Source of the DNA: a virus | DNA: 56,655 nt | Reading direction: 5' to 3' (one strand) | IMG/VR virus record: IMGVR_UViG_3300048033_000146 | Span: 1 to 56,655 of that record | Shown: positions 1-56,655 of the stretch, piece by piece | Position numbering within the stretch: position 1 is the stretch's first letter | Layout: every line of letters starts with the position of its first letter | The notes under the pieces: generated by a model | The model's database searches: none | Seen by the model: only the letters and a program-made list of their open reading frames with translations | What the model was told of the DNA's origin: nothing | Program-made: the position numbers and the translations under genes

Positions 1-127
1 TCTACCTTCACACGTACATTGGCTGTCAAGCCGTTCATCCTTTTATAACGTTCTACCAAACTTTCAGCTTCATCAAGTGTATGGGTAGCATGTGTGGCAA
101 CTAATGTACCACACTCTGCTTTGTTAA
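1..127. repeat. Left copy of 127-bp terminal direct repeat (circle overlap)
   Basis: This stretch is identical to 56529-56655. The exact length of 127 matches a k-mer size commonly used by short-read assemblers, so it is best read as the overlap of a circular assembly. A reverse-strand gene stays open across the join, which supports a circle or circularly permuted genome of 56,528 bp. Confidence 0.93.
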
Positions 128-167
128 TCATGACATCAAAGTTTAGGCTGTAGCCGTAACCTGTCAT
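1..167 (-). CDS. Small unknown protein, 5' part (gene crosses the circle join)
   Basis: A reverse-strand ORF starts at ATG 167 and runs off the left edge. It continues from 56528 to a TGA at 56522-56524, giving 57 residues in total. The protein begins MTGYGYSLNF and has a middle helix rich in Glu and Arg (THTLDEAESLVERYKRM). It follows the HTH gene ending at 181 and overlaps the next ATG (56525) by an ATGA junction, typical of this operon. I do not recognise the family. No clear Shine-Dalgarno sequence precedes the ATG, so the start is less certain than the frame. Confidence 0.65.
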   Translation of the reverse strand, partial: MTGYGYSLNFDVMINKAECGTLVATHATHTLDEAESLVERYKRMNGLTANVRVKV

Positions 168-180
168 TGTGTTGCAGTAA

Positions 181-399
181 TCACGCATCTGCTTGCTCAC
201 TCAAAAGGTGATAGCGTACATAACGCTGACCTGTTACAGGGTGTTGTTTGCGGATACGAGTAAACTTAACGCCAACCTCTTCTAGGTCTAGGATGCGACG
301 TGGCAACGACATAATATTGTATTCCACAATTGCTTCACGGTTGGTGATGCTACCCACAGTTTGAAGGTGCTTCATGATGGTGTCGATTTGTTTTTGCAT
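181..399 (-). CDS. Small winged helix-turn-helix protein (HTH_39-like)
   Basis: This 72-residue protein begins MQKQIDTIMK. I chose this start because AGGAG lies 9 bases upstream; a longer frame opens at 423 without such a site. The pattern 'gsITnrEAi..y.I..L..RI.dLe..Gv', followed by a basic turn and a Tyr-rich strand (RYVRYHLL), matches the small phage helix-turn-helix family PF14090. Such proteins are presumed DNA binders. It is the only obvious HTH protein encoded in the leftward arm and could act on the control region at 3293-4308, but that link is inference. Confidence 0.75.
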   Translation of the reverse strand: MQKQIDTIMKHLQTVGSITNREAIVEYNIMSLPRRILDLEEVGVKFTRIRKQHPVTGQRYVRYHLLSEQADA

Positions 400-416
400 G
401 GTATATACTCCTGTTT

Positions 417-629
417 TTACCATTTATGATTTCGTATTAGCCAGTAGGCATAACACTCTGTACAATGATCCTCGCCACAGATCAAGTCTATTAACCAGAC
501 TAGGTTTGGCTTGTTGTTTTTCTGCCACATCTTGTTACGTGCAGAGAAAGTCTGGTTTGATGATCCACCCAGTATGACGTTGACCAATACTGATGCGGCA
601 ATCGCTACACGTTTAAGATAAGATTTCAT
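417..629 (-). CDS. Conserved phage membrane-associated protein, unknown function
   Basis: This 70-residue protein starts at MKSYLKRVAI, downstream of a weak AGGT site; the frame also opens upstream at 662. Residues 5-20 form one hydrophobic helix (VAIAASVLVNVILGG). A conserved-looking segment follows with NQTFSARN, NLVWLID, and a Cys/His patch (CGEDHCTEC). Small proteins with the 'LNvllGG..nqTFSaRN...LvWliD' pattern occur in many tailed phages without a proven role. Its start overlaps the 48-residue gene upstream by 17 bases. Confidence 0.75.
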   Translation of the reverse strand: MKSYLKRVAIAASVLVNVILGGSSNQTFSARNKMWQKNNKPNLVWLIDLICGEDHCTECYAYWLIRNHKW

Positions 630-759
630 AGACCAACCTATCGTATGCTTCATCCACACCATGTTTGAATGCTTCTAATTCGTTTTGACTACCAAAGACA
701 TATTCTTTCACGTGCCAGTATTCAGGGTCTTTGCCCCAACGAATAGTAATTTTATACAT
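613..759 (-). CDS. Small unknown protein, 48 aa
   Basis: A reverse-strand ORF runs from ATG 759 to TAA 613-615. The product begins MYKITIRWGKDPEYWHVKEY and is mixed charged with several aromatic residues, as expected for a small folded phage protein. Its start overlaps the stop of the upstream gene (752) and its end overlaps the start of the downstream gene (629), so it fills the only gap in an otherwise gapless operon. The family is not recognised. The snug fit between neighbours is the main evidence. Confidence 0.65.
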   Translation of the reverse strand: MYKITIRWGKDPEYWHVKEYVFGSQNELEAFKHGVDEAYDRLVYEILS

Positions 760-1096
760 TTTCTTCACGTTCTGCCGCCTCTTCTAGCCTGTTCATTACC
801 ACAGCCAAGGCCACACCCAGATCGCGTAAGCTTGCTTGCTCTGCCATCTCTCTCACACTCTGCCAAGGGTGCTTCTTATCGTTACTAGTATGGGGAGTCT
901 CCACCTCTGGTGGTACAGCCATAGCATTTTCATCAAATTTAATAGCTGTTTTAGAAGTCACGCTGTTATAATTAAGCCATTCAATCAGGCTTGGCTTATG
1001 TGTCGGTACTTCCACAGGCCACCAATGGTAGGATCGCTGCTTGGCTAGTGCCTGAGTGCCAAACCACTCGCCATTGTCGTTTGTGTATAGTTTCAT
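752..1096 (-). CDS. Hypothetical protein, 114 aa
   Basis: The start is backed by GGAG 7 bases before the ATG, and it overlaps the upstream stop (1093) by ATGA. The N-terminus is aromatic-rich (EWFGTQALAKQRSYHWWPVE). The C-terminal half looks helical and charged (REMAEQASLRDLGVALAVVM). No catalytic motif or membrane segment is visible. It belongs to the block of small early-type leftward genes whose products are often host-takeover factors in phages; that role is inference only. Confidence 0.8.
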   Translation of the reverse strand: MKLYTNDNGEWFGTQALAKQRSYHWWPVEVPTHKPSLIEWLNYNSVTSKTAIKFDENAMAVPPEVETPHTSNDKKHPWQSVREMAEQASLRDLGVALAVVMNRLEEAAEREENV

Positions 1097-1578
1097 TGGT
1101 TTACTCCTTCTTCTTTAAACCATCCTTTGCTTTTCAGAAAACGTTTTAACATTCTCATTTTGATTGGATCATTTAATGCGGCATACACCCCATATATTTC
1201 CAACACCTCGCGCCTGTCGCGTTTCTTTGGGGCTGTGTCTACCCATGTCTCGCCTTTGGTTCCCATCAGGATCACGTGACGATTAACACGCACAGCATAC
1301 ATAAAGATACCTTTGTGTTCGTTATCTTTGAAATGCTGCTCCACACGTTTGCGGATGCTGCCGACAGTATCACCCCGCTTTAACTTGATCGCGCTTTTGA
1401 CGCTGCGGAAGGACCACATAGAACGTATAGCACGTGCCAGATCATCCCACGTATGCAGGTATCTAGTTGCACCATCCACACCAAGGATTTTCGCTACCGC
1501 CAAGGCGCACACGTTCTTGTTCTTGTTTTTCGCGTTGTTTGATACGTCGATCAGCTTTTGCCGCACTAAATAGTTCAT
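1093..1578 (-). CDS. Unknown protein with possible papain-like cysteine protease fold
   Basis: This 161-residue protein starts at MNYLVRQKL, chosen because GAGAGG lies about 8 bases upstream; the frame opens at 1680. The visible order is a Cys in a helix-like segment (NVCALAVAKILGVD), a conserved-looking RYLHTWDDL, a basic stretch (RGDTVGSIRKRVEQ), then a beta-like YAVRVNRHVILMG with a His, and a WVDTAPKKRDRR segment with an Asp. The Cys-His-Asp order is what papain-fold enzymes show, but spacing alone cannot prove it. The 5' 116 bases overlap the ORF 1463-1711 in another frame. Confidence 0.75.
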   Translation of the reverse strand: MNYLVRQKLIDVSNNAKNKNKNVCALAVAKILGVDGATRYLHTWDDLARAIRSMWSFRSVKSAIKLKRGDTVGSIRKRVEQHFKDNEHKGIFMYAVRVNRHVILMGTKGETWVDTAPKKRDRREVLEIYGVYAALNDPIKMRMLKRFLKSKGWFKEEGVNQ

Positions 1579-1711
1579 ACTTTTTACCTCTCTCAAGTTT
1601 TTGTAGGTGGTGTACCCACCCCAATGTTGCGCTATATGCTTCCACCACCCTGTCGGGTTGCGGTTTGTGTTTTCTGACATTTATAATATCTTTTCTGATC
1701 TGCCTACACAT
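1463..1711 (-). CDS. Small basic protein, 82 aa, overlapping the next gene out of frame
   Basis: The ATG at 1711 overlaps the upstream stop in a TGATG junction, a classic coupling arrangement and the main support. The product is Lys/Arg/Glu-rich (LERGKKYELF, then RRIKQREKQEQER) and ends in WCGWCN. The last 116 bases overlap the downstream gene (start 1578) in a different frame. Both frames read as plausible protein. It could be spurious if the downstream gene really starts at 1680. Confidence 0.5.
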   Translation of the reverse strand: MCRQIRKDIINVRKHKPQPDRVVEAYSATLGWVHHLQKLERGKKYELFSAAKADRRIKQREKQEQERVRLGGSENPWCGWCN

Positions 1712-1920
1712 CAGAACCGCCAATCAATATATTGTTGCAAATTTGCATCACGCATGTCTAGCACCCCGCGTATGATTTCGTGCCGCATGTCACGTGCTGT
1801 GCGTGTCTTTGCTTCAGGTTTTAACATGCTGTGGATCGCTTTAATCCAACGTTTATGAGGCTGCCCCACACCACCCGCGCGGCGTTCAATGTCAAAATAC
1901 ATTCTGGTTGGTACACTCAT
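1711..1920 (-). CDS. Hypothetical protein, 69 aa
   Basis: GGGAG lies 9 bases before the ATG, which overlaps the upstream stop as ATGA. The product is rich in Arg and Lys (RTARDMRHEIIRGVLDMRD) and probably all helical after an N-terminal FDIERR segment. No known family is recognised. It sits inside the tightly overlapped small-gene block. Confidence 0.75.
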   Translation of the reverse strand: MSVPTRMYFDIERRAGGVGQPHKRWIKAIHSMLKPEAKTRTARDMRHEIIRGVLDMRDANLQQYIDWRF

Positions 1921-2147
1921 GCCATAAACTCCCTAACAATAAAATACATGCGCCATTCTGTGCTATCGCTTTTGTTGGCTGTGACAAAACAATGGTATGT
2001 TTTATCCTCAAACCGTAGCCTTTCAGAATAAGCATCCGTAGCCAATAGCCTTTGGGCAAACCGTTTCGCCTTTTTCATAGACGTGAAATACCATCGTGCA
2101 GGGTTTTCGTCGCCACTTTCTTTCATCACATATACATATTTTGACAT
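1917..2147 (-). CDS. Hypothetical protein, 76 aa
   Basis: I chose the start at MSKYVYVMKES because AAAGGA lies about 8 bases upstream and this ATG directly follows the stop of the upstream gene (2149). The product has an alternating aromatic/charged pattern: YVYVMKES, then ARWYFTSMKKAKRFAQRLL, then HCFVTANK. This resembles small beta-alpha-beta phage proteins that bear a 'W-x-F-x-S-x-x-x-A' repeat. The function is unknown. Confidence 0.8.
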   Translation of the reverse strand: MSKYVYVMKESGDENPARWYFTSMKKAKRFAQRLLATDAYSERLRFEDKTYHCFVTANKSDSTEWRMYFIVREFMA

Positions 2148-2148
2148 A

Positions 2149-2376
2149 TCAATAATCCTTTCTACCAAATGGTTCATCATTATAGCCTACGCGGTATAGT
2201 TCCCGCGCCTTGGCTGTTAGTTTCTGGGCGTAATCCCCATCATGCAAGCGGTTTTGTCGCCCATAATAGGCATCAACTGCGCCTTGGTTATATGCTGTCG
2301 CATCCTGTTCGGTGTAATAGCACCATTGACCATCCTCACCCACATAAGCTTGTCCAACTCTAATATCGCAAATCAT
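2149..2376 (-). CDS. Hypothetical protein, 75 aa
   Basis: An AAAGGTGG sequence precedes the ATG. The product carries AYNQGAVDAYYGRQ and ELYRVGYNDEPFGRKDY. This 'G..dAyYgr...p......Y..Gy.de...g' pattern is shared by many small phage proteins of unknown function and may be a short helix-turn-helix hairpin. It is acidic overall. It lies in the same leftward small-gene block. Confidence 0.8.
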   Translation of the reverse strand: MICDIRVGQAYVGEDGQWCYYTEQDATAYNQGAVDAYYGRQNRLHDGDYAQKLTAKARELYRVGYNDEPFGRKDY

Positions 2377-2391
2377 GACAGACCACCTTTC

Positions 2392-2610
2392 CTATATTTT
2401 GCCATTTAGTTTATCTAGTGCTGCGTCAATCGAAGCTTGATCGTCACGCGTTCCTACAATGCACATATGTTGCTTTAATATACCGTGATACAAGTTTTGA
2501 TGTAGATCATCACGTTCATCAAGCACAACGTTTTTGTCGTAGTCCCCAAAGTAGTTGAACCACTTTTGATGTTCTAATTCATATACAAACAAAGTGTAAT
2601 ATTTTTGCAT
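2392..2610 (-). CDS. Hypothetical protein, 72 aa
   Basis: The start has AAAGGA at good distance. The product begins MQKYYTLFVYELEHQKW and holds one Cys and several His residues (GILKQHMCIVGTRDD), ending with a helical LDKLNGKI. It looks like a compact alpha/beta protein. I recognise no family. It is the second gene of the leftward arm, so probably expressed early. Confidence 0.75.
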   Translation of the reverse strand: MQKYYTLFVYELEHQKWFNYFGDYDKNVVLDERDDLHQNLYHGILKQHMCIVGTRDDQASIDAALDKLNGKI

Positions 2611-2632
2611 TGTCTTATCCTTTCCCTATTGA

Positions 2633-3292
2633 TTAAACTTTTACCGCGTCAACGCATTCAACGTGATAGCGTGAAACAATATCGCCATTGTCTAGTGATT
2701 TGTTAGCACGATTACCCGCCACATAATCGCACCATGAATTCCACCAAAATGCAGATCCTTGAATTTGTGTCATCTTTACATAGTCGGCAATTTTAGCGCG
2801 ACGTGTTGCCGGTTTTACTTTGCCAAGCTTGACAGCGTTAGCAGATAGGCCAAGGCGTTTTAAATTATGACTATCGATACAAGCGACATTAAAGCCAAAC
2901 ATTTGCGCCACGAATGCAGCTTTAACCATACCAAGGTTTGGAACGTTCAAGAATAGTTCAATCGCTTCAACGCAGCCTTCAACGCTATCAAGGCCATAGG
3001 TCTGTTCAATATGTTTGATCTTGCCATATAGGAAACCGTCATGTGCCTTGGCATATTCAAGGCCATCACCTTTAAGACCCCACATAAAACGAGAGCTTGC
3101 GCCCAATTCGTTTACGTCATCAATCTGGCCTTTACATGTGGATAGACCCGCTTGAATTGTTGTCAGAACAAATAGCACGACTGGCACAACACTCTTTTTG
3201 TTGTCAGATATTGCGCGGATTGCATCAACGTCACGCTCATAAGAATTCAATGTGATCGCGTCATTGGTGATTGCGAATTTGGTGTTAGTCAT
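2633..3292 (-). CDS. HhH-GPD-like protein, candidate DNA glycosylase
   Basis: This 219-residue product starts at MTNTKFAITND, selected over a longer frame opening at 3313 because AAGGA precedes it. The segment VPNLGMVKAAFVAQMFGFNV followed by ACIDSHNLKRLGL closely follows the helix-hairpin-helix and catalytic-Asp pattern of base-excision glycosylases (LPGVGxKTA...aVDTH). The Asp is present. The catalytic Lys position of the Nth/Ogg1 type is shifted by one residue (VK instead of KT), so it may be monofunctional or only bind DNA. It is the first gene of the leftward operon. Confidence 0.65.
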   Translation of the reverse strand: MTNTKFAITNDAITLNSYERDVDAIRAISDNKKSVVPVVLFVLTTIQAGLSTCKGQIDDVNELGASSRFMWGLKGDGLEYAKAHDGFLYGKIKHIEQTYGLDSVEGCVEAIELFLNVPNLGMVKAAFVAQMFGFNVACIDSHNLKRLGLSANAVKLGKVKPATRRAKIADYVKMTQIQGSAFWWNSWCDYVAGNRANKSLDNGDIVSRYHVECVDAVKV

Positions 3293-3326
3293 TTTGTGTA
3301 TCCTTATATTCAAGTTTTGGAATGTG

Positions 3327-3341
3327 GCGGTATCGTACCGC
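3327..3341. promoter_or_regulatory. Perfect inverted repeat GCGGTA-TCG-TACCGC in leftward leader
   Basis: A 6-bp perfect inverted repeat with a 3-base centre sits about 35 bp upstream of the first leftward gene. Its core GTATCGTAC recurs inside a second inverted repeat at 3587-3599, which suggests an operator rather than a chance hairpin. It could equally form a short stem in the mRNA leader. Confidence 0.5.
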
Positions 3342-3538
3342 TCATCCCGATTAAGATATTATGTAGACGTATAAGTCATCAAAAAATTTGGTTTTGTAAC
3401 AATTCGTGATCGACATTCAAATAGTTGAATATGTTATTTATATTTATAATGTATATACACAGTTATGTTTCAGTAACGAAATGTTACAATGTGAAACAAA
3501 GCGTGAGCAAGGTGAATGCATTGGAACGATTGCATGAA

Positions 3539-3621
3539 TGTGATCACATAATGAGGGGTGGCATATATTTGTGATCACAATAGGGGGTGTATCGTACACG
3601 TTTCTTTATTTTGTGATCACA
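3539..3621. promoter_or_regulatory. Three phased TGTGATCACA palindromic operators
   Basis: Perfect 10-bp palindromes lie at 3539-3548, 3570-3579 (12 bp if TTGTGATCACAA is counted) and 3612-3621. Their centres are 31 and 42 bp apart, close to 3 and 4 turns of B-DNA, so bound dimers would face the same side. A related half site (TGACCACA) follows at 3642 and a TGATCA at 3664. The binder is unknown. Confidence 0.7.
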
Positions 3622-3944
3622 GTCTGAATTGGTAAGCTTTTCTGACCACAATACGGCCTTAATTGATCAGATAACACTTATAAAAGCTATATATTTCAAT
3701 GAATTAGCTTGGTTTAGCCTTATTATTTCTGCATTTTGGTACGATTGACCCTAGAAAGGCACCGTGCGAGGGCCACCCGGGGGTATGTGGTATTACGTAT
3801 ATGTACAAATACACAGAAGGGGCTTTTTGAGGATGCAACTAAAACGTGTATACAGGGGGTATATGGACCAATAGTAGTAACTTTATGTTACAGTATGCTA
3901 CAATATGTGAAGATTTAGCATTTTATGGATTGACAGGGGGGTGT
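3583..3944 (+). repeat. Four GGGGGTRT boxes
   Basis: Copies lie at 3583-3590, 3779-3786, 3855-3862 and 3937-3944, all on the plus strand and each followed by an AT-rich stretch. The last three are 76 and 82 bp apart. In an AT-rich spacer these G runs stand out. They could be binding sites, origin iterons or promoter parts. Confidence 0.55.
3587..3599. promoter_or_regulatory. Second inverted repeat GTGTA-TCG-TACAC
   Basis: This perfect inverted repeat shares the core GTATCGTAC with the site at 3327-3341. It lies between the second and third TGTGATCACA palindromes, so two different operator types interleave here. Confidence 0.45.
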
Positions 3945-4121
3945 TTTTCCATATAACTGCGTAGCAGTAGCAGCCTGTAGTTATAACATTAAGTGTTTTA
4001 ACTCTCTAAATAAGTAATACATATAAGTAAAGTAGTAACTAATAAGAGTAGTAACTATTATTAGAGTGTTGTAAATGGATCAGTGGACATAGGAAAAGTT
4101 GTAACACTAGCAAAGTTGTAA
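3873..4121 (+). repeat. Iteron-like short direct repeats
   Basis: AGTAGTAACT occurs at 3873-3882, 4031-4040 and 4047-4056 (the last two 16 bp apart). AAAGTTGTAA occurs at 4095-4104 and 4112-4121 (17 bp apart). All have the same orientation, in an AT-rich stretch with many further GTAACT/GTTACA variants. This arrangement resembles the iterons of replication origins. Confidence 0.45.
3930..3957 (+). promoter_or_regulatory. Sigma70-like rightward promoter TTGACA-16-TATAAC
   Basis: A perfect -35 box at 3930-3935 and a good -10 box at 3952-3957 are separated by 16 bp. The -10 is part of a 7-bp inverted repeat (TATAACT at 3952-3958, AGTTATA at 3979-3985), which could be an operator over the start site. 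It points toward the rightward genes starting at 4309, leaving a leader of about 340 bases. Confidence 0.65.
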
Positions 4122-4308
4122 ATATTCAAATTTAACTATTGCAAAGCTGCAAATAACCTGTTACTTTGTTTCTTGTAACACATCCCTCCTGTATAAACAT
4201 AATAAGTGTTACTAACTGGTACGTGTAGCATCTATAGTGTAGCACCCTCCCTCGTTTCCTCTCTCTAATACCTGTATTTGCGACACGTACCACATTTTCC
4301 AATTAAAT

Positions 4309-4578
4309 GTGTTGACAATGAATAATAATCGAATACAACTATACGCATCAGATGACGTAATTGAAGAGTTTTACAAAGCTCTAGCTTCTGGTGACCCTAA
4401 CAGATTACACCGTGTACATATCCCTAAAAGTGATGTCTTTTATGTGAGATCAGCTATAGAAGCTGACACAGGAAAGCGATACACATTGGATCATGTAGAA
4501 CGTGCTATGTACCTTGAAGGTATGCTTGATAGAAAAGACGTGTTTGAACCTGACAGAGAACGTGATGGCGTAGGATGA
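4309..4578 (+). CDS. Hypothetical protein, first rightward gene
   Basis: The frame encodes up to 89 residues; a second ATG at 4318 (MNNNRIQLY) is equally possible. Neither has a clear ribosome binding site, which is unusual for this genome. The product has KALASGDPNRLHRVHIPKSD and an acidic C-terminus. Its 3' end overlaps the next start as ATGA. A TTGACA followed at +23 by ACAACTATA lies within its first codons and resembles the motif upstream of the terminase and capsid genes. I recognise no family. Confidence 0.65.
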   Translation: MLTMNNNRIQLYASDDVIEEFYKALASGDPNRLHRVHIPKSDVFYVRSAIEADTGKRYTLDHVERAMYLEGMLDRKDVFEPDRERDGVG

Positions 4579-4793
4579 AGTATCTATTGTTACCCTTACT
4601 GCTCTGCGCTTGTAACACCGTAACATATACTGCGTCTTGTAGACATGATGACACAGTATGCCAGAGAAACCAGAATGCACAAACCCTCGCTATTATCGGA
4701 CAAGAAGAGGCGGCTCTACAATTACTTTGTGAAGACCAGTCTATTCGCCATACTATTAGCGACAAGTGCGCTGGGTCAGGACACAGTAGGTGA
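4575..4793 (+). CDS. Small putative lipoprotein
   Basis: The 72-residue product opens with MKYLLLPLLLCACNTV, a short hydrophobic signal with two Cys residues that can serve as a lipobox. Further Cys residues follow at about positions 22, 29, 52 and 65. It is coupled to the upstream gene by ATGA and overlaps the next secreted-protein gene in another frame. Small overlapping lipoproteins can be outer spanins, but no matching inner spanin is evident, so the role is open. Confidence 0.6.
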   Translation: MKYLLLPLLLCACNTVTYTASCRHDDTVCQRNQNAQTLAIIGQEEAALQLLCEDQSIRHTISDKCAGSGHSR

Positions 4794-5463
4794 CTTCGCT
4801 AACAGCAACAGCACCGTAGACAGTAACAACAATACTGAAACAATAAACTACAATGGTGCTGGCAGTAGCCCCGGATCACAGCCTGTAATGTCAGCTATAG
4901 CCCCTACAGTAATGGGCAGCGGTGGTAATGACTCTTGTTTGATTAGTAAGAGTACAGGTATATCTCTAAACTTTGTAGGTATATCTGGTGGTAGTATGGA
5001 GCAGGATGAACACTGCAACAGACGTAAGAACGCCCGACTACTAGGTTTACCACAGCAGGTAGGTGGACTAGGGTTACAGGTATCGGCTATATCTGTACTA
5101 TGCCAAGACCCTACTGTGTTTCGTAGTATGATGTTAGCTAATACGCCTTGCCCTATAGCCGATACTAATACAGGCAAACTATTGATGGGCAAGAAAGCTA
5201 TAAATAAATACAGAGAGAATCCAGAGCAGTACATTGTGGGGTATGAACTGGACAAAGAATTTTGGGATGCCTTATTAAAGGTAGAAGAGGAAAACAATGA
5301 AACAATCGCATCTATTGAAGACAGCGGCCCTACTCTCAGCCTTTCTGATAGGTTCCGTACCAGTAAACGCAGAGATAACCGATCCAGCGACAACGATGAC
5401 GGGGCAGGAGAAGATCGACTACTTGATCGCAACTCTGGACTCAATAAAGACACGTCTGAATGA
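4645..5463 (+). CDS. Secreted Cys-containing phage protein, unknown function
   Basis: The frame codes for 272 residues. A clear signal peptide (VKTSLFAILLATSALG-Q) lies about 29 residues in, so the real start may be ATG 4675 or GTG 4729. The mature part has an Asn/Ser-rich linker. A core follows with C..., EQDEHCNRRKNARLLG and LQVSAISVLCQDP, a Cys-spaced pattern seen in unannotated proteins of many aquatic phages. A charged tail (about residues 230-272) overlaps the next gene by 167 bases. A role in virion or envelope is likely but unproven. Confidence 0.7.
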   Translation: MMTQYARETRMHKPSLLSDKKRRLYNYFVKTSLFAILLATSALGQDTVGDFANSNSTVDSNNNTETINYNGAGSSPGSQPVMSAIAPTVMGSGGNDSCLISKSTGISLNFVGISGGSMEQDEHCNRRKNARLLGLPQQVGGLGLQVSAISVLCQDPTVFRSMMLANTPCPIADTNTGKLLMGKKAINKYRENPEQYIVGYELDKEFWDALLKVEEENNETIASIEDSGPTLSLSDRFRTSKRRDNRSSDNDDGAGEDRLLDRNSGLNKDTSE

Positions 5464-6136
5464 TGGCTCTGTACTTACTGTAGGTGTTGTAGGTTATGCT
5501 CAGATTGGTGGTGTTATTGTAGATGGTGCTATGGATGATGGTATCATTTCAGCGCAGGAACTAGCTGACTACACAGAAGCTAAAGACCTTGTGATTCAAC
5601 ATGACTACGCTATTGCTGAAACTGCAGAGCAGATGTTTATGCAAGAGTATGCAGCTAACATGAATAGCTTGTCTGCAGCAGTAGATAACCTGACAGCAGC
5701 AACTTCTGTAATCATGACAGCAGTTACCGTTATGGAGACTGCAGCAGTAGCAGACACAAAGCCAGAACAAGTAGAGCTACAGGGTATGTTGGCTACGGAT
5801 ACCTACAGCATTGACTCAGCAGAAGTATCAGAGTACAATGAAGCTGTAGTAGCAGTTGAAGGTTTTGCACAACAAGCAGGTGCATTCATGGCTGCAGCTA
5901 ATAATGATGACCTAACAGCAAGCATTGATAACTATGCTTCACAGAGTAACTTCATGGTAGGTAGCTACACAGCTATTACGTACACACAAAGCGTAGACGA
6001 GTTTGTAATTACTTGGGCTGAATCTGGATTCGGTACTGGTTGGCAGGGCTACCTAACACCAGACATGAAGAATGCTTCAGAAGTTTATGCAGCAGGTGAG
6101 TACATAGAACAGTATGGTGGATACCCAACACAGTAA
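5297..6136 (+). CDS. Secreted Ala-rich protein, unknown function
   Basis: GAGG lies 7 bases before the ATG, so this start is well supported although it lies 167 bases inside the upstream frame. The 279-residue product has a signal peptide (LLKTAALLSAFLIGSVPVNA-E). A long, mostly helical, acidic, Ala-rich domain follows, with many repeats of the kind AAVDNLTAATSVIM. The C-terminus is Gly/Tyr-rich. It carries no Cys or catalytic motif I can name and is probably exported. The downstream gene starts at the base where its stop ends. Confidence 0.75.
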   Translation: MKQSHLLKTAALLSAFLIGSVPVNAEITDPATTMTGQEKIDYLIATLDSIKTRLNDGSVLTVGVVGYAQIGGVIVDGAMDDGIISAQELADYTEAKDLVIQHDYAIAETAEQMFMQEYAANMNSLSAAVDNLTAATSVIMTAVTVMETAAVADTKPEQVELQGMLATDTYSIDSAEVSEYNEAVVAVEGFAQQAGAFMAAANNDDLTASIDNYASQSNFMVGSYTAITYTQSVDEFVITWAESGFGTGWQGYLTPDMKNASEVYAAGEYIEQYGGYPTQ

Positions 6137-6648
6137 TGAGTATGGAATTTAGCATAGGCGGCTTCAATGTCAAAGGGTGGATGGTTGCAGTAGGTGTACC
6201 CATCCTCTCCACTATTTCTGGTGGTATCTACTTTGGGTATGACACTCTAAACCGTTTCTACGGCGCAGAGGCTGGGGTAGAAGAGGCTCTAGCTGGGGTA
6301 GATGACCTAGATGGTCTTAACGCTACTCTAGACAAGCGTGTAACGGCTGTAGAGACAGAAGCACAACGCAGCCTATCCCAGACAGAAGCAGCCCTTGTTG
6401 TACGTATCCAGACGCTAGAACAAGCTATAGCTGATAATGATGTACGTGGGTTGAATCAAAAGCTGGCACAGCTAGGTACAAACATGACACAGATACTTGA
6501 GCAGCAGAAGATACTACTGGACCTACGTAGCCAAGTAGACAAAGCAACAACAGTAACCGACAGCCTAGATGATACTCTGAATATTCTAAAGACAGAGATT
6601 GACGATATCTGGGATGCATATGACGAACTTGTAGATAATCCACTATGA
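6136..6648 (+). CDS. Membrane-anchored coiled-coil protein
   Basis: The 170-residue product has one N-terminal membrane segment (WMVAVGVPILSTISGGIYFG, residues 15-34). A long heptad-patterned helix follows, from about residue 45 to the end. This layout matches inner-membrane phage proteins of lysis modules such as i-spanin-like or holin-associated proteins. It lies between a secreted protein and a two-helix membrane protein, which supports an envelope role, but its function is not established. Confidence 0.75.
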   Translation: MSMEFSIGGFNVKGWMVAVGVPILSTISGGIYFGYDTLNRFYGAEAGVEEALAGVDDLDGLNATLDKRVTAVETEAQRSLSQTEAALVVRIQTLEQAIADNDVRGLNQKLAQLGTNMTQILEQQKILLDLRSQVDKATTVTDSLDDTLNILKTEIDDIWDAYDELVDNPL

Positions 6649-6968
6649 AGCAGCTAGAAGAAGGTAGTGCTTGGGACGCAGCAGACGCTGATGGTGATGG
6701 CATCATTACAGATGATGAAATGGCTATGTATGAGCGTAGGGTACGTTTCGAGAATGAGGATAAGAAAGAAGATGCGCAACGTAATATGGCATGGTTTGCT
6801 TTATTTGGTATGCTTCTTTATCCCTTTGCTGTTGTTATATCTGCTGGCTTTGGTATTGAAACTGCTTCAAATACCCTCGGAGATATGGCACCTACTTACT
6901 TTGTGTCTGTTGCTGCTATTGTGGCGGCATTCTACGGTGGACAAGCCTACACGAAAGGTAAAAAATAA
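6645..6968 (+). CDS. EF-hand membrane protein, holin-like
   Basis: Residues 14-25 form a canonical calcium-binding EF loop (D14, D16, D18, I21, E25: DADGDGIITDDE). After a charged helix come two membrane segments (about 48-68 and 84-102) and a short basic tail. The size of 107 residues and two-helix topology fit a holin-like protein. The added EF-hand suggests calcium-dependent folding or gating; that is inference. It overlaps both neighbours by a few bases. Confidence 0.75.
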   Translation: MKQLEEGSAWDAADADGDGIITDDEMAMYERRVRFENEDKKEDAQRNMAWFALFGMLLYPFAVVISAGFGIETASNTLGDMAPTYFVSVAAIVAAFYGGQAYTKGKK

Positions 6969-7231
6969 TGCCATACCAGAAGAACGGAAAACGCGACTAC
7001 AAGAAGCAGAACGAAAAGTACGACTCGCGCCCCTCTGTAAAGAAGGACCGTGCTTCCCGAAATGCTGCACGTAAGACAATGTCTAAAGCGGGTAAGGTAC
7101 GCAAAGGTGATGGTAAAGACGTGGATCATAAAGATGGAAACCCACGTAATAACAAAAGTAAGAACCTACGTGTGATGTCTAAGGCTAAGAACCGTAGCGT
7201 TAAGCGTACAAGCGGGAATAGGAAAGCATAA
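6968..7231 (+). CDS. Small basic HNH-like protein
   Basis: The 87-residue product is about one third Lys/Arg. Its core DVDHKDGNPRNNKSKNLRVM, followed by SKAKNRS, matches the second half of the HNH nuclease motif (H-x-D/N-G-x-x-x-N-N...NLr...). The first His of a full HNH is not obvious, so it may bind DNA without cutting. It opens a run of very basic small genes that continues to 8389, joined by stop-start overlaps. Confidence 0.7.
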   Translation: MPYQKNGKRDYKKQNEKYDSRPSVKKDRASRNAARKTMSKAGKVRKGDGKDVDHKDGNPRNNKSKNLRVMSKAKNRSVKRTSGNRKA

Positions 7232-7533
7232 TGTCGGAGAAGAAAAGTGCTAAAAAAGATTCGAGACTTACTAGGGCTGGTGTATCGGGTTATAATAAAC
7301 CCAAACGAACCCCAAGCCACCCCAAAAAAAGCCACATCGTCGTCGCCAAAGAAGGTGACAAAATCAAAACGATCCGCTTCGGGGAACAAGGCGCAAAAAC
7401 CGCAGGGTCTCCCAAAAAAGGCGAAAGCGAAAAAATGAAAAAGAAACGTGCATCTTTTAAAGCACGTCATTCAAAGAATATCGCTAAAGGTAAGATGTCT
7501 GCTGCATATTGGGCAAATAGGGAAAAGTGGTAA
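7231..7533 (+). CDS. Small basic conserved phage protein
   Basis: The 100-residue product starts MSEKKSAKKDSRLTRAGVSG and then GYNKPKRTPSHPKKSH. It ends with KARHSKNIAKGKMSAAYWAN. This strongly basic sequence is a conserved hypothetical protein in marine phages, including cyanophages. Its function is unknown; the charge suggests nucleic acid binding, perhaps inside the head. Confidence 0.8.
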   Translation: MSEKKSAKKDSRLTRAGVSGYNKPKRTPSHPKKSHIVVAKEGDKIKTIRFGEQGAKTAGSPKKGESEKMKKKRASFKARHSKNIAKGKMSAAYWANREKW

Positions 7534-7697
7534 TGGCAACACCAACCAACAAAAAGCTCTACGCTAGAGTAAAAGCAGAAGCTAAGAAGAAGTTTGACGT
7601 ATGGCCCAGCGCATATGGATCAGCTTGGTTAACTAAAACCTATAAAGCACGTGGGGGTAAGTACAGTGGCAGCAAAGCCAACAAAGTCAAAAAGTAA
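7533..7697 (+). CDS. Small basic protein, 54 aa (DUF5872-like N-terminal type)
   Basis: The ATG overlaps the upstream stop (TAATG). The product reads KKLYARVKAEAKKKFDVWPS and then AYGSAWLTKTYKARGGKY, a compact pattern found at the start of DUF5872 proteins in aquatic phages and viruses. The next gene carries what looks like the companion half, so the two may be split parts of one ancestral protein. Confidence 0.7.
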   Translation: MATPTNKKLYARVKAEAKKKFDVWPSAYGSAWLTKTYKARGGKYSGSKANKVKK

Positions 7698-7914
7698 GAA
7701 GGGCGGCTTAGGTAAGTGGTTCGGTGAAGAGTGGACTGATGTTAAGACTGGTAAGCCTTGTGGTCGCTCTAGTGCTTCAAAGAGCAAACGCCCTTACCCA
7801 GCTTGTCGCCCAAAGGCAGTAGCTAGTAAGATTACTAAAAAAGAAGCAGCAAAGAAAACTGGCCCTAAGAAGGTCAAATGGTCAACAACAGCATCAGGAA
7901 AGAAACGAAAATGA
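7666..7914 (+). CDS. Basic protein with GLGKWF/YPACRP motifs (DUF5872-like)
   Basis: The product reads GGLGKWFGEEWTDVKTGKPCGR followed by KRPYPACRPKAVA, a Cys-containing signature of DUF5872-type proteins. I prefer the GTG at 7666 because a G-rich stretch (GGGGGTAAG) lies just upstream; GTG 7651 is also in frame. The tail is Lys-rich. It overlaps the preceding gene by about 30 bases and is coupled to the next by ATGA. Confidence 0.7.
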   Translation: MAAKPTKSKSKKGGLGKWFGEEWTDVKTGKPCGRSSASKSKRPYPACRPKAVASKITKKEAAKKTGPKKVKWSTTASGKKRK

Positions 7915-8147
7915 AAACTTGTGCAACATGTAAAACACCTGCAAAATGTAAAGCAGCAGGTAAATGTCTCAAAAAAGGTTATGCAGCAGGTGGGCTAAAG
8001 ATGCCTGGTGACGCACAGAAAGGCTTGAAAAAGCTACCTACAACAGTACGTAACAAAATGGGCTATATGTCTAAGGGTGGTATGGCTAAAAGTGGCTACA
8101 AAGGTGGTGGATTTTGCACTGGGCCTGCAAAAGGCATGAAGAAGTAA
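7911..8147 (+). CDS. Small Cys- and Gly-rich basic protein
   Basis: The start at MKTCATCKTPAKCKAAGKC overlaps the upstream stop as ATGA; an upstream ATG at 7878 is less likely. The N-terminus has four Cys residues spaced C-x2-C-x5-C-x5-C, which could bind a metal. The second half has Gly-rich steps (MSKGGMAKSGYKGGGFC) whose 'GGM...GY..GG' pattern recurs in two large virion proteins here (13659-16055 and 32531-34555). Confidence 0.7.
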   Translation: MKTCATCKTPAKCKAAGKCLKKGYAAGGLKMPGDAQKGLKKLPTTVRNKMGYMSKGGMAKSGYKGGGFCTGPAKGMKK

Positions 8148-8389
8148 TGATAAGTTTCTATCACAAATATGAGAAGGCGTTAGAAGCGCACGGTTATACA
8201 GTAAAAGATAACGGTCATGTGTTTGACAAACGAGGTAATCGTTGTGCTTCACAAGACCGTTTCGGTAATGTATATTGTGATGACGCTAATGTAACTAGCA
8301 TTTGTCGTAAGGCTGAAGAAGAGCTTAATAAGCCCAAACCTAAGAAACGTGCCTACAAGAAAAAGGTAGATCAAAGTGTCACTATTTAA
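8147..8389 (+). CDS. Hypothetical protein, 80 aa
   Basis: The start MISFYHKYEKALEAHGYTVK overlaps the upstream stop (TAATG). The product carries HVFDKRGNRCASQDRFGNVY, two Cys residues and a basic tail (KPKPKKRAYKKKVD). It is the last of the basic small genes. It overlaps the start of the following structural-type gene by 14 bases. I recognise no family. Confidence 0.75.
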   Translation: MISFYHKYEKALEAHGYTVKDNGHVFDKRGNRCASQDRFGNVYCDDANVTSICRKAEEELNKPKPKKRAYKKKVDQSVTI

Positions 8390-8792
8390 TCAGGGTAAAG
8401 CAGCACGTACTAAGTCTTTGTTTGGTCATAATACGGGCACGACTACAGAGAACGTGTATATATGCCCTGCCAACTGTATTGCAGAGATTACGTACCTTCA
8501 TCTGCATAACACTACAGGCAACACCAATGTTACTATTGAGTGGTTTATTGCTCCTGAAAATATCGACTCTGCTGTGTCAGATAAGACAAACCCTAGCTAT
8601 TCTACTTGGGCAACTAGCGGTTACACTTCACATTACCTAGAAGGTAAAAACCTTGGTGCAGGTGAGTATATCACATTTGCGGATATGGACCTTGTACTAC
8701 AGGCAGGTGATAAATTACAGATTACACCTGATACTGCAGCACACCTAGATACTATCCTTACTGTAACAGAAACGTTTATCCCTGTAGGGTAA
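8376..8792 (+). CDS. Small beta-rich structural protein
   Basis: The frame starts with GTG at 8376. The 138-residue product is a beta-sandwich-like sequence: AEITYLHLHNTTG, TNVTIEWFIAPEN, GAGEYITFADMDLVLQAGDKL, then TVTETFIPVG. Proteins of this pattern occur in marine phage virion clusters and are thought to be decoration or fibre-associated proteins. It precedes the terminase genes. The exact role is unproven. Confidence 0.7.
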   Translation: MSLFNQGKAARTKSLFGHNTGTTTENVYICPANCIAEITYLHLHNTTGNTNVTIEWFIAPENIDSAVSDKTNPSYSTWATSGYTSHYLEGKNLGAGEYITFADMDLVLQAGDKLQITPDTAAHLDTILTVTETFIPVG

Positions 8793-8828
8793 TATCGGGT
8801 ATGCACAAATAGGTACTACTACCTTACC

Positions 8829-8840
8829 TACTTTAAAGTA
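8829..8840. promoter_or_regulatory. 12-bp perfect palindrome upstream of DUF1127 gene
   Basis: TACTTTAAAGTA is a perfect palindrome that abuts a -10-like TATAAC (8839-8844). It could be an operator over a promoter for the DUF1127 gene, but no good -35 box is visible. Confidence 0.35.
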
Positions 8841-8842
8841 TA

Positions 8843-8873
8843 ACTATCTCCGCACACAACAAAAGGAGATAGT
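8843..8873 (+). promoter_or_regulatory. Hairpin that sequesters the DUF1127 ribosome binding site
   Basis: ACTATCTCC (8843-8851) and GGAGATAGT (8865-8873) form a perfect 9-bp inverted repeat with a 13-base loop. The 3' arm contains the Shine-Dalgarno GGAG of the ATG at 8877. In mRNA this stem would hide the ribosome binding site, suggesting translational control such as an RNA thermometer or a protein/sRNA-operated switch. Confidence 0.7.
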
Positions 8874-8876
8874 GCA

Positions 8877-9035
8877 ATGAAAAGCTTTTTTCGTAAACTT
8901 TGGAAAGCAATCGAAGAGTCTCAGCAACGCCGCGCAGACTATTACTTACTACAGCAACTTACTGATCGTGAACTACGTGATCTGGGTATCGGGCGTTCAG
9001 AAATACGTTCAGCCATTTATAACCGTAACGATTAA
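8877..9035 (+). CDS. DUF1127 (YjiS-like) small protein
   Basis: The 52-residue product reads LWKAIEESQQRRADYYLLQQ then LTDRELRDLGIGRSEIRSAI, the full DUF1127 signature (L.D.eL.DlGi.RseI). These small basic proteins are abundant in Alphaproteobacteria, where members have been linked to RNA metabolism and regulation of phosphate or carbon pathways. In a phage it is likely a borrowed host regulator. Its ribosome binding site is strong but held in a hairpin, and it stands alone just before the packaging genes. Confidence 0.85.
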   Translation: MKSFFRKLWKAIEESQQRRADYYLLQQLTDRELRDLGIGRSEIRSAIYNRND

Positions 9036-9054
9036 TAGGGTTTTATAAAAAAGT

Positions 9055-9095
9055 GCTTGCATTTGCAATAGTTATACATAAAACTATATGCAAGC
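9055..9095. promoter_or_regulatory. Promoter-like motif inside an 8-bp inverted repeat, upstream of terminase
   Basis: TTGCAT (9057) is followed 23 bp later by AAAACTATA (9080-9088), the same layout as at 17094. The whole is enclosed by a perfect inverted repeat GCTTGCAT/ATGCAAGC (9055-9062 and 9088-9095). It lies in the only gap before the terminase genes, so it is a likely late promoter with an operator-like element. Confidence 0.55.
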
Positions 9096-9116
9096 CCTAA
9101 AAACAAGGACGACTTT

Positions 9117-9485
9117 ATGGCAAGAAACCTCACAGAAAACCAAAGATTGTTTCTCGAAGTCTTGTTCGACGAAGCGGGTGGTGATGTTGTACTTGCCAAA
9201 AAGTTGGCTGGTTATAGCGACAACACACCTACACGTGTAATCGTAGAGGCATTGAAAGATGAAATCGCAGAAGCTACACGTACTTACTTTGCTCGTACTG
9301 CGCCCAAGGCTGCTATGGCTATGGTTGGTGCTTTATATGATCCTACTGAACTAGGTATCAAAGATAAGATGGCAGCAGCTAAAGACTTGCTAGACCGTGC
9401 AGGACTAGGTAAGACAGAAAAGGTAGATGTCACATCAAGCGGTGGCGTATTCTACCTACCTCCAAAAGAGGGGACAAATGAGTAG
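9117..9485 (+). CDS. terS: Small terminase subunit (putative)
   Basis: The 122-residue product begins with a helix-turn-helix-like region (NQRLFLEVLFDEAGGDVVLA). A helical oligomerisation-type middle follows, then a C-terminus with GVFYLPPKEG, the tail often seen in small terminases just before the large subunit. It would recognise the packaging site and load the large subunit on DNA. The call rests on pattern and on position two genes before terL. Confidence 0.75.
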   Translation: MARNLTENQRLFLEVLFDEAGGDVVLAKKLAGYSDNTPTRVIVEALKDEIAEATRTYFARTAPKAAMAMVGALYDPTELGIKDKMAAAKDLLDRAGLGKTEKVDVTSSGGVFYLPPKEGTNE

Positions 9486-9897
9486 ACCTTTCCATATTGG
9501 GAGGGATTTAGGTTTTTGGGAACTACCAAAACCACATAAAGGCAAAGAACGAGAGTGGCACGTAATAGCTAGAGTAAGCCAGAACGTGCCGTTTGGCTAT
9601 AGGATACACCCTGAAGACGAATACCTCTTGGAACCTATACCTGAAGAGCTAGAAGCATTAGAGCTTGCAAAGAAGCACCTAAAGCAGTATAGTTTAAGAG
9701 AAGTAGCGAATTGGCTAACAGCCCAGACAGGTCGCAGCATCTCACATGCAGGTTTAAAGCAGAGGATCGAAATTGAGCGAAGACGTAAAAAAACTGCTAC
9801 AATTAAACGGAACCTCGCCAAAAGGCTCCAAAAGGCGTTATCCAAAATCGAAGAACTTGAAAAAAACAGGGTCGGGGCGTACTCCGAAAGCGAGTAA
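9478..9897 (+). CDS. Hypothetical HTH protein between terminase subunits
   Basis: The start MSRPFHIGRDLGFW overlaps the end of the small terminase gene. The 139-residue product has an aromatic N-terminal strand region, then a predicted helix-turn-helix (YSLREVANWLTAQTGRSISH). The C-terminal helix is long and strongly basic (RRRKKTATIKRNLAKRLQKA). Its last 125 bases overlap the large terminase frame. It may assist packaging-site recognition, as its position suggests, but no family is certain. Confidence 0.75.
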   Translation: MSRPFHIGRDLGFWELPKPHKGKEREWHVIARVSQNVPFGYRIHPEDEYLLEPIPEELEALELAKKHLKQYSLREVANWLTAQTGRSISHAGLKQRIEIERRRKKTATIKRNLAKRLQKALSKIEELEKNRVGAYSESE

Positions 9898-11368
9898 GGA
9901 AACAGTCACACCCCCAGTAGAGACTATTCCTGCACAGGTCGCCCCCGCAGAGTTCGATGTCGAGTCTGCACAGGATGTAGTGTTCAAGCCAAACCCCGGC
10001 CCTCAAACAGACTTCTTATCTGCATCAGAAAGAGAAGTACTATATGGTGGGGCAGCAGGTGGCGGTAAGTCATACGCTATGTTGGCTGACCCTCTACATG
10101 GGCTGAATGACCCTAACTTTTCTGGTCTACTTGTACGTCACACTACTGAAGAGTTACGTGAACTTATTCAGAAAAGCCAAGAGTTATATCCACAGGCTAT
10201 ACCGGGGATAAAGTGGTCAGAGCGTAAAAGCCAATGGGTTAGTCCAAAAGGCGGTAGGCTTTGGATGTCGTATCTTGATAAAGACATGGACGTTAATCGT
10301 TACCAAGGTCAGGCTTTTAACTGGATTGGTTTTGACGAGCTTACACAGTGGCCTACTCCTTATGCTTGGGATTATATGCGTTCTCGACTACGTTCTGCTC
10401 ATAGTAACAAACTAGGCTTGTACATGAGAGCAACAACTAACCCCGGTGGTGCAGGTCATGCATGGGTTAAGAAGATGTTTATTGACCCTGCACCATCAAA
10501 CAAAGCATTCTGGGCGACTAATCTTGAGACTGGCGACACTATTACTTATCCAAAGGGCCACAGCAAAGAGGGTCAACCTCTTTTCAAACGGCGATTTATC
10601 CCCGCTAGTCTCTTTGATAACCCTTATTTGAGTGACACAGGCGACTATGAAGCTATGCTTCTATCGCTACCAGAACATCAGAGAAAACAACTATTAGAGG
10701 GTAACTGGGACATAAATGAAGGAGCAGCTTTTCCTGAATTTGACAGATCCGTACATGTCGTTGACTCTTTTGAAGTTCCACAAAACTGGACTAAGTTTAG
10801 AGCTTGCGACTACGGCTACGGCTCTTACACAGGCGTTCTCTGGTTCGCTGTTGCACCTGACGAACAGCTTATCGTCTACAGAGAGTTATATTGTTCTAAA
10901 GTTACAGCTTCTGATCTAGCGGATATGATATTAGACGCAGAGAAACAAGACGGTGGAATGAGATACGGTGTGCTGGATAGCTCTTTATGGCACAACCGTG
11001 GCGACACTGGGCCATCACTAGCAGAGCAAATGAACATGAAGGGTTGCCGTTGGCGTCCATCTGATCGCTCTAAAGGCTCACGTGTCGCGGGAAAAAACGA
11101 AATACATAGACGGTTACAAGTAGACGAATTTACTGAAAAGCCACGTCTTGTATTTATGTCACACTTAACTAATACTCTGTCTCAAATACCTATTATACCT
11201 CTGGATAAGAAAAACCCAGAAGATGTAGATACAAACTCAGAGGACCACTTGTACGATGCTTTACGATATGGCATTATGACAAGACCACGTAGTCACAGCA
11301 TTTGGGATTACTCACCAGCAACACAACGGACTGGCTTCCAAGCTAGTGACACAACATTCGGGTACTAA
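9773..11368 (+). CDS. terL: Terminase large subunit
   Basis: This is the DNA packaging motor, an ATPase plus nuclease acting at the portal. The Walker A motif GGAAGGGKS lies at residues 92-100 and Walker B with catalytic Glu at 182-189 (FNWIGFDE). A coupling-type ATTNPGG follows near 218. The C-terminal nuclease shows ACDYGYG near 345 and a late acidic EDHLYDALRYG. The start is TTG at 9773 with AGAGG upstream, producing a 125-base overlap with the preceding gene. The first 70 residues are a Lys/Pro-rich linker without a known role. Length 531 is normal. Confidence 0.95.
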   Translation: MSEDVKKLLQLNGTSPKGSKRRYPKSKNLKKTGSGRTPKASKETVTPPVETIPAQVAPAEFDVESAQDVVFKPNPGPQTDFLSASEREVLYGGAAGGGKSYAMLADPLHGLNDPNFSGLLVRHTTEELRELIQKSQELYPQAIPGIKWSERKSQWVSPKGGRLWMSYLDKDMDVNRYQGQAFNWIGFDELTQWPTPYAWDYMRSRLRSAHSNKLGLYMRATTNPGGAGHAWVKKMFIDPAPSNKAFWATNLETGDTITYPKGHSKEGQPLFKRRFIPASLFDNPYLSDTGDYEAMLLSLPEHQRKQLLEGNWDINEGAAFPEFDRSVHVVDSFEVPQNWTKFRACDYGYGSYTGVLWFAVAPDEQLIVYRELYCSKVTASDLADMILDAEKQDGGMRYGVLDSSLWHNRGDTGPSLAEQMNMKGCRWRPSDRSKGSRVAGKNEIHRRLQVDEFTEKPRLVFMSHLTNTLSQIPIIPLDKKNPEDVDTNSEDHLYDALRYGIMTRPRSHSIWDYSPATQRTGFQASDTTFGY

Positions 11369-11370
11369 AT

Positions 11371-13485
11371 ATGGCAGAAAACGACGAATTAAACTTTGAT
11401 ACAGATGAAGTAGTTGCAGCAGAAGACACTGATGATAGCATTTTTGCTTCTAAGTCTAGCTTACTGACATTTGTTGGTGAACGCTTCAGACGTTCTGAGG
11501 ACGCAAGACGTTCAGACGAAGATCGTTGGTTACGTGCCTACCGCAACTATCGTGGCTTGTATGGCTCTGACGTACAGTTTACTGACAGCGAAAAGTCACG
11601 TGTATTTGTTAAGGTTACTAAGACTAAAACACTAGCAGCATACGGTCAGATCGTAGATGTACTATTTGGTAACAATAAGTTCCCTCTATCTGTAAACCCA
11701 TCAGTTTTGCCAGATGGTGTAGCAGAGTCAGTACACATCAACATTGACCCTAATGCTTCACAAGCTGGTGACGCACTAAAAGCTGTAACACGCAATCAAC
11801 CATCACGCCCTTACTTAATCGACGGTACAACAGAGTTGCAGCCGGGGGAAACCATGAACGACTTACGTAAGCGTTTAGGTCCACTAGCAGAAAAGATGGA
11901 TGCTGTATCTGAGAAGATTGTTGAGGGTGATGGCACTACTCAAACTACAGTAACATTCCATCCAGCTATGGTAGCTGCTAAAAAGATGGAAAAGAAAATT
12001 CACGATCAGCTACAAGAAAGTGGTGCATCTGTACACCTACGTTCTATGGCTTTCGAGATGGCTCTACTTGGCACAGGTGTCATGAAAGGTCCATTCGCTA
12101 CAGATAAGGAATACCCTAACTGGAATGAAGATGGTGAGTATGAGCCACTAATTAAGACAGTACCTGAGTGTAATCACGTATCTGTATGGAACTTTTATCC
12201 AGATCCAGAAGCTTCCTGTATGGAAGACGCAGAGTACGTAGTTGAGCGTCACAAGATGTCACGTACAGAACTACGTGCACTAAAGAACCGTCCATACTTT
12301 ATGGATGATGCTATTCAATATGCCATAGATAAAGGCCCAGACTACGTACAGAAACACTGGGAAATGACTATGGATGATGATCAGGCTACACCTACATCTG
12401 AACGTTGGGAAGTCCTAGAATTCTGGGGTTTTGTAGATACAGACATGCTTGAGGAACACGGTGTTAAGATTCCAAAAGAGCTAAAAAACCTAGACGAAGT
12501 AAACGCTAACGTATGGGTATGTAATGGTGAAGTACTACGTATGGTACTAAACCCATTTAAGCCTACACGTATTCCTTACTATGCTACCCCATATGAGCAT
12601 AACCCATACAGCTTCTTTGGTGTAGGTATTGCAGAGAACATGGATGATACGCAGACATTGATGAATGGCTTTATGCGTATGGCTATTGACAACGCTGCAC
12701 TGTCTGGTAACTTAATCATCGAAGTAGACGAAACTAACTTAGTACCAGGACAGGACTTATCTGTTTATCCCGGCAAAATCTTTCGTCGCCAAGGCGGTGC
12801 GCCGGGTCAAGCGATCTTCGGCACCAAGTTTCCGAATGTTGCACAAGAGAACATGCAACTCTTTGATAAGGCACGTGTATTAGCAGATGAAAGCACAGGA
12901 TTCCCTAGTTTTGCGCATGGTCAAACTGGTGTTAGTGGAGTTGGGCGTACTGCTAGTGGGATTAGTATGCTTATGTCTGCTGCTAATGGCTCTATACGGA
13001 CTGTTGTTAAAAATGTTGATGACTATCTTATCCGTCCATTAGGTCGCTCATTCTTTGCATTTAACATGCAGTTTGACTTCGATCCAGACATTCGTGGTGA
13101 CCTAGAAGTACACGCATCTGGTACAGAAAGCTTGATGGCTAACGAAGTACGTTCACAGCGTCTAATGCAATTCTTACAAGTAGCACAGAATCCAGTACTT
13201 GCACCATTCGCAAAAATGGATTATATTATACGTGAGATTGCAAAGTCTATGGATTTGGACCCAGACAAGGTTACCAACTCTATGCAAGACGCAGCTATCC
13301 AAGCCGAAATCCTAAAAGGGTTCCAAGCACCACAACCTGCACCAGCAGGACCAGAGGGTGTACCAGCCCCAGAAGGACAAGGACCACAAGCAGTAGCAGA
13401 TACATCTGGCGGTGGTGGCTCACAAGTAGGAGTGGGTACAGCACCTACACCAGGTGAGCAAGGATTCACAGGTAATGTCGCTTAA
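11371..13485 (+). CDS. Portal (head-tail connector) protein
   Basis: The 704-residue product directly follows terL, the usual place for the portal. It is a mixed alpha/beta protein with segments typical of large podoviral portals: ERWEVLEFWGFVDTD, YYATPYEHNPYSFFGVGIAE and DDTQTLMNGFMRMAIDNAAL. A Gly/Pro/Gln-rich C-terminal tail follows. Portals form the dodecameric ring through which DNA passes and to which the terminase docks. Its end overlaps the next small gene by 11 bases. Confidence 0.9.
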   Translation: MAENDELNFDTDEVVAAEDTDDSIFASKSSLLTFVGERFRRSEDARRSDEDRWLRAYRNYRGLYGSDVQFTDSEKSRVFVKVTKTKTLAAYGQIVDVLFGNNKFPLSVNPSVLPDGVAESVHINIDPNASQAGDALKAVTRNQPSRPYLIDGTTELQPGETMNDLRKRLGPLAEKMDAVSEKIVEGDGTTQTTVTFHPAMVAAKKMEKKIHDQLQESGASVHLRSMAFEMALLGTGVMKGPFATDKEYPNWNEDGEYEPLIKTVPECNHVSVWNFYPDPEASCMEDAEYVVERHKMSRTELRALKNRPYFMDDAIQYAIDKGPDYVQKHWEMTMDDDQATPTSERWEVLEFWGFVDTDMLEEHGVKIPKELKNLDEVNANVWVCNGEVLRMVLNPFKPTRIPYYATPYEHNPYSFFGVGIAENMDDTQTLMNGFMRMAIDNAALSGNLIIEVDETNLVPGQDLSVYPGKIFRRQGGAPGQAIFGTKFPNVAQENMQLFDKARVLADESTGFPSFAHGQTGVSGVGRTASGISMLMSAANGSIRTVVKNVDDYLIRPLGRSFFAFNMQFDFDPDIRGDLEVHASGTESLMANEVRSQRLMQFLQVAQNPVLAPFAKMDYIIREIAKSMDLDPDKVTNSMQDAAIQAEILKGFQAPQPAPAGPEGVPAPEGQGPQAVADTSGGGGSQVGVGTAPTPGEQGFTGNVA

Positions 13486-13666
13486 AAAACTAGTAAACGA
13501 TAAAGAACTATACGAAGAGTTTCTTAAACACGTAGATGACTTAATCTACCTACAACACAAGCAGATGGAACAGGCTACAGAGCCAGTCATCTTCTACAGA
13601 GCGCAAGGTTCTATCACTACTCTGCGTAAACTAAAGTTACTGAGGGAACAGGTAAATAATGGCTGA
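13475..13666 (+). CDS. Small protein after portal, 63 aa
   Basis: The start at MSLKKLVNDKELYEEFLKHV is inside the portal's last codons, in another frame. The product is helical with a coiled-coil-like second half (GSITTLRKLKLLREQVNNG). Small genes directly after the portal are common in marine podoviruses with no assigned role. It overlaps the following gene by 8 bases. Confidence 0.75.
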   Translation: MSLKKLVNDKELYEEFLKHVDDLIYLQHKQMEQATEPVIFYRAQGSITTLRKLKLLREQVNNG

Positions 13667-16055
13667 CTATCGTAAGAGTCTAATGGATATGACACCTGAA
13701 GAAAGGGCAGAGGTTGCCCCGGGTGCTGTTATCTCAGATGATGTTGAAAAACCTCTGAGTGTCAAGGGTGCAGAATTTGGTCTATCTATGACACCAGTAG
13801 GTACAGCTATGGAGGTTGCAGAAGAGCTTTCTTCAGCTAGCCCAAGCTGGTTAAACATCGGTCTAGCTGTTGCGCCTGACTTATTAGGCCTTGGCCCTGT
13901 GGCTGACCCTCTTATGAAAGCTATAAAAGGCACAAAGTTTAAAACAGCTAAAGGATCTACATACGAAGTAACAGACAGTAATACTACTGTACGAAATAAA
14001 GCTGCAAGACCAGAACACCCCGGTGAATCAGGGGTTCAGCCCCAGTCTAAAAAGACTATTTATATGCCAAGAGAAGAACTAGAGAAGTTTGCTGGCATTC
14101 ACCAAAACCCTGATATCGGTACAGAGTTTATCCCAACAGGTGAGAACACTGCAGCGTTACGTTACACAGAAGACTACGGACCTCGCAAAGCAGGTGATAT
14201 CGTACCGGGTACTGAAATAACTTTTACCCTTGATCCTGAAGTAGGTCTAAACCCTGTAGAGATTCTTGACTTTAGAAACCCTAGAGGTATTCACTTTGGT
14301 AATGAAATTATCGAAGTAGAAAGTAACATTCCTAAAGTATCACGTAGTAAAGATGCTACTGATCCAGATGACCCTATGTTTGAATTTACAAGTAAAACGA
14401 CAGGGGTAACAAAAACTTTTAATGAGGGCGGTATGGCTATGGATAAACAAATGGACGCAGTATTCAAGTCTAGCCGTACTGGTTACGCTGAAGGTGGTGA
14501 AGTAGGCGAAGCACCAGACACAACCATCGGCTTAGACCCTGTGTCAGGTAATGAGGTGCCTATGGGTGCCACACCAGAAGAGGTACGTGACGATATCCCA
14601 GCGCAGTTGAGCGAAGGTGAATATGTTATTCCTGCAGATGTTGTACGTTTCTATGGTGTAAAATTCTTTGAGGGCTTACGTACTGAAGCCAAGCAAGGTT
14701 ACGCAGAGATGGATCAGAATGGTCGTATCGGCGGTGAACCAGTAGGCCAAGAAGATAGCGGTATGGAAATGGTAGAACCAGAGGATGACCTGCCGTTTGA
14801 CATTTCAGAGCTACAGATTATTGACGATGAAACAGGTATGTATGAAGGTGGCCTAGCAGGTTATGCAGAAGGTGGTTTACCAGCAGCACCAGCCACAACA
14901 CAAGTGCCTATGAATCCATTCAGCCCTACAGGTACTACTGCTGGTTTTGAAATAAAAGAATATGTGAATGATGCTGGTGAGGTTATGTACATTCAGTTTA
15001 TGAATGGTCAACCTATGACGTTTATTCCACAAGGGTTTAAACCTAAAGGCACAGCAGCAGAGCAAGCAGCAGAGCAAGCAGCTACAGGTGAAGGTGTAGC
15101 AGCAGAAGCAGCACCAACAGTATCTGTCAGTGGTAATGACTACGACTATGATACAGAGATGGGTAGAGTAGGCACAGAATTTACTGAAGGTGCAACAGCT
15201 AAAGACTGGACTAAAGCATCAGTGGATGACTTTTCTAGTGCTACAAAAGGTTTAGGCTCTGGTCTTGGAACTATGGCAGGTGCGTTAGTTGGTGGTCCTA
15301 TAGGCGCGGTTATTGGTATTGGCTCACAGGATGCTGCTAGAAAAAAAGCATATGATATGCTAGACGGTATTGCTTATCAGCTAGAAAGCGATAATCTAAC
15401 AGAGGGGCAAAAGTCAGACTTAATAACACAGAAACAACAAATACAGAAGTACCTTGAACCATCAAGTAGCGAAGGTAAATTTGGCTCTGGTATTGTAAAA
15501 GGTAGTGGTATCTTTGGTGGTGCAACTACTTTGTATGAAAACCTTGGAGATTACGGCGGTACTGTTGTAGATGGTGAAGTAGTGGGTGATGGAAAGCGTA
15601 CCTTTGCTGATACATGGCTAGGTGATTTACTTGGTGCAGATGGTAAAGCAGGTGTGCAAGGTCCGGGTCTTTCCGAATCACTTTCTGGTGCAAGACGCAC
15701 CGCTGTTAATGCGGATGGCACAGACGGTTGGGAAGACATGGGCGATGCTGAAAGAGCAGCAGCACGTATGGAGGCACGTGAAGCTACACCATATGAAAAA
15801 GCTTTGACAGAAGCCCAGAAACAAAAAGCTGAAGGTAATACAGAAGCTGCTAATAAAGAGTATGATAAAGCAATATCCACAGCTACAAACTCTTGGGTCG
15901 CAGCTACAAATGCGGTTAACGCATCGGGTAACGATCCTATAGCACGACATAACGCAATTATGGCGCAATCAGCAGCAAGTAGAGCAGCTACAAAAGCCAT
16001 CCAAGAAAAGAACAACCGTACAGGTTTCTTTGGTTTAAAAACTAAAGACGATTAA
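13659..16055 (+). CDS. Large virion-associated protein with Gly-Tyr motifs
   Basis: This 798-residue protein lies between portal and scaffold genes. Its conserved core DDIPAQLSEGEYVIPADVVRFYGVKFFEGLR (about residues 310-340) is a signature seen in structural proteins of marine phages. Around it are GYAEGG steps (near residues 275, 405 and 410), a Pro/Ala-rich segment and a Gly-rich membrane-active-looking stretch (GLGTMAGALVGGPIGAVIGI, near residue 535). The C-terminus is helical. It may be an ejected or head-internal protein; the role is unproven. Confidence 0.75.
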   Translation: MADYRKSLMDMTPEERAEVAPGAVISDDVEKPLSVKGAEFGLSMTPVGTAMEVAEELSSASPSWLNIGLAVAPDLLGLGPVADPLMKAIKGTKFKTAKGSTYEVTDSNTTVRNKAARPEHPGESGVQPQSKKTIYMPREELEKFAGIHQNPDIGTEFIPTGENTAALRYTEDYGPRKAGDIVPGTEITFTLDPEVGLNPVEILDFRNPRGIHFGNEIIEVESNIPKVSRSKDATDPDDPMFEFTSKTTGVTKTFNEGGMAMDKQMDAVFKSSRTGYAEGGEVGEAPDTTIGLDPVSGNEVPMGATPEEVRDDIPAQLSEGEYVIPADVVRFYGVKFFEGLRTEAKQGYAEMDQNGRIGGEPVGQEDSGMEMVEPEDDLPFDISELQIIDDETGMYEGGLAGYAEGGLPAAPATTQVPMNPFSPTGTTAGFEIKEYVNDAGEVMYIQFMNGQPMTFIPQGFKPKGTAAEQAAEQAATGEGVAAEAAPTVSVSGNDYDYDTEMGRVGTEFTEGATAKDWTKASVDDFSSATKGLGSGLGTMAGALVGGPIGAVIGIGSQDAARKKAYDMLDGIAYQLESDNLTEGQKSDLITQKQQIQKYLEPSSSEGKFGSGIVKGSGIFGGATTLYENLGDYGGTVVDGEVVGDGKRTFADTWLGDLLGADGKAGVQGPGLSESLSGARRTAVNADGTDGWEDMGDAERAAARMEAREATPYEKALTEAQKQKAEGNTEAANKEYDKAISTATNSWVAATNAVNASGNDPIARHNAIMAQSAASRAATKAIQEKNNRTGFFGLKTKDD

Positions 16056-16093
16056 TAGTGATTGGTCCCGATCCTATAATAATATAAGGCTAC

Positions 16094-16111
16094 CCGGTCA
16101 ATCTTGACTGG
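16094..16111 (+). other. Hairpin before scaffold gene
   Basis: CCGGTCA and TGACTGG form a 7-bp stem with one G-U pair and a 4-base loop. No T run follows, so it is more likely a leader or RNA-processing stem than a terminator. A TATAAT box at 16075-16080 lies just upstream, without a clear -35. Confidence 0.35.
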
Positions 16112-16133
16112 CCCCACATAAAGGAGTATAAAA

Positions 16134-17093
16134 ATGTCGGAAGCCCAACCAGTTGATATCAAAACAGAGGTTATCAACGCAGCACCTCATATGCGTAACC
16201 AAGCACGTATTGACGCAGATGAAGCAGAACTAGAAGCACTCAAAAAGCGTATGCGTGGCGAAGTCGATGAAACAGAAGAAGAAACCGACGATAGTGAACC
16301 CGATAGCCAAAGAGCTACGGACACCCAAGTACAGAATGAGAGTGTACCAAAACAAGAAGCTAAAGCAGAACCTGAGAGTGAAGCACAAGAAGAAGATTCT
16401 GGACTAACAGCAGAAGAGAAAACTTTCAAGCAGCGTTATGGTGATCTACGTCGCCACATGCAAGAGAAAGAAAAAGAGACTACAGCTAATCTTGAGAAGC
16501 TACAGCAGCAGCTAGAAGCCGCTACAAAGAATGAGCTTGTACTACCAAAGTCTGAAGAAGAGATTGATGCGTGGGCAAAGCAGTATCCTGATGTAGCAGG
16601 TATCATCGAAGCTATTGCTGATAAAAAAGCTACAGAACGTGCGTCTGAGCTAGATGGTCGCCTGAAACAGATTGAAGAGATGCGATCTATTGCACGTAAG
16701 GAAAAAGCTGAAGCAGAATTGTCTAGCTTACACCCTGACTTCGCAGAGCTTCGTGCAGATGATGCATTTCATGAGTGGGCTAAAGAACAGCCTAAAGTCG
16801 TACAAGACGCATTATATGATAATGTAGATGATGTTAAATCTGTAGCACGTGTACTAGACCTTTACAAATCAGATAAAGGAATTAAGACAAAGCGTGTAGC
16901 TACAGAGGACAAGAGCGCAGCTTCGTCTGTAAAAGCACGTAAAGCTGCACCTATTGATCCAGACGACTCTTCACGTTACTTGCGTGAATCACAAGTAGCT
17001 AAGATGTCTATTAAAGAATATGAGAAACGTGCTGAAGATATTATGGAAGCACAACGCTCAGGCAAGTTTATTTATGATGTGTCAAAAAGATAG
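16134..17093 (+). CDS. Scaffolding-like head assembly protein
   Basis: The 319-residue product is highly charged and mostly helical. A Glu/Asp-rich N-terminal third (MRGEVDETEEETDDSEPD) leads to a long coiled coil (about residues 95-200) and a basic C-terminus. It lies immediately upstream of the major capsid gene, the classic position for the scaffold that guides procapsid assembly and is then removed. Its own Shine-Dalgarno (AAAGGAG) is strong. The identity rests on composition and position. Confidence 0.8.
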   Translation: MSEAQPVDIKTEVINAAPHMRNQARIDADEAELEALKKRMRGEVDETEEETDDSEPDSQRATDTQVQNESVPKQEAKAEPESEAQEEDSGLTAEEKTFKQRYGDLRRHMQEKEKETTANLEKLQQQLEAATKNELVLPKSEEEIDAWAKQYPDVAGIIEAIADKKATERASELDGRLKQIEEMRSIARKEKAEAELSSLHPDFAELRADDAFHEWAKEQPKVVQDALYDNVDDVKSVARVLDLYKSDKGIKTKRVATEDKSAASSVKARKAAPIDPDDSSRYLRESQVAKMSIKEYEKRAEDIMEAQRSGKFIYDVSKR

Positions 17094-17125
17094 TTGACAA
17101 ACTTTATATCATAAGTAAAACTATA
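17094..17125 (+). promoter_or_regulatory. Promoter-like motif upstream of major capsid gene
   Basis: A perfect TTGACA (17094-17099) starts one base after the scaffold stop. AAAACTATA follows exactly 23 bp after the first T, as at 9057/9080. The 9 bases of the downstream box are identical in both sites. It would give capsid mRNA a leader of about 180 bases and allow separate, strong capsid expression. Confidence 0.6.
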
Positions 17126-17158
17126 GCATATACACAACATAAAAGTGTGTATGCTTTT
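17125..17158 (+). terminator. Hairpin with short T run, possible terminator after scaffold
   Basis: AGCATATACAC (17125-17135) pairs with GTGTGTATGCT (17145-17155) in an 11-bp stem with one G-U pair and a 9-base loop, followed by TTT. It directly follows the promoter-like motif at 17094-17125. It could therefore attenuate upstream transcripts or cap the 5' end of the capsid mRNA. Confidence 0.5.
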
Positions 17159-17316
17159 CACTAAGCACTAGCCACAACAAAGAACTACCTCAGAGTATAG
17201 GCCCAGCGCAGATAGGGCGGCCACCCTAGATGCAAAGCTGACTACCCTAATATGAAGAGCCTCTTTAGTGGATATGTAGTGTTAATCCTCACGCCATATC
17301 TATAAGGAGAAATATT

Positions 17317-18402
17317 ATGGCTATTGGTCTAAATGGTTCCTATTCAGGGACAGGCTTTGACGGTAACTGGTCCCCAGTAATCTATTCGAAGCAAGCACAG
17401 ATCGCTCTACGTAAAGCGGCTGTTGCAAACGCGATTACAAACAACTCTTACTTTGGTGAGATTGCTAACCAAGGTGACGTTGTTCGCATTCAAAAAGAGC
17501 CAGAAGTAACAGTCAACTCTTTGACACGTAAGGAAGCTATCAGTGTTCAAGATTTGAACGATGAAGACTTCTCTCTAGTGATTGACCAAGCAAACTACTT
17601 CGCATTCAAAATGGATGACATCGAAGACCAGTTCGCAAACGTTGACTATGTATCTTTGGCAGCAGATCGTGCAGCATATAAAATGGCTGACGCTATGGAT
17701 ACTGACGTTCTACGTTACTTGTCAGGTCATGACTCAGCAGGTGACTATGTATCAACCTCAGCAGGTGACGCACAGCACGACACAGCAGGAAACCTAACAG
17801 GTGAATACCTAACTGCTAACCACTTGTCTGCTACAGACTTTGGTCAGCTAGGTACAAACGATGGTGCAGATACACCTGTAGATTATACAGCAGGTGACTC
17901 TATTCCACTAGCACCACGTCTACCCGGTGCAACATCTTTGTCAGACACAACAGTATCACCATTGACTGTTATCGCACGTATGGCGCGCCGTATGGACGTA
18001 CAGAATGTTGATTCACGTGGTCGTTGGATCGTTGTAGACCCAGTATTCGTCGAAATGCTAAAAGACGAAGACAGCCGCGTATTGCAAGCTGACTGGGGTG
18101 GAACTGGCCTAATGAATGGCTTGGTATTGAACAACCTACACGGCTTCCGTGTTTATGTTTCAAACAACTTGCCAGCATCAGGTACAGGCGCAGGAACTTC
18201 AGGTACAGGCGCACAAGACACTAACTATGGTGTCGTTGTAGGTGGTCAGGACGAAGCAGTAGCTTCAGCGGAGCAAATCAACAAAGTTGAGAACTACCGT
18301 GACCCTGATTCATTCGCTGACATCGTGCGTGGTATGCACCTATACGGTCGTAAGATTCTACGTCCAGAAGCTCTAGTAACAGCACGTTACAACGCAGCTT
18401 AA
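17317..18402 (+). CDS. Major capsid protein
   Basis: The 361-residue product has a strong Shine-Dalgarno (AAGGAG) and a codon pattern rich in frequent codons. It follows the scaffold gene and precedes a terminator. The segments EIANQGDVVRIQKEPEVTVN, DYVSLAADRAAYKMADAMD and RRMDVQNVDSRGRWIVVDP are typical of HK97-fold major capsid proteins of marine podoviruses (P22 coat-like group). It would form the icosahedral shell. The gene has its own promoter-like motif and long leader, which fits a need for very high output. Confidence 0.9.
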   Translation: MAIGLNGSYSGTGFDGNWSPVIYSKQAQIALRKAAVANAITNNSYFGEIANQGDVVRIQKEPEVTVNSLTRKEAISVQDLNDEDFSLVIDQANYFAFKMDDIEDQFANVDYVSLAADRAAYKMADAMDTDVLRYLSGHDSAGDYVSTSAGDAQHDTAGNLTGEYLTANHLSATDFGQLGTNDGADTPVDYTAGDSIPLAPRLPGATSLSDTTVSPLTVIARMARRMDVQNVDSRGRWIVVDPVFVEMLKDEDSRVLQADWGGTGLMNGLVLNNLHGFRVYVSNNLPASGTGAGTSGTGAQDTNYGVVVGGQDEAVASAEQINKVENYRDPDSFADIVRGMHLYGRKILRPEALVTARYNAA

Positions 18403-18415
18403 TTTAGTAAAACTT

Positions 18416-18442
18416 AGGGGCTGGCACTAGCTGGCCCCTTTG
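18416..18442 (+). terminator. Rho-independent-type terminator after capsid gene
   Basis: AGGGGC (18416-18421) and GCCCCT (18434-18439) form a GC-rich 6-bp stem with a 12-base loop, followed by TTTG. The T run is short, so termination may be partial and leave read-through to the tail genes. Confidence 0.6.
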
Positions 18443-18466
18443 TGCTTACAGAAAAGGACACACCTT

Positions 18467-18937
18467 ATGGCGGGTACAATTACTACAGCGATGTGTAACA
18501 CTTTTAAAGAAGAAATCCTTAAGGGTGTTCACGATCTAGAAACAGAAACACTTCGTGTAGCTCTGATTAAACCAGAAGCTGATATAGCAGCTAACTATGA
18601 TGCAGCTACAACAAACTACAGCGACTTAGGCAGCGACGAATTAGACGATGGTGTAGGTAACTACTATCGGGATGTCGCTAGCAACAACCTAGATATTAGT
18701 GGCACTAACGTTAATCTATCTAATAGTGTTGCTTGGGTTGACTTCCCAGATTTAGTATTTCAAAACTTGACAGTCTCTGCTGGCGGTGCATTAATTTACA
18801 ATGCATCACAAGGTAATAAAGCCGTAGCAGTATTTGATTTTGGAGGTACTGTAACTTCAACATCAGGAGACTTTACCATCGTATTCCCAGGTGGAGCTAC
18901 TCCAGACGATACAAACGCAGTTATTCGTATTTCTTAA
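18467..18937 (+). CDS. Small virion protein (decoration or adaptor type)
   Basis: The start MAGTITTAMCNTFKEEILKG has AAGGA upstream; the frame opens earlier at 18440. The 156-residue product has LRVALIKPEAD, a central acidic region, an AWVDFPDLVFQNLTVSAGGALIYN strand block and a C-terminal AVFDFGG...FTIVFPGG. This is a recurrent small structural family in tailed phages, often found beside capsid or tail genes and detected in virions. The precise position in the particle is uncertain. Confidence 0.75.
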   Translation: MAGTITTAMCNTFKEEILKGVHDLETETLRVALIKPEADIAANYDAATTNYSDLGSDELDDGVGNYYRDVASNNLDISGTNVNLSNSVAWVDFPDLVFQNLTVSAGGALIYNASQGNKAVAVFDFGGTVTSTSGDFTIVFPGGATPDDTNAVIRIS

Positions 18938-18952
18938 CTACAGGTATAAACA

Positions 18953-21900
18953 ATGGCGTTTATTATAAAAGACCGTATCAAAGAAGGTACAACTACTACA
19001 GGTACAGGTGACATCGCTTTAGGTGGTTCATCTGCTACTTTTGAATCTTTTCAGTCTTATATGACAAACGGAGATACGACTTACTACGCTATTGTTCACA
19101 CTTTATCAGGTGTTGATGAGTGGGAAGTAGGACTAGGTACTTGGAACACAGGTAACACTCTTACACGTACAACAGTTCTAGCAGGGTCTAACGGTACATC
19201 AGCCGTTAGCTTCTCTGCTGGTACTAAAGATATCTTTATGACGTACCCTGCTGCACATGCTGCACTAGCAGAGGATGACGTAACTTTTGATAACATTACT
19301 GTAACAGGTACTGTTGATGGACGTGATGTTGCGACTGATGGTACTAAACTTGACACAGTAGAACAGAATGCTGACGTTACAGACGCAGTGAACGTAGCTG
19401 CTGCAGGGGCTTTGATGAAGTCTGGCGGCACTATGACAGGTAATCTTATTCTTAACGCTGATCCTACTGCAGCATTAGGAGCCGCAACAAAAGAGTATGT
19501 AGATACGATTGCCTCTGCAGGTATCCACTACCACGATCCTGTACGTGTTGAGTCACCTGTTGCTCTTACCGTTACATATAACAATGGTACTAACGGCGTA
19601 GGTGCTACGCTTACTAACGCAGGTACACAGGAAGCCATTACTATTGATGGTGTAGCTCTTAGCCTTAATGACCGTGTACTTATTTATGAACAAACAGATG
19701 AAACACAAAACGGTATTTACACAGTTACAACAGTAGGTAGTGCATCTACTAACTGGGTACTTACACGTGCTACAGATGCAGACAGTTATGGTGCATCAGA
19801 CCCTGACAGCTTTGGTAAGGGTGATGCTTTCTTTGTCAAAGAAGGTAACACAGGTGCAGGTGAACTATATGTGATGACCACAGCAGGTACAATCACGTTT
19901 GGTACTACAGCTATTCATTTCTCACAGGTAGCTGAGACAGCCGTATATAACGCTGGCACAGGTCTTACTCTTACAGGTACTACATTCTCTATTGGACAGG
20001 ATGTAGCAACATCAGCTAACGTTACGTTTAACCAAGTCACAGCAGCTATTATAGGTAACGTAACAGGCAATGTCACAGGAAACGTAACAGGTAACGCTGG
20101 TACAGCTACTAAGCTAGCTACAGCACGTACTGTTCAGCTTTCTGGTGATGTAACAGGTAGTGCCACATTTGATGGTTCAGCTAACATTAACATCACTGCT
20201 GCTGTACAAGATGATTCACACGCACACGTTATTTCTAACGTAGATGGACTACAGGCGGCACTAGATGGTAAAACAACTACTTCTCGTACTATTACTGCAG
20301 GTAATGGTCTTACTGGTGGTGGAAACCTTACAGCTAATAGAACGCTTAACGTAGGTGCTGGTACAGGTGTTACAGTTAATGCTGACACTGTTGCTATTGG
20401 TCAGGATGTAAGCACTACCTCTGATGTAACGTTTAACGACATCCGTGCTGATGGCGGCAACCTAATACTAGGTGATGATGCTTATAGTACCTCTGGTAGT
20501 TATGTAGGTATGAAAACAGCTTATATGTCGGGTGCCAACGACTACATGATCATCTCAGGCATATCAGATGGTCATACTTATGTTTCCGCTAAAGATGGGT
20601 CGGATACCCACATTCGTGGTGGCGGTAATGTTGCAACATACGAGGTAAAAGTATACCCTAACGCATATGCTACTGCTGCTGGTTCCACTATTATCACAGA
20701 AGCGGGTAGTGGTCTAAGCAAATCTAGTCGTACTCTATCTCACGCTGACACATCTAGCCAAGCATCTGTGAACAACTCTAATGGCACAGTCATTCAAGAT
20801 ATTACTCTTGATGGGTTTGGGCATATTACAGATATCAACTCTGTTAACCTAGATGGTCGCTACTACACAGAGACAGAAGCAGACGGGCGTTTTTATCGTA
20901 ACTATGGCTTAACTACAATAAGTGACTATAATTCGCTTACTACAGGTGCTTATGCTACAACTAGCACTTCCGCATCTAACATACCGTATTCTAACTATAA
21001 TGGTACGTGGCATATTTCTGATGCGACTAACGACAGACAGTATCAATTATGGATGGGCGATACTACAGTTGGTGGGGGCTTGCGCTTTAGAGCTAAACAA
21101 GGCACATCAGGTTGGCACTCTTGGGAACGTGTTTTTGCTGACAGTTACCACCCCAACGCTGACAAGTGGACAACAGCCCGTACCCTATCACTCTCTGGTG
21201 ATGCATCTGGTTCTGTCTCTTGGGACGGTAGTGCTAATGTTACTCTGAGTGTGGCAGTGGCGAATAATAGTCACACTCACACAAACACTACGCTTGATAT
21301 GCACTTTGGACGTGAAACGCAGAACATTGACACCTACGATCCTGATAGCTATTGGGCTACATCAAGGGCTACAGGCGGGAGTGGTACTTACCCTGTAAAC
21401 TACGTCAACGTGTATAACTTTGCTGGTAATGGTGTTGATGAAGGAACACAGCTTGCAACGTATTACGGCTCCAATAACAGAACATGGATACGTACACGTA
21501 ACGACAACAACGATAGCTGGTTAGGTTGGAGCGAAGTATGGACAAGCACCACTGACGGCTCTGGTTCTGGCCTAGATGCTGACCTGTTGGATGGTGTGCA
21601 GGGTAGTAGTTACCTAAGAAGTGATGCAACTGATCTCTACAGCCCCGCTAGATTAGACTTTGGATCAACGGGTAACTGGGATGCTGTAGGTCACGGCAAC
21701 CATACAAACCTACACTTTAGGGATCATAACCAGTTCTGGATTGGCGCAGGTAACGGCACTTGGTTTACTGGCACAGCTAACACTAAGTCACAAGCATCTG
21801 GTCTAGCTGCTGATGCAAGTTTTGCTCACGATCTACTTATCACGACTATGCAATCAACAAGTACCTATGACAGAGGTATTACGTTTGGTGTAGATAGTAA

Positions 21901-24900
21901 CGGTGCTGGCACAGCAGGTTGGCGGCTAGGTAAGTGGCACTCAGGTGATGCAAGTGATAGTTCTAAACTCGTAGTTGATGGTGGCTTGTTCGTTAAGGGT
22001 GGCTACACAGACGAGTACGACTATTACAGTAATGACTATAGTGCTTACTACAGCAGCCGTGGTGGTCAGGCTTTCTGGGGTGGTGATAGTGGGTGGAATG
22101 ATCCATCAGCTACCTTCTCTACAGCTATACAAATTCAGTCAGGTAATGTTGGTACAAACACACGTAACCCAGAAATACAGTTCCATCAGTATGGCTATGG
22201 TGGTGTAAGGTTCCGCTATGATGGGCCTAACGATGCTATGAATTTGGAAAGCACAGCAGCAGGCAGGTTCGATTACTTCAAGGTAAAAACAGATCACGGG
22301 TACATTGACTTTGGACCAAAAAATACAAGTCATGCTCATATCCAAACAGACCGTAGCAACTTCTATTTTAATAAAGAACTACAAGTCGATACTGGTATTG
22401 TTCGCTCTTACGATGAAAACCTAAACCTCAACCGTGCAGGTTCTACAACTGCTCGTATGATTATAGCTAATGGTTTAACTTACGACTATCAACCTCGTCT
22501 TATTACAACGTCAACAAATGAAAAACTAACGCTTAGTGGCAGTAACGATCCTTACATTCGTTTTGAGGAAGGAACAACTGATAGAGCCTATATTCAGTGG
22601 GTGGCTAGTCAAGACGCTTTGCTATTTAGAAATCAGCAGACTGACAACTTTGACTTTATGCCAGATGCTTCTACAGGTGCAGTTAACCTTAGGCTTAGAG
22701 GCTCTGACAATGACACCTGGGGTTCTGTTTATGCTAGTGATAGCCAAGAGGTAGGCTTTTTAGACGAAGGGCAAAACTGGGCTGTTAGGCATATTAATGA
22801 TTCTGGCACGTACTTTTATACAGACGGTCAAACAGAAGAGTTTAAAGTAGGTCGTGATGCTGTCACAGGAGACTATGGCACAGTTCAGACAAGTACCAGT
22901 AAGGGTAGTTGGGGTGGTTACAGCATCAAAGGTAACTGGGTCTTTATGGGGTCTGATGATGGTAATGCTTCTGGTATTTACAACGACATGGACAACGAGT
23001 GGGGTGTTATAGTACGTAGAAATGCTGAAGTAGAACTGTTCCACAACGGCAGTGTAGCTATGGAAACTATAGGTAGCGCTGGTATCCGTGTTGGTTCTAC
23101 AACAAGTTCTGACATCTATATGCAGGATACAGACCACGGTGAACGCCGTATTCACTGTAACTCTAACAGACTAGGCTTCTTGAACAGCAGTAGCGGTTGG
23201 TCTTTCTACTCAGAGGACACTGGTCGTGTCGTAGCAGAAAGCGGCATCTATAACAAAGGTGTTCTAGATATGGGCACCACAGGTTCGTTGCAATACAAGA
23301 CAAACGACAATGGTGGCTACATCCCACACCCACGGGGCGGCAGCTTTGTTACGAGTACAGCCTCCCACACAGGGGCTATCAAGATTAGGTTCCCTACCCA
23401 CGGCGCCAATGACATGCTTACGTTCTGGGTGGACATTTATGACTATACCAGCGACGAAAGTGTCACCTTGTTCATTGCAGGGTATTTGTATCAATCAACA
23501 GGCAATAACGAATGGGTCAATACAGAAGTTGTAAATCTTACAGGTAACAGTGGCAAAGATTACACGGTTCGCTTTGGTGCTGATGGAACAGGTAACTGTG
23601 TTTGGATTGGTGAAACAAACTCTTCTTGGTCATACCCACAGGTTCTAGTTCGTGACTTGCATGTTGGCTACACATCAAACGTAAGTAGCTATGACACAGG
23701 GTTTAATATCAGTATTGTCACATCCTTTGATACAGTAGACGAAATACGCACTAATAACTTCCCACAGGCTAGAAACTCTCAGTATCTAGGGGGTGTTGCT
23801 GCAAGTAGTTACCTAAGAAGTGATGCTAGTGACACCTTTACTACACTTTCGGGTACACAGCTTAACCTTGGCTCAGAGGTGCAGTTACGGGAAAGTACTG
23901 ACCGTGCAGACTTGCTACAGATTACATCGTCCACGTCAGGATGGGCTGGTTTACAGATTCGTAACAGTTCTAACGAAGGTCGTTGGTCGTTTATGACTGA
24001 TGGTGCTATTGCTGGTATCTACGACGACGAAAACAACGACTGGCATGTGCAGTGGAATGAAAACGGTGGTTCAACATTTTATTATAATAGTGCAGCAAAA
24101 GTTAGCGTCACAAGTGGTGGTGCCGCAACTCAGGGTTTGCTTGTTGGTCAAACTACTGGCACCCCACATAACTCTAATGGTCTTCAAGTCAACACCGTTA
24201 ATGACGAAAAGATTGTTCTGACAGGATCAAGTAATCCATACATCCGCTGGCAAGAGGGTACTACTGACAGATTTTACATACAGTGGGTTGCAGGCTCAAA
24301 CGCACCACTATTTCAAAATCAAGAAAGTGGAAACTTTCAATTTAGATCAGGCAGCACTAGTGCATCCGTTAATATACAACTTATGGCTAGTGATGGTGAC
24401 CTATACGGTTCTGTTTATGGTACCCACGGTAATGAAATAGGCTTTCTAGACCAAGACGGTAGTTGGGCATATCGTCATGTAAGAGATACTATACATGAAT
24501 GGCGCATAAACAACACCGTTGAAATGGACTTAGACACCACTGGCCTTGATTTAAAAGGTAATAACCTTGAGGGTGCTACTGATATCTATGTTGCAGATCA
24601 GATTATTCATACTGGCGACACCAACACTTACATGCAGTTTCACACAGCCGATCAGTGGCGTGTTGTTGTTGGTGGCTCAGAGCGCCTAGAGGTTAAGAAC
24701 AGTTCACCACACGTACTTGTTAGTGGTGACTTGAACAGCACATCAGACGCACGACTAAAAGAAAACGTAGAGCCTATCGTAAATGCGCTGTCGGACATCA
24801 CGCAGCTTGAGGGTGTTTCGTTTGATTGGAAAGATACAGGCACACGTGGTCACGGTTTCATTGCACAGCAGGTCGAGCCGATTTTGCCAGATGTCGTAAA

Positions 24901-25009
24901 CACGGATGACGAAACAGGGATCAAATCAATCAACTACGTTGGAATGATTGGTCATTTGGTTGAGGCAATCAAGGAATTGAAAGCCGAAATAGACGAACTG
25001 AAACGCTAA
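18953..25009 (+). CDS. Giant tail fibre with C-terminal S74 chaperone domain
   Basis: At 2018 residues this is the largest gene. The N-terminal 100 residues (MAFIIKDRIKEGTTTTGTG...) form a tail-attachment domain. The long shaft is built of Gly/Ser/Thr/Asn-rich beta repeats such as TGNVTGNVTGNAG and LSLSGDASGSVSWDGSANV, typical of receptor-binding fibres. The last ~90 residues hold the Peptidase_S74 signature TSDARLKENV, with the Ser-Lys pair used for self-cleavage after trimer folding, and then a terminal coiled coil. A ~93-residue block near 22520-22800 is repeated near 24208-24485. Confidence 0.9.
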   Translation: MAFIIKDRIKEGTTTTGTGDIALGGSSATFESFQSYMTNGDTTYYAIVHTLSGVDEWEVGLGTWNTGNTLTRTTVLAGSNGTSAVSFSAGTKDIFMTYPAAHAALAEDDVTFDNITVTGTVDGRDVATDGTKLDTVEQNADVTDAVNVAAAGALMKSGGTMTGNLILNADPTAALGAATKEYVDTIASAGIHYHDPVRVESPVALTVTYNNGTNGVGATLTNAGTQEAITIDGVALSLNDRVLIYEQTDETQNGIYTVTTVGSASTNWVLTRATDADSYGASDPDSFGKGDAFFVKEGNTGAGELYVMTTAGTITFGTTAIHFSQVAETAVYNAGTGLTLTGTTFSIGQDVATSANVTFNQVTAAIIGNVTGNVTGNVTGNAGTATKLATARTVQLSGDVTGSATFDGSANINITAAVQDDSHAHVISNVDGLQAALDGKTTTSRTITAGNGLTGGGNLTANRTLNVGAGTGVTVNADTVAIGQDVSTTSDVTFNDIRADGGNLILGDDAYSTSGSYVGMKTAYMSGANDYMIISGISDGHTYVSAKDGSDTHIRGGGNVATYEVKVYPNAYATAAGSTIITEAGSGLSKSSRTLSHADTSSQASVNNSNGTVIQDITLDGFGHITDINSVNLDGRYYTETEADGRFYRNYGLTTISDYNSLTTGAYATTSTSASNIPYSNYNGTWHISDATNDRQYQLWMGDTTVGGGLRFRAKQGTSGWHSWERVFADSYHPNADKWTTARTLSLSGDASGSVSWDGSANVTLSVAVANNSHTHTNTTLDMHFGRETQNIDTYDPDSYWATSRATGGSGTYPVNYVNVYNFAGNGVDEGTQLATYYGSNNRTWIRTRNDNNDSWLGWSEVWTSTTDGSGSGLDADLLDGVQGSSYLRSDATDLYSPARLDFGSTGNWDAVGHGNHTNLHFRDHNQFWIGAGNGTWFTGTANTKSQASGLAADASFAHDLLITTMQSTSTYDRGITFGVDSNGAGTAGWRLGKWHSGDASDSSKLVVDGGLFVKGGYTDEYDYYSNDYSAYYSSRGGQAFWGGDSGWNDPSATFSTAIQIQSGNVGTNTRNPEIQFHQYGYGGVRFRYDGPNDAMNLESTAAGRFDYFKVKTDHGYIDFGPKNTSHAHIQTDRSNFYFNKELQVDTGIVRSYDENLNLNRAGSTTARMIIANGLTYDYQPRLITTSTNEKLTLSGSNDPYIRFEEGTTDRAYIQWVASQDALLFRNQQTDNFDFMPDASTGAVNLRLRGSDNDTWGSVYASDSQEVGFLDEGQNWAVRHINDSGTYFYTDGQTEEFKVGRDAVTGDYGTVQTSTSKGSWGGYSIKGNWVFMGSDDGNASGIYNDMDNEWGVIVRRNAEVELFHNGSVAMETIGSAGIRVGSTTSSDIYMQDTDHGERRIHCNSNRLGFLNSSSGWSFYSEDTGRVVAESGIYNKGVLDMGTTGSLQYKTNDNGGYIPHPRGGSFVTSTASHTGAIKIRFPTHGANDMLTFWVDIYDYTSDESVTLFIAGYLYQSTGNNEWVNTEVVNLTGNSGKDYTVRFGADGTGNCVWIGETNSSWSYPQVLVRDLHVGYTSNVSSYDTGFNISIVTSFDTVDEIRTNNFPQARNSQYLGGVAASSYLRSDASDTFTTLSGTQLNLGSEVQLRESTDRADLLQITSSTSGWAGLQIRNSSNEGRWSFMTDGAIAGIYDDENNDWHVQWNENGGSTFYYNSAAKVSVTSGGAATQGLLVGQTTGTPHNSNGLQVNTVNDEKIVLTGSSNPYIRWQEGTTDRFYIQWVAGSNAPLFQNQESGNFQFRSGSTSASVNIQLMASDGDLYGSVYGTHGNEIGFLDQDGSWAYRHVRDTIHEWRINNTVEMDLDTTGLDLKGNNLEGATDIYVADQIIHTGDTNTYMQFHTADQWRVVVGGSERLEVKNSSPHVLVSGDLNSTSDARLKENVEPIVNALSDITQLEGVSFDWKDTGTRGHGFIAQQVEPILPDVVNTDDETGIKSINYVGMIGHLVEAIKELKAEIDELKR

Positions 25010-25027
25010 TAGTGAAAGGACACGAAG

Positions 25028-25348
25028 ATGGCGATACAGGTAGGTGGTACAACCGTTATTGATAACAGTAGAAACTTGCAAAACGTTACTGGACTCAAAA
25101 CAGTTAACAGTAATTCCATACTAGGCAGCGGGGATATCTCTATCGCTGCAGGTGCTTCAGTAGCTAGGGGTTCTAAATCAGGCTCTGGCACGGTCAGCAC
25201 AGGTATCGCTAATGCTTTGGTTTATGGCATCGGTATGTCTGGGAGTGCGCAAACTGGTCGTGTTGGCTACACCACAGATAGCTCAGGCAACTTCACTTTT
25301 TCCATTATTTATGGTGGTGAAGTTTTATATTGGATTGTGGTGAAATAG
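25028..25348 (+). CDS. Small fibre-associated protein
   Basis: The 106-residue product begins MAIQVGGTTVIDNSRNLQNV, a phrase common at the N-terminus of phage fibre proteins. It then has Gly/Ser-rich beta strands ending in GEVLYWIVVK. It directly follows the giant fibre and may be a tip or accessory fibre protein, possibly derived from duplication of a fibre end. Its role is inferred from composition and position. Confidence 0.7.
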   Translation: MAIQVGGTTVIDNSRNLQNVTGLKTVNSNSILGSGDISIAAGASVARGSKSGSGTVSTGIANALVYGIGMSGSAQTGRVGYTTDSSGNFTFSIIYGGEVLYWIVVK

Positions 25349-25358
25349 GAGCGATATC

Positions 25359-25718
25359 ATGTACATTAAATTAAATGAAAACGGTATCGTGGATCAAGTG
25401 ATTACCGATATAACAGGTGACCAAGTAGATTTAAGTTTACTGGTCGGGTTTATTGAGGTTGATACTACAGAAGAGGATGTGAATTTAAAGTCATACGATA
25501 GCACAACAAACTCTTTCTCTGAAACCGATGAAAGCATACGTGCAAAGCGTAATATGATTTTGTTTACTGAAGTTGACCCAATCGTATCGAATGCGTTGCG
25601 CTGGGCAGATATGACGACGCAAGAGCAAAACGCTTGGTCGCAGTATCGCACTGACTTGCTGAACATCACAGATCAGGCAGGGTTTCCTACTAACGTAACT
25701 TGGCCTACAAAACCATAG
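25359..25718 (+). CDS. Phage tail assembly chaperone-like protein
   Basis: The 119-residue product has the pattern RAKRNMILFTEVDPIVSNAL, then QNAWSQYRTDLLNITDQAGF, and ends PTNVTWPTKP. This R-x-x-R-N-x-x-L...W..YR..L..i..q.gfP..v.WP arrangement is the signature of phage tail/fibre assembly chaperones (Phage_tail_APC type). It sits right after the fibre genes, as usual for a factor that helps fibre folding or attachment. Confidence 0.8.
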   Translation: MYIKLNENGIVDQVITDITGDQVDLSLLVGFIEVDTTEEDVNLKSYDSTTNSFSETDESIRAKRNMILFTEVDPIVSNALRWADMTTQEQNAWSQYRTDLLNITDQAGFPTNVTWPTKP

Positions 25719-25725
25719 GTGGCAT

Positions 25726-26670
25726 ATGCTAGGTTTTAGTGCATTATCTGAAGTACCCCTATCTCAAGCAACTACGTCATTAGCTGCTAAAGCTTTTATG
25801 ACTGCAGCTTTATCTACTGGTTATATTAGTTCTTTAGACTATGACGCTAAGGCGTTTACTTATCTTACTAATGTATCTGCTGTCTTTTCATTAGATATTG
25901 AGTTTGACGCTCAGGCCTCTACAGATATAGTGAATGTTTTATCTGCATTAAGTATAGAAGACGTAGTTAGTTTTGGTGAAGCTAACCATACACCTTCTGC
26001 TGCAGTAGTAGCTTTCAGTGTAGATGACTTAGACTATGTTGCTGAAGCTAACCTTACTCTAGTAGCAGCAACTATGTCGCTCGACTTAGATGCGGTTGAG
26101 TATGACGCTGATGCATCAACATCTGCTACTTCTGTAACAGCTAGCTTTAATACACTAAATGATCTAGAGTATGCTGCTGCAGCTAATGCAACGCTAAGTT
26201 CACCTTTGTTTGCTGGTGCAGCGTATGATGTAGACTTTGATGCAAAAGCAAACACAAGCCTTTCTGCTATAGCAAACGAAATAGATGTAGATGCTGTTGA
26301 CTTTGACGCACAGGCAAGTATAACTATAATTCAAACTACAGCAACTTTTGACATAGAAGATTTTACTTCTGTAACAGGTTCAGCAAATACAACCTTGTCT
26401 GCTAACTTACTTGAGCTTGCCTCTCTTGAGTTAGAGGATGTCACAGGTGTTATATTTAACTATCAACTATTTGCTGATGCGTATGACAGAGGTAGAACCC
26501 TTTACCTTATATCATATGATAATAACAAGACTGCCCACGTAGTAAGTCAGAATAGAACGCTGTATGTTGTTTCTAATGATCCTAACAGAACAGTACACAT
26601 TACACCAGAAAACAGAACAGTTTATATTGAAAAGACAGACAGAAACTACACTGTCTACATAGCAGCATAA
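25726..26670 (+). CDS. Repeat-rich virion protein with NRT beta repeats
   Basis: The 314-residue product starts MLGFSALSEVPLSQ, a short structural N-terminus seen in many marine phage proteins. About seven repeats follow, of ~28-35 residues, each ending near a phrase like 'v(E/D)(F/Y)DA.A.t'. The last ~70 residues hold shorter repeats: NRTLYVVSN, NRTVHITPE, NRTVYIEKT, NYTVYIAA. It is acidic, with no Cys. It is probably a tail or fibre part; the function is unknown. Confidence 0.7.
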   Translation: MLGFSALSEVPLSQATTSLAAKAFMTAALSTGYISSLDYDAKAFTYLTNVSAVFSLDIEFDAQASTDIVNVLSALSIEDVVSFGEANHTPSAAVVAFSVDDLDYVAEANLTLVAATMSLDLDAVEYDADASTSATSVTASFNTLNDLEYAAAANATLSSPLFAGAAYDVDFDAKANTSLSAIANEIDVDAVDFDAQASITIIQTTATFDIEDFTSVTGSANTTLSANLLELASLELEDVTGVIFNYQLFADAYDRGRTLYLISYDNNKTAHVVSQNRTLYVVSNDPNRTVHITPENRTVYIEKTDRNYTVYIAA

Positions 26671-26679
26671 GGACTTACG

Positions 26680-27009
26680 ATGTCTTACAAATGGCCTGAC
26701 AAAGATAAAGATGAAACACTAGACTATAGCATCGACTGGTCTAGATTTTTAGGTAGTGATACGGTCAGTTCTGCTACTTGGTATGTAGATGATGCTGACG
26801 GGGTAAAAACAGAAGCAGCCGACAACGTACCTATTAATGGGTTAGTTGTACTGTTTGGCGGTACTACAATTGGTGGCGGAGGTAAAGTTACTACAGTTAG
26901 ATTAACTGCAGGTACTAACAATGTGCGTTACCGTATTACCTGTAAAATAACTACAACAAATTCTCTAGTATATGAACGTTCAGTATTCTTAAGAGTTAAG
27001 GAAAAGTAA
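26680..27009 (+). CDS. Fibre-tail adaptor-like protein
   Basis: The 109-residue product begins MSYKWPDKDKDETLDYSIDW and continues with immunoglobulin-like strands (VSSATWYVDDADG, VRYRITCKITTTN). The 'KdPdevlDY.iDWs' start is characteristic of small phage adaptor proteins found between fibre and tail tube genes. It likely links the fibre to the tail hub. The neighbours on both sides support this. Confidence 0.75.
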   Translation: MSYKWPDKDKDETLDYSIDWSRFLGSDTVSSATWYVDDADGVKTEAADNVPINGLVVLFGGTTIGGGGKVTTVRLTAGTNNVRYRITCKITTTNSLVYERSVFLRVKEK

Positions 27010-27010
27010 T

Positions 27011-27700
27011 ATGTCTTATAATTATATTGAACTAGTAAATGACATTAATCGCCGCCTTAATGAAGTAGAGCTTACGGTAGCAAACTTCCCTAATGCTACA
27101 GGTTTTTATAGCTTTGCTAAAGATGCTGTTAATAGTGCTATTCGTCACATCAACCAAGAAGAATATAACTGGCCTTGGAACCATGTAGAGGAAACAGAAG
27201 TACTTCTAGCAGGTGAGTCACGCTACAGTATACCTTATGATTGTAAGTCTGTAGATATGAATACGTTTAGAATCAAGCGAGATGCTTCACTAAATGTATC
27301 AACAATTAAACTAAAAGTAATTCAATACGAAGAATACCTTGACAAATACGCAGATTCTGAGTATAACTCTAATGAAAGTAATAGAACCACACCAACACAT
27401 GTTGCACGTACCCCAAGTAGAGAATTAATATTCTACCCTTCTCCTGACAAAGCATACGAAGTAATCTATGAGTACTATCGTACAGCTTATGACCTAGAAC
27501 TACATGACGATATACCCAATATTCCAGAACAATATAGGTACGCTATTGTAGACGGGGCTATGTATTATGCTTATCAGTTCCGTGGCGATATGCAAGCTGC
27601 TAACATGGCACAGCAAAAGTTTGAGCAAGCTATTAAGCACTTAAGAAGTATTCACATTAATAGAACCCAATATATTAGAGACACACGAGTACACTTCTAA
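27011..27700 (+). CDS. Tail tube protein A-like (head-tail adaptor)
   Basis: The 229-residue product is mostly helical with YIELVNDINRRLNEVELTVA, an NSAIRHINQEEYNWPWNHVEE segment, a beta core around YSIPYDCKSVDMNTFRI and a C-terminal helix with QFRGDMQAANMAQQKFEQA. This follows the pattern of the podovirus tail tube A (gp11-like) family that forms the ring under the portal. It is directly followed, with a 1-base overlap, by the larger tail nozzle protein. Confidence 0.85.
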   Translation: MSYNYIELVNDINRRLNEVELTVANFPNATGFYSFAKDAVNSAIRHINQEEYNWPWNHVEETEVLLAGESRYSIPYDCKSVDMNTFRIKRDASLNVSTIKLKVIQYEEYLDKYADSEYNSNESNRTTPTHVARTPSRELIFYPSPDKAYEVIYEYYRTAYDLELHDDIPNIPEQYRYAIVDGAMYYAYQFRGDMQAANMAQQKFEQAIKHLRSIHINRTQYIRDTRVHF

Positions 27701-29502
27701 TGGCAACACAATGGCAAACATTCCCTATAGAGTTTCGTGGGGGTCTAATATCTAATATGTCTGCCCTTCAGCAGGGTACTAATGCTGTGGGTTCTGCTAC
27801 TATTCTGCAGAACTTTGAGCCTAACAAAGAGGGTGGTTATACTAAGATTCTGGGCTATGAGAAGTTCTCTAGTACAGCAGTACCAGGTAGCGGAAACATC
27901 TTAGGTGTTAAGGTTGCGTCTAGCAATACAGTAGTAACAGCACGTAAGAACGCTAGTAATGTCACAGAGTATCACTATAGTGTTGGTGAGGCTTGGACTA
28001 GCTTAGGGTCTATGACGTTTTTAGGTGGCAACATTCGTCACACAGAAGTTAACTTTGACGGCACTAGAAAGTTTATCTTTGTAGACGGAGTCAACTACCC
28101 TGCTGTAGTTGAGTTTCCTATTGACGTGGCTACACCTAGCAACAGCTTCACAGAGTTTACTAGTGCTAATAGCACAGACCTAGAAGGTACTACTAACGTC
28201 ATTCTATTTAAGACTACTGTATTCTTCTCTAAGAACAACATACTCTACTTTAGTGCCCCATCAGATGAGACAGACTATTCAGCAGCTAACGGTGCAGGTA
28301 GTATCAACGTAGGTGAAGAGATTACAGGTCTATCTGTCTTTCGTGAACAGCTAATTGTATTTACTAAAAATACTATTAAACGTATTGTTGGTAGTACTAT
28401 CTCTGACTTCCAGATGCAGCCTATCACAGAACGTATTGGCTGTGTTGATGGTGATACTATTCAAGAAGTCGGCGGTGACATTATGTACTTAGCTGATGAT
28501 GGTATCAGACTACTAAGTGCTACTGACCGTATTGGTGACTTTGCACTAGACTTACCGTCAGACATTATTGCTAAGGACGTGACATCTTTTATTGATGCAG
28601 CAAGTAGCTTTGCTTCTATAACACTTAAGAAGAAAGCACAGTATCGTATCTTTAGCTTTATTGAAAGCCAACAAGCTGCAGGTGCACAAGGTCTACTTGT
28701 TACTAAGTTTGCTGCACAGGGTACGTCTGGCCTAGCGTGGGGTAAGACTAAAGGTATCAAAGCTAATATTATTGATGCTGACTACACTTCCACAATCGAG
28801 ACTATTTGTTTTAGCAATACTAGTGATTACATATATTTGATGGACATAGGCAACAACTTTGATGGCGATGCTATTGAGGCTATTTATGAATCACCTTTCA
28901 TGCCTATTACTGACCCACAAACACGTAAAACGTTCTACAAGAATACGCTATACTTAGAGCCACTAGGTAATACAAACATTTCAGTAGGGCTTAAATTTGA
29001 CTTTGATAGACTGCCGCAAGATGGTGTTGTGCAACCTGCAACACAGACTATTGCATCTAGTGGATCAGCAGTATCTTTCTACGGAAACCCTCTTTATGTC
29101 TTCTCTAAGACACAGGATTTCATAGCTACAGCAGGGCAAACAGACTTTGTAATACAGGATGTTGCATATACTGTAGGTACAGATATTGATAGAGTAACAG
29201 TGACAATTAACGGTACGGAAACAAGAGCGTTCTCTGTTACTAGTGTGGCTGATGGTAGTAATTATGATATAACAGTTACGCTAGACTCTGGCGCAACACT
29301 AGGCGATGAAGTGTTTGTTGTACTTATCCCTCCATCTGTGACTAAGGTAAGTTACTTTGGTGGTGAGCTAGACAAAGTTTATAACTTGAACGTTATTGGC
29401 TCAGGTAAGACAGTAGCATTACGTATTAGTGATAATTCAACAAACCCAGCATTTACACTGGACACATCTTTATTAGAGTTCAGACAGAACGATAGGCAGT
29501 AA
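27700..29502 (+). CDS. Tail tube protein B-like (tail nozzle)
   Basis: The 600-residue beta-rich product starts TQWQTFPIEFRGGLISNMSA and has a propeller-like series of strands (GVKVASSNTVVTARK, DETDYSAANGAGSINVGEEI, GLSVFREQLIVFTKNTIKRI). This matches the large tail tube B family that forms the nozzle of short-tailed phages. Gene order (adaptor, tube A, tube B, fibre) is the usual one. Confidence 0.85.
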   Translation: MATQWQTFPIEFRGGLISNMSALQQGTNAVGSATILQNFEPNKEGGYTKILGYEKFSSTAVPGSGNILGVKVASSNTVVTARKNASNVTEYHYSVGEAWTSLGSMTFLGGNIRHTEVNFDGTRKFIFVDGVNYPAVVEFPIDVATPSNSFTEFTSANSTDLEGTTNVILFKTTVFFSKNNILYFSAPSDETDYSAANGAGSINVGEEITGLSVFREQLIVFTKNTIKRIVGSTISDFQMQPITERIGCVDGDTIQEVGGDIMYLADDGIRLLSATDRIGDFALDLPSDIIAKDVTSFIDAASSFASITLKKKAQYRIFSFIESQQAAGAQGLLVTKFAAQGTSGLAWGKTKGIKANIIDADYTSTIETICFSNTSDYIYLMDIGNNFDGDAIEAIYESPFMPITDPQTRKTFYKNTLYLEPLGNTNISVGLKFDFDRLPQDGVVQPATQTIASSGSAVSFYGNPLYVFSKTQDFIATAGQTDFVIQDVAYTVGTDIDRVTVTINGTETRAFSVTSVADGSNYDITVTLDSGATLGDEVFVVLIPPSVTKVSYFGGELDKVYNLNVIGSGKTVALRISDNSTNPAFTLDTSLLEFRQNDRQ

Positions 29503-29513
29503 GGAACCTTATT

Positions 29514-32264
29514 ATGGCAGGTTATACACGACAAGACGAAGGTAATATTTCAAACGGTAACATTATTGATGCTACTGATTTGAATGCTGAGTTTGATAAA
29601 CTACAGACAGCTTTTGCTAGCTCAGGAGGCCACACACATGATGGCTCTTCTGATGGTGGTGCTCGTATTGAAGAAGTTGGCCCTAATGGTGAAGTCACAG
29701 TCGGGGCTTCTGCTGTAACACCTAAAGTATCTACGGACGTAGACGTTGGTACTGCTTCTCTTAAGTTTAACAATGCTAACTTTAAAGGTACAGTAAGTGC
29801 GCCTACATTTACTGCTACCACTGGTGCTACTATTCCTAGCCTTACTGTCGGTAGCAGCACAGCCGTAAATTCTGTTGATGAAGACTTAGCAAGTGTATCT
29901 ACTAACCACGACACATTAGCTTCAGCTAAAGCTATTAAGACTTACGTTGATAGTCAAGTTACTGCACAAGACCTAGACATTACTGATGGTACAACTACAG
30001 GCTCTATCGACTTAGACAGCCAGAGTTTAACCTTTACAGGTAGCACAGGTATTAATGCTACTGTGTCTAATCAGACAGTTACAATTTCTACAGATGACAG
30101 TGCAATTGCACACGACAGTCTATCAGGGTTTGTATCAGCAGAACACGTAGACCACTCAGCTGTGTCCATTACAGCAGGTAATGGTCTTACAGGTGGCGGT
30201 ACTATCGAATCTACACGTACTCTAACTGTTGATCCCCACACAGGTATTGCTGTAACAACTGATGGTGTAGCCCTATCCCACTTAGGCTTAGAGTCTCTTA
30301 CTGCTACTAATGCTGATCGTATAGCTTTTTGGGATTATGATGCAGATGCAGAAACAGGTACATTCCAGTGGTTAGAGCTAGGCACAAACCTAGCCATTGA
30401 TGGTACAACACTTAACGCTACTGACACAAACACAACGTACAGCACAGCGACTACTAGTACACTAGGTTTGGTTAAGCTAGGTAATGATACAGAGCAGACT
30501 GTTGCAGCTAACTCTGTAACAGATACAGTAAGTAGAAGCTATGCAGTACAGCTTAATAGTAGTGATCAGATGGTTGTTAACGTCCCTTGGGTCGATACTA
30601 ACACAGACACAACGTACAGCACAGCTACAACTAGTGCTCTTGGGTTAGTCAAGTTAGGTGATGATACAGATCAAACTGTTGCAGCTAATAGCGTAACGTC
30701 TACAGCAAGCCGTACCTATGCGGTTCAGCTTAACAGCAATGATCAGATGGTAGTCAACGTACCTTGGACCGATGCTAATGATAACACTACCTATACAGCA
30801 GGTACTGGTTTAACTTTAGATGGCACAACCTTTAACGCTAACGTAGATGCTACAACACAGACTGTGGCATCAGAAACCGTATCAGCTACAGCAAGCCGTA
30901 CATATGCAGTACAGACAGACAGTAGCGATAACCTAGTAGTAAACGTACCTTGGACATCTCCTAGTACACTATCTTCTACAGGTGCAGTACTTATTACGCC
31001 AACTACTAGTGAAGCTGGTTCTATAAATAGTCCTGAAGTAATTATTAAAAGTGCTGCTACCCCCAGTAATGACACTAGAGCACCAGATTTAGTTTTGTAT
31101 AATACAGATACGGTATTAGGCACACCTTCAACACTAGGGGAATTTCAATTTAGAGGTGATAATGCATCTAGTAATACTACAACTTTTGCTTCTATTGTAG
31201 GGACAGCAATGTGGACAACTGATGCTGATGAAGATGGTAAACTTTCTATCTTTATTAAATCAGATGGCAGTAATTTTAATGTTTTTGAAGCCTTTTCACA
31301 AAACGGAAATGCCTCAACTACTGTGGCAAGTCCAGGAAGTTTATATTTTGAGTCGGGTTCTTCTTCTCCTACATATTATTTTATGCCTCAGTATGCTACA
31401 GATAATAATACTAATGTTGACGTTATTATCAGAAACAGAGATACTGTACCTGTAGATGGTCAGGTATTAGGTACATTACGTTTTCAAGGTGAAGACTCTG
31501 CAAGTAGTGTAATAGACTACGTATCACTAGAAGCATCTATTGTTGATGAAACAGCCGCTACACAAGACGGTAAGTTTAAAATTAATTTGTATAACGGTGG
31601 TTCTGAACGTACTGTATTTGAAGGTAACTATTTAGGTCATACCATTGTTAGTGCAGGTAATGATATATACCTAAAACCTACCAGCGATGACGTATATCTT
31701 CAAGGTGCAAATGGTACTAGTGCTCAGGTAAGATTTGGTCTTTCAGGTTCGTCTACACAAACTCTGGAAGCGTCAGGCGTTCTTACTCTTAGAGCAGGAG
31801 GTAGCTTAAACAGTACGTTTAATGGTCAAGACTTATCTGTTGAAGGTGCTCTATCCAAAGGTTCAGGCTCATTTAAAATTGACCACCCATTACCAGCTAA
31901 GACAGAGACACATCACTTAGTTCACTCCTTCATTGAAGGACCACAGGCTGACCTTATCTATCGTGGACGTGCAGAGCTAGTAGATGGTACAGCTACAGTA
32001 AACATCGACACTGCAGCAGGTATGACTGAGGGTACGTTTGTAGTACTGTGTGGTGACGTACAATGCTTCACATCTAATGAATCAGGCTGGACTGCAGTAA
32101 AAGGTTCTGTGTCAGGTAACACTCTTACCATTACAGCACAGGACAACACATGCACAGACACTATCTCTTGGATGGTTGTAGGTGAACGTAAAGATCAGCA
32201 CATGATTGACACTGATTGGACTGATGGTGAAGGTCACGTCATTGTAGAACCTGCAAAGCAGTAG
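29514..32264 (+). CDS. Second tail fibre, T7-like attachment domain and internal repeats
   Basis: The 916-residue product starts MAGYTRQDEGNISNGNIIDA and has the GGHTHDGSSDGGARI turn common in fibre attachment regions. The shaft includes 177-bp (59-residue) tandem repeats around 30435-30957, with the recurring phrase 'TYSTATTSxLGLVKLG'. The last ~120 residues (PQADLIYRGRAELVDGTATV, then SWMVVGERKDQHM) form a conserved C-terminal cap found in many marine fibres. It probably binds a host receptor. Confidence 0.88.
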   Translation: MAGYTRQDEGNISNGNIIDATDLNAEFDKLQTAFASSGGHTHDGSSDGGARIEEVGPNGEVTVGASAVTPKVSTDVDVGTASLKFNNANFKGTVSAPTFTATTGATIPSLTVGSSTAVNSVDEDLASVSTNHDTLASAKAIKTYVDSQVTAQDLDITDGTTTGSIDLDSQSLTFTGSTGINATVSNQTVTISTDDSAIAHDSLSGFVSAEHVDHSAVSITAGNGLTGGGTIESTRTLTVDPHTGIAVTTDGVALSHLGLESLTATNADRIAFWDYDADAETGTFQWLELGTNLAIDGTTLNATDTNTTYSTATTSTLGLVKLGNDTEQTVAANSVTDTVSRSYAVQLNSSDQMVVNVPWVDTNTDTTYSTATTSALGLVKLGDDTDQTVAANSVTSTASRTYAVQLNSNDQMVVNVPWTDANDNTTYTAGTGLTLDGTTFNANVDATTQTVASETVSATASRTYAVQTDSSDNLVVNVPWTSPSTLSSTGAVLITPTTSEAGSINSPEVIIKSAATPSNDTRAPDLVLYNTDTVLGTPSTLGEFQFRGDNASSNTTTFASIVGTAMWTTDADEDGKLSIFIKSDGSNFNVFEAFSQNGNASTTVASPGSLYFESGSSSPTYYFMPQYATDNNTNVDVIIRNRDTVPVDGQVLGTLRFQGEDSASSVIDYVSLEASIVDETAATQDGKFKINLYNGGSERTVFEGNYLGHTIVSAGNDIYLKPTSDDVYLQGANGTSAQVRFGLSGSSTQTLEASGVLTLRAGGSLNSTFNGQDLSVEGALSKGSGSFKIDHPLPAKTETHHLVHSFIEGPQADLIYRGRAELVDGTATVNIDTAAGMTEGTFVVLCGDVQCFTSNESGWTAVKGSVSGNTLTITAQDNTCTDTISWMVVGERKDQHMIDTDWTDGEGHVIVEPAKQ
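30435..30957 (+). repeat. 177-bp tandem repeat in fibre gene (about 2.6 copies)
   Basis: Unit 1 starts at 30435 and unit 2 at 30612. A third, partial and more diverged unit reaches about 30957. The encoded 59-residue units share the phrases 'STATTS.LGLVKLG', 'QTVAANSV' and 'SRTYAVQLNS', and end in 'VNVPW'. The units differ mainly at third codon positions, so selection has kept the protein repeat. Confidence 0.75.
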
Positions 32265-32273
32265 GGCTAAAGT

Positions 32274-32528
32274 ATGTCTATTAACTTGACACCAGAAGAG
32301 CTAGAAGCTATGCTTGACCGTGCAGCAAGACGTGGTGCTAGTGAGGCACTAAAGTCTTTGGGCCTACAAGATGAAGACGCACACAAAGACTTACACGAGA
32401 TGCGTACTCTACTTGAAGCATACCGTGATACAAAGAAGAGCATTTGGTCAACAGTAGTAAGAATAACGACAGTAGCATTGCTATCATTTATAGCAGCATC
32501 TGTTTGGATGCAAATAGGGAATAAATAA
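32274..32528 (+). CDS. DUF6127-type small membrane protein
   Basis: The 84-residue product reads LEAMLDRAARRGASEALKSL, then DEDAHKDLHEMRTLLEAYRD. One membrane segment follows (IWSTVVRITTVALLSFIAASVW). This is the DUF6127 pattern known from phages and prophages of Alphaproteobacteria. The single C-terminal membrane helix and the nearby lysis-type genes suggest a holin-accessory or envelope role, which is not demonstrated. Confidence 0.75.
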   Translation: MSINLTPEELEAMLDRAARRGASEALKSLGLQDEDAHKDLHEMRTLLEAYRDTKKSIWSTVVRITTVALLSFIAASVWMQIGNK

Positions 32529-32530
32529 TT

Positions 32531-34555
32531 ATGGCTAAACGATTTGCAGGGTTCACCCCAGAACAGATGGGCAAGATTGTACCTGAAATGCAAGGTATGC
32601 AAGGTGATGAACAAGCTAAGTTCTTAGCTGCCAACCCTGCTGCTGCAGCGCGTGTAGGTAAAATGGCAGAAGCTGCTCAGAAGCGTATTGGTATGGCTGC
32701 AGGTGGTATGATTAAAACTAAAGGCTATGCCTCTGGTGGTCAGGCTACCCTAGACGCAGCACAACAGAAATATGCCGATGCTCAGAATGCTTTTACAGCA
32801 GCGCAACAAAACTTAGCAGCCAACCCAGAAGACCAAACTCTTGTAGACGCTGTAGCTAAAGCACAGGCTGCTATTACATCTGCCTCATCAGAGGTGCAGA
32901 ACGCTACTGCAGCACTTACAGCTACAGATACTAAATCACTGGAAGAAATGCAAGCTAGTGCTACAAGCGATCCTACAAGTATGGTTACTAAAGGCACTGC
33001 AACCAAAGTGAGTGATGAAGATAAGGCTGAAGGTACTCTTACTGAAGGTACTGGTCAAGCTGATGCTGCTCCTACTGCTACGTCTACTACTGCTGACGCT
33101 GCTTCAGATGCTGCGGCACCTACAGTAATACCTGCTACTACAACTACTGCTGCTACTGCTGAACAAGGCGTACAGAAAGTGATGGATGAAACACAGGCTG
33201 CAAAAGGTGAGGTGAGCGAAGAGGCACAAGTTGAAGCTGCACAGGGCGATCCGAAAAAACTATCCCAGCTAGAACTAGAAGCTGCACAAGGTAAAGCTGC
33301 TAAAGTAGAAGATGCACCAACGCGCACTCTTACCAAAGCTGAATTGATTTCTGGTTCTACTGTAGACCAGGCTGCAGTACAGCAAATCTATGGCACAGAG
33401 AAGTTAGAAGCTGCTACTGTATCAGGTGAGATGGACCGCTTGATGCAGGACTTTGAAAGTGGCAAGACACCTGCATGGGCTGCAGGGGCTATGAGGGCTG
33501 CTACAGCTAAGATGGCTGCGCGTGGCTTGTCTGCATCATCTATGGCAGGTATGGCTGTTGTACAAGCCGCTATGGAGTCTGCACTACCTATTGCACAGAT
33601 GGATGCAGCCAACAAACAGCAGGTAGCATTAGAGTCTGCACGTCAACGTGCTAACTTCCTTAACATGGAATTTACACAAGATTTCCAAGCTAAAGTTCAG
33701 AACGCTGCTAAGATTAGCGAAATAGCTAACATGAACTTTACTGCAGATCAGCAGGTAGCTCTTGAGAATGCTAAGATGGCACAGACCATGAACTTAGCAA
33801 ACCTGTCTAACCGTCAAGCTAAAGTAATGGCAGATGCTGCTACTATGGCTCAGATGGATTTGACTAACTTGAATAACCGTCAGCAAGCCCAAGTACAAAA
33901 CGCTAAAGCATTCTTGCAGATGGACATGGCTAACCTCAATAATGAGCAACAGACTGCTATCTTCAAAGCACAACAGATGACTAGCACATTACTGTCTGAT
34001 GCTGCTGCGGAGAATGCGTCACGTCAGTTTAATGCTTCATCAGAAAACCAAACTAATCAGTTCTTTGCTAACCTATCAAGCCAAGTAGAGCGTTTCAACA
34101 CAGAGCAAGGCAATCAGATGTCTCGCTTTAACGCGGGTGAAGCAAACGCTATCTCACAGTTTAATGCTACACAGAAAGCAGCACGTGAGCAGTTTAACGC
34201 CAATAACCAACTTGTAATCGCACAAGCTAACGCACAATGGTTCCAGTCTATCACTACAGCAGAGACTGCAGCACAGAACCAGATGAACCGTGATGCTGCT
34301 ATTCAAGCGAGTAAGATGACAGAAACAGCTTACAACTCTGCCGTACAGATGGAACGTGATACAATCAGCTACGCATTTAGAGCAGGTGAATCGTCGGCAG
34401 AACGTGACCTAGAGATTGTGCTACAGGGTATGCGTAACGCCATGACAGAAGCAGAGATACAGGCGCAGGTAGACACAGCAAAAGGTAAAGGCTGGGGTAG
34501 TATCGCTAATACTGTTGTAGAACTTGGTTTGAAAAAAATATTTAGTCTTGGTTAA
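32531..34555 (+). CDS. Large internal virion protein, coiled-coil and Gln/Asn-rich
   Basis: The 674-residue product starts MAKRFAGFTPEQMGKIVPEM and has an early GMAAGGMIKTKGYASGGQ motif shared with two other proteins here. An Ala/Thr-rich flexible region follows (about 70-290). From about residue 300 on it is one long helix with repeats such as 'NLNNRQQAQVQNAKAFLQMD' and 'SQFNATQ..ARE.FN'. Such long Ala/Gln helices are usual in proteins ejected through short tails. It likely forms part of the inner core or ejectosome. Confidence 0.75.
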   Translation: MAKRFAGFTPEQMGKIVPEMQGMQGDEQAKFLAANPAAAARVGKMAEAAQKRIGMAAGGMIKTKGYASGGQATLDAAQQKYADAQNAFTAAQQNLAANPEDQTLVDAVAKAQAAITSASSEVQNATAALTATDTKSLEEMQASATSDPTSMVTKGTATKVSDEDKAEGTLTEGTGQADAAPTATSTTADAASDAAAPTVIPATTTTAATAEQGVQKVMDETQAAKGEVSEEAQVEAAQGDPKKLSQLELEAAQGKAAKVEDAPTRTLTKAELISGSTVDQAAVQQIYGTEKLEAATVSGEMDRLMQDFESGKTPAWAAGAMRAATAKMAARGLSASSMAGMAVVQAAMESALPIAQMDAANKQQVALESARQRANFLNMEFTQDFQAKVQNAAKISEIANMNFTADQQVALENAKMAQTMNLANLSNRQAKVMADAATMAQMDLTNLNNRQQAQVQNAKAFLQMDMANLNNEQQTAIFKAQQMTSTLLSDAAAENASRQFNASSENQTNQFFANLSSQVERFNTEQGNQMSRFNAGEANAISQFNATQKAAREQFNANNQLVIAQANAQWFQSITTAETAAQNQMNRDAAIQASKMTETAYNSAVQMERDTISYAFRAGESSAERDLEIVLQGMRNAMTEAEIQAQVDTAKGKGWGSIANTVVELGLKKIFSLG

Positions 34556-34571
34556 GATAGGAATAATTGTA

Positions 34572-35795
34572 ATGGCTGGAATGTTTGGCTCACAATATAA
34601 TAATACAAAGGTCATGATTGATGACCTGTCTAATTTATCTCAGATGAACACAGCAGTAAAAGCTGATAGTGAAGGTGTCATGAAACCACCGAAAGGTGAA
34701 GAGATGGACGCTGGTTCATGGTGGGCTTGGCTGAGTGGTTACACACGTCAGAAGACACAAGAGAACGTTGCACGTGTCCAAGAAGAATTAACTTCTATGG
34801 GTGTAGATACTACTGGCCTATCACCTGAGTATCAGCAGAGTATGCTAGAAGGTATTGCACAAGCTAAAGCATATCGTGACAAATTTGATATTACTCAATC
34901 CCTAAAGGATAAACCTGTATTACTAGAAGAGCAGGGTGCATTCCCACAGACATCTATAGATCAGCCTGTAGGTGTTACTGAGGAAGCATTAGGTGCAGGT
35001 ACTGTTGATATTTCACCACGTGCAGAAGAAGGTGAACCACGTGTTATGGGTAGACCTGCGGAGCCAGACCCTGATTCAGTAGATACATCCAAGCCAGAGG
35101 CTGGTGGTATCATGGCTAAACCAAGCACTACGGTAAAGAAGAACAGCTTACTAGAGTTTATTGCTTCTGGCGAGGGTGGTTATGATTCAGCAAACAGAGG
35201 GACAATAAAACAAGGTACAACAGATAAAATTGTAGGCTCTCAGATGGTGGCATCACGTGGTGGTAGAAAGATTAGTGAGCTAACAGTAGATGAAATCTTA
35301 AAGTACCAAGCTATAAAAGACCCTAATAATAAAGATAGACTTTTTGCTGTAGGTAAGTACCAGACGGATAACAGAACCTTCCCTATGGCTGTTGAAGCTT
35401 TAGGTTTATCGGGCGATACTGTTTTTTCACCAGAGGTACAGGAGCAGGTAGGTTTATATCTTGTTTCTGAAAAACCGGGGCGTAAAAGATTAAGTAAATA
35501 CTTAAAAGGTATAGGTGATGTAAGCGCAGATAGAGCTATGTTAGATTTAGCTATGGAGTTTGCATCTATACCTGTTCCTTTTGCGATAAAAAAAGGCTCT
35601 TATGCTAATGGCAAATGGCCTAAAGTAGACTTAAAAGCAGGTGATTCTTTTTATGCATCTGGCGGTAAGGGTGGAAACAAGGCTCAACATACAGTAGAGG
35701 AAACGCTAAAAGTATTAGAGGAAAACAAAGGTAGTGTACCTTCAGGTAATACTAAAGGTGTTTCCCCTCGTCCTAGACTGAGAGATGACGAATAA
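34572..35795 (+). CDS. Virion lysozyme-like muramidase
   Basis: The 407-residue product starts MAGMFGSQYNN, preceded by TAGGA; the frame opens at 34548. After a helical N-terminal 180 residues comes a glycoside hydrolase-like domain: LLEFIASGEGGYDSANRG with likely catalytic Glu201, then DPNNKDRLFAVGKYQTDNRTFP, VQEQVGLYLVSEKPG and MEFASIPVPFA. This order follows lysozyme-like peptidoglycan hydrolases in phages of marine bacteria. It may cut cell wall during entry, at exit, or both; the next gene is holin-like. Confidence 0.85.
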   Translation: MAGMFGSQYNNTKVMIDDLSNLSQMNTAVKADSEGVMKPPKGEEMDAGSWWAWLSGYTRQKTQENVARVQEELTSMGVDTTGLSPEYQQSMLEGIAQAKAYRDKFDITQSLKDKPVLLEEQGAFPQTSIDQPVGVTEEALGAGTVDISPRAEEGEPRVMGRPAEPDPDSVDTSKPEAGGIMAKPSTTVKKNSLLEFIASGEGGYDSANRGTIKQGTTDKIVGSQMVASRGGRKISELTVDEILKYQAIKDPNNKDRLFAVGKYQTDNRTFPMAVEALGLSGDTVFSPEVQEQVGLYLVSEKPGRKRLSKYLKGIGDVSADRAMLDLAMEFASIPVPFAIKKGSYANGKWPKVDLKAGDSFYASGGKGGNKAQHTVEETLKVLEENKGSVPSGNTKGVSPRPRLRDDE

Positions 35796-36241
35796 TGTTA
35801 GGTTTACCACTAGAACTAATCACAATGCTAGGATCTACCGTATTAGGTGGAGTCATGAGCATATGGGGCCAGAGTATAAAGGCCAGACAAGCAGAGCAGA
35901 AGATGCTTATGGAACGTGCTAACGCTAACGCAGGGTTTGTACAACAAGCACGTGAAGCAGGTAAGAACGATAAACATTTCGCTTGGACGCGAAGACTTAT
36001 TGCATTGTCTGCTGTATTTGCTATAATTGTTTTACCAAAGCTAGTCGCAGTATTCTACCCAGAAGTAGGTGTATATGTAGGCTACACAGAAATCCAAACA
36101 GGTTTCTTTGACTTTATCTTTGGGCCGGGTGAAGAAGTAGTTAAGTGGAAGTATGCACAAGGCTTCGTTATCACCCCACTAGACACGCACATTGTATCAG
36201 CCATTGTTGGTTTGTACTTTGGTGCAGGATTTACTAAATAG
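35795..36241 (+). CDS. Holin-like membrane protein
   Basis: The 148-residue product has an N-terminal hydrophobic stretch (ITMLGSTVLGGVMSIW), a charged middle (KARQAEQKMLMERANANAGF), a second membrane segment after FAWTRRLIALSAVFAIIVLP and a third near the end (HIVSAIVGLYFGAGF). This three-helix layout with 'w.RR..al' resembles the GTA/phage 3-TM holin family. It overlaps the muramidase stop by one base, so the pair may work as a lysis cassette. Confidence 0.7.
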   Translation: MLGLPLELITMLGSTVLGGVMSIWGQSIKARQAEQKMLMERANANAGFVQQAREAGKNDKHFAWTRRLIALSAVFAIIVLPKLVAVFYPEVGVYVGYTEIQTGFFDFIFGPGEEVVKWKYAQGFVITPLDTHIVSAIVGLYFGAGFTK

Positions 36242-36250
36242 GATATTGCT

Positions 36251-36808
36251 ATGGCAGATTTATTTAATGCGCCCATACCCGGCGAATCTCTTACATCAGA
36301 ACCCGGAAACTATCCTTGGGAACAGCCACCTCTACATGCCGATCCTATGGATGCTTTAGAGTGGCATATGGAACAGCTTACTGATGAAAAAGTTACAGAC
36401 AATGTAATTGATATGATGGATGTAGGTGTCCCTGTTGAGATCGTTGCTGATACCATGCTAACCTCTGCTATCATGAATGGTATTCACTCTGTGGACGTAA
36501 AGATGCTATTGAAGCCTGTTTTACACATGCAGGTAAAAGCTCTAGGTGATGTAGCTGGTATTGATTACAAAGAGTTCATGTCTGACTATGATGACAAAGA
36601 TGAGATCGCTCGTTTGAAACGCCAGAAACGTATTGCTGCAAAGCTGGGTGTACAGTCTAAACTGAATAGCACACCTAAAGATAAAGGTGACATGCTCGAA
36701 GCTGAAGTAGCAGAGATGATGACGCAAGAGCCACAAGAAGAAGAGATGGCACCAGAAGCAGAAACAATGGCACCTGAACAAGGTATTATGGCGAAGGAGC
36801 AAATGTAA
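36251..36808 (+). CDS. Conserved marine phage virion-associated protein
   Basis: The 185-residue product starts MADLFNAPIPGESLTSEPGN then YPWEQPPLHADPMDALEWH, a sequence widely seen in marine phages including cyanophages. The middle is helical (VPVEIVADTMLTSAIMNGIH). The tail is a Glu/Met-rich repeat (EEEMAPEAETMAPEQGIM). It lies among internal virion genes and shares one base with the next start. No enzymatic motif is visible. Confidence 0.75.
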   Translation: MADLFNAPIPGESLTSEPGNYPWEQPPLHADPMDALEWHMEQLTDEKVTDNVIDMMDVGVPVEIVADTMLTSAIMNGIHSVDVKMLLKPVLHMQVKALGDVAGIDYKEFMSDYDDKDEIARLKRQKRIAAKLGVQSKLNSTPKDKGDMLEAEVAEMMTQEPQEEEMAPEAETMAPEQGIMAKEQM

Positions 36809-38619
36809 TGGCTATTTCAGGAGCATTCGGCGCAGGGTTTGTTCAAGGCTTTGGCGAGAGCATGAAGAAGAATGCTGAAACTCGTGCAGAGAGACAGCAA
36901 CGCTACGTAGATAGCATGATGGAGAATGCTAGACGCATGGCTCCAAAGTATGCACAAGACCAAGCAACAGCTACAGCTACTATTGGTTTGATGAATGAGT
37001 TTGAAACTCGTTATGGCATACCTAATGAAGAGTTTATCGCTTTAGCTCAGACACACGATATTAATAAAGTGTATGAAAATATTCAGATCGCTGAACAAGG
37101 TTTACGTGATGGGCAAAAGCTTGACGTAAAAAGTCAAATCCTTGGTGCGCTAAAGATACCAGAGGGTGCTAAACTACCTGATGGCATGACTGCAGAGGAT
37201 GCTGTACGTAGTATGGTTCTAGGTTATTCTCAGAATGTTAGCTCTAAACCAGATGACACCTCAGAGACACATAAAAACATGTCTTGGGGTAAAGCTATCT
37301 CAGATGTACTTGTACTAAACCCACGTGCATCTGCAGAAGAGCAAATCTCTGCTATGCAGGTTGCTGGTGTACCTGTACAAGAAATACTACAGTATCAAGC
37401 TGCACAAGGGGGTACTTACAACCCACTACAGAACGTAACACGTACTGGTGTCATAGACTTTTCTGATGACTATAAAGATTCAGACTTTGAGACATCATCA
37501 CGCTCATTCACACGTACATTCAACAGCATTCTATCAGGTTCAGAAGACCTAGCACTAGCAGGTGCAGATACACTAGAAGAAGCTATGGCTAATATTGGTG
37601 TAAATAGTACAGAAGCCCTAGCTAAATCAACTACAGCAGCAGGTGTGTCTATGGCAGACCTAGAGCTAGACCTAGCCAACAATGGTATGCGTAAAATCAA
37701 CCGTGACCGTGCGCTTGTACGCCTAGCCTCTGAGGTTAACATGGGTTCAGAGATGGTATCTCTTAACGAAGCTGTTGATAGCGGCCTAGCTATGCGCATG
37801 ATTGAAGAGTCTCTAAATAAGAACGGCAAGCTTACACAGGAATACATTGATGCTATTCTCTCTAACCGTGAAGTAGATCAGGTAAAAGCTGATGAAGTAA
37901 CAGCAGCAGCACAAGATACTCCTGCATTCTTATCAGACCCTGCTATACCAACACTAGGTGGCGGTACAGTCGGTGGTCCTGACGTAGGTGACAGACCATC
38001 AATGCCTGTAATGCCAGAGGATGAGGTTGATACAGTAGCAGAGCCAGCAGCAGAACAGCAGAGCTTGATTGACACTATCAAATCCAATGAAGAGTCACAA
38101 AGCTTTATGGATATGATTACACCAAATGGTTTGATCGCAGGTAATGCTGCTACAGTAGCACAACAGCAAGATGACTATGTTGAGCGTACACGTGAAGCTG
38201 CGTCCAAGATTACGTACTCTGCATATCAGCGTATGCTAGAAACTAAAGCAGGACGTGAGCGTTTGAAAGAGATGGGTCTACCTACGCAAAAGTTCCGTAC
38301 TGGTAAAGACCGTGCATTAGCGTTTGGTGTCATGAACCCAGAGCAATACTTTGCACCTGAAGCTGATGCTGTAACTGAAGAAGAACGAGATCCTATGACA
38401 CGTTCAGAATTTACAACATCTGATGATGGGTTAGCACTACTTAACTACTTGATGGATGAAGAAGAGCTTACAGGGGATGCTTCTCTTGAGGATATCAAAG
38501 ACGCTGTGGCTGCATGGTTTGGTGATAACCCAACTGTAAACGTAGGTGCAGAGGTTACAGCAGAAGACGTTGCTAAATCTATGAAACAAACATTAACTCT
38601 GTTGGCACAGGAAGACTAA
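36808..38619 (+). CDS. Internal virion protein, 603 aa
   Basis: The product begins MAISGAFGAGFVQGFGESMK, a Gly-rich amphipathic start common in ejected phage proteins. Long helical regions follow, with an Ala-rich TATATIGLMNEF region, several short repeats and a Pro/Val-rich linker near residues 385-415. It is acidic. It lies between the small virion protein and the 1132-residue internal protein, with one-base overlaps on both sides. It is likely part of the inner core that passes into the host. Confidence 0.75.
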   Translation: MAISGAFGAGFVQGFGESMKKNAETRAERQQRYVDSMMENARRMAPKYAQDQATATATIGLMNEFETRYGIPNEEFIALAQTHDINKVYENIQIAEQGLRDGQKLDVKSQILGALKIPEGAKLPDGMTAEDAVRSMVLGYSQNVSSKPDDTSETHKNMSWGKAISDVLVLNPRASAEEQISAMQVAGVPVQEILQYQAAQGGTYNPLQNVTRTGVIDFSDDYKDSDFETSSRSFTRTFNSILSGSEDLALAGADTLEEAMANIGVNSTEALAKSTTAAGVSMADLELDLANNGMRKINRDRALVRLASEVNMGSEMVSLNEAVDSGLAMRMIEESLNKNGKLTQEYIDAILSNREVDQVKADEVTAAAQDTPAFLSDPAIPTLGGGTVGGPDVGDRPSMPVMPEDEVDTVAEPAAEQQSLIDTIKSNEESQSFMDMITPNGLIAGNAATVAQQQDDYVERTREAASKITYSAYQRMLETKAGRERLKEMGLPTQKFRTGKDRALAFGVMNPEQYFAPEADAVTEEERDPMTRSEFTTSDDGLALLNYLMDEEELTGDASLEDIKDAVAAWFGDNPTVNVGAEVTAEDVAKSMKQTLTLLAQED

Positions 38620-41600
38620 TGGCTGATACAACATACTACACACAAGAGAGTATGAAAGATAAAAAGCTATCTGATCTTAAAGACAACGATGCCTTTTTGA
38701 ATGATGCTATTACCTTTCTGAAAAGTCGCCGTAAGGGTTACGATGATGAAAAGCTATCCAAGTATACGACAGAGGATGTTGTGTACGATGTGCTAGAACA
38801 CTTCCGTGTGATGAACACAAACGAAGTGACTATGGCAAAAGACTACTACTTTATGGATGACGATAACACGTCTGACAAAGAGAAGCAGTCATACGCACGT
38901 CTTATGTATGCCTTTGATAACGCCAAGGGTGAGGGTATTCTAGACGGTGGCTTTGCAGGTATTCGTGACTATGCAGAGGGTATAGCTACAGCACCTTCTA
39001 CTTATGTGTCAGCAGCAGCCGTACCTCTTACAGCAGGTACAGGTACAGCAGCCGTACAAGCTTCCAAATTAGCAACACAGCAAGCCCTAAAGCAGTTTGC
39101 TAAAAAGCAGATTGGTCGTGGTGTATTGACTGCCGCACTAGATGGCTCTGTAGCAGCAGGGTCACAGCTTGGTATTGAGATCAATAAAAAGAAAGCTGGT
39201 AAAGCTATTGATGAAGACTACGACATTAGTGGTACAAACATTGCTGCTGCTGGTGTTCTAGGTGGTGCCATCGGTGGTGCAGCTTACGCTATCCCTACAC
39301 GACAGCAATACAAAGGTGCAGAGCGTCTGGTTAACAGACTAGAAGAGGGTGCTACACAAAAGGCTGCACGTGAAGCAGAGGCTGTAGAGAGAGCCTCACA
39401 GTCGTTGAAGGAACAAGCTGCTACCCCAGAGGGTCGCAAGATGATTAAGTGGACACAGAACAAGCTTCTGGCTTCCATTGATCCTAAACTTGTAGAAGAG
39501 GGTAAAGCTGCCAAGGTAGACATTCTGAGTGAAGACTTACCAGATGGACTAATTGGTGGCCTAGACGCGGGTACGATGAAGCGTCTGAGTGCTGCTGCAG
39601 TAGACCTAGCAGAAGCCCTAGAGATCAAGCCTGAAAAAGGCCAACGTATTACAGAGTTTTTAGCACGTCAGGTGGAGACAGGTGATGATAACGTATTTGA
39701 TATTGTTCGTAAGCGTTATGGCCTTACTCGCCGCCAACTATCAGCAGTATATGCAGCAGAGGTATCAGAAGCTGCGCGTTTGTTGCAACAACAAGGATCG
39801 TGGCTGAATAATCGTGGTGCTAGAATTACTGGTCAAGAAGCTATCGACGCATCTAAAGACTTCTCTGATAAGCTGACCAAGCTGTATGACCAAGGTATGT
39901 CTACTGTGTCAGGCAAAGAAGCTGCAGAACTAGATGCTGCACGTCTGTCTATGACATCTGGTAGACGCGCTATCAAAGCTCTTAAAGGGCTAGAGGATGC
40001 TAGACGTGCATTCATGACATCACAGCCAGCTACAACCATGCGTAACAACATCTTTGGTGTCGCTATGACTGGCATTGATATGTTGGATCAGATTAACTTG
40101 TCTATCCTACAAGCTGCAGGTTTCGGTGGTGAGAAGAAGAACGCAGGTGCTACATTCAAGGGTGCTACGGATACACTAACTTATCTTACTAAAGATGCCT
40201 ACGTAGCTGATGCCCTTGTGACTATGCTTAAAGAGGATGCTCCAGATCTTGTGTCACGTGTGTTTATGGATGCTGCTACAGCAGAGGCAAGCTTGGTACG
40301 TAATACTGCACTAGCTAAAGCAGGTACAGCAGCCAACGCACTTAACACCATGTCTGACCACGTGTTTAAGAAAGCTGTGATTGCTTCTTACATTGACCGT
40401 AAGTTAGCACAAGAAGGTTCATCTTTGATGGATTACATGGCACAGGGGCGTATCGCTGATCTGCCTGATGACATGGTAAACGAAGCTCTTGATGAAGCTT
40501 TGGCATTCACATTCCAACGTAGGTTTGGTGGACCGGGTGCTAGTGATATTAACAAGGGTGTAGGCAAGATCGTTAGCGGCATTCACAAATATGGCCTTAC
40601 TACAATCGTACCATTTCCACGCTATATCGCTTCACAGGCCAAGTTCTTGAATGACTACACAGTGTTGAACCTGATGCGTAAGAAGGGTGATATTACTGCT
40701 GAAGAGTTTTCAAAGCAGATGACTGGTGCAGCTATGTTTGCTGGTGCAGCTTACATGCAGATGGACAACATTCAGAATGGACTAGAGTGGTACGAAGAGC
40801 GTATGACATCTGGTGAGACAACCAACGCACAAGCAGCTATGGGTCCAGCAGCATTCATTCACTTTGCAACTAACTGGACTATGCGTAAGGCTAATGGCCT
40901 ACCCACAAAAGAGTGGAACGAAGTACGTAAAGATGCACAAGCTATTTTGCTTGGTACAGAGTTCCGTCCTGGGGGTGGTGCTTTAGGTGACTTGGAGAAT
41001 GCTTTTGTAAATGGCACACCAGAGCAAGGATTGAAGGTTGTAGGTGATTACCTGAGTTCATTCACGTACCCTGCTGCAGTAGTCAAAGACTTCTATGGTC
41101 AGTTTGATGCACGTTCATCTTACATCCCACAGACACGTGATGCTACTGTATCTTTGTGGGACATGGGTGGTATGGACTTTAACAGCACATACTTGTTACA
41201 GCGTTTTGGTAAGTCACTACCAGACTTTAACCTAGATGAAATGACAGGTCGCCTACAGCAAGATACAGGTATTGAGATCAACACAGATGGTCTACAAGGC
41301 TTGTTAAAGTGGATGGGTGGTTCAGCACGTACACAGTTCCAACTTATGGAAGAGCGTAACCGTGACACAGGCTATGACGCTGTACGACACAACATCTTTG
41401 GTGATGGTCCTCTACGTCAGCTTGATCCATTCATGAAGCAGATCACAGGTTTTACCAAGAACGCACCAAAGAATGAGCTAGAGATGGAAATGTCAAAGCT
41501 TCAGCTAGATGCGTTCAAAGTATATAACGAATACAAAGAGAAGAACACAGCACTAGAGCTAATGACTCAACAGATGCTGCAGGGTAAGCTTGCTGATGAT

Positions 41601-42017
41601 GCTATCGCTTACATCAAGTCTGACTCTGTGTATGTGAATGCTGATATGGCTACAAAGCGTGACCTACTCAAGCAGCGTCTACAAGCCAACATTCGTGATA
41701 CACGTGCAGATGCCAGAACAATCCTGTCAGACTGGGCGCGTAAGAATGAAGATTATCGTGGTGACTTTAATGCGTATGTACGTGGCGAGTACAAAGCCCT
41801 ATCGCGTAATGAAAAAGAACAAGCTAAGAATGCTTGGGCATTACAGGCAAAGCGTTATGGTTTCTCTGGTAAGACTTATGCAGAGGCTATCAAAGAGATT
41901 GACGCTAGTGACTATGACGAAATGGAAAAGGACACTAGGGCTTCGATACTCACACTCTGGTTTATCCAAGGTGGTAAGACTAGAACGAAAGCCATTAAAG
42001 AGTCAGCAACAAGATAA
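38619..42017 (+). CDS. Very large internal virion protein, 1132 aa
   Basis: The product is largely helical. An N-terminal acidic part is followed by a Gly/Ala-rich membrane-active stretch (about residues 110-235: PLTAGTGTAAVQASKLATQQ, then NIAAAGVLGGAIGGAAYAIP). It ends in a very charged helix (KTRTKAIKESATR). The size, position at the end of the structural arm and amphipathic regions match the gp16-like ejection proteins of short-tailed phages. I see no transglycosylase motif; the wall-cutting activity is probably in the gene at 34572. Confidence 0.8.
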   Translation: MADTTYYTQESMKDKKLSDLKDNDAFLNDAITFLKSRRKGYDDEKLSKYTTEDVVYDVLEHFRVMNTNEVTMAKDYYFMDDDNTSDKEKQSYARLMYAFDNAKGEGILDGGFAGIRDYAEGIATAPSTYVSAAAVPLTAGTGTAAVQASKLATQQALKQFAKKQIGRGVLTAALDGSVAAGSQLGIEINKKKAGKAIDEDYDISGTNIAAAGVLGGAIGGAAYAIPTRQQYKGAERLVNRLEEGATQKAAREAEAVERASQSLKEQAATPEGRKMIKWTQNKLLASIDPKLVEEGKAAKVDILSEDLPDGLIGGLDAGTMKRLSAAAVDLAEALEIKPEKGQRITEFLARQVETGDDNVFDIVRKRYGLTRRQLSAVYAAEVSEAARLLQQQGSWLNNRGARITGQEAIDASKDFSDKLTKLYDQGMSTVSGKEAAELDAARLSMTSGRRAIKALKGLEDARRAFMTSQPATTMRNNIFGVAMTGIDMLDQINLSILQAAGFGGEKKNAGATFKGATDTLTYLTKDAYVADALVTMLKEDAPDLVSRVFMDAATAEASLVRNTALAKAGTAANALNTMSDHVFKKAVIASYIDRKLAQEGSSLMDYMAQGRIADLPDDMVNEALDEALAFTFQRRFGGPGASDINKGVGKIVSGIHKYGLTTIVPFPRYIASQAKFLNDYTVLNLMRKKGDITAEEFSKQMTGAAMFAGAAYMQMDNIQNGLEWYEERMTSGETTNAQAAMGPAAFIHFATNWTMRKANGLPTKEWNEVRKDAQAILLGTEFRPGGGALGDLENAFVNGTPEQGLKVVGDYLSSFTYPAAVVKDFYGQFDARSSYIPQTRDATVSLWDMGGMDFNSTYLLQRFGKSLPDFNLDEMTGRLQQDTGIEINTDGLQGLLKWMGGSARTQFQLMEERNRDTGYDAVRHNIFGDGPLRQLDPFMKQITGFTKNAPKNELEMEMSKLQLDAFKVYNEYKEKNTALELMTQQMLQGKLADDAIAYIKSDSVYVNADMATKRDLLKQRLQANIRDTRADARTILSDWARKNEDYRGDFNAYVRGEYKALSRNEKEQAKNAWALQAKRYGFSGKTYAEAIKEIDASDYDEMEKDTRASILTLWFIQGGKTRTKAIKESATR

Positions 42018-42022
42018 AGAAA

Positions 42023-42050
42023 GGGGGCCAAGCGGCCCCTCTTTTATTTT
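42023..42050. terminator. Bidirectional rho-independent terminator between the converging arms
   Basis: GGGGCC (42024-42029) and GGCCCC (42034-42039) form a perfect GC stem with loop AAGC, followed by TCTTTTATTTT on the plus strand. Read in reverse, the same stem is followed by CCCTTTCTTTAT. It therefore serves both the rightward structural operon (stop at 42017) and the leftward operon (stop at 42044). Confidence 0.9.
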
Positions 42051-42247
42051 ATACCATGATCACTGGCTGCTAGTCTAGCCCACATCATGGCTTCGATCAG
42101 GCGTTCCCTAGCATTCTCCCTCTGTTCACACTCATATAGATTATCATATATGTAATCATCTAAGTTCCGTACAGCTTCACGTAGTCCATCGTTAAACTGC
42201 TTAGTTTTGGCTTCGATAAAGTCGTGTGCTTCGAGTTCGATTTTCAT
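42044..42247 (-). CDS. Hypothetical protein, 67 aa, last leftward gene
   Basis: The ATG overlaps the upstream stop as ATGA. The product is helical and charged (FNDGLREAVRNLDDYIYDNL, ECEQRENARERLIEAMMWAR). No family is recognised. It is the last gene before the convergent terminator. Confidence 0.75.
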   Translation of the reverse strand: MKIELEAHDFIEAKTKQFNDGLREAVRNLDDYIYDNLYECEQRENARERLIEAMMWARLAASDHGIK

Positions 42248-42423
42248 GCCATTGCTATGATCTTGTCGATTGCTGCATGTAGCTCTTGTGGACTCATAAC
42301 AACACGTTTGTTGCTTGCATAGTCACCATCTTTATCATAGCCACTAAACTCAACCACAAAACCGTTATCTGCAATCTCTACTCGAAAGTCGGTTACTTCT
42401 TTGGTTACTTCTTTGTTTGGCAT
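42244..42423 (-). CDS. Hypothetical protein, 59 aa
   Basis: A reverse-strand ORF runs from ATG 42423 to TGA 42244-42246. The product begins MPNKEVTKEVTDFRVEIADN, then has GFVVEFSGYDKDGDYASNKR and a helical tail (MSPQELHAAIDKIIAMA). The beta-beta-helix pattern is typical of small folded phage proteins. It directly follows phoH and overlaps the next gene by ATGA. The family is not recognised. Confidence 0.7.
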   Translation of the reverse strand: MPNKEVTKEVTDFRVEIADNGFVVEFSGYDKDGDYASNKRVVMSPQELHAAIDKIIAMA

Positions 42424-42424
42424 A

Positions 42425-43135
42425 TCAAAGTCCTTCTGCCATAAATACTTTTACCCACTCAGCACAGATGTCACTACGTACAATGTCATCTACACCAAAC
42501 TCTACAACAGGGACAGGCAGCATGTGTTTCTTTGCTAGGTGTATGGCTTTAGATAAACCGTCACCTTCTTTTAGATCAGACTGCTGCGCGTCACCGTTAA
42601 GTACAATTTTACTTCCTTCACCAACGCGAGTCAACAACATCTTTAACTCATGAATAGTTATGTTCTGGGTCTCGTCTACGATGATGAAAGCATTGTCAAA
42701 GCTACGCCCACGCATAAGCGCAAGCGGAGCCATTTCTATGTTGCCATTCTTGATAGCGGTATCAACTGTACCTTTACCAAGATGCTTCTGTAGTACGTCA
42801 AGTACAGGTAACGCCCAAGGGTATGTCTTTTCCTCAAGCGATCCAGGTAAGAAACCAATGTCTTTACCAACAGCCACGTGTGGACGTGTGATAACAATAC
42901 GATCAACTTCTTTGAGTGTGTACAAGTCAGCCGCATAGGTAGCTGTGACATAAGTTTTACCTGTACCTGCTGGACCTAGAATGAATACCTGATTGCTAGA
43001 CTTTAAGCTATCAAGCAACTCTTTCTGTTTGTTATTTACAGGTACAAGACCAGAAACCTCTTTGGCTGCTGCGTTCTTGTAGTTAGTCTTCCGTCTAGTT
43101 CTAGTTTGTTTCTTTGGGAAGTCTGTTACACTCAT
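42425..43135 (-). CDS. phoH: PhoH-like ATPase
   Basis: The 236-residue product has Walker A GPAGTGKT at residues 54-61, an IVITRPHVAVGKDIGFLPG motif and Walker B IIVDETQN at 151-158. A sensor-type KIVLNGDAQQSDL follows. This is a full PhoH ATPase domain. PhoH is very common in marine phages; in bacteria it is linked to phosphate stress and RNA metabolism, but its phage role is unsettled. AAAGGA precedes the start. The first 30 residues are a basic extension. Confidence 0.93.
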   Translation of the reverse strand: MSVTDFPKKQTRTRRKTNYKNAAAKEVSGLVPVNNKQKELLDSLKSSNQVFILGPAGTGKTYVTATYAADLYTLKEVDRIVITRPHVAVGKDIGFLPGSLEEKTYPWALPVLDVLQKHLGKGTVDTAIKNGNIEMAPLALMRGRSFDNAFIIVDETQNITIHELKMLLTRVGEGSKIVLNGDAQQSDLKEGDGLSKAIHLAKKHMLPVPVVEFGVDDIVRSDICAEWVKVFMAEGL

Positions 43136-43323
43136 TATGTTCCTTTCGGTACTTCAGAACAGTACGCTACTACGTAAGCTTCGGGGTTGGGGCGAGTAGC
43201 CATATGACTGTAGTACGTAGCCTCTGAATCTTTCTGACACTGCTTTAAGTCACGGTAGGGGAAACCTTCAGCATACGAGAACATACCTGCACCATCAATC
43301 AGCACGACTACTAGAACCCACAT
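43135..43323 (-). CDS. Small secreted or membrane protein, 62 aa
   Basis: The product opens with a hydrophobic stretch (MWVLVVVLIDGAGMFSYAEG) that could be a signal or anchor. A domain with two Cys residues follows (about 29 and 55: LKQCQKDSEATYYS, AYCSEVPKG). The start overlaps the upstream stop (TAATG). It may be exported, with a disulfide. The function is unknown. Confidence 0.7.
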   Translation of the reverse strand: MWVLVVVLIDGAGMFSYAEGFPYRDLKQCQKDSEATYYSHMATRPNPEAYVVAYCSEVPKGT

Positions 43324-43460
43324 TAGTTTAGCTTCTCTTCGATGTATTCAACGCCTTGATTAACCTTTGGTTCAGCATAGTCATACACTTTAGTACCAAC
43401 ATCATTAGCAAAGTTTAGACCTACAATAATGAAAGCTGTTGTAATAATAAATTCGATCAT
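43323..43460 (-). CDS. Small single-pass membrane protein, 45 aa
   Basis: A reverse-strand ORF runs from ATG 43460 to TAA 43323-43325 with GGAG 8 bases upstream. The product has an N-terminal hydrophobic helix (MIEFIITTAFIIVGLNF) and a charged amphipathic tail (KVYDYAEPKVNQGVEYIEEK). It is coupled to the next gene by TAATG. The role is unknown. Confidence 0.7.
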   Translation of the reverse strand: MIEFIITTAFIIVGLNFANDVGTKVYDYAEPKVNQGVEYIEEKLN

Positions 43461-43681
43461 GTTAGATACTCCTTTAGATCGGTATAGCCGCCGATATGAG
43501 TTCCTTTATCGTTAAACACCTGCGGCACGGTAGTTATACTGGAACGCTTCAATAAAGACAACAACCATTTGCTGCTGTCCGACTGAATATTATATTCTAC
43601 GTATTGAATACCTTTACCCTTCATTAGGGTTTTGGCATCATCGCAGAAATTACATTGATCACGTGTGATTATCACGTACAT
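43457..43681 (-). CDS. grx: Glutaredoxin
   Basis: The 74-residue product has the active site C10-N-F-C13, a cis-Pro region (ITTVPQVFND) and the glutathione-site GGYTDLKEYL. This is a complete minimal glutaredoxin. Its position three genes from the class II ribonucleotide reductase suggests it supplies electrons to that enzyme. GGAG precedes the ATG. It overlaps the DUF1289 gene by 23 bases. Confidence 0.92.
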   Translation of the reverse strand: MYVIITRDQCNFCDDAKTLMKGKGIQYVEYNIQSDSSKWLLSLLKRSSITTVPQVFNDKGTHIGGYTDLKEYLT

Positions 43682-43856
43682 CTTTTCTCCATTTTAACTC
43701 ATCTAAGAGTTTTCTCTGTTCGTAATCAGACATGATAATCCAATCACGTATTTCATCTATAGTTCTGTTACACCCCACGCACTCACCGTTTTCTATTCGG
43801 CATATGAGTACGCAGGGTGACTGTTGGCTACCTACACTAGGTCTACGATTTCGCAT
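43659..43856 (-). CDS. DUF1289 protein
   Basis: The 65-residue product has four Cys residues (C15, C19, C26, C29) in SPCVLICRIENGECVGCNRT, followed by IDEIRDWIIMSDYEQRK. This is the DUF1289 pattern, small proteins common in proteobacteria and thought to bind a metal or Fe-S cluster. It lies between the ribonucleotide reductase and glutaredoxin genes and overlaps both, so a redox-linked role is plausible but unproven. Confidence 0.88.
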   Translation of the reverse strand: MRNRRPSVGSQQSPCVLICRIENGECVGCNRTIDEIRDWIIMSDYEQRKLLDELKWRKDVRDNHT

Positions 43857-45730
43857 GAGTCACCAGAGCAAGCCATTGTCTGCATAGACACAGTGTTATC
43901 CTCTTGTTCATACTCTGATAGCTTAGTCCAGTCAATAGACTTTGGCATCAGTTTAAGTAGACGCTGATACTCACCTTTGTCGCAGTCCTGATACGGTGCT
44001 TGCTGATACGTATGATCAGAGTGAGGCAAGAACGATACACCAGACATTTCATCAAAGTGTTTGTACACGAATGCACCCACGTCTAGCCATTCAGATTCGC
44101 GTACTGAGATAGTCACCGATGGTTTATGCTCACACCAATGACGCTGATACGTTAGCCATGTCTCTAGTTGTTCGATAGCAGTCATATCATTACGTGTCAC
44201 AGCACCTGCAGGTGACTTCTGAGGGAAGCTGAATACCGTAGTAGTATCACCCTTAAAAACACAAGGCTCTGATGGGATACCTTGATCCTTCATAAACTGT
44301 GTTAGTGGGTCTTTGTTATCGCCACGGACAGTACGAATATAGTAGGGGCTATGACGAGCATGAATCCCAGAAGCAGAATCAACCAACTGTGAGACAGTAC
44401 CTGACGGTTTAACGCACGTGATAGCAGCAGAGGCAGGGATGCCAAGGCGTTCAGACCACTCAGCGTTAGTAGTAACAGCAATGGATCGTAGATGCTCAAG
44501 TGTCTTCTCCAGTCCTTTGTTCTTGGCAGTCATAAGAGGGTTATCCATGATGCCTGTCAATGACACACCAAGTAGACGTTCTTCTTCTGTGTTCTTCTGC
44601 CATACTTTACGTAGGTATGGAAACTTAGTGAAGCTAGACTGGATCGTACCCAGAATTGTAGCCAACTTAACCTTACGCTCCAAGTCTTCAATACTATCTG
44701 TAGCCCGGACAACGCACTCCGTTAAGTTGCAAAACTGGTAGGGGCGCAAAATTATTTCAGAACATGGATTGGTCCCAAACTCATAGTTGCTATCACGTCT
44801 GCCAAACTTCTCAGCTTGCTTCTTAGATGCTTGACGATTGAACACACCGCGCTCACCAGACTTAGACTCTACAAGAGCAGTCCACTCACGCATGAATGTC
44901 TCTACGTCAGGCTTCTCGGTATAGCTTACAGAGTTATTAGCCAAGGCACGATGCGCTGCTGTTTCCCACCATTGACCAGACTTAGCGTGACGCATACGGT
45001 CATCTGATAAGTTAGACAAAGAGATCATAGCACTACGGCGTACTCCACCGACTACAACAATCTGTCCTATAAAGCACATCAGGTCATGACATTCTAGTGA
45101 TGATAGCTTGCGGCCCTGTGCGCCTTTGAATGTATTCACAGCAAAGTTGAATAGCTCTACTAGTGGTGCAGGACCAGAGGCACGTCCACCAAACGTCTTT
45201 AGTCGCGCACCTGCAGGGCGTACTTTAGATACATCCCATTTAGGAATTTCACCAGCCCAGAGGAGTGCCAAAACTTGACGGAAAGCTTTCGCCCAACCTT
45301 CCTTACTGTCCTTCACGACGATTGTGGTATCACTCTCGAAAAGCTCTGGGACATCTGGCAGCTTGCTGATGAATTGACGCTCGACACTGAACCCGACACC
45401 AGTACCACACAAGAGGATGAACATAGCCTCATCAAAGCTCTTGGGATCATCGACAGGTAGATAGCTACAGTTATAACCTGCTGTGTTATCACGCTCTAAC
45501 GCAGGTCCGGAAGTCATCATAGCTCTCATAGATGGCATGATCTCTAGGCTCAAAATAGCATCACGAATTTGATTGATGTATGTGTCATCACCTGCTGCTG
45601 TACGCACAACGTTATCCATATAACGCTCTACTGTTTCGTCCCAATTCTCACGCCCTTTACCATCAAAGTATTTGGCATAGCGTGACTTGTGAATGAATGA
45701 TTGGTAGTCTGTTGGTAGTAAGTTGTTCAT
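43832..45730 (-). CDS. nrdJ: Class II (B12-dependent) ribonucleotide reductase
   Basis: The 632-residue product converts ribonucleotides to deoxyribonucleotides with adenosylcobalamin. It has AGYNCSYL with the N-terminal redox Cys, the active-site phrase NPCSEIIL followed by FCNLTE, and the KPSGTVSQL motif. The C-terminal pair is C-x4-C (ACSGDSCEI). This set matches monomeric NrdJ enzymes. Length is slightly short for the family. It is ATGA-coupled to mazG upstream. It makes the phage dependent on host vitamin B12 supply. Confidence 0.93.
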   Translation of the reverse strand: MNNLLPTDYQSFIHKSRYAKYFDGKGRENWDETVERYMDNVVRTAAGDDTYINQIRDAILSLEIMPSMRAMMTSGPALERDNTAGYNCSYLPVDDPKSFDEAMFILLCGTGVGFSVERQFISKLPDVPELFESDTTIVVKDSKEGWAKAFRQVLALLWAGEIPKWDVSKVRPAGARLKTFGGRASGPAPLVELFNFAVNTFKGAQGRKLSSLECHDLMCFIGQIVVVGGVRRSAMISLSNLSDDRMRHAKSGQWWETAAHRALANNSVSYTEKPDVETFMREWTALVESKSGERGVFNRQASKKQAEKFGRRDSNYEFGTNPCSEIILRPYQFCNLTECVVRATDSIEDLERKVKLATILGTIQSSFTKFPYLRKVWQKNTEEERLLGVSLTGIMDNPLMTAKNKGLEKTLEHLRSIAVTTNAEWSERLGIPASAAITCVKPSGTVSQLVDSASGIHARHSPYYIRTVRGDNKDPLTQFMKDQGIPSEPCVFKGDTTTVFSFPQKSPAGAVTRNDMTAIEQLETWLTYQRHWCEHKPSVTISVRESEWLDVGAFVYKHFDEMSGVSFLPHSDHTYQQAPYQDCDKGEYQRLLKLMPKSIDWTKLSEYEQEDNTVSMQTMACSGDSCEIVDLV

Positions 45731-46107
45731 CGGTTATCACCACTCCCACGTAGTTTGTTTCGTTTCTGTCTATCGTCTAGTTTCTGGATGTTAAGCTCTA
45801 GGATTTCCTGTAGCCCACGCCCATAGATGTTACCTAGTGCAGTAGCATAGAATACCACATCACCAAGCTCCTTCATAATTTCCTCATTAGTAAAGCGGCT
45901 GCTGTCACGAACAAGCTTCTTCATCTTCTCCGCTACTTCACCTGCCTCACCAACAAGGCCAAGAGTATTCTCATACAAACGATCTTGTCCCTCTGTTAGA
46001 ATTTTATTCTCTACCCAACCAGAGTAAAAGTCTGCCCAGTTAATAGGGTCAGCATCTGGGAACATATCGTAGTACCCCATAGTCTTTAAGTCTTCATTAC
46101 TTATCAT
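45727..46107 (-). CDS. mazG: MazG-like nucleotide pyrophosphohydrolase
   Basis: The 126-residue product has the MazG metal-binding pattern E57-x2-E60 and E80-x2-D83 (EAGEVAEKMKK and KELGDVVFY). It would hydrolyse non-canonical or alarmone nucleotides to monophosphates. Phage MazG proteins are common in marine phages and are thought to shape nucleotide pools. It is ATGA-coupled to both its upstream 54-residue gene and nrdJ. Confidence 0.9.
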   Translation of the reverse strand: MISNEDLKTMGYYDMFPDADPINWADFYSGWVENKILTEGQDRLYENTLGLVGEAGEVAEKMKKLVRDSSRFTNEEIMKELGDVVFYATALGNIYGRGLQEILELNIQKLDDRQKRNKLRGSGDNR

Positions 46108-46268
46108 CGTTCTTTCACCACTAAGTTTTCTATTTTTATATCATCAACATCATACATAACATCCTTCAAAAGATCGTGTACATCTTCTTCGTGATTGTCT
46201 TCATATGATGATAAGATATTGTTATCTTCATCTATCTGAATAAGAAACGTTACGCTAAACTTTCTCAT
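46104..46268 (-). CDS. Small acidic protein, 54 aa
   Basis: A reverse-strand ORF runs from ATG 46268 to TGA 46104-46106. The product begins MRKFSVTFLIQIDEDNNILS and continues with an acidic helix (YEDNHEEDVHDLLKDVMYDV), ending KIENLVVKER. Its ends overlap both neighbours by 4 bases. It resembles small beta-alpha-beta phage proteins with an 'i.v.....I...' ending. The function is unknown. Confidence 0.75.
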   Translation of the reverse strand: MRKFSVTFLIQIDEDNNILSSYEDNHEEDVHDLLKDVMYDVDDIKIENLVVKER

Positions 46269-46486
46269 TTATGCTTCTCTTTATAAACTTCAATTAGTTT
46301 GTTCAAGTACCATTGTGCCTTTTGCAAATCCTCTAGGCCATTCTTGTAACGGTAACGCCAGATGTACTTCATGATGTTACCTTGTAGATACCCTTCTGCT
46401 TGCTCATTAGTAGCAGCCATGATTGCTTCAATAGCTTCAATGCCACCAACATTATAGTGTACAGGTTTATTTACTGGATCACTCAT
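46265..46486 (-). CDS. DUF3310 protein (T7 gp1.7-like)
   Basis: The 73-residue product reads DPVNKPVHYNVGGIEAIEAI, then GYLQGNIMKYIWRYRYKNGL and LEDLQKAQWYLNKLI. This is the complete DUF3310 motif (P.HY..gGie.id....f..GNv.KYi.R...K.g..DL.KA..Yl). The family includes T7 gp1.7, a nucleotide kinase-related protein. It fits the surrounding nucleotide-metabolism genes. Confidence 0.9.
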   Translation of the reverse strand: MSDPVNKPVHYNVGGIEAIEAIMAATNEQAEGYLQGNIMKYIWRYRYKNGLEDLQKAQWYLNKLIEVYKEKHK

Positions 46487-46845
46487 GCACTTCCCTCAGT
46501 CTTTGTCCAAGCATTTAACGTAATGATGTTACCGTCTGTTTTGTAACCCTGTTCTTCTTCTTCGTGCTCTTTAAGAGCTTCAGCATATTGGTCAGGATAT
46601 AGCTCTTTTACCATATCGTGTTTATACTCGTCAATATAATCCATGATGTCTATATTATCTTGTACAAACGCTAGTGCTGCTGCCATAGTCAAAGCTGCAT
46701 CTACTGCTGCTTGACCTGATACACCTGTGACATCAGTACCAAAAGTAATACCAGTACGTAACTCCATAGTCCATTCACCATCTTCATCAAGTACAGGCTT
46801 AACTAGGACTGCTACTTCATCACTACCTAACTCATAACCCATCAT
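46483..46845 (-). CDS. Hypothetical acidic protein, 120 aa
   Basis: The start at MMGYELGSDEVAVLV is supported by GGAG just upstream and by overlap with the endonuclease I stop; a spurious upstream frame reaches 46956. The product is acidic with a beta N-terminal half (VLVKPVLDEDGEWTMELRTG), a helical centre (AALTMAAALAFVQDNIDIMD) and a Glu-rich tail. The family is unknown, though similar proteins lie in the same spot in related marine phages. Confidence 0.75.
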   Translation of the reverse strand: MMGYELGSDEVAVLVKPVLDEDGEWTMELRTGITFGTDVTGVSGQAAVDAALTMAAALAFVQDNIDIMDYIDEYKHDMVKELYPDQYAEALKEHEEEEQGYKTDGNIITLNAWTKTEGSA

Positions 46846-47273
46846 ACTCTCCGATCTACTTTTACACGTTGCTCTTTCATACGACTGCCTTTTTCTTTTA
46901 GCCATTCTTCTGGTATTACACGATGCGCCCATTTGAAACCCTTTTGTTCGCACCAATCGCAGTAACGTGATTTAGCACCTTTGTAGAGCTTTGCGTTTGC
47001 ATTACTGAATACGAAACGAATATCTAATGTAGGGTGCTGACGCTGTACTTCAACATGTTTGCGTCTATCTGCTGCACTAAATATACCTTTCGTTTCGATT
47101 ATGATACCGTTGTCTAGCTCAAAGTCTGGTGTGTAGGTTCGATACTTGAGGTCTTCCCACTCGATTTTAAGCTTCTCATACTGGACTTTCTTTTGTCGAG
47201 ACTTGAGGAAAGCAGCGGCCTCTTCTTCAAGGCCACTACGATAAGTTTTACTTAGATGTCTACGCTTAGACAC
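46842..47273 (-). CDS. T7 endonuclease I-like Holliday junction resolvase
   Basis: The 143-residue product (start MVSKRRHLSK) has SGLEEE with Glu17, YTPDFEL with Asp51 and IIETKG with Glu61 and Lys63, spaced as the four catalytic residues of T7 gp3. RFVFSNANAKLYKGAKSRYC and WCEQKGFKWA follow the family. It resolves branched DNA made during replication and recombination and prepares DNA for packaging. The longer frame from 47330 is not needed. Confidence 0.92.
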   Translation of the reverse strand: MSKRRHLSKTYRSGLEEEAAAFLKSRQKKVQYEKLKIEWEDLKYRTYTPDFELDNGIIIETKGIFSAADRRKHVEVQRQHPTLDIRFVFSNANAKLYKGAKSRYCDWCEQKGFKWAHRVIPEEWLKEKGSRMKEQRVKVDRRV

Positions 47274-47502
47274 CATCAGACTCTTGATCTGGTAAAGTAT
47301 TGATCTGATCTTCTGCAGGTGTTTCAGCAATCTGAATAATCATACCACCTAGTTGATTGCAACGCGCGTCAAGAACTTGCATCAAGTAATTCATACGCCC
47401 CATCTCTTCACGGGCTAAGTTAATTTCCTGATACATTTTCATCTGATCTTCGTTGAAGTCATCTGTATAGTAGTCTTTTTCATTAATTGTTAGTTTAGGC
47501 AT
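47266..47502 (-). CDS. DUF6447-type small protein
   Basis: The start MPKLTINEKDYYTDDFNEDQ has GGAG 7 bases upstream. The 78-residue product continues with a helix (MKMYQEINLAREEMGRMNYL) and a second helix with one Cys. The 'PkLtIn.keYytddfneeq' opening is characteristic of a phage family of unknown function (DUF6447). It overlaps the resolvase gene by 8 bases. Confidence 0.8.
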   Translation of the reverse strand: MPKLTINEKDYYTDDFNEDQMKMYQEINLAREEMGRMNYLMQVLDARCNQLGGMIIQIAETPAEDQINTLPDQESDGV

Positions 47503-48355
47503 TGCCATCTCCAATATAAACGTAATCTACCAAGGGGGGGTTTAAAGCCTTAGAAGGTCTACTAGGTAGTGTTTGTAGACCAGTATGGCACTTATGCTTA
47601 AAGTTACAGAACTTACACTCTTGAGGCAGCACAAGGTTTCCTGTCTGCTTCTTATAGAATGTCTCTGGCTCTGCCTCAAAGCAACGCTCAAAAGGTGCAT
47701 CACTTTCAATGTAGTCTACTAGGGCTTCTATCTTTCCAAGCTCTTCATCTACATCAACACCTTCTGCAGGAACGTACTTAAACTCGCCATTAGCTTTGTT
47801 GACTACCCACCAACCGCCGACATCTTTACCTGCGCCCTGTGCGTAACCTACAAGCTGTGCGATATATCCAAACGCATCACCTGACTTGAGTGTTTCAAAG
47901 TTCTCAAACTTGTTGCGATAAGACCAAGGTGATGCAGACTTTACATCATCAATCTTACCATTAAGTTCCATATCATACTCGCCTTTGATCTCATGACCAT
48001 TGGAAAGCTTTAGTGTGCATTTGTCGTTATCTTTAAAGTCTACACCTGCTGCACGTAGCAACCCTTTGAACACAGCCTCAACAATATCGCCAAGTATCAT
48101 GTTCATCAAAAAGTGTGGTGGTAGAGGTGTCTTGTCTTCTGAGTCATTCTTCTCAAACCATAGCTGACACTTAGGCTTGCCAATGTTTGACATACGTAGA
48201 CGGAACGCATCCCGGGGACCGCTATCAAACTGCTTGTACAAAGCCGCCTCAACATCAGAGGCAACCTGTTGGGCTACCTCTTTTGACATTGTGGTTTCAC
48301 CTGCCATAGCTTTCTGCAAGAATGCAAAGACTGCTAATTCAGCTGGATGGTTCAT
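47495..48355 (-). CDS. Cas4/AddB-like PD-(D/E)XK nuclease with Fe-S cysteines
   Basis: The 286-residue product has the nuclease core GEYDME (Asp128) and DDVKS (Asp137, Lys139), with an upstream LGDIVEA motif I-like segment. Four Cys residues, at 63 and at 247, 250 and 256, match the layout of Fe-S-bound Cas4/AddB exonucleases. It probably acts as a recombination or DNA-end processing exonuclease beside the resolvase. The start overlaps the upstream stop (TAATG). Confidence 0.88.
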   Translation of the reverse strand: MNHPAELAVFAFLQKAMAGETTMSKEVAQQVASDVEAALYKQFDSGPRDAFRLRMSNIGKPKCQLWFEKNDSEDKTPLPPHFLMNMILGDIVEAVFKGLLRAAGVDFKDNDKCTLKLSNGHEIKGEYDMELNGKIDDVKSASPWSYRNKFENFETLKSGDAFGYIAQLVGYAQGAGKDVGGWWVVNKANGEFKYVPAEGVDVDEELGKIEALVDYIESDAPFERCFEAEPETFYKKQTGNLVLPQECKFCNFKHKCHTGLQTLPSRPSKALNPPLVDYVYIGDGNA

Positions 48356-49218
48356 TACTCTTCTACCTCTACGATAGATGCAACAAGTTCATTGTCGGCT
48401 GATGACAGACCATCGCCACTACGCTCATTATATTTATCCAAGATAGTTCCGTTGATGTACTCAATAAACTCTAGGAAGTTAGCTAGTGTTTCGTTGTCAT
48501 CACCACCAAGGTCAACCTTGTCACCCATGTCAGCAGCAATATAACCAAACGTAGCACCAGTAGGGATTTTACCCATAGCAGGTGATAGCTTAATTGTTGC
48601 CATAGGGGGCAGCATGTTCTGCTTGGCGATCTTGGCTAGTACAGCATCTAGAGCCTTTAGTGAGTCACGGTTCTTTACATCGAACACAAATGGTACATCC
48701 ACAAAGTCACCCGCTACTGGGTTACCCTGCGCGTCTACTGGGTTATCCAAAGTGACTAGGCCAAAGTAAACCTTAACACGTTTGACGCTACGGATCAGAG
48801 ACTTGGTTGCCTCTGGTAGTGCATTGAAATCTTCGATGTAACCAGATGGTCGGCCCAGGTTGACACCACCAATACTATCCTTAAGGTCACCGTTTAGTGA
48901 ATTAGATAGCACAGACTTTTCCATCTCGCCTGAGTCACCGTTCCAACGCTGCCACTGATTACGTACAGCAAACACACGGATAGATGCATTCTTACTGTAG
49001 ATTACGTTATCGCCTTGTGTAAGTTTGTATGCACCCTTTGGCATAACGGGTTTCATGAGGACATCCCCATTCACCTCTACTTCTTTTTCGATAACCTCTT
49101 GGTTAACATTTAGTCGTGCCACAGCAGGTGTAGCTGACTGGGCAGGGGTACTTGATACACCCATTAGTTCTGCCATTGATTGACCGCGTTCTGTTGCGAT
49201 TGCTAATTCATTACTCAT
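48355..49218 (-). CDS. Possible ssDNA-binding protein next to DNA polymerase
   Basis: The 287-residue product has a Shine-Dalgarno AGGAG and lies between the polymerase and nuclease genes. It has no catalytic motif; its middle is beta-rich with aromatic residues (SIRVFAVRNQWQRWNGDSGE, VKRVKVYFGLVTLD). The C-terminus is acidic (LSSADNELVASIVEVEE), as in single-strand DNA-binding proteins. That role is inferred from position and shape only. Confidence 0.7.
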   Translation of the reverse strand: MSNELAIATERGQSMAELMGVSSTPAQSATPAVARLNVNQEVIEKEVEVNGDVLMKPVMPKGAYKLTQGDNVIYSKNASIRVFAVRNQWQRWNGDSGEMEKSVLSNSLNGDLKDSIGGVNLGRPSGYIEDFNALPEATKSLIRSVKRVKVYFGLVTLDNPVDAQGNPVAGDFVDVPFVFDVKNRDSLKALDAVLAKIAKQNMLPPMATIKLSPAMGKIPTGATFGYIAADMGDKVDLGGDDNETLANFLEFIEYINGTILDKYNERSGDGLSSADNELVASIVEVEE

Positions 49219-49260
49219 TTATTTTCTCCTATGAGCAGTTTCGGAATCTGTAGTTATACA

Positions 49261-51324
49261 CTACACATCTACTGTGTCAAGCCAATTAGGACCAATCTTA
49301 GCCTCTAAAAGGAGTGGTACATTCATACGAATGCCATACACTTTTTCTACCATATCTGTCAACCCATCATTCATATCATTTACTAATTGTAATACAATAT
49401 CTTTCTCGTCTGGGTGTATGTCTACTACTACTGAGTCGTGGACAGTATTAACTATGCATGAGTAGTAAGGCTGTAGACGTTTATGCATTTCGTTAAGCAC
49501 CACAGGGACAACATCCCCGGTGGCAAAACCCTGTACTGGATAATTCTTGATGTTGGTGAAATGTGTTACACCGCCATTGGTTCTACGTTCTACATCAGGG
49601 AACGCATACTGCCGCCCAGAAATGTTGGTAATCTTGTTGAAGCGTAGTGCCTCTTCTGCCAAGTTCTGATGCCAAGCAGCTACGCCTTGGTACTTCTCAT
49701 TAAAGTGTTCATAGTAGGCTTTCTCCGCTTTGGAACGCCCGAACCCAGTAGCACCAAACAGCGGAGCAAAGGTATGTTCCTTGGCTTCCTGACGTGTGGT
49801 GTACTGACCTGCATCAGAGATAACCTTGGCTGTATAGCTGTGTACGTCAAACCCTGTAGCAATTTCTTCCATAGCAACCTCATCCTGTGCTAGGAATGCA
49901 GCGGTACGAAACTCTAACTGTGCAAAGTCGGCTTCCATGATGTAGCCGCCATCCCAACGTGACACAAATACTTTCTTCACAGGGAATGTGTTACCACGTG
50001 GCATGTTCTGCATATTAGGATCGCGTCCAGAGAAGCGGCCTGTAGCTGTGATATGCTGCGTCAGGTTAACGTGCAGTATGCCATTCTCTTTTGTGTGTAG
50101 CTCAATAGAATTCACAAAGTTAGAGATGTAGCTGTTGACTGCATTCAAACGTTTCATGTCTGTCAGCAAGTCGATAGCGTCCTGCATGTTATTATTCTTT
50201 GCTGTAGCAATCAGAACGTCTAGCTCTTTCTTACCTGTGTTGAAACCGTTGTCACTAGCCCAGTCTTTGTTAGGTGGAAAGAACCCAAGCCCTGCCATCT
50301 TGTTCGTCTTACGTAGTTGGTAGCCACGTGCATCACAGTCCTTACATTTGTTAGGTTTAGCAAACTTTGTGCCATCCTTCTTTACCTTAAATGTTTTACC
50401 CTGACCCTCACATGTAGGACAGGTGAAAGCTTCTGTCTTACGGATCAGAGTAGAGTTAGCTTCGACAGTCTTCTTGAACTCTTTAGCGTCCTTCACGAAT
50501 GTGAATAGACCCTTCCAGTCCTTCTTGTTATTCATCTCACGTGAGAAGATAACCTTAGACTTCTGCTCTGATGAACGTAGGTTGATAGGTGTGTCGCCCA
50601 TAAGGTCACGTATCTTATCTTGTAGCCTTGTTTCAATCGTAGCACGTTCATGCTCGAACTCTTGACGCACATCTTCTAGTACATCTAAGTCTACTTTAAC
50701 TCCTGACATGTACATTTCTGTGAGGGTTTTACAGGTGTCGAAGGTAACTTGTCTAACGTTATGAAGGGACTGACTGTCGGATTGGGCAAAGTCACGCTCT
50801 TGTTGGTGGAACAACTCACTAGTTGTGAGCAGATCAGCCCGAAGATAAAGGCTGAGAGAAGAGAGATCGGTTTCATTGGTATTGATTCCTTTCTTGAGGC
50901 ACGTTGATAGGTAGTCCTCTTTCTGTTCTGCCAAACCTCTACGTTCAGCAGCAGCCCCAAGTCCAACAGGGTTACGCTGCCCACGGTCTAGTAAGTATTC
51001 AGAAAGCATCGTGTCATAGACTGGGCCATCATAGACAAACCCACATTCCCACAGCCACATCATATCGAACTTGGCATTGTGGATGATAAGTAAAGACGTT
51101 TTATCTAATATGGCCTGTACGAATGCACGGCCTGAACCATCAATATCTTTCTCTTCATTGTGATCTAGGTTGATGATATGCAATTCATCTGTGTTGTCTG
51201 CATTAGCCATACCAACCTGAGTAAGGCTGTTATCCTTCTCATATGGATCGTTAAAGATTACAGACTTACCCTTGGCATTCTCTCGCCATGTCACACTAGT
51301 TTCTACGTCTAATACTACTCTCAT
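49261..51324 (-). CDS. polA: Family A DNA polymerase with DnaJ-like zinc finger
   Basis: The 687-residue product replicates the phage genome. The start MRVVLDVETS has GAGAGGG upstream. The 3'-5' exonuclease shows D6/E8, D87 and Y160-x3-D164. Two CxxC pairs (C302/C305, C327/C330) in CPTCEGQG and CKDCDARG form a DnaJ-like zinc finger inserted before the polymerase domain, the hallmark of HMO-2011-type phages. Polymerase motif A has D466, motif B R511-x3-K515-x3-F519 (F at the position equal to E. coli 762) and motif C has H629-D630-S631. Confidence 0.95.
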   Translation of the reverse strand: MRVVLDVETSVTWRENAKGKSVIFNDPYEKDNSLTQVGMANADNTDELHIINLDHNEEKDIDGSGRAFVQAILDKTSLLIIHNAKFDMMWLWECGFVYDGPVYDTMLSEYLLDRGQRNPVGLGAAAERRGLAEQKEDYLSTCLKKGINTNETDLSSLSLYLRADLLTTSELFHQQERDFAQSDSQSLHNVRQVTFDTCKTLTEMYMSGVKVDLDVLEDVRQEFEHERATIETRLQDKIRDLMGDTPINLRSSEQKSKVIFSREMNNKKDWKGLFTFVKDAKEFKKTVEANSTLIRKTEAFTCPTCEGQGKTFKVKKDGTKFAKPNKCKDCDARGYQLRKTNKMAGLGFFPPNKDWASDNGFNTGKKELDVLIATAKNNNMQDAIDLLTDMKRLNAVNSYISNFVNSIELHTKENGILHVNLTQHITATGRFSGRDPNMQNMPRGNTFPVKKVFVSRWDGGYIMEADFAQLEFRTAAFLAQDEVAMEEIATGFDVHSYTAKVISDAGQYTTRQEAKEHTFAPLFGATGFGRSKAEKAYYEHFNEKYQGVAAWHQNLAEEALRFNKITNISGRQYAFPDVERRTNGGVTHFTNIKNYPVQGFATGDVVPVVLNEMHKRLQPYYSCIVNTVHDSVVVDIHPDEKDIVLQLVNDMNDGLTDMVEKVYGIRMNVPLLLEAKIGPNWLDTVDV

Positions 51325-51334
51325 GTACCCTCTC

Positions 51335-52555
51335 TTACGCGCGGAATATCGCACGATCACCGTCTAGCATACAAACTACACGTCCGTCAAACCCATTAAT
51401 CTTGTTCTTCGCAAAATTGATATGGCGTTCTGGGTTGATGCCCTCACCCTCAACATCTTTAGTCTTGGCGATCAGTAGCATCAAATCTGCTTCTGCTGCC
51501 TTACCTGTCTTCGATCCTTCCATCATAGACTGATCTAGGTCTACCCGCCCCTCTGCTACGGCTGATAGCTGTGACATCCACAGAACAACACAGTCGTACT
51601 GCTTGGCTATGTTACGTGCATGAATGGCTGCTGCCTTTAGCGTCAGGTCTGTGCGTTCACTTGAGCTATCAGCAAACTTATCACCCATGTCTAGAATCAA
51701 CACGTCAGGCTTGGAATGCTTGACTACTGACTCAACCCATTTCATGTCTTTACCTGTACTGTCTTTGATACGCACATTCTCTTTTACAATGTCATAACGT
51801 TTACGTGCCAATACAGGGTTCTCACGTATCTCTTTCATGTTCATGTTAGAAGCGGCACATAGGTAGCGAGATGCGACACGTGTATACTTCTCTTCGTTAC
51901 ACAACACTACTACCTTGGCACCTTGATGCGCCCAACCACCCTCTGCTGCTACCAGAGAGGCATGAAAGCTAGTTTTACCAGTATTAGGACGAGCACCAAC
52001 CACCACAAGATGCCCACCAGTAACCCCTTCCACTTTTTTAGTGAGAGTTGGAATGTTAAACTTCCATTGTGCTTCCAGATCAGCGGCATCAAGTAGAGTG
52101 TCAAAGCTATGGTCATCCCACTCAACACGGACATCAGGAGTAAAATCATCTTTGTAATCCTCTAGTAATCGACGCAGAGGTTCGAGCGTATCTAGTGATC
52201 CGTTGACACACTCGAAACCTATGTTCGCTATCTTCTCACCCAAGAATTGTTGGAACATCTTTGAGAATGTATCCGAAGCAATTTCAGGATTGATTGGCTC
52301 AATAATATCTAACTTCTTGAACATATCATCATATGTACTTTTGTTAGCTGTAGTGAGCGTTTGGTTTTGTGTAAGAAACACAGCCTGTAAATCCTGTGGT
52401 GTCAGGTCTGTATCATACTGTTCCATAGCACCATCAAGAGCTTGCTTGATCTTACGCACGTCCTTTGTGAATAGTTCGTTGCGTGATAGCAGGTTCTTGT
52501 GCTGCTCATAAAACTCTTTGTTTAGTAGTGATTTAATTAGACCCAGTTCGATCAT
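51335..52555 (-). CDS. DnaB-like replicative helicase
   Basis: The 406-residue product has Walker A GARPNTGKTS at residues 187-196, a DnaB-type VVVLCNEEKYTRVASRYLCA segment, Walker B VLILDMGDKF and VVLWMSQLSAVAEGR, plus a final arginine-containing loop (INFAKNKINGFDGR). It is the RecA-fold helicase that unwinds DNA ahead of the polymerase. The N-terminal ~160 residues are helical and probably bind the primase or polymerase. No primase domain is fused; the primase is the gene at 54529. Confidence 0.93.
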   Translation of the reverse strand: MIELGLIKSLLNKEFYEQHKNLLSRNELFTKDVRKIKQALDGAMEQYDTDLTPQDLQAVFLTQNQTLTTANKSTYDDMFKKLDIIEPINPEIASDTFSKMFQQFLGEKIANIGFECVNGSLDTLEPLRRLLEDYKDDFTPDVRVEWDDHSFDTLLDAADLEAQWKFNIPTLTKKVEGVTGGHLVVVGARPNTGKTSFHASLVAAEGGWAHQGAKVVVLCNEEKYTRVASRYLCAASNMNMKEIRENPVLARKRYDIVKENVRIKDSTGKDMKWVESVVKHSKPDVLILDMGDKFADSSSERTDLTLKAAAIHARNIAKQYDCVVLWMSQLSAVAEGRVDLDQSMMEGSKTGKAAEADLMLLIAKTKDVEGEGINPERHINFAKNKINGFDGRVVCMLDGDRAIFRA

Positions 52556-52727
52556 CTTCGTTCCCTCGTAACATTTTAATTAGTGCCTCAAGACTAGCCA
52601 AAGGCCACAGTACTGCAAATAGAATACGGCCCCACCCACTGCCCTCTTCTACTTCTTCTGTTATGTATAGTAACAAGGGCATAGCAAAGATATACATAAA
52701 CAATGCCCCTGTAATGTAATCAATCAT
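52533..52727 (-). CDS. Small two-helix membrane protein
   Basis: The 64-residue product has two membrane segments (YITGALFMYIFAMPLLLYI and ILFAVLWPLASLEALI) joined by an acidic loop (TEEVEEGSGWG), and ends in a charged tail. It overlaps both neighbours. It may be an early membrane protein, perhaps involved in anchoring replication or excluding other phages, but this is guesswork. Confidence 0.7.
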   Translation of the reverse strand: MIDYITGALFMYIFAMPLLLYITEEVEEGSGWGRILFAVLWPLASLEALIKMLRGNEDDRTGSN

Positions 52728-52963
52728 AGCTCACCCTTCATTACTACCTTATGCATTCCTTCTGTACTATTTAAGGATGCCAATATTTCTACAAGCTGTG
52801 CGTATGTCAGTATGATCATATCATAGGTGTTAGCATCAGAGTCAAACTGTCGAATGAACACCTCGCTATCATCGCCTATGATAACCTCTACATCATCATA
52901 CATCCCTGTATCATCTAGAACAGTAATGATAGATGCATCACTCTCAAACTCAACCGTGAACAT
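52724..52963 (-). CDS. Hypothetical acidic protein, 79 aa
   Basis: The start MFTVEFESDASIITVLDDTG has GAGG upstream. The product is acidic and beta-rich (VEVIIGDDSEVFIRQFDSDA), with a C-terminal helix (TYAQLVEILASLN). The pattern fits small phage proteins that are unannotated. The function is unknown. Confidence 0.75.
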   Translation of the reverse strand: MFTVEFESDASIITVLDDTGMYDDVEVIIGDDSEVFIRQFDSDANTYDMIILTYAQLVEILASLNSTEGMHKVVMKGEL

Positions 52964-53198
52964 TGTTAGCCTCATCACGCTCCAAAGATGCTTTACGTTC
53001 TTTGTCCGTCATTGGTTTGATCTGTTTGGTTTCGTAATCCACAACGACTGCTGTGTTCCAGTTATCCTGTTCAGCCCGGGCTTCTTCTAGTGTATCGAAT
53101 AGACGTGGCTCCGGAAAGTTGTGAAACTGTGTTGGGTTCTCTGGTACATACATCCAGTCACCATCAACGTCGATCATTAGTGCATATTTTTTAGTCAT
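52950..53198 (-). CDS. Hypothetical protein, 82 aa
   Basis: The start MTKKYALMIDVDGDWMYVPE is preceded by GGAG; a longer ATG at 53210 is less likely. The middle 'FDTLEEARAEQDNWNTAVVVDYE' and end 'IKPMTDKERKASLERD' follow a repeated phage pattern of a beta-strand, an 'EEA..e...wnta.vv' helix and a charged tail. No family function is known. Confidence 0.75.
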   Translation of the reverse strand: MTKKYALMIDVDGDWMYVPENPTQFHNFPEPRLFDTLEEARAEQDNWNTAVVVDYETKQIKPMTDKERKASLERDEANNVHG

Positions 53199-53415
53199 TG
53201 TTTTCTCCAAATTTGTATTCTGTAAGACCCATGTTTTCTTCTATGAAGTCATACACTTTTTGTATGTCCATCTGTGCTGCTGCACAATAGATTACTAGCT
53301 TTAGACCTTCCTCTGCTAACATACCTCTTGTGTCGCTGTCAAAGTGAAACTGATAGGTTGCGCTACCATCCTCATGTTCTTCTACGGTTTCTACACCAAG
53401 CATACCACTCATCAT
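53191..53415 (-). CDS. Hypothetical protein, 74 aa
   Basis: The ATG at 53415 overlaps the thyX stop as ATGA. The product starts MMSGMLGVETVEEHEDGSAT and has a strand (YQFHFDSDTRGM), a helix (LAEEGLKLVIYCAAAQMDIQ) and an acidic end. I recognise no family. It is coupled to its neighbours on both sides. Confidence 0.7.
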   Translation of the reverse strand: MMSGMLGVETVEEHEDGSATYQFHFDSDTRGMLAEEGLKLVIYCAAAQMDIQKVYDFIEENMGLTEYKFGENND

Positions 53416-54038
53416 TCTGCATACATCCTTAGTGCTTCCCATGATACAGGGAATAGTGACATCATTTGGTCTTCTACTAACTCTGCTACCTCGCGTGACT
53501 CTGCCTGTGTGTCAGGCTTACAGCGTAGGTGACACATATCAGCAAACGCATCTAGCGATCCAGACCAATACCACTCAGTCATCATTGACTGTGGCAATAC
53601 CATACGTGCTTGCTCTGGACAGACACCTTCATCTAGTAGCTGACGATATAAGTTAAGTGTCTTTGTGTTATGATAGATCAGATTAGCATTACTCTGCACA
53701 GTACCTTCACTACCCTGCTTCTTATCTGCACTACGCCCACGCCATTCGTCAGGTGAGTAGAACGCAGGTTCTTCATCTACATAGCGGCGACTGATCTCAT
53801 TCCAACGTAGGAACTTATGCTTGACTAGCTGTCGTGCTACAAAGACTGGAGCGCGTACATGAAAAGAAGCAAAGCAATGCCCAAAAGGAGAAGTATGCCG
53901 ATGCCTTGCAAGGTAACGAATAAGTCGGCTATCTTTCTCATCATCAAAGCTCTCCTGTGATTTACCGAATGACACACGGGCTGCGTTGACTACAGATAAG
54001 TCGCTGCCCATGTGGTCTATGTATGTTACATCAATCAT
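53412..54038 (-). CDS. thyX: Flavin-dependent thymidylate synthase
   Basis: The 208-residue product makes dTMP from dUMP using FAD. It has RHRHTSPFGHC (residues 45-55), and the ThyX signature R-H-R-x7-S appears as K73-H74-K75-x7-S83, with NEIS and RRYV around it. Later it has VCPEQARMVLPQSMMTEWYW. The Arg-to-Lys changes in the signature are conservative. It complements nrdJ and mazG in supplying phage DNA precursors. Confidence 0.93.
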   Translation of the reverse strand: MIDVTYIDHMGSDLSVVNAARVSFGKSQESFDDEKDSRLIRYLARHRHTSPFGHCFASFHVRAPVFVARQLVKHKFLRWNEISRRYVDEEPAFYSPDEWRGRSADKKQGSEGTVQSNANLIYHNTKTLNLYRQLLDEGVCPEQARMVLPQSMMTEWYWSGSLDAFADMCHLRCKPDTQAESREVAELVEDQMMSLFPVSWEALRMYAE

Positions 54039-54532
54039 CTATACTTTCTCCTTTGGTTCTCGTTTTGAGAAACCCATTCCAAGTTTTCAATACTGTAGTC
54101 CAGTTTATCACCATTTATATGATCAACTACTATGTTAAAGTTTTGATCTGCGTTATGAATGAAACACCAAGCAAACAGTTTGTGTGCGCCCATAGTTACT
54201 TTAGGTCTACCTGCATTGGTGTTAACTAGAGTAACATCTACAGAAGGATAATGACCCCTGCTAGTATGTATAGTTATCTCTTTACCTGTGTAAGTATTAA
54301 CCAAGTAAGGAAATATGGGATCAGGGTATTTATCTCTAAGCGGATGATATGCACCAGTTTTATAAGCTATAAGCTTACCCTCTGGTGCTAACAACACCAA
54401 GTCCATAGCACGTTTGATGTCTGTTTTCTGTTGCGTGTCTGGTATAATATCACATGATAAGTTAGATAAATCTACAAACTCTGTATCTATCTCTCTTCTT
54501 TCCACGTCGATAAAAAAGTCTAGCTGTGTCAT
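54035..54532 (-). CDS. Free-standing HNH endonuclease
   Basis: The 165-residue product has VTMGAHKLFAWCFI followed by VVDHINGDKLDYSIENLEWV, and SQNENQRR at the C-terminus. This is a complete HNH_3-type motif as in homing endonucleases of phages. It sits between the primase and thyX genes and overlaps both by 4 bases, so it may be an intact inserted element that has adapted to the operon. The N-terminal 90 residues probably bind DNA. Confidence 0.88.
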   Translation of the reverse strand: MTQLDFFIDVERREIDTEFVDLSNLSCDIIPDTQQKTDIKRAMDLVLLAPEGKLIAYKTGAYHPLRDKYPDPIFPYLVNTYTGKEITIHTSRGHYPSVDVTLVNTNAGRPKVTMGAHKLFAWCFIHNADQNFNIVVDHINGDKLDYSIENLEWVSQNENQRRKYR

Positions 54533-55320
54533 ACTAGCATGTCCTTTAGTTTTTCCATGTCTGTATCGACACGGTACTTGATGTCATCAAACAGAGACAG
54601 AGCTTTAGTTGGCACACCTGTCCACTGTTCGATCTCTCTCCGATACTGTATAGTCTTTTTAGCAGCATCAGGATCAAGAGCAATAATAACTTTATTATAC
54701 TCTCGAATTTTTTCAAGGTGGTTTGTTGTTAGCTGAGTGCCAAGAATAGCCATGCTAGTTATATCAGGAAACTCTTGCCATGCAACAATAGCTGACACAA
54801 CATCCTCAACAATTAGCAATTTACTACCTGAACCCATAGTGAAATAGTTAGCTTCACCACTATAGCGATACCACTTTGGAAATCTTTTCTTACCAACCGC
54901 ACGTCCGATTGCATCAATGATGCGGCCCTTGTGCTTTATAGGGAACACAACACGTTCATCTTTTACATCATACAGCAGACCGCCTACGGCTAGGCCATAG
55001 CGTTTGGTGAAGCGGTGAAACTTATCATGAAATCCTGTAGGCTTTACCACATATACAGGTATCTCCATAGTCTCAGCTTCCTGTTGTCTAGTTTGCTTTA
55101 CGGTTTTATTCATCAGGTTCATAATCTCTTCTGCGGTCATGTCTGTGTCATGAATGCCTGACACATGACAGTCCATCTTATAGCAATTCCATTTTAATGC
55201 CCCGCCACCTATCGTAGCTGTGTAAGTATTCTTGCCACCACAGAAGGGACAGTCGCCACGGTAATCACCATGTGTGGTTAGGTCAGAGGCAAACGCTCTT
55301 TGTTTCTGCCAACTAGTCAT
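54529..55320 (-). CDS. TOPRIM primase with zinc finger
   Basis: The 263-residue product has a zinc-finger C24-x2-C27 and C46-x4-C51 (CPFCGG...CYKMDC) and a TOPRIM domain with LLIVEDVVSA (Glu172) and IIALDPDA (Asp216, Asp218). This is the T7 gp4 primase-half arrangement without the helicase domain. It makes RNA primers for lagging-strand synthesis and likely works with the separate DnaB-like helicase at 51335. Confidence 0.92.
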   Translation of the reverse strand: MTSWQKQRAFASDLTTHGDYRGDCPFCGGKNTYTATIGGGALKWNCYKMDCHVSGIHDTDMTAEEIMNLMNKTVKQTRQQEAETMEIPVYVVKPTGFHDKFHRFTKRYGLAVGGLLYDVKDERVVFPIKHKGRIIDAIGRAVGKKRFPKWYRYSGEANYFTMGSGSKLLIVEDVVSAIVAWQEFPDITSMAILGTQLTTNHLEKIREYNKVIIALDPDAAKKTIQYRREIEQWTGVPTKALSLFDDIKYRVDTDMEKLKDMLV

Positions 55321-56206
55321 CGCTTTCTATTCCTCTTGCTGCTAGTGCGTTTGATGCACCAGTAAATGTATTCACTAGATAAGGCTTTACACTACTGGGG
55401 TTCTGGTGTCCAGAGAATTGCATAATGCCAACCAAATCCACCCCTGCTTCTACTGCTTCTGTGATAGCTGTGCGGCGTAAGTCCTGCGCATTTAGTTCAC
55501 GCGGTAGGTTAGCTTCGTCTAGTACTTCGTTGATTGCAGGGGCTATTTCCTGTTCTTGGTAAGCTCGGATGAGGCCACGTTTGATGTTGTACTTGGGTGC
55601 AACGACATCCTGAAAACCAAACATCTCTTTCTGTTGGCGTAGCATGTTGCACAAATTCTGACTGATAGGCAGATGCACCTCTGCGTTCCGCTTAGATTGC
55701 GTCAGGTCTGTGCGGCATTGATCTAGGTCTACATAGTCCCACGTTAGCTTACGCATATCACCAACACGCTGACCCCACTCATACGCCATATGTACTAGCA
55801 GCCCGATACCGTGCCAACGTTCTTGGCTGTAGGCTGTGGACAAGAATGATTTAACCTGATCACGTGTCCATAGTTGTCTGCGTGGCTTGGTTTGGATCGT
55901 TTTAATGACGCGCACAGGATCATGCATAACCATGTCATGACGCAGGGCGTGTTTCCAAGCGACAGACAGGGATTGTTTCATGTAGTTGGCTGATCGAATG
56001 CCATACTGATCTACCCACATCTCATAAGCTCTGTTGAGCATCCCTGCTTTGATGTCTTGTAGGTTTGTATTGCCTAGAAGCTTGTACCCTACCTTGGTTT
56101 CAGATACCCGCATCAGGTGACGCTCATATTGGCTCTGAGTGCTACCCTTCAGGCGTTTGAATGGGTGGCTGTTCAGGTACTCTTCTATCAGTTTCTTCAG
56201 TTTCAT
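55313..56206 (-). CDS. int: Tyrosine recombinase (integrase family)
   Basis: The 297-residue product has an N-terminal SAM-like core-binding region and a C-terminal catalytic domain with R147, K172, R244, H267 and nucleophile Y276. The expected His of the HxxR box is Gln241 (QDLRRT instead of HDLRRT). It would cut and rejoin DNA at a specific site, either to integrate or to resolve concatemers. The altered residue may change activity. No attachment site was identified. AGGGAC precedes the start. Confidence 0.9.
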   Translation of the reverse strand: MKLKKLIEEYLNSHPFKRLKGSTQSQYERHLMRVSETKVGYKLLGNTNLQDIKAGMLNRAYEMWVDQYGIRSANYMKQSLSVAWKHALRHDMVMHDPVRVIKTIQTKPRRQLWTRDQVKSFLSTAYSQERWHGIGLLVHMAYEWGQRVGDMRKLTWDYVDLDQCRTDLTQSKRNAEVHLPISQNLCNMLRQQKEMFGFQDVVAPKYNIKRGLIRAYQEQEIAPAINEVLDEANLPRELNAQDLRRTAITEAVEAGVDLVGIMQFSGHQNPSSVKPYLVNTFTGASNALAARGIESDD

Positions 56207-56279
56207 TTAGTCCCTCTCTCATTCGCCCCACCCAATGTGTTACATCATCGAATGGGGTGTTGTTATCAATAGGCCACAT
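56142..56279 (-). CDS. Possible small protein overlapping integrase start, 45 aa
   Basis: A reverse-strand ORF runs from ATG 56279 to TAG 56142-56144. The product begins MWPIDNNTPFDDVTHWVGRM and continues REGLNETEETDRRVPEQPPI. The first half looks like real protein. The second half overlaps the integrase 5' end by 65 bases in another frame and may be read only by chance. No Shine-Dalgarno is clear. Confidence 0.4.
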   Translation of the reverse strand: MWPIDNNTPFDDVTHWVGRMREGLNETEETDRRVPEQPPIQTPEG

Positions 56280-56352
56280 ACACATAGATCATATATCCAA
56301 AAGGCCACAGAATAAATGCTGACCACAGCCAACTTAAAATAGTGGATACCAT
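56266..56352 (-). CDS. Possible 28-aa single-pass membrane peptide
   Basis: A reverse-strand ORF runs from ATG 56352 (AAGGTG upstream, overlapping the preceding gene end) to TGA 56266. The product is almost wholly hydrophobic (ILSWLWSAFILWPFGYMIYV). Such tiny membrane proteins occur in phages but are easily missed or spurious. It is followed by the possible 45-residue ORF at 56279. Confidence 0.4.
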   Translation of the reverse strand: MVSTILSWLWSAFILWPFGYMIYVYVAY

Positions 56353-56525
56353 ACTTCACCTTTACGTTCTTGTGCTTTTAGTTCTTCTATTTCTTTATAT
56401 AAGCGATCTGCTTTGTCCCACTTACCTTGCCATTCCATATCGTTAGCAAGTTTGGTGCGGTTTATGATCACTCTGCGCAGTGGTATTACTTTGCCGACTG
56501 GATTGCTTTGTGGTGTCTTGTTCAT
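56334..56525 (-). CDS. Hypothetical protein, 63 aa
   Basis: The start overlaps the stop of the gene that crosses the circle join (ATGA). The product has GKVIPLRRVIINRTKLANDM, then a helix WDKADRLYKEIEELKAQERK. It is basic. No family is recognised. It is the gene just before the integrase cluster. Confidence 0.75.
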   Translation of the reverse strand: MNKTPQSNPVGKVIPLRRVIINRTKLANDMEWQGKWDKADRLYKEIEELKAQERKGEVWYPLF

Positions 56526-56655
56526 GCCTCTACCTTCACACGTACATTGGCTGTCAAGCCGTTCATCCTTTTATAACGTTCTACCAAACTTTCAGCTTCA
56601 TCAAGTGTATGGGTAGCATGTGTGGCAACTAATGTACCACACTCTGCTTTGTTAA
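56522..56655 (-). CDS. Small unknown protein, 3' part plus repeated copy (gene crosses the join)
   Basis: This is the end of the 57-residue ORF that starts at 167. Positions 56529-56655 repeat bases 1-127; the stop TGA is at 56522-56524. It overlaps the next gene start (56525) by 4 bases. On the real circular genome it is one continuous gene. Confidence 0.65.
   Translation of the reverse strand, partial: NKAECGTLVATHATHTLDEAESLVERYKRMNGLTANVRVKVEA
56529..56655. repeat. Right copy of 127-bp terminal direct repeat
   Basis: Identical to 1-127. It marks the closing overlap of a circular assembly and should be counted once. Confidence 0.93.

Follow-up and report, generated by a model that had tools for sequence, protein, structure and literature searches.

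The stretch of DNA analysed here (the window) is a viral record of 56,655 bp, the ends of which overlap by more than 100 bp, suggesting that the record is a complete genome. The window belongs to an HMO-2011-type roseophage, with CRP-603, CRP-2 and CRP-207 as its nearest named relatives; its own host was inferred from relatives. Its relevant features are listed below.

181–423, minus strand: HTH_39 protein (Pfam HTH_39), the candidate binder of the preliminary description; its distribution does not follow that of the boxes
2633–3292, minus strand: first gene of the leftward arm, encoding a 219-aa protein for which no family was found; has relatives
3472–3507, minus strand: stretch separating the boxes from the leftward (early) arm, retained in the alignment with the near relatives L125 and L066
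3539–3548, no strand: AkgR-type box 1, TGTGATCACA, exact match; retained in L125, L066 and L076
3570–3579, no strand: AkgR-type box 2, TGTGATCACA, exact match, 31 bp from box 1; retained in relatives
3612–3621, no strand: AkgR-type box 3, TGTGATCACA, exact match, 42 bp from box 2; present in L125 and L076, lost in L066
3641–3650, no strand: possible degenerate box 4, TCTGACCACA, two mismatches, 29 bp beyond box 3 and in helical register
4318–4578, plus strand: first gene of the rightward arm, encoding an 86-aa protein for which no family was found; similar proteins occur at many box-bearing loci
55313–56206, minus strand: phage integrase by family assignment, in the leftward arm, across the record end

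An exact-match search of the record found TGTGATCACA at these three positions and nowhere else. The cluster is intergenic, between the starts of the leftward gene at 3292 and the rightward gene at 4318, and the start-to-start distances of 31 and 42 bp correspond to three and four turns, placing the copies on one helical face. Three copies compare with 0.13 expected, and none of 100 shuffles reached three. Allowing one mismatch added a single place in the window, at 42887. Among the 39 ten-base palindromes of the window, only one word besides TGTGATCACA recurred, occurring twice. The preliminary description had reported three palindromes, phased at 31 and 42 bp, in a divergent control region; positions and intergenic location agree with it, and the word is not frequent elsewhere in the genome. 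The degenerate copy TCTGACCACA may be a fourth box, or may have arisen by chance.

No consensus sigma-70 promoter was found beside the boxes of the window, and none was found within 3472–3507, where the leftward promoter may nevertheless lie. The integrase makes a temperate cycle possible for this phage. A separate stretch at 3763–3816, with TACGTATATGTACAAATACACAGAAG at its end, has hardly changed across all four aligned relatives while the sequence around it has diverged, and a similar element occurs in CRP isolates; this stretch may act as a promoter or as a second control element of the phage. In the late arm, beside the terminase genes, positions 8877–9035 encode a 52-aa protein of the DUF1127 family (Pfam PF06568), which is common among bacteria; CRP-603 also has such a protein.

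Alignment of the nearest relatives showed that the boxes survive even where sequence has been inserted or the flanks have diverged. L125 contains a fourth box, L076 has spacings of 30 and 44, and L066, besides losing the third box, has another one upstream. Exact boxes were present in 5 of the 11 HMO-2011-type isolates from Rhodobacteraceae, always in the junction near the same record end; CRP-603, CRP-1, CRP-345 and CRP-13 share the genome type and junction of the window, with varying number and spacing of boxes. The other six isolates, including CRP-207 and CRP-3, contained no exact box. Thus the expectation that relatives would carry the cluster at the same junction held for L125, L066, L076 and the four box-bearing isolates named, and failed for some isolates of the same type, among them the close relative CRP-207. 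No box was found in HMO-2011-type phages of other hosts (the SAR116 phage HMO-2011, three SAR11 phages, two rhizobial phages and one of unknown host), and no exact box in seven other roseophages. The box-less isolates and roseophages indicate that the boxes are dispensable for some phages. In CRP-207 and CRP-9 (L349 and L353, at the record end) the junction consists of unrelated, box-less sequence, yet the structural genes are near those of the window, and the control module seems to be exchangeable.

Box-bearing phages fall into three groups separated by their shared genes, with some loci too short to be placed: the HMO-2011-type group, a cobavirus-like group resembling Lentibacter phage ICBM2 across the primase/helicase gene, and a group resembling CRP-6. 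The boxes of these phages are flanked by TT before and AA after TGTGATCACA, and word and flanks are identical to those of host boxes at sucC, sdhC and akgR.

Among the matches listed, paired TGTGATCACA in bacterial genomes occurred almost only in Rhodobacterales. There were at least 120 such pairs, and of the 120 examined 110 were exactly 21 bp apart; 89 lay upstream of sucC and 17 upstream of sdhC, both TCA-cycle genes. The 21-bp spacing is not matched in the window, where the boxes occupy the same face at another number of turns. For AkgR, an activator in Rhodobacter sphaeroides, the reported sites include GTGATCAC (Price and colleagues, PMC6365646), and sucCD, sdh and the 2-oxoglutarate dehydrogenase genes were predicted to be under the control of RSP_0981, a GntR-family regulator (Imam and colleagues, PMC4344238). 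Four of five host genomes have a box directly before one FCD-type GntR gene, which lies 9 kb from the sucC pair in Planktomarina and 12.5 kb from it in the fifth genome, a Rhodobacter. We take RSP_0981 to be AkgR, in keeping with the matching target genes. NrdR and CRP/FNR boxes were rejected as the identity of the word, since their half-sites or spacers differ.

AkgR orthologues with GntR and FCD domains were found in 28 of 29 further host (Rhodobacterales) genomes, at 61–76% identity and in one case split in two; akgR is also present in a Planktomarina genome. Upstream regions were scored for 21 of the 28 akgR loci and for a minority of the paralogue loci: an exact box preceded 16 of the 21 akgR copies, mostly 167–175 bases before the helix-turn-helix codons, and none of the 11 scored paralogues. 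No box occurred anywhere in about 3.3 kb around akgR paralogues (30 loci). The presence of a box before most scored copies of akgR, and of none before the paralogues scored, ties the word to AkgR, which is well supported by these sequence comparisons as the predicted binder of the phage boxes.

Two further observations concern the host sites. At the host loci L172, L238 and L244, which are not of the Rhodobacterales type, pairs 23–24 bp apart lie near citrate synthase-like (gltA) genes, hinting at a wider or shifted regulon. The Planktomarina genome G001 contains fifteen exact TGTGATCACA copies in about 2.5 Mb, compared with five to eight in four other Rhodobacterales genomes of about 4 Mb. 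This streamlined lineage may have a larger regulon, or lower G+C may explain part of the difference.

The binder could in principle be encoded by the phage. A repressor or replication initiator recognizing the same word would make the cluster an operator array or an iteron-type origin, which tandem phased palindromes resemble, and many window proteins are without a family. We consider this very unlikely, because the ten-base word and its flanks are common to host boxes and three unrelated phage lineages, and because related phages of other hosts lack the box. The sharing of the word with host promoters argues in particular against an iteron-type origin. The preliminary description had named the helix-turn-helix protein (at 181–399) or a host factor as candidates. 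The HTH_39 protein occurs in the box-less CRP-207 and is missing from the box-bearing CRP-1, CRP-345 and CRP-13, as well as from 11 of 12 box-bearing environmental records tested; it is an unlikely binder because its distribution does not follow the boxes. Thus a lambda-like array served by this protein, the sole candidate examined for that role, is not borne out by co-occurrence, and the identity of the word with host AkgR boxes favors the host factor. No GntR gene was detected in the window or in 19 box-bearing phage records, some of them fragments, so that host AkgR would serve. Boxes in the phage together with an undetected regulator gene are the pattern seen where phages use a metabolic regulator of the host.

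To describe the spacing of the boxes, viral contigs were scanned for two TGTGATCACA copies 15–45 bp apart, with longer spacings visible only through extra copies. At least 119 viral stretches contained paired TGTGATCACA. Among the matches listed, spacings peaked at 20–23, 30–34, 39–45 and 52–53 bp, with almost none between. The outer distances of three-box clusters were mostly 62–64, 72–77 and 82–86 bp, or approximately six, seven and eight turns. By the Rayleigh measure, periodicity at 10.5 bp was strong, and it remained strong in the HMO-2011-type, cobavirus-like and CRP-6-like groups each taken alone, with raw p-values that overstate the evidence for phasing owing to kinship within groups. 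Grouping by spacer family over all loci merges too many sequences for independent events to be counted. TGTCATGACA, a palindrome matched in base composition and used as a control, gave 58 viral stretches with spacings mostly of 24–27 bp, off the whole-turn register; as judged from this one control word, whole-turn phasing is no general trait of paired palindromes. The TGTCATGACA pairs, found in many viral contigs (L261–L318), may themselves be the operator of another regulator.

In phage clusters with a recognizable −35 element, the start of TTGAC tends to lie 11, 21, 30–32 or 41–42 bp outside the last box. The core promoter of the L008 type is also that of L081, but their box distances differ by 20 bp, or about two turns. 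Such phasing, with boxes upstream of the −35 element, fits the needs of an activator touching RNA polymerase from upstream. However, the independent cases of promoter phasing are few, the box-to-promoter distances of the phages are not common to host promoters, and the window has no consensus promoter, and we therefore grade activation of the phage promoter by AkgR as likely only.

Host AkgR might instead bind and repress the phage promoter, for example restraining lytic genes or a prophage while the TCA cycle is active, until a metabolic change releases them. The box of akgR itself lies close to the gene, like a repressor site, and restraint of this kind would suit the integrase of the window and the ability of CRP-3, a phage of the same type, to integrate (PMC6918029). 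Nevertheless, the published description of AkgR is that of an activator (PMC6365646), the boxes precede the −35 element and do not overlap it where such an element is recognizable, and CRP-3, the phage shown to integrate, has no exact box. We regard repression as unlikely, though the strongest of the alternatives.

A different role, which would require no phage promoter nearby, is titration: box copies on the phage genome, several of high quality and multiplied by replication, would draw AkgR off the TCA-cycle genes of the host and alter its metabolism. That no promoter was recognized in the window is consistent with such a role. Titration would, however, need neither helical phasing nor a constant place at the junction, nor the phasing with TTGAC seen in some lineages, and it appears highly improbable.

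The reading that we prefer, and consider reasonably probable from the sequence evidence, is that the palindromes are operator boxes of host AkgR, the GntR/FCD regulator of TCA-cycle genes (sucC, sdhC) and of akgR itself in Rhodobacterales, and that its binding to the phased boxes would most likely lead to activation of an early promoter nearby. A phage without a GntR regulator of its own would use the AkgR of its host, dimers of which would occupy three, perhaps four, boxes on one DNA face, three and four turns apart, at the divergent junction. Bound AkgR would most likely activate the nearby early promoter, and phage gene expression would then track the TCA-cycle or 2-oxoglutarate state of the host. 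2-Oxoglutarate is presumably the ligand of AkgR, judging by the name of the protein. Binding in vivo, its cooperativity, activation over repression, the ligand and the arm controlled are all points that we infer.

At least three unrelated virus groups carry helically spaced clusters of the box, which apparently allow the metabolic state of the host to influence their genes. More tentatively, at somewhat below an even chance, unrelated lineages of marine Roseobacter phages may each have taken up phased AkgR arrays, making early or lytic entry dependent on TCA-cycle and 2-oxoglutarate status. If AkgR acts in this way, a decision in phage gene expression would be tied to the central carbon state of the hosts, in phage groups reported to be dominant in the ocean. 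A further use of the box cluster might be as a marker by which uncultured viral contigs could be assigned to hosts among the Rhodobacterales. We found no prior mention of the boxes in the openly accessible literature: none of the terms palindrome, promoter and binding site occurs in the publications examined on HMO-2011-type roseophages, and searching for the sequence word itself gave nothing relevant.

Comparison with the AkgR (RSP_0981) regulon of Rhodobacterales shows the same box word, with host sites at sucC, sdhC and akgR, but a different arrangement: phage clusters consist of three or more boxes, mostly three and four turns apart, whereas the boxes of host pairs are two turns apart. Sites of host regulators in phages are already known from cyanophages. 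T4-like cyanophages contain sites for NtcA, the binding of which depends on 2-oxoglutarate (PMC3037559), and are likewise marine phages with the sites of a metabolic regulator of the host. The NtcA sites are spread over the genome, whereas the present case involves AkgR, a GntR/FCD regulator, heterotrophic alphaproteobacterial hosts and one phased cluster at the junction; if the proposed control is true, it would parallel that of NtcA and cyanophages, but in heterotrophic bacteria. The host regulator PhoB was shown to bind cyanophage promoters at the Pho box (PMC10976474). That case concerns a two-component phosphate response with sites at individual genes, and was tested by experiment, while the AkgR case is predicted from sequence. 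Compared with NtcA and PhoB, the regulator, the host group and the architecture of the sites are different here.
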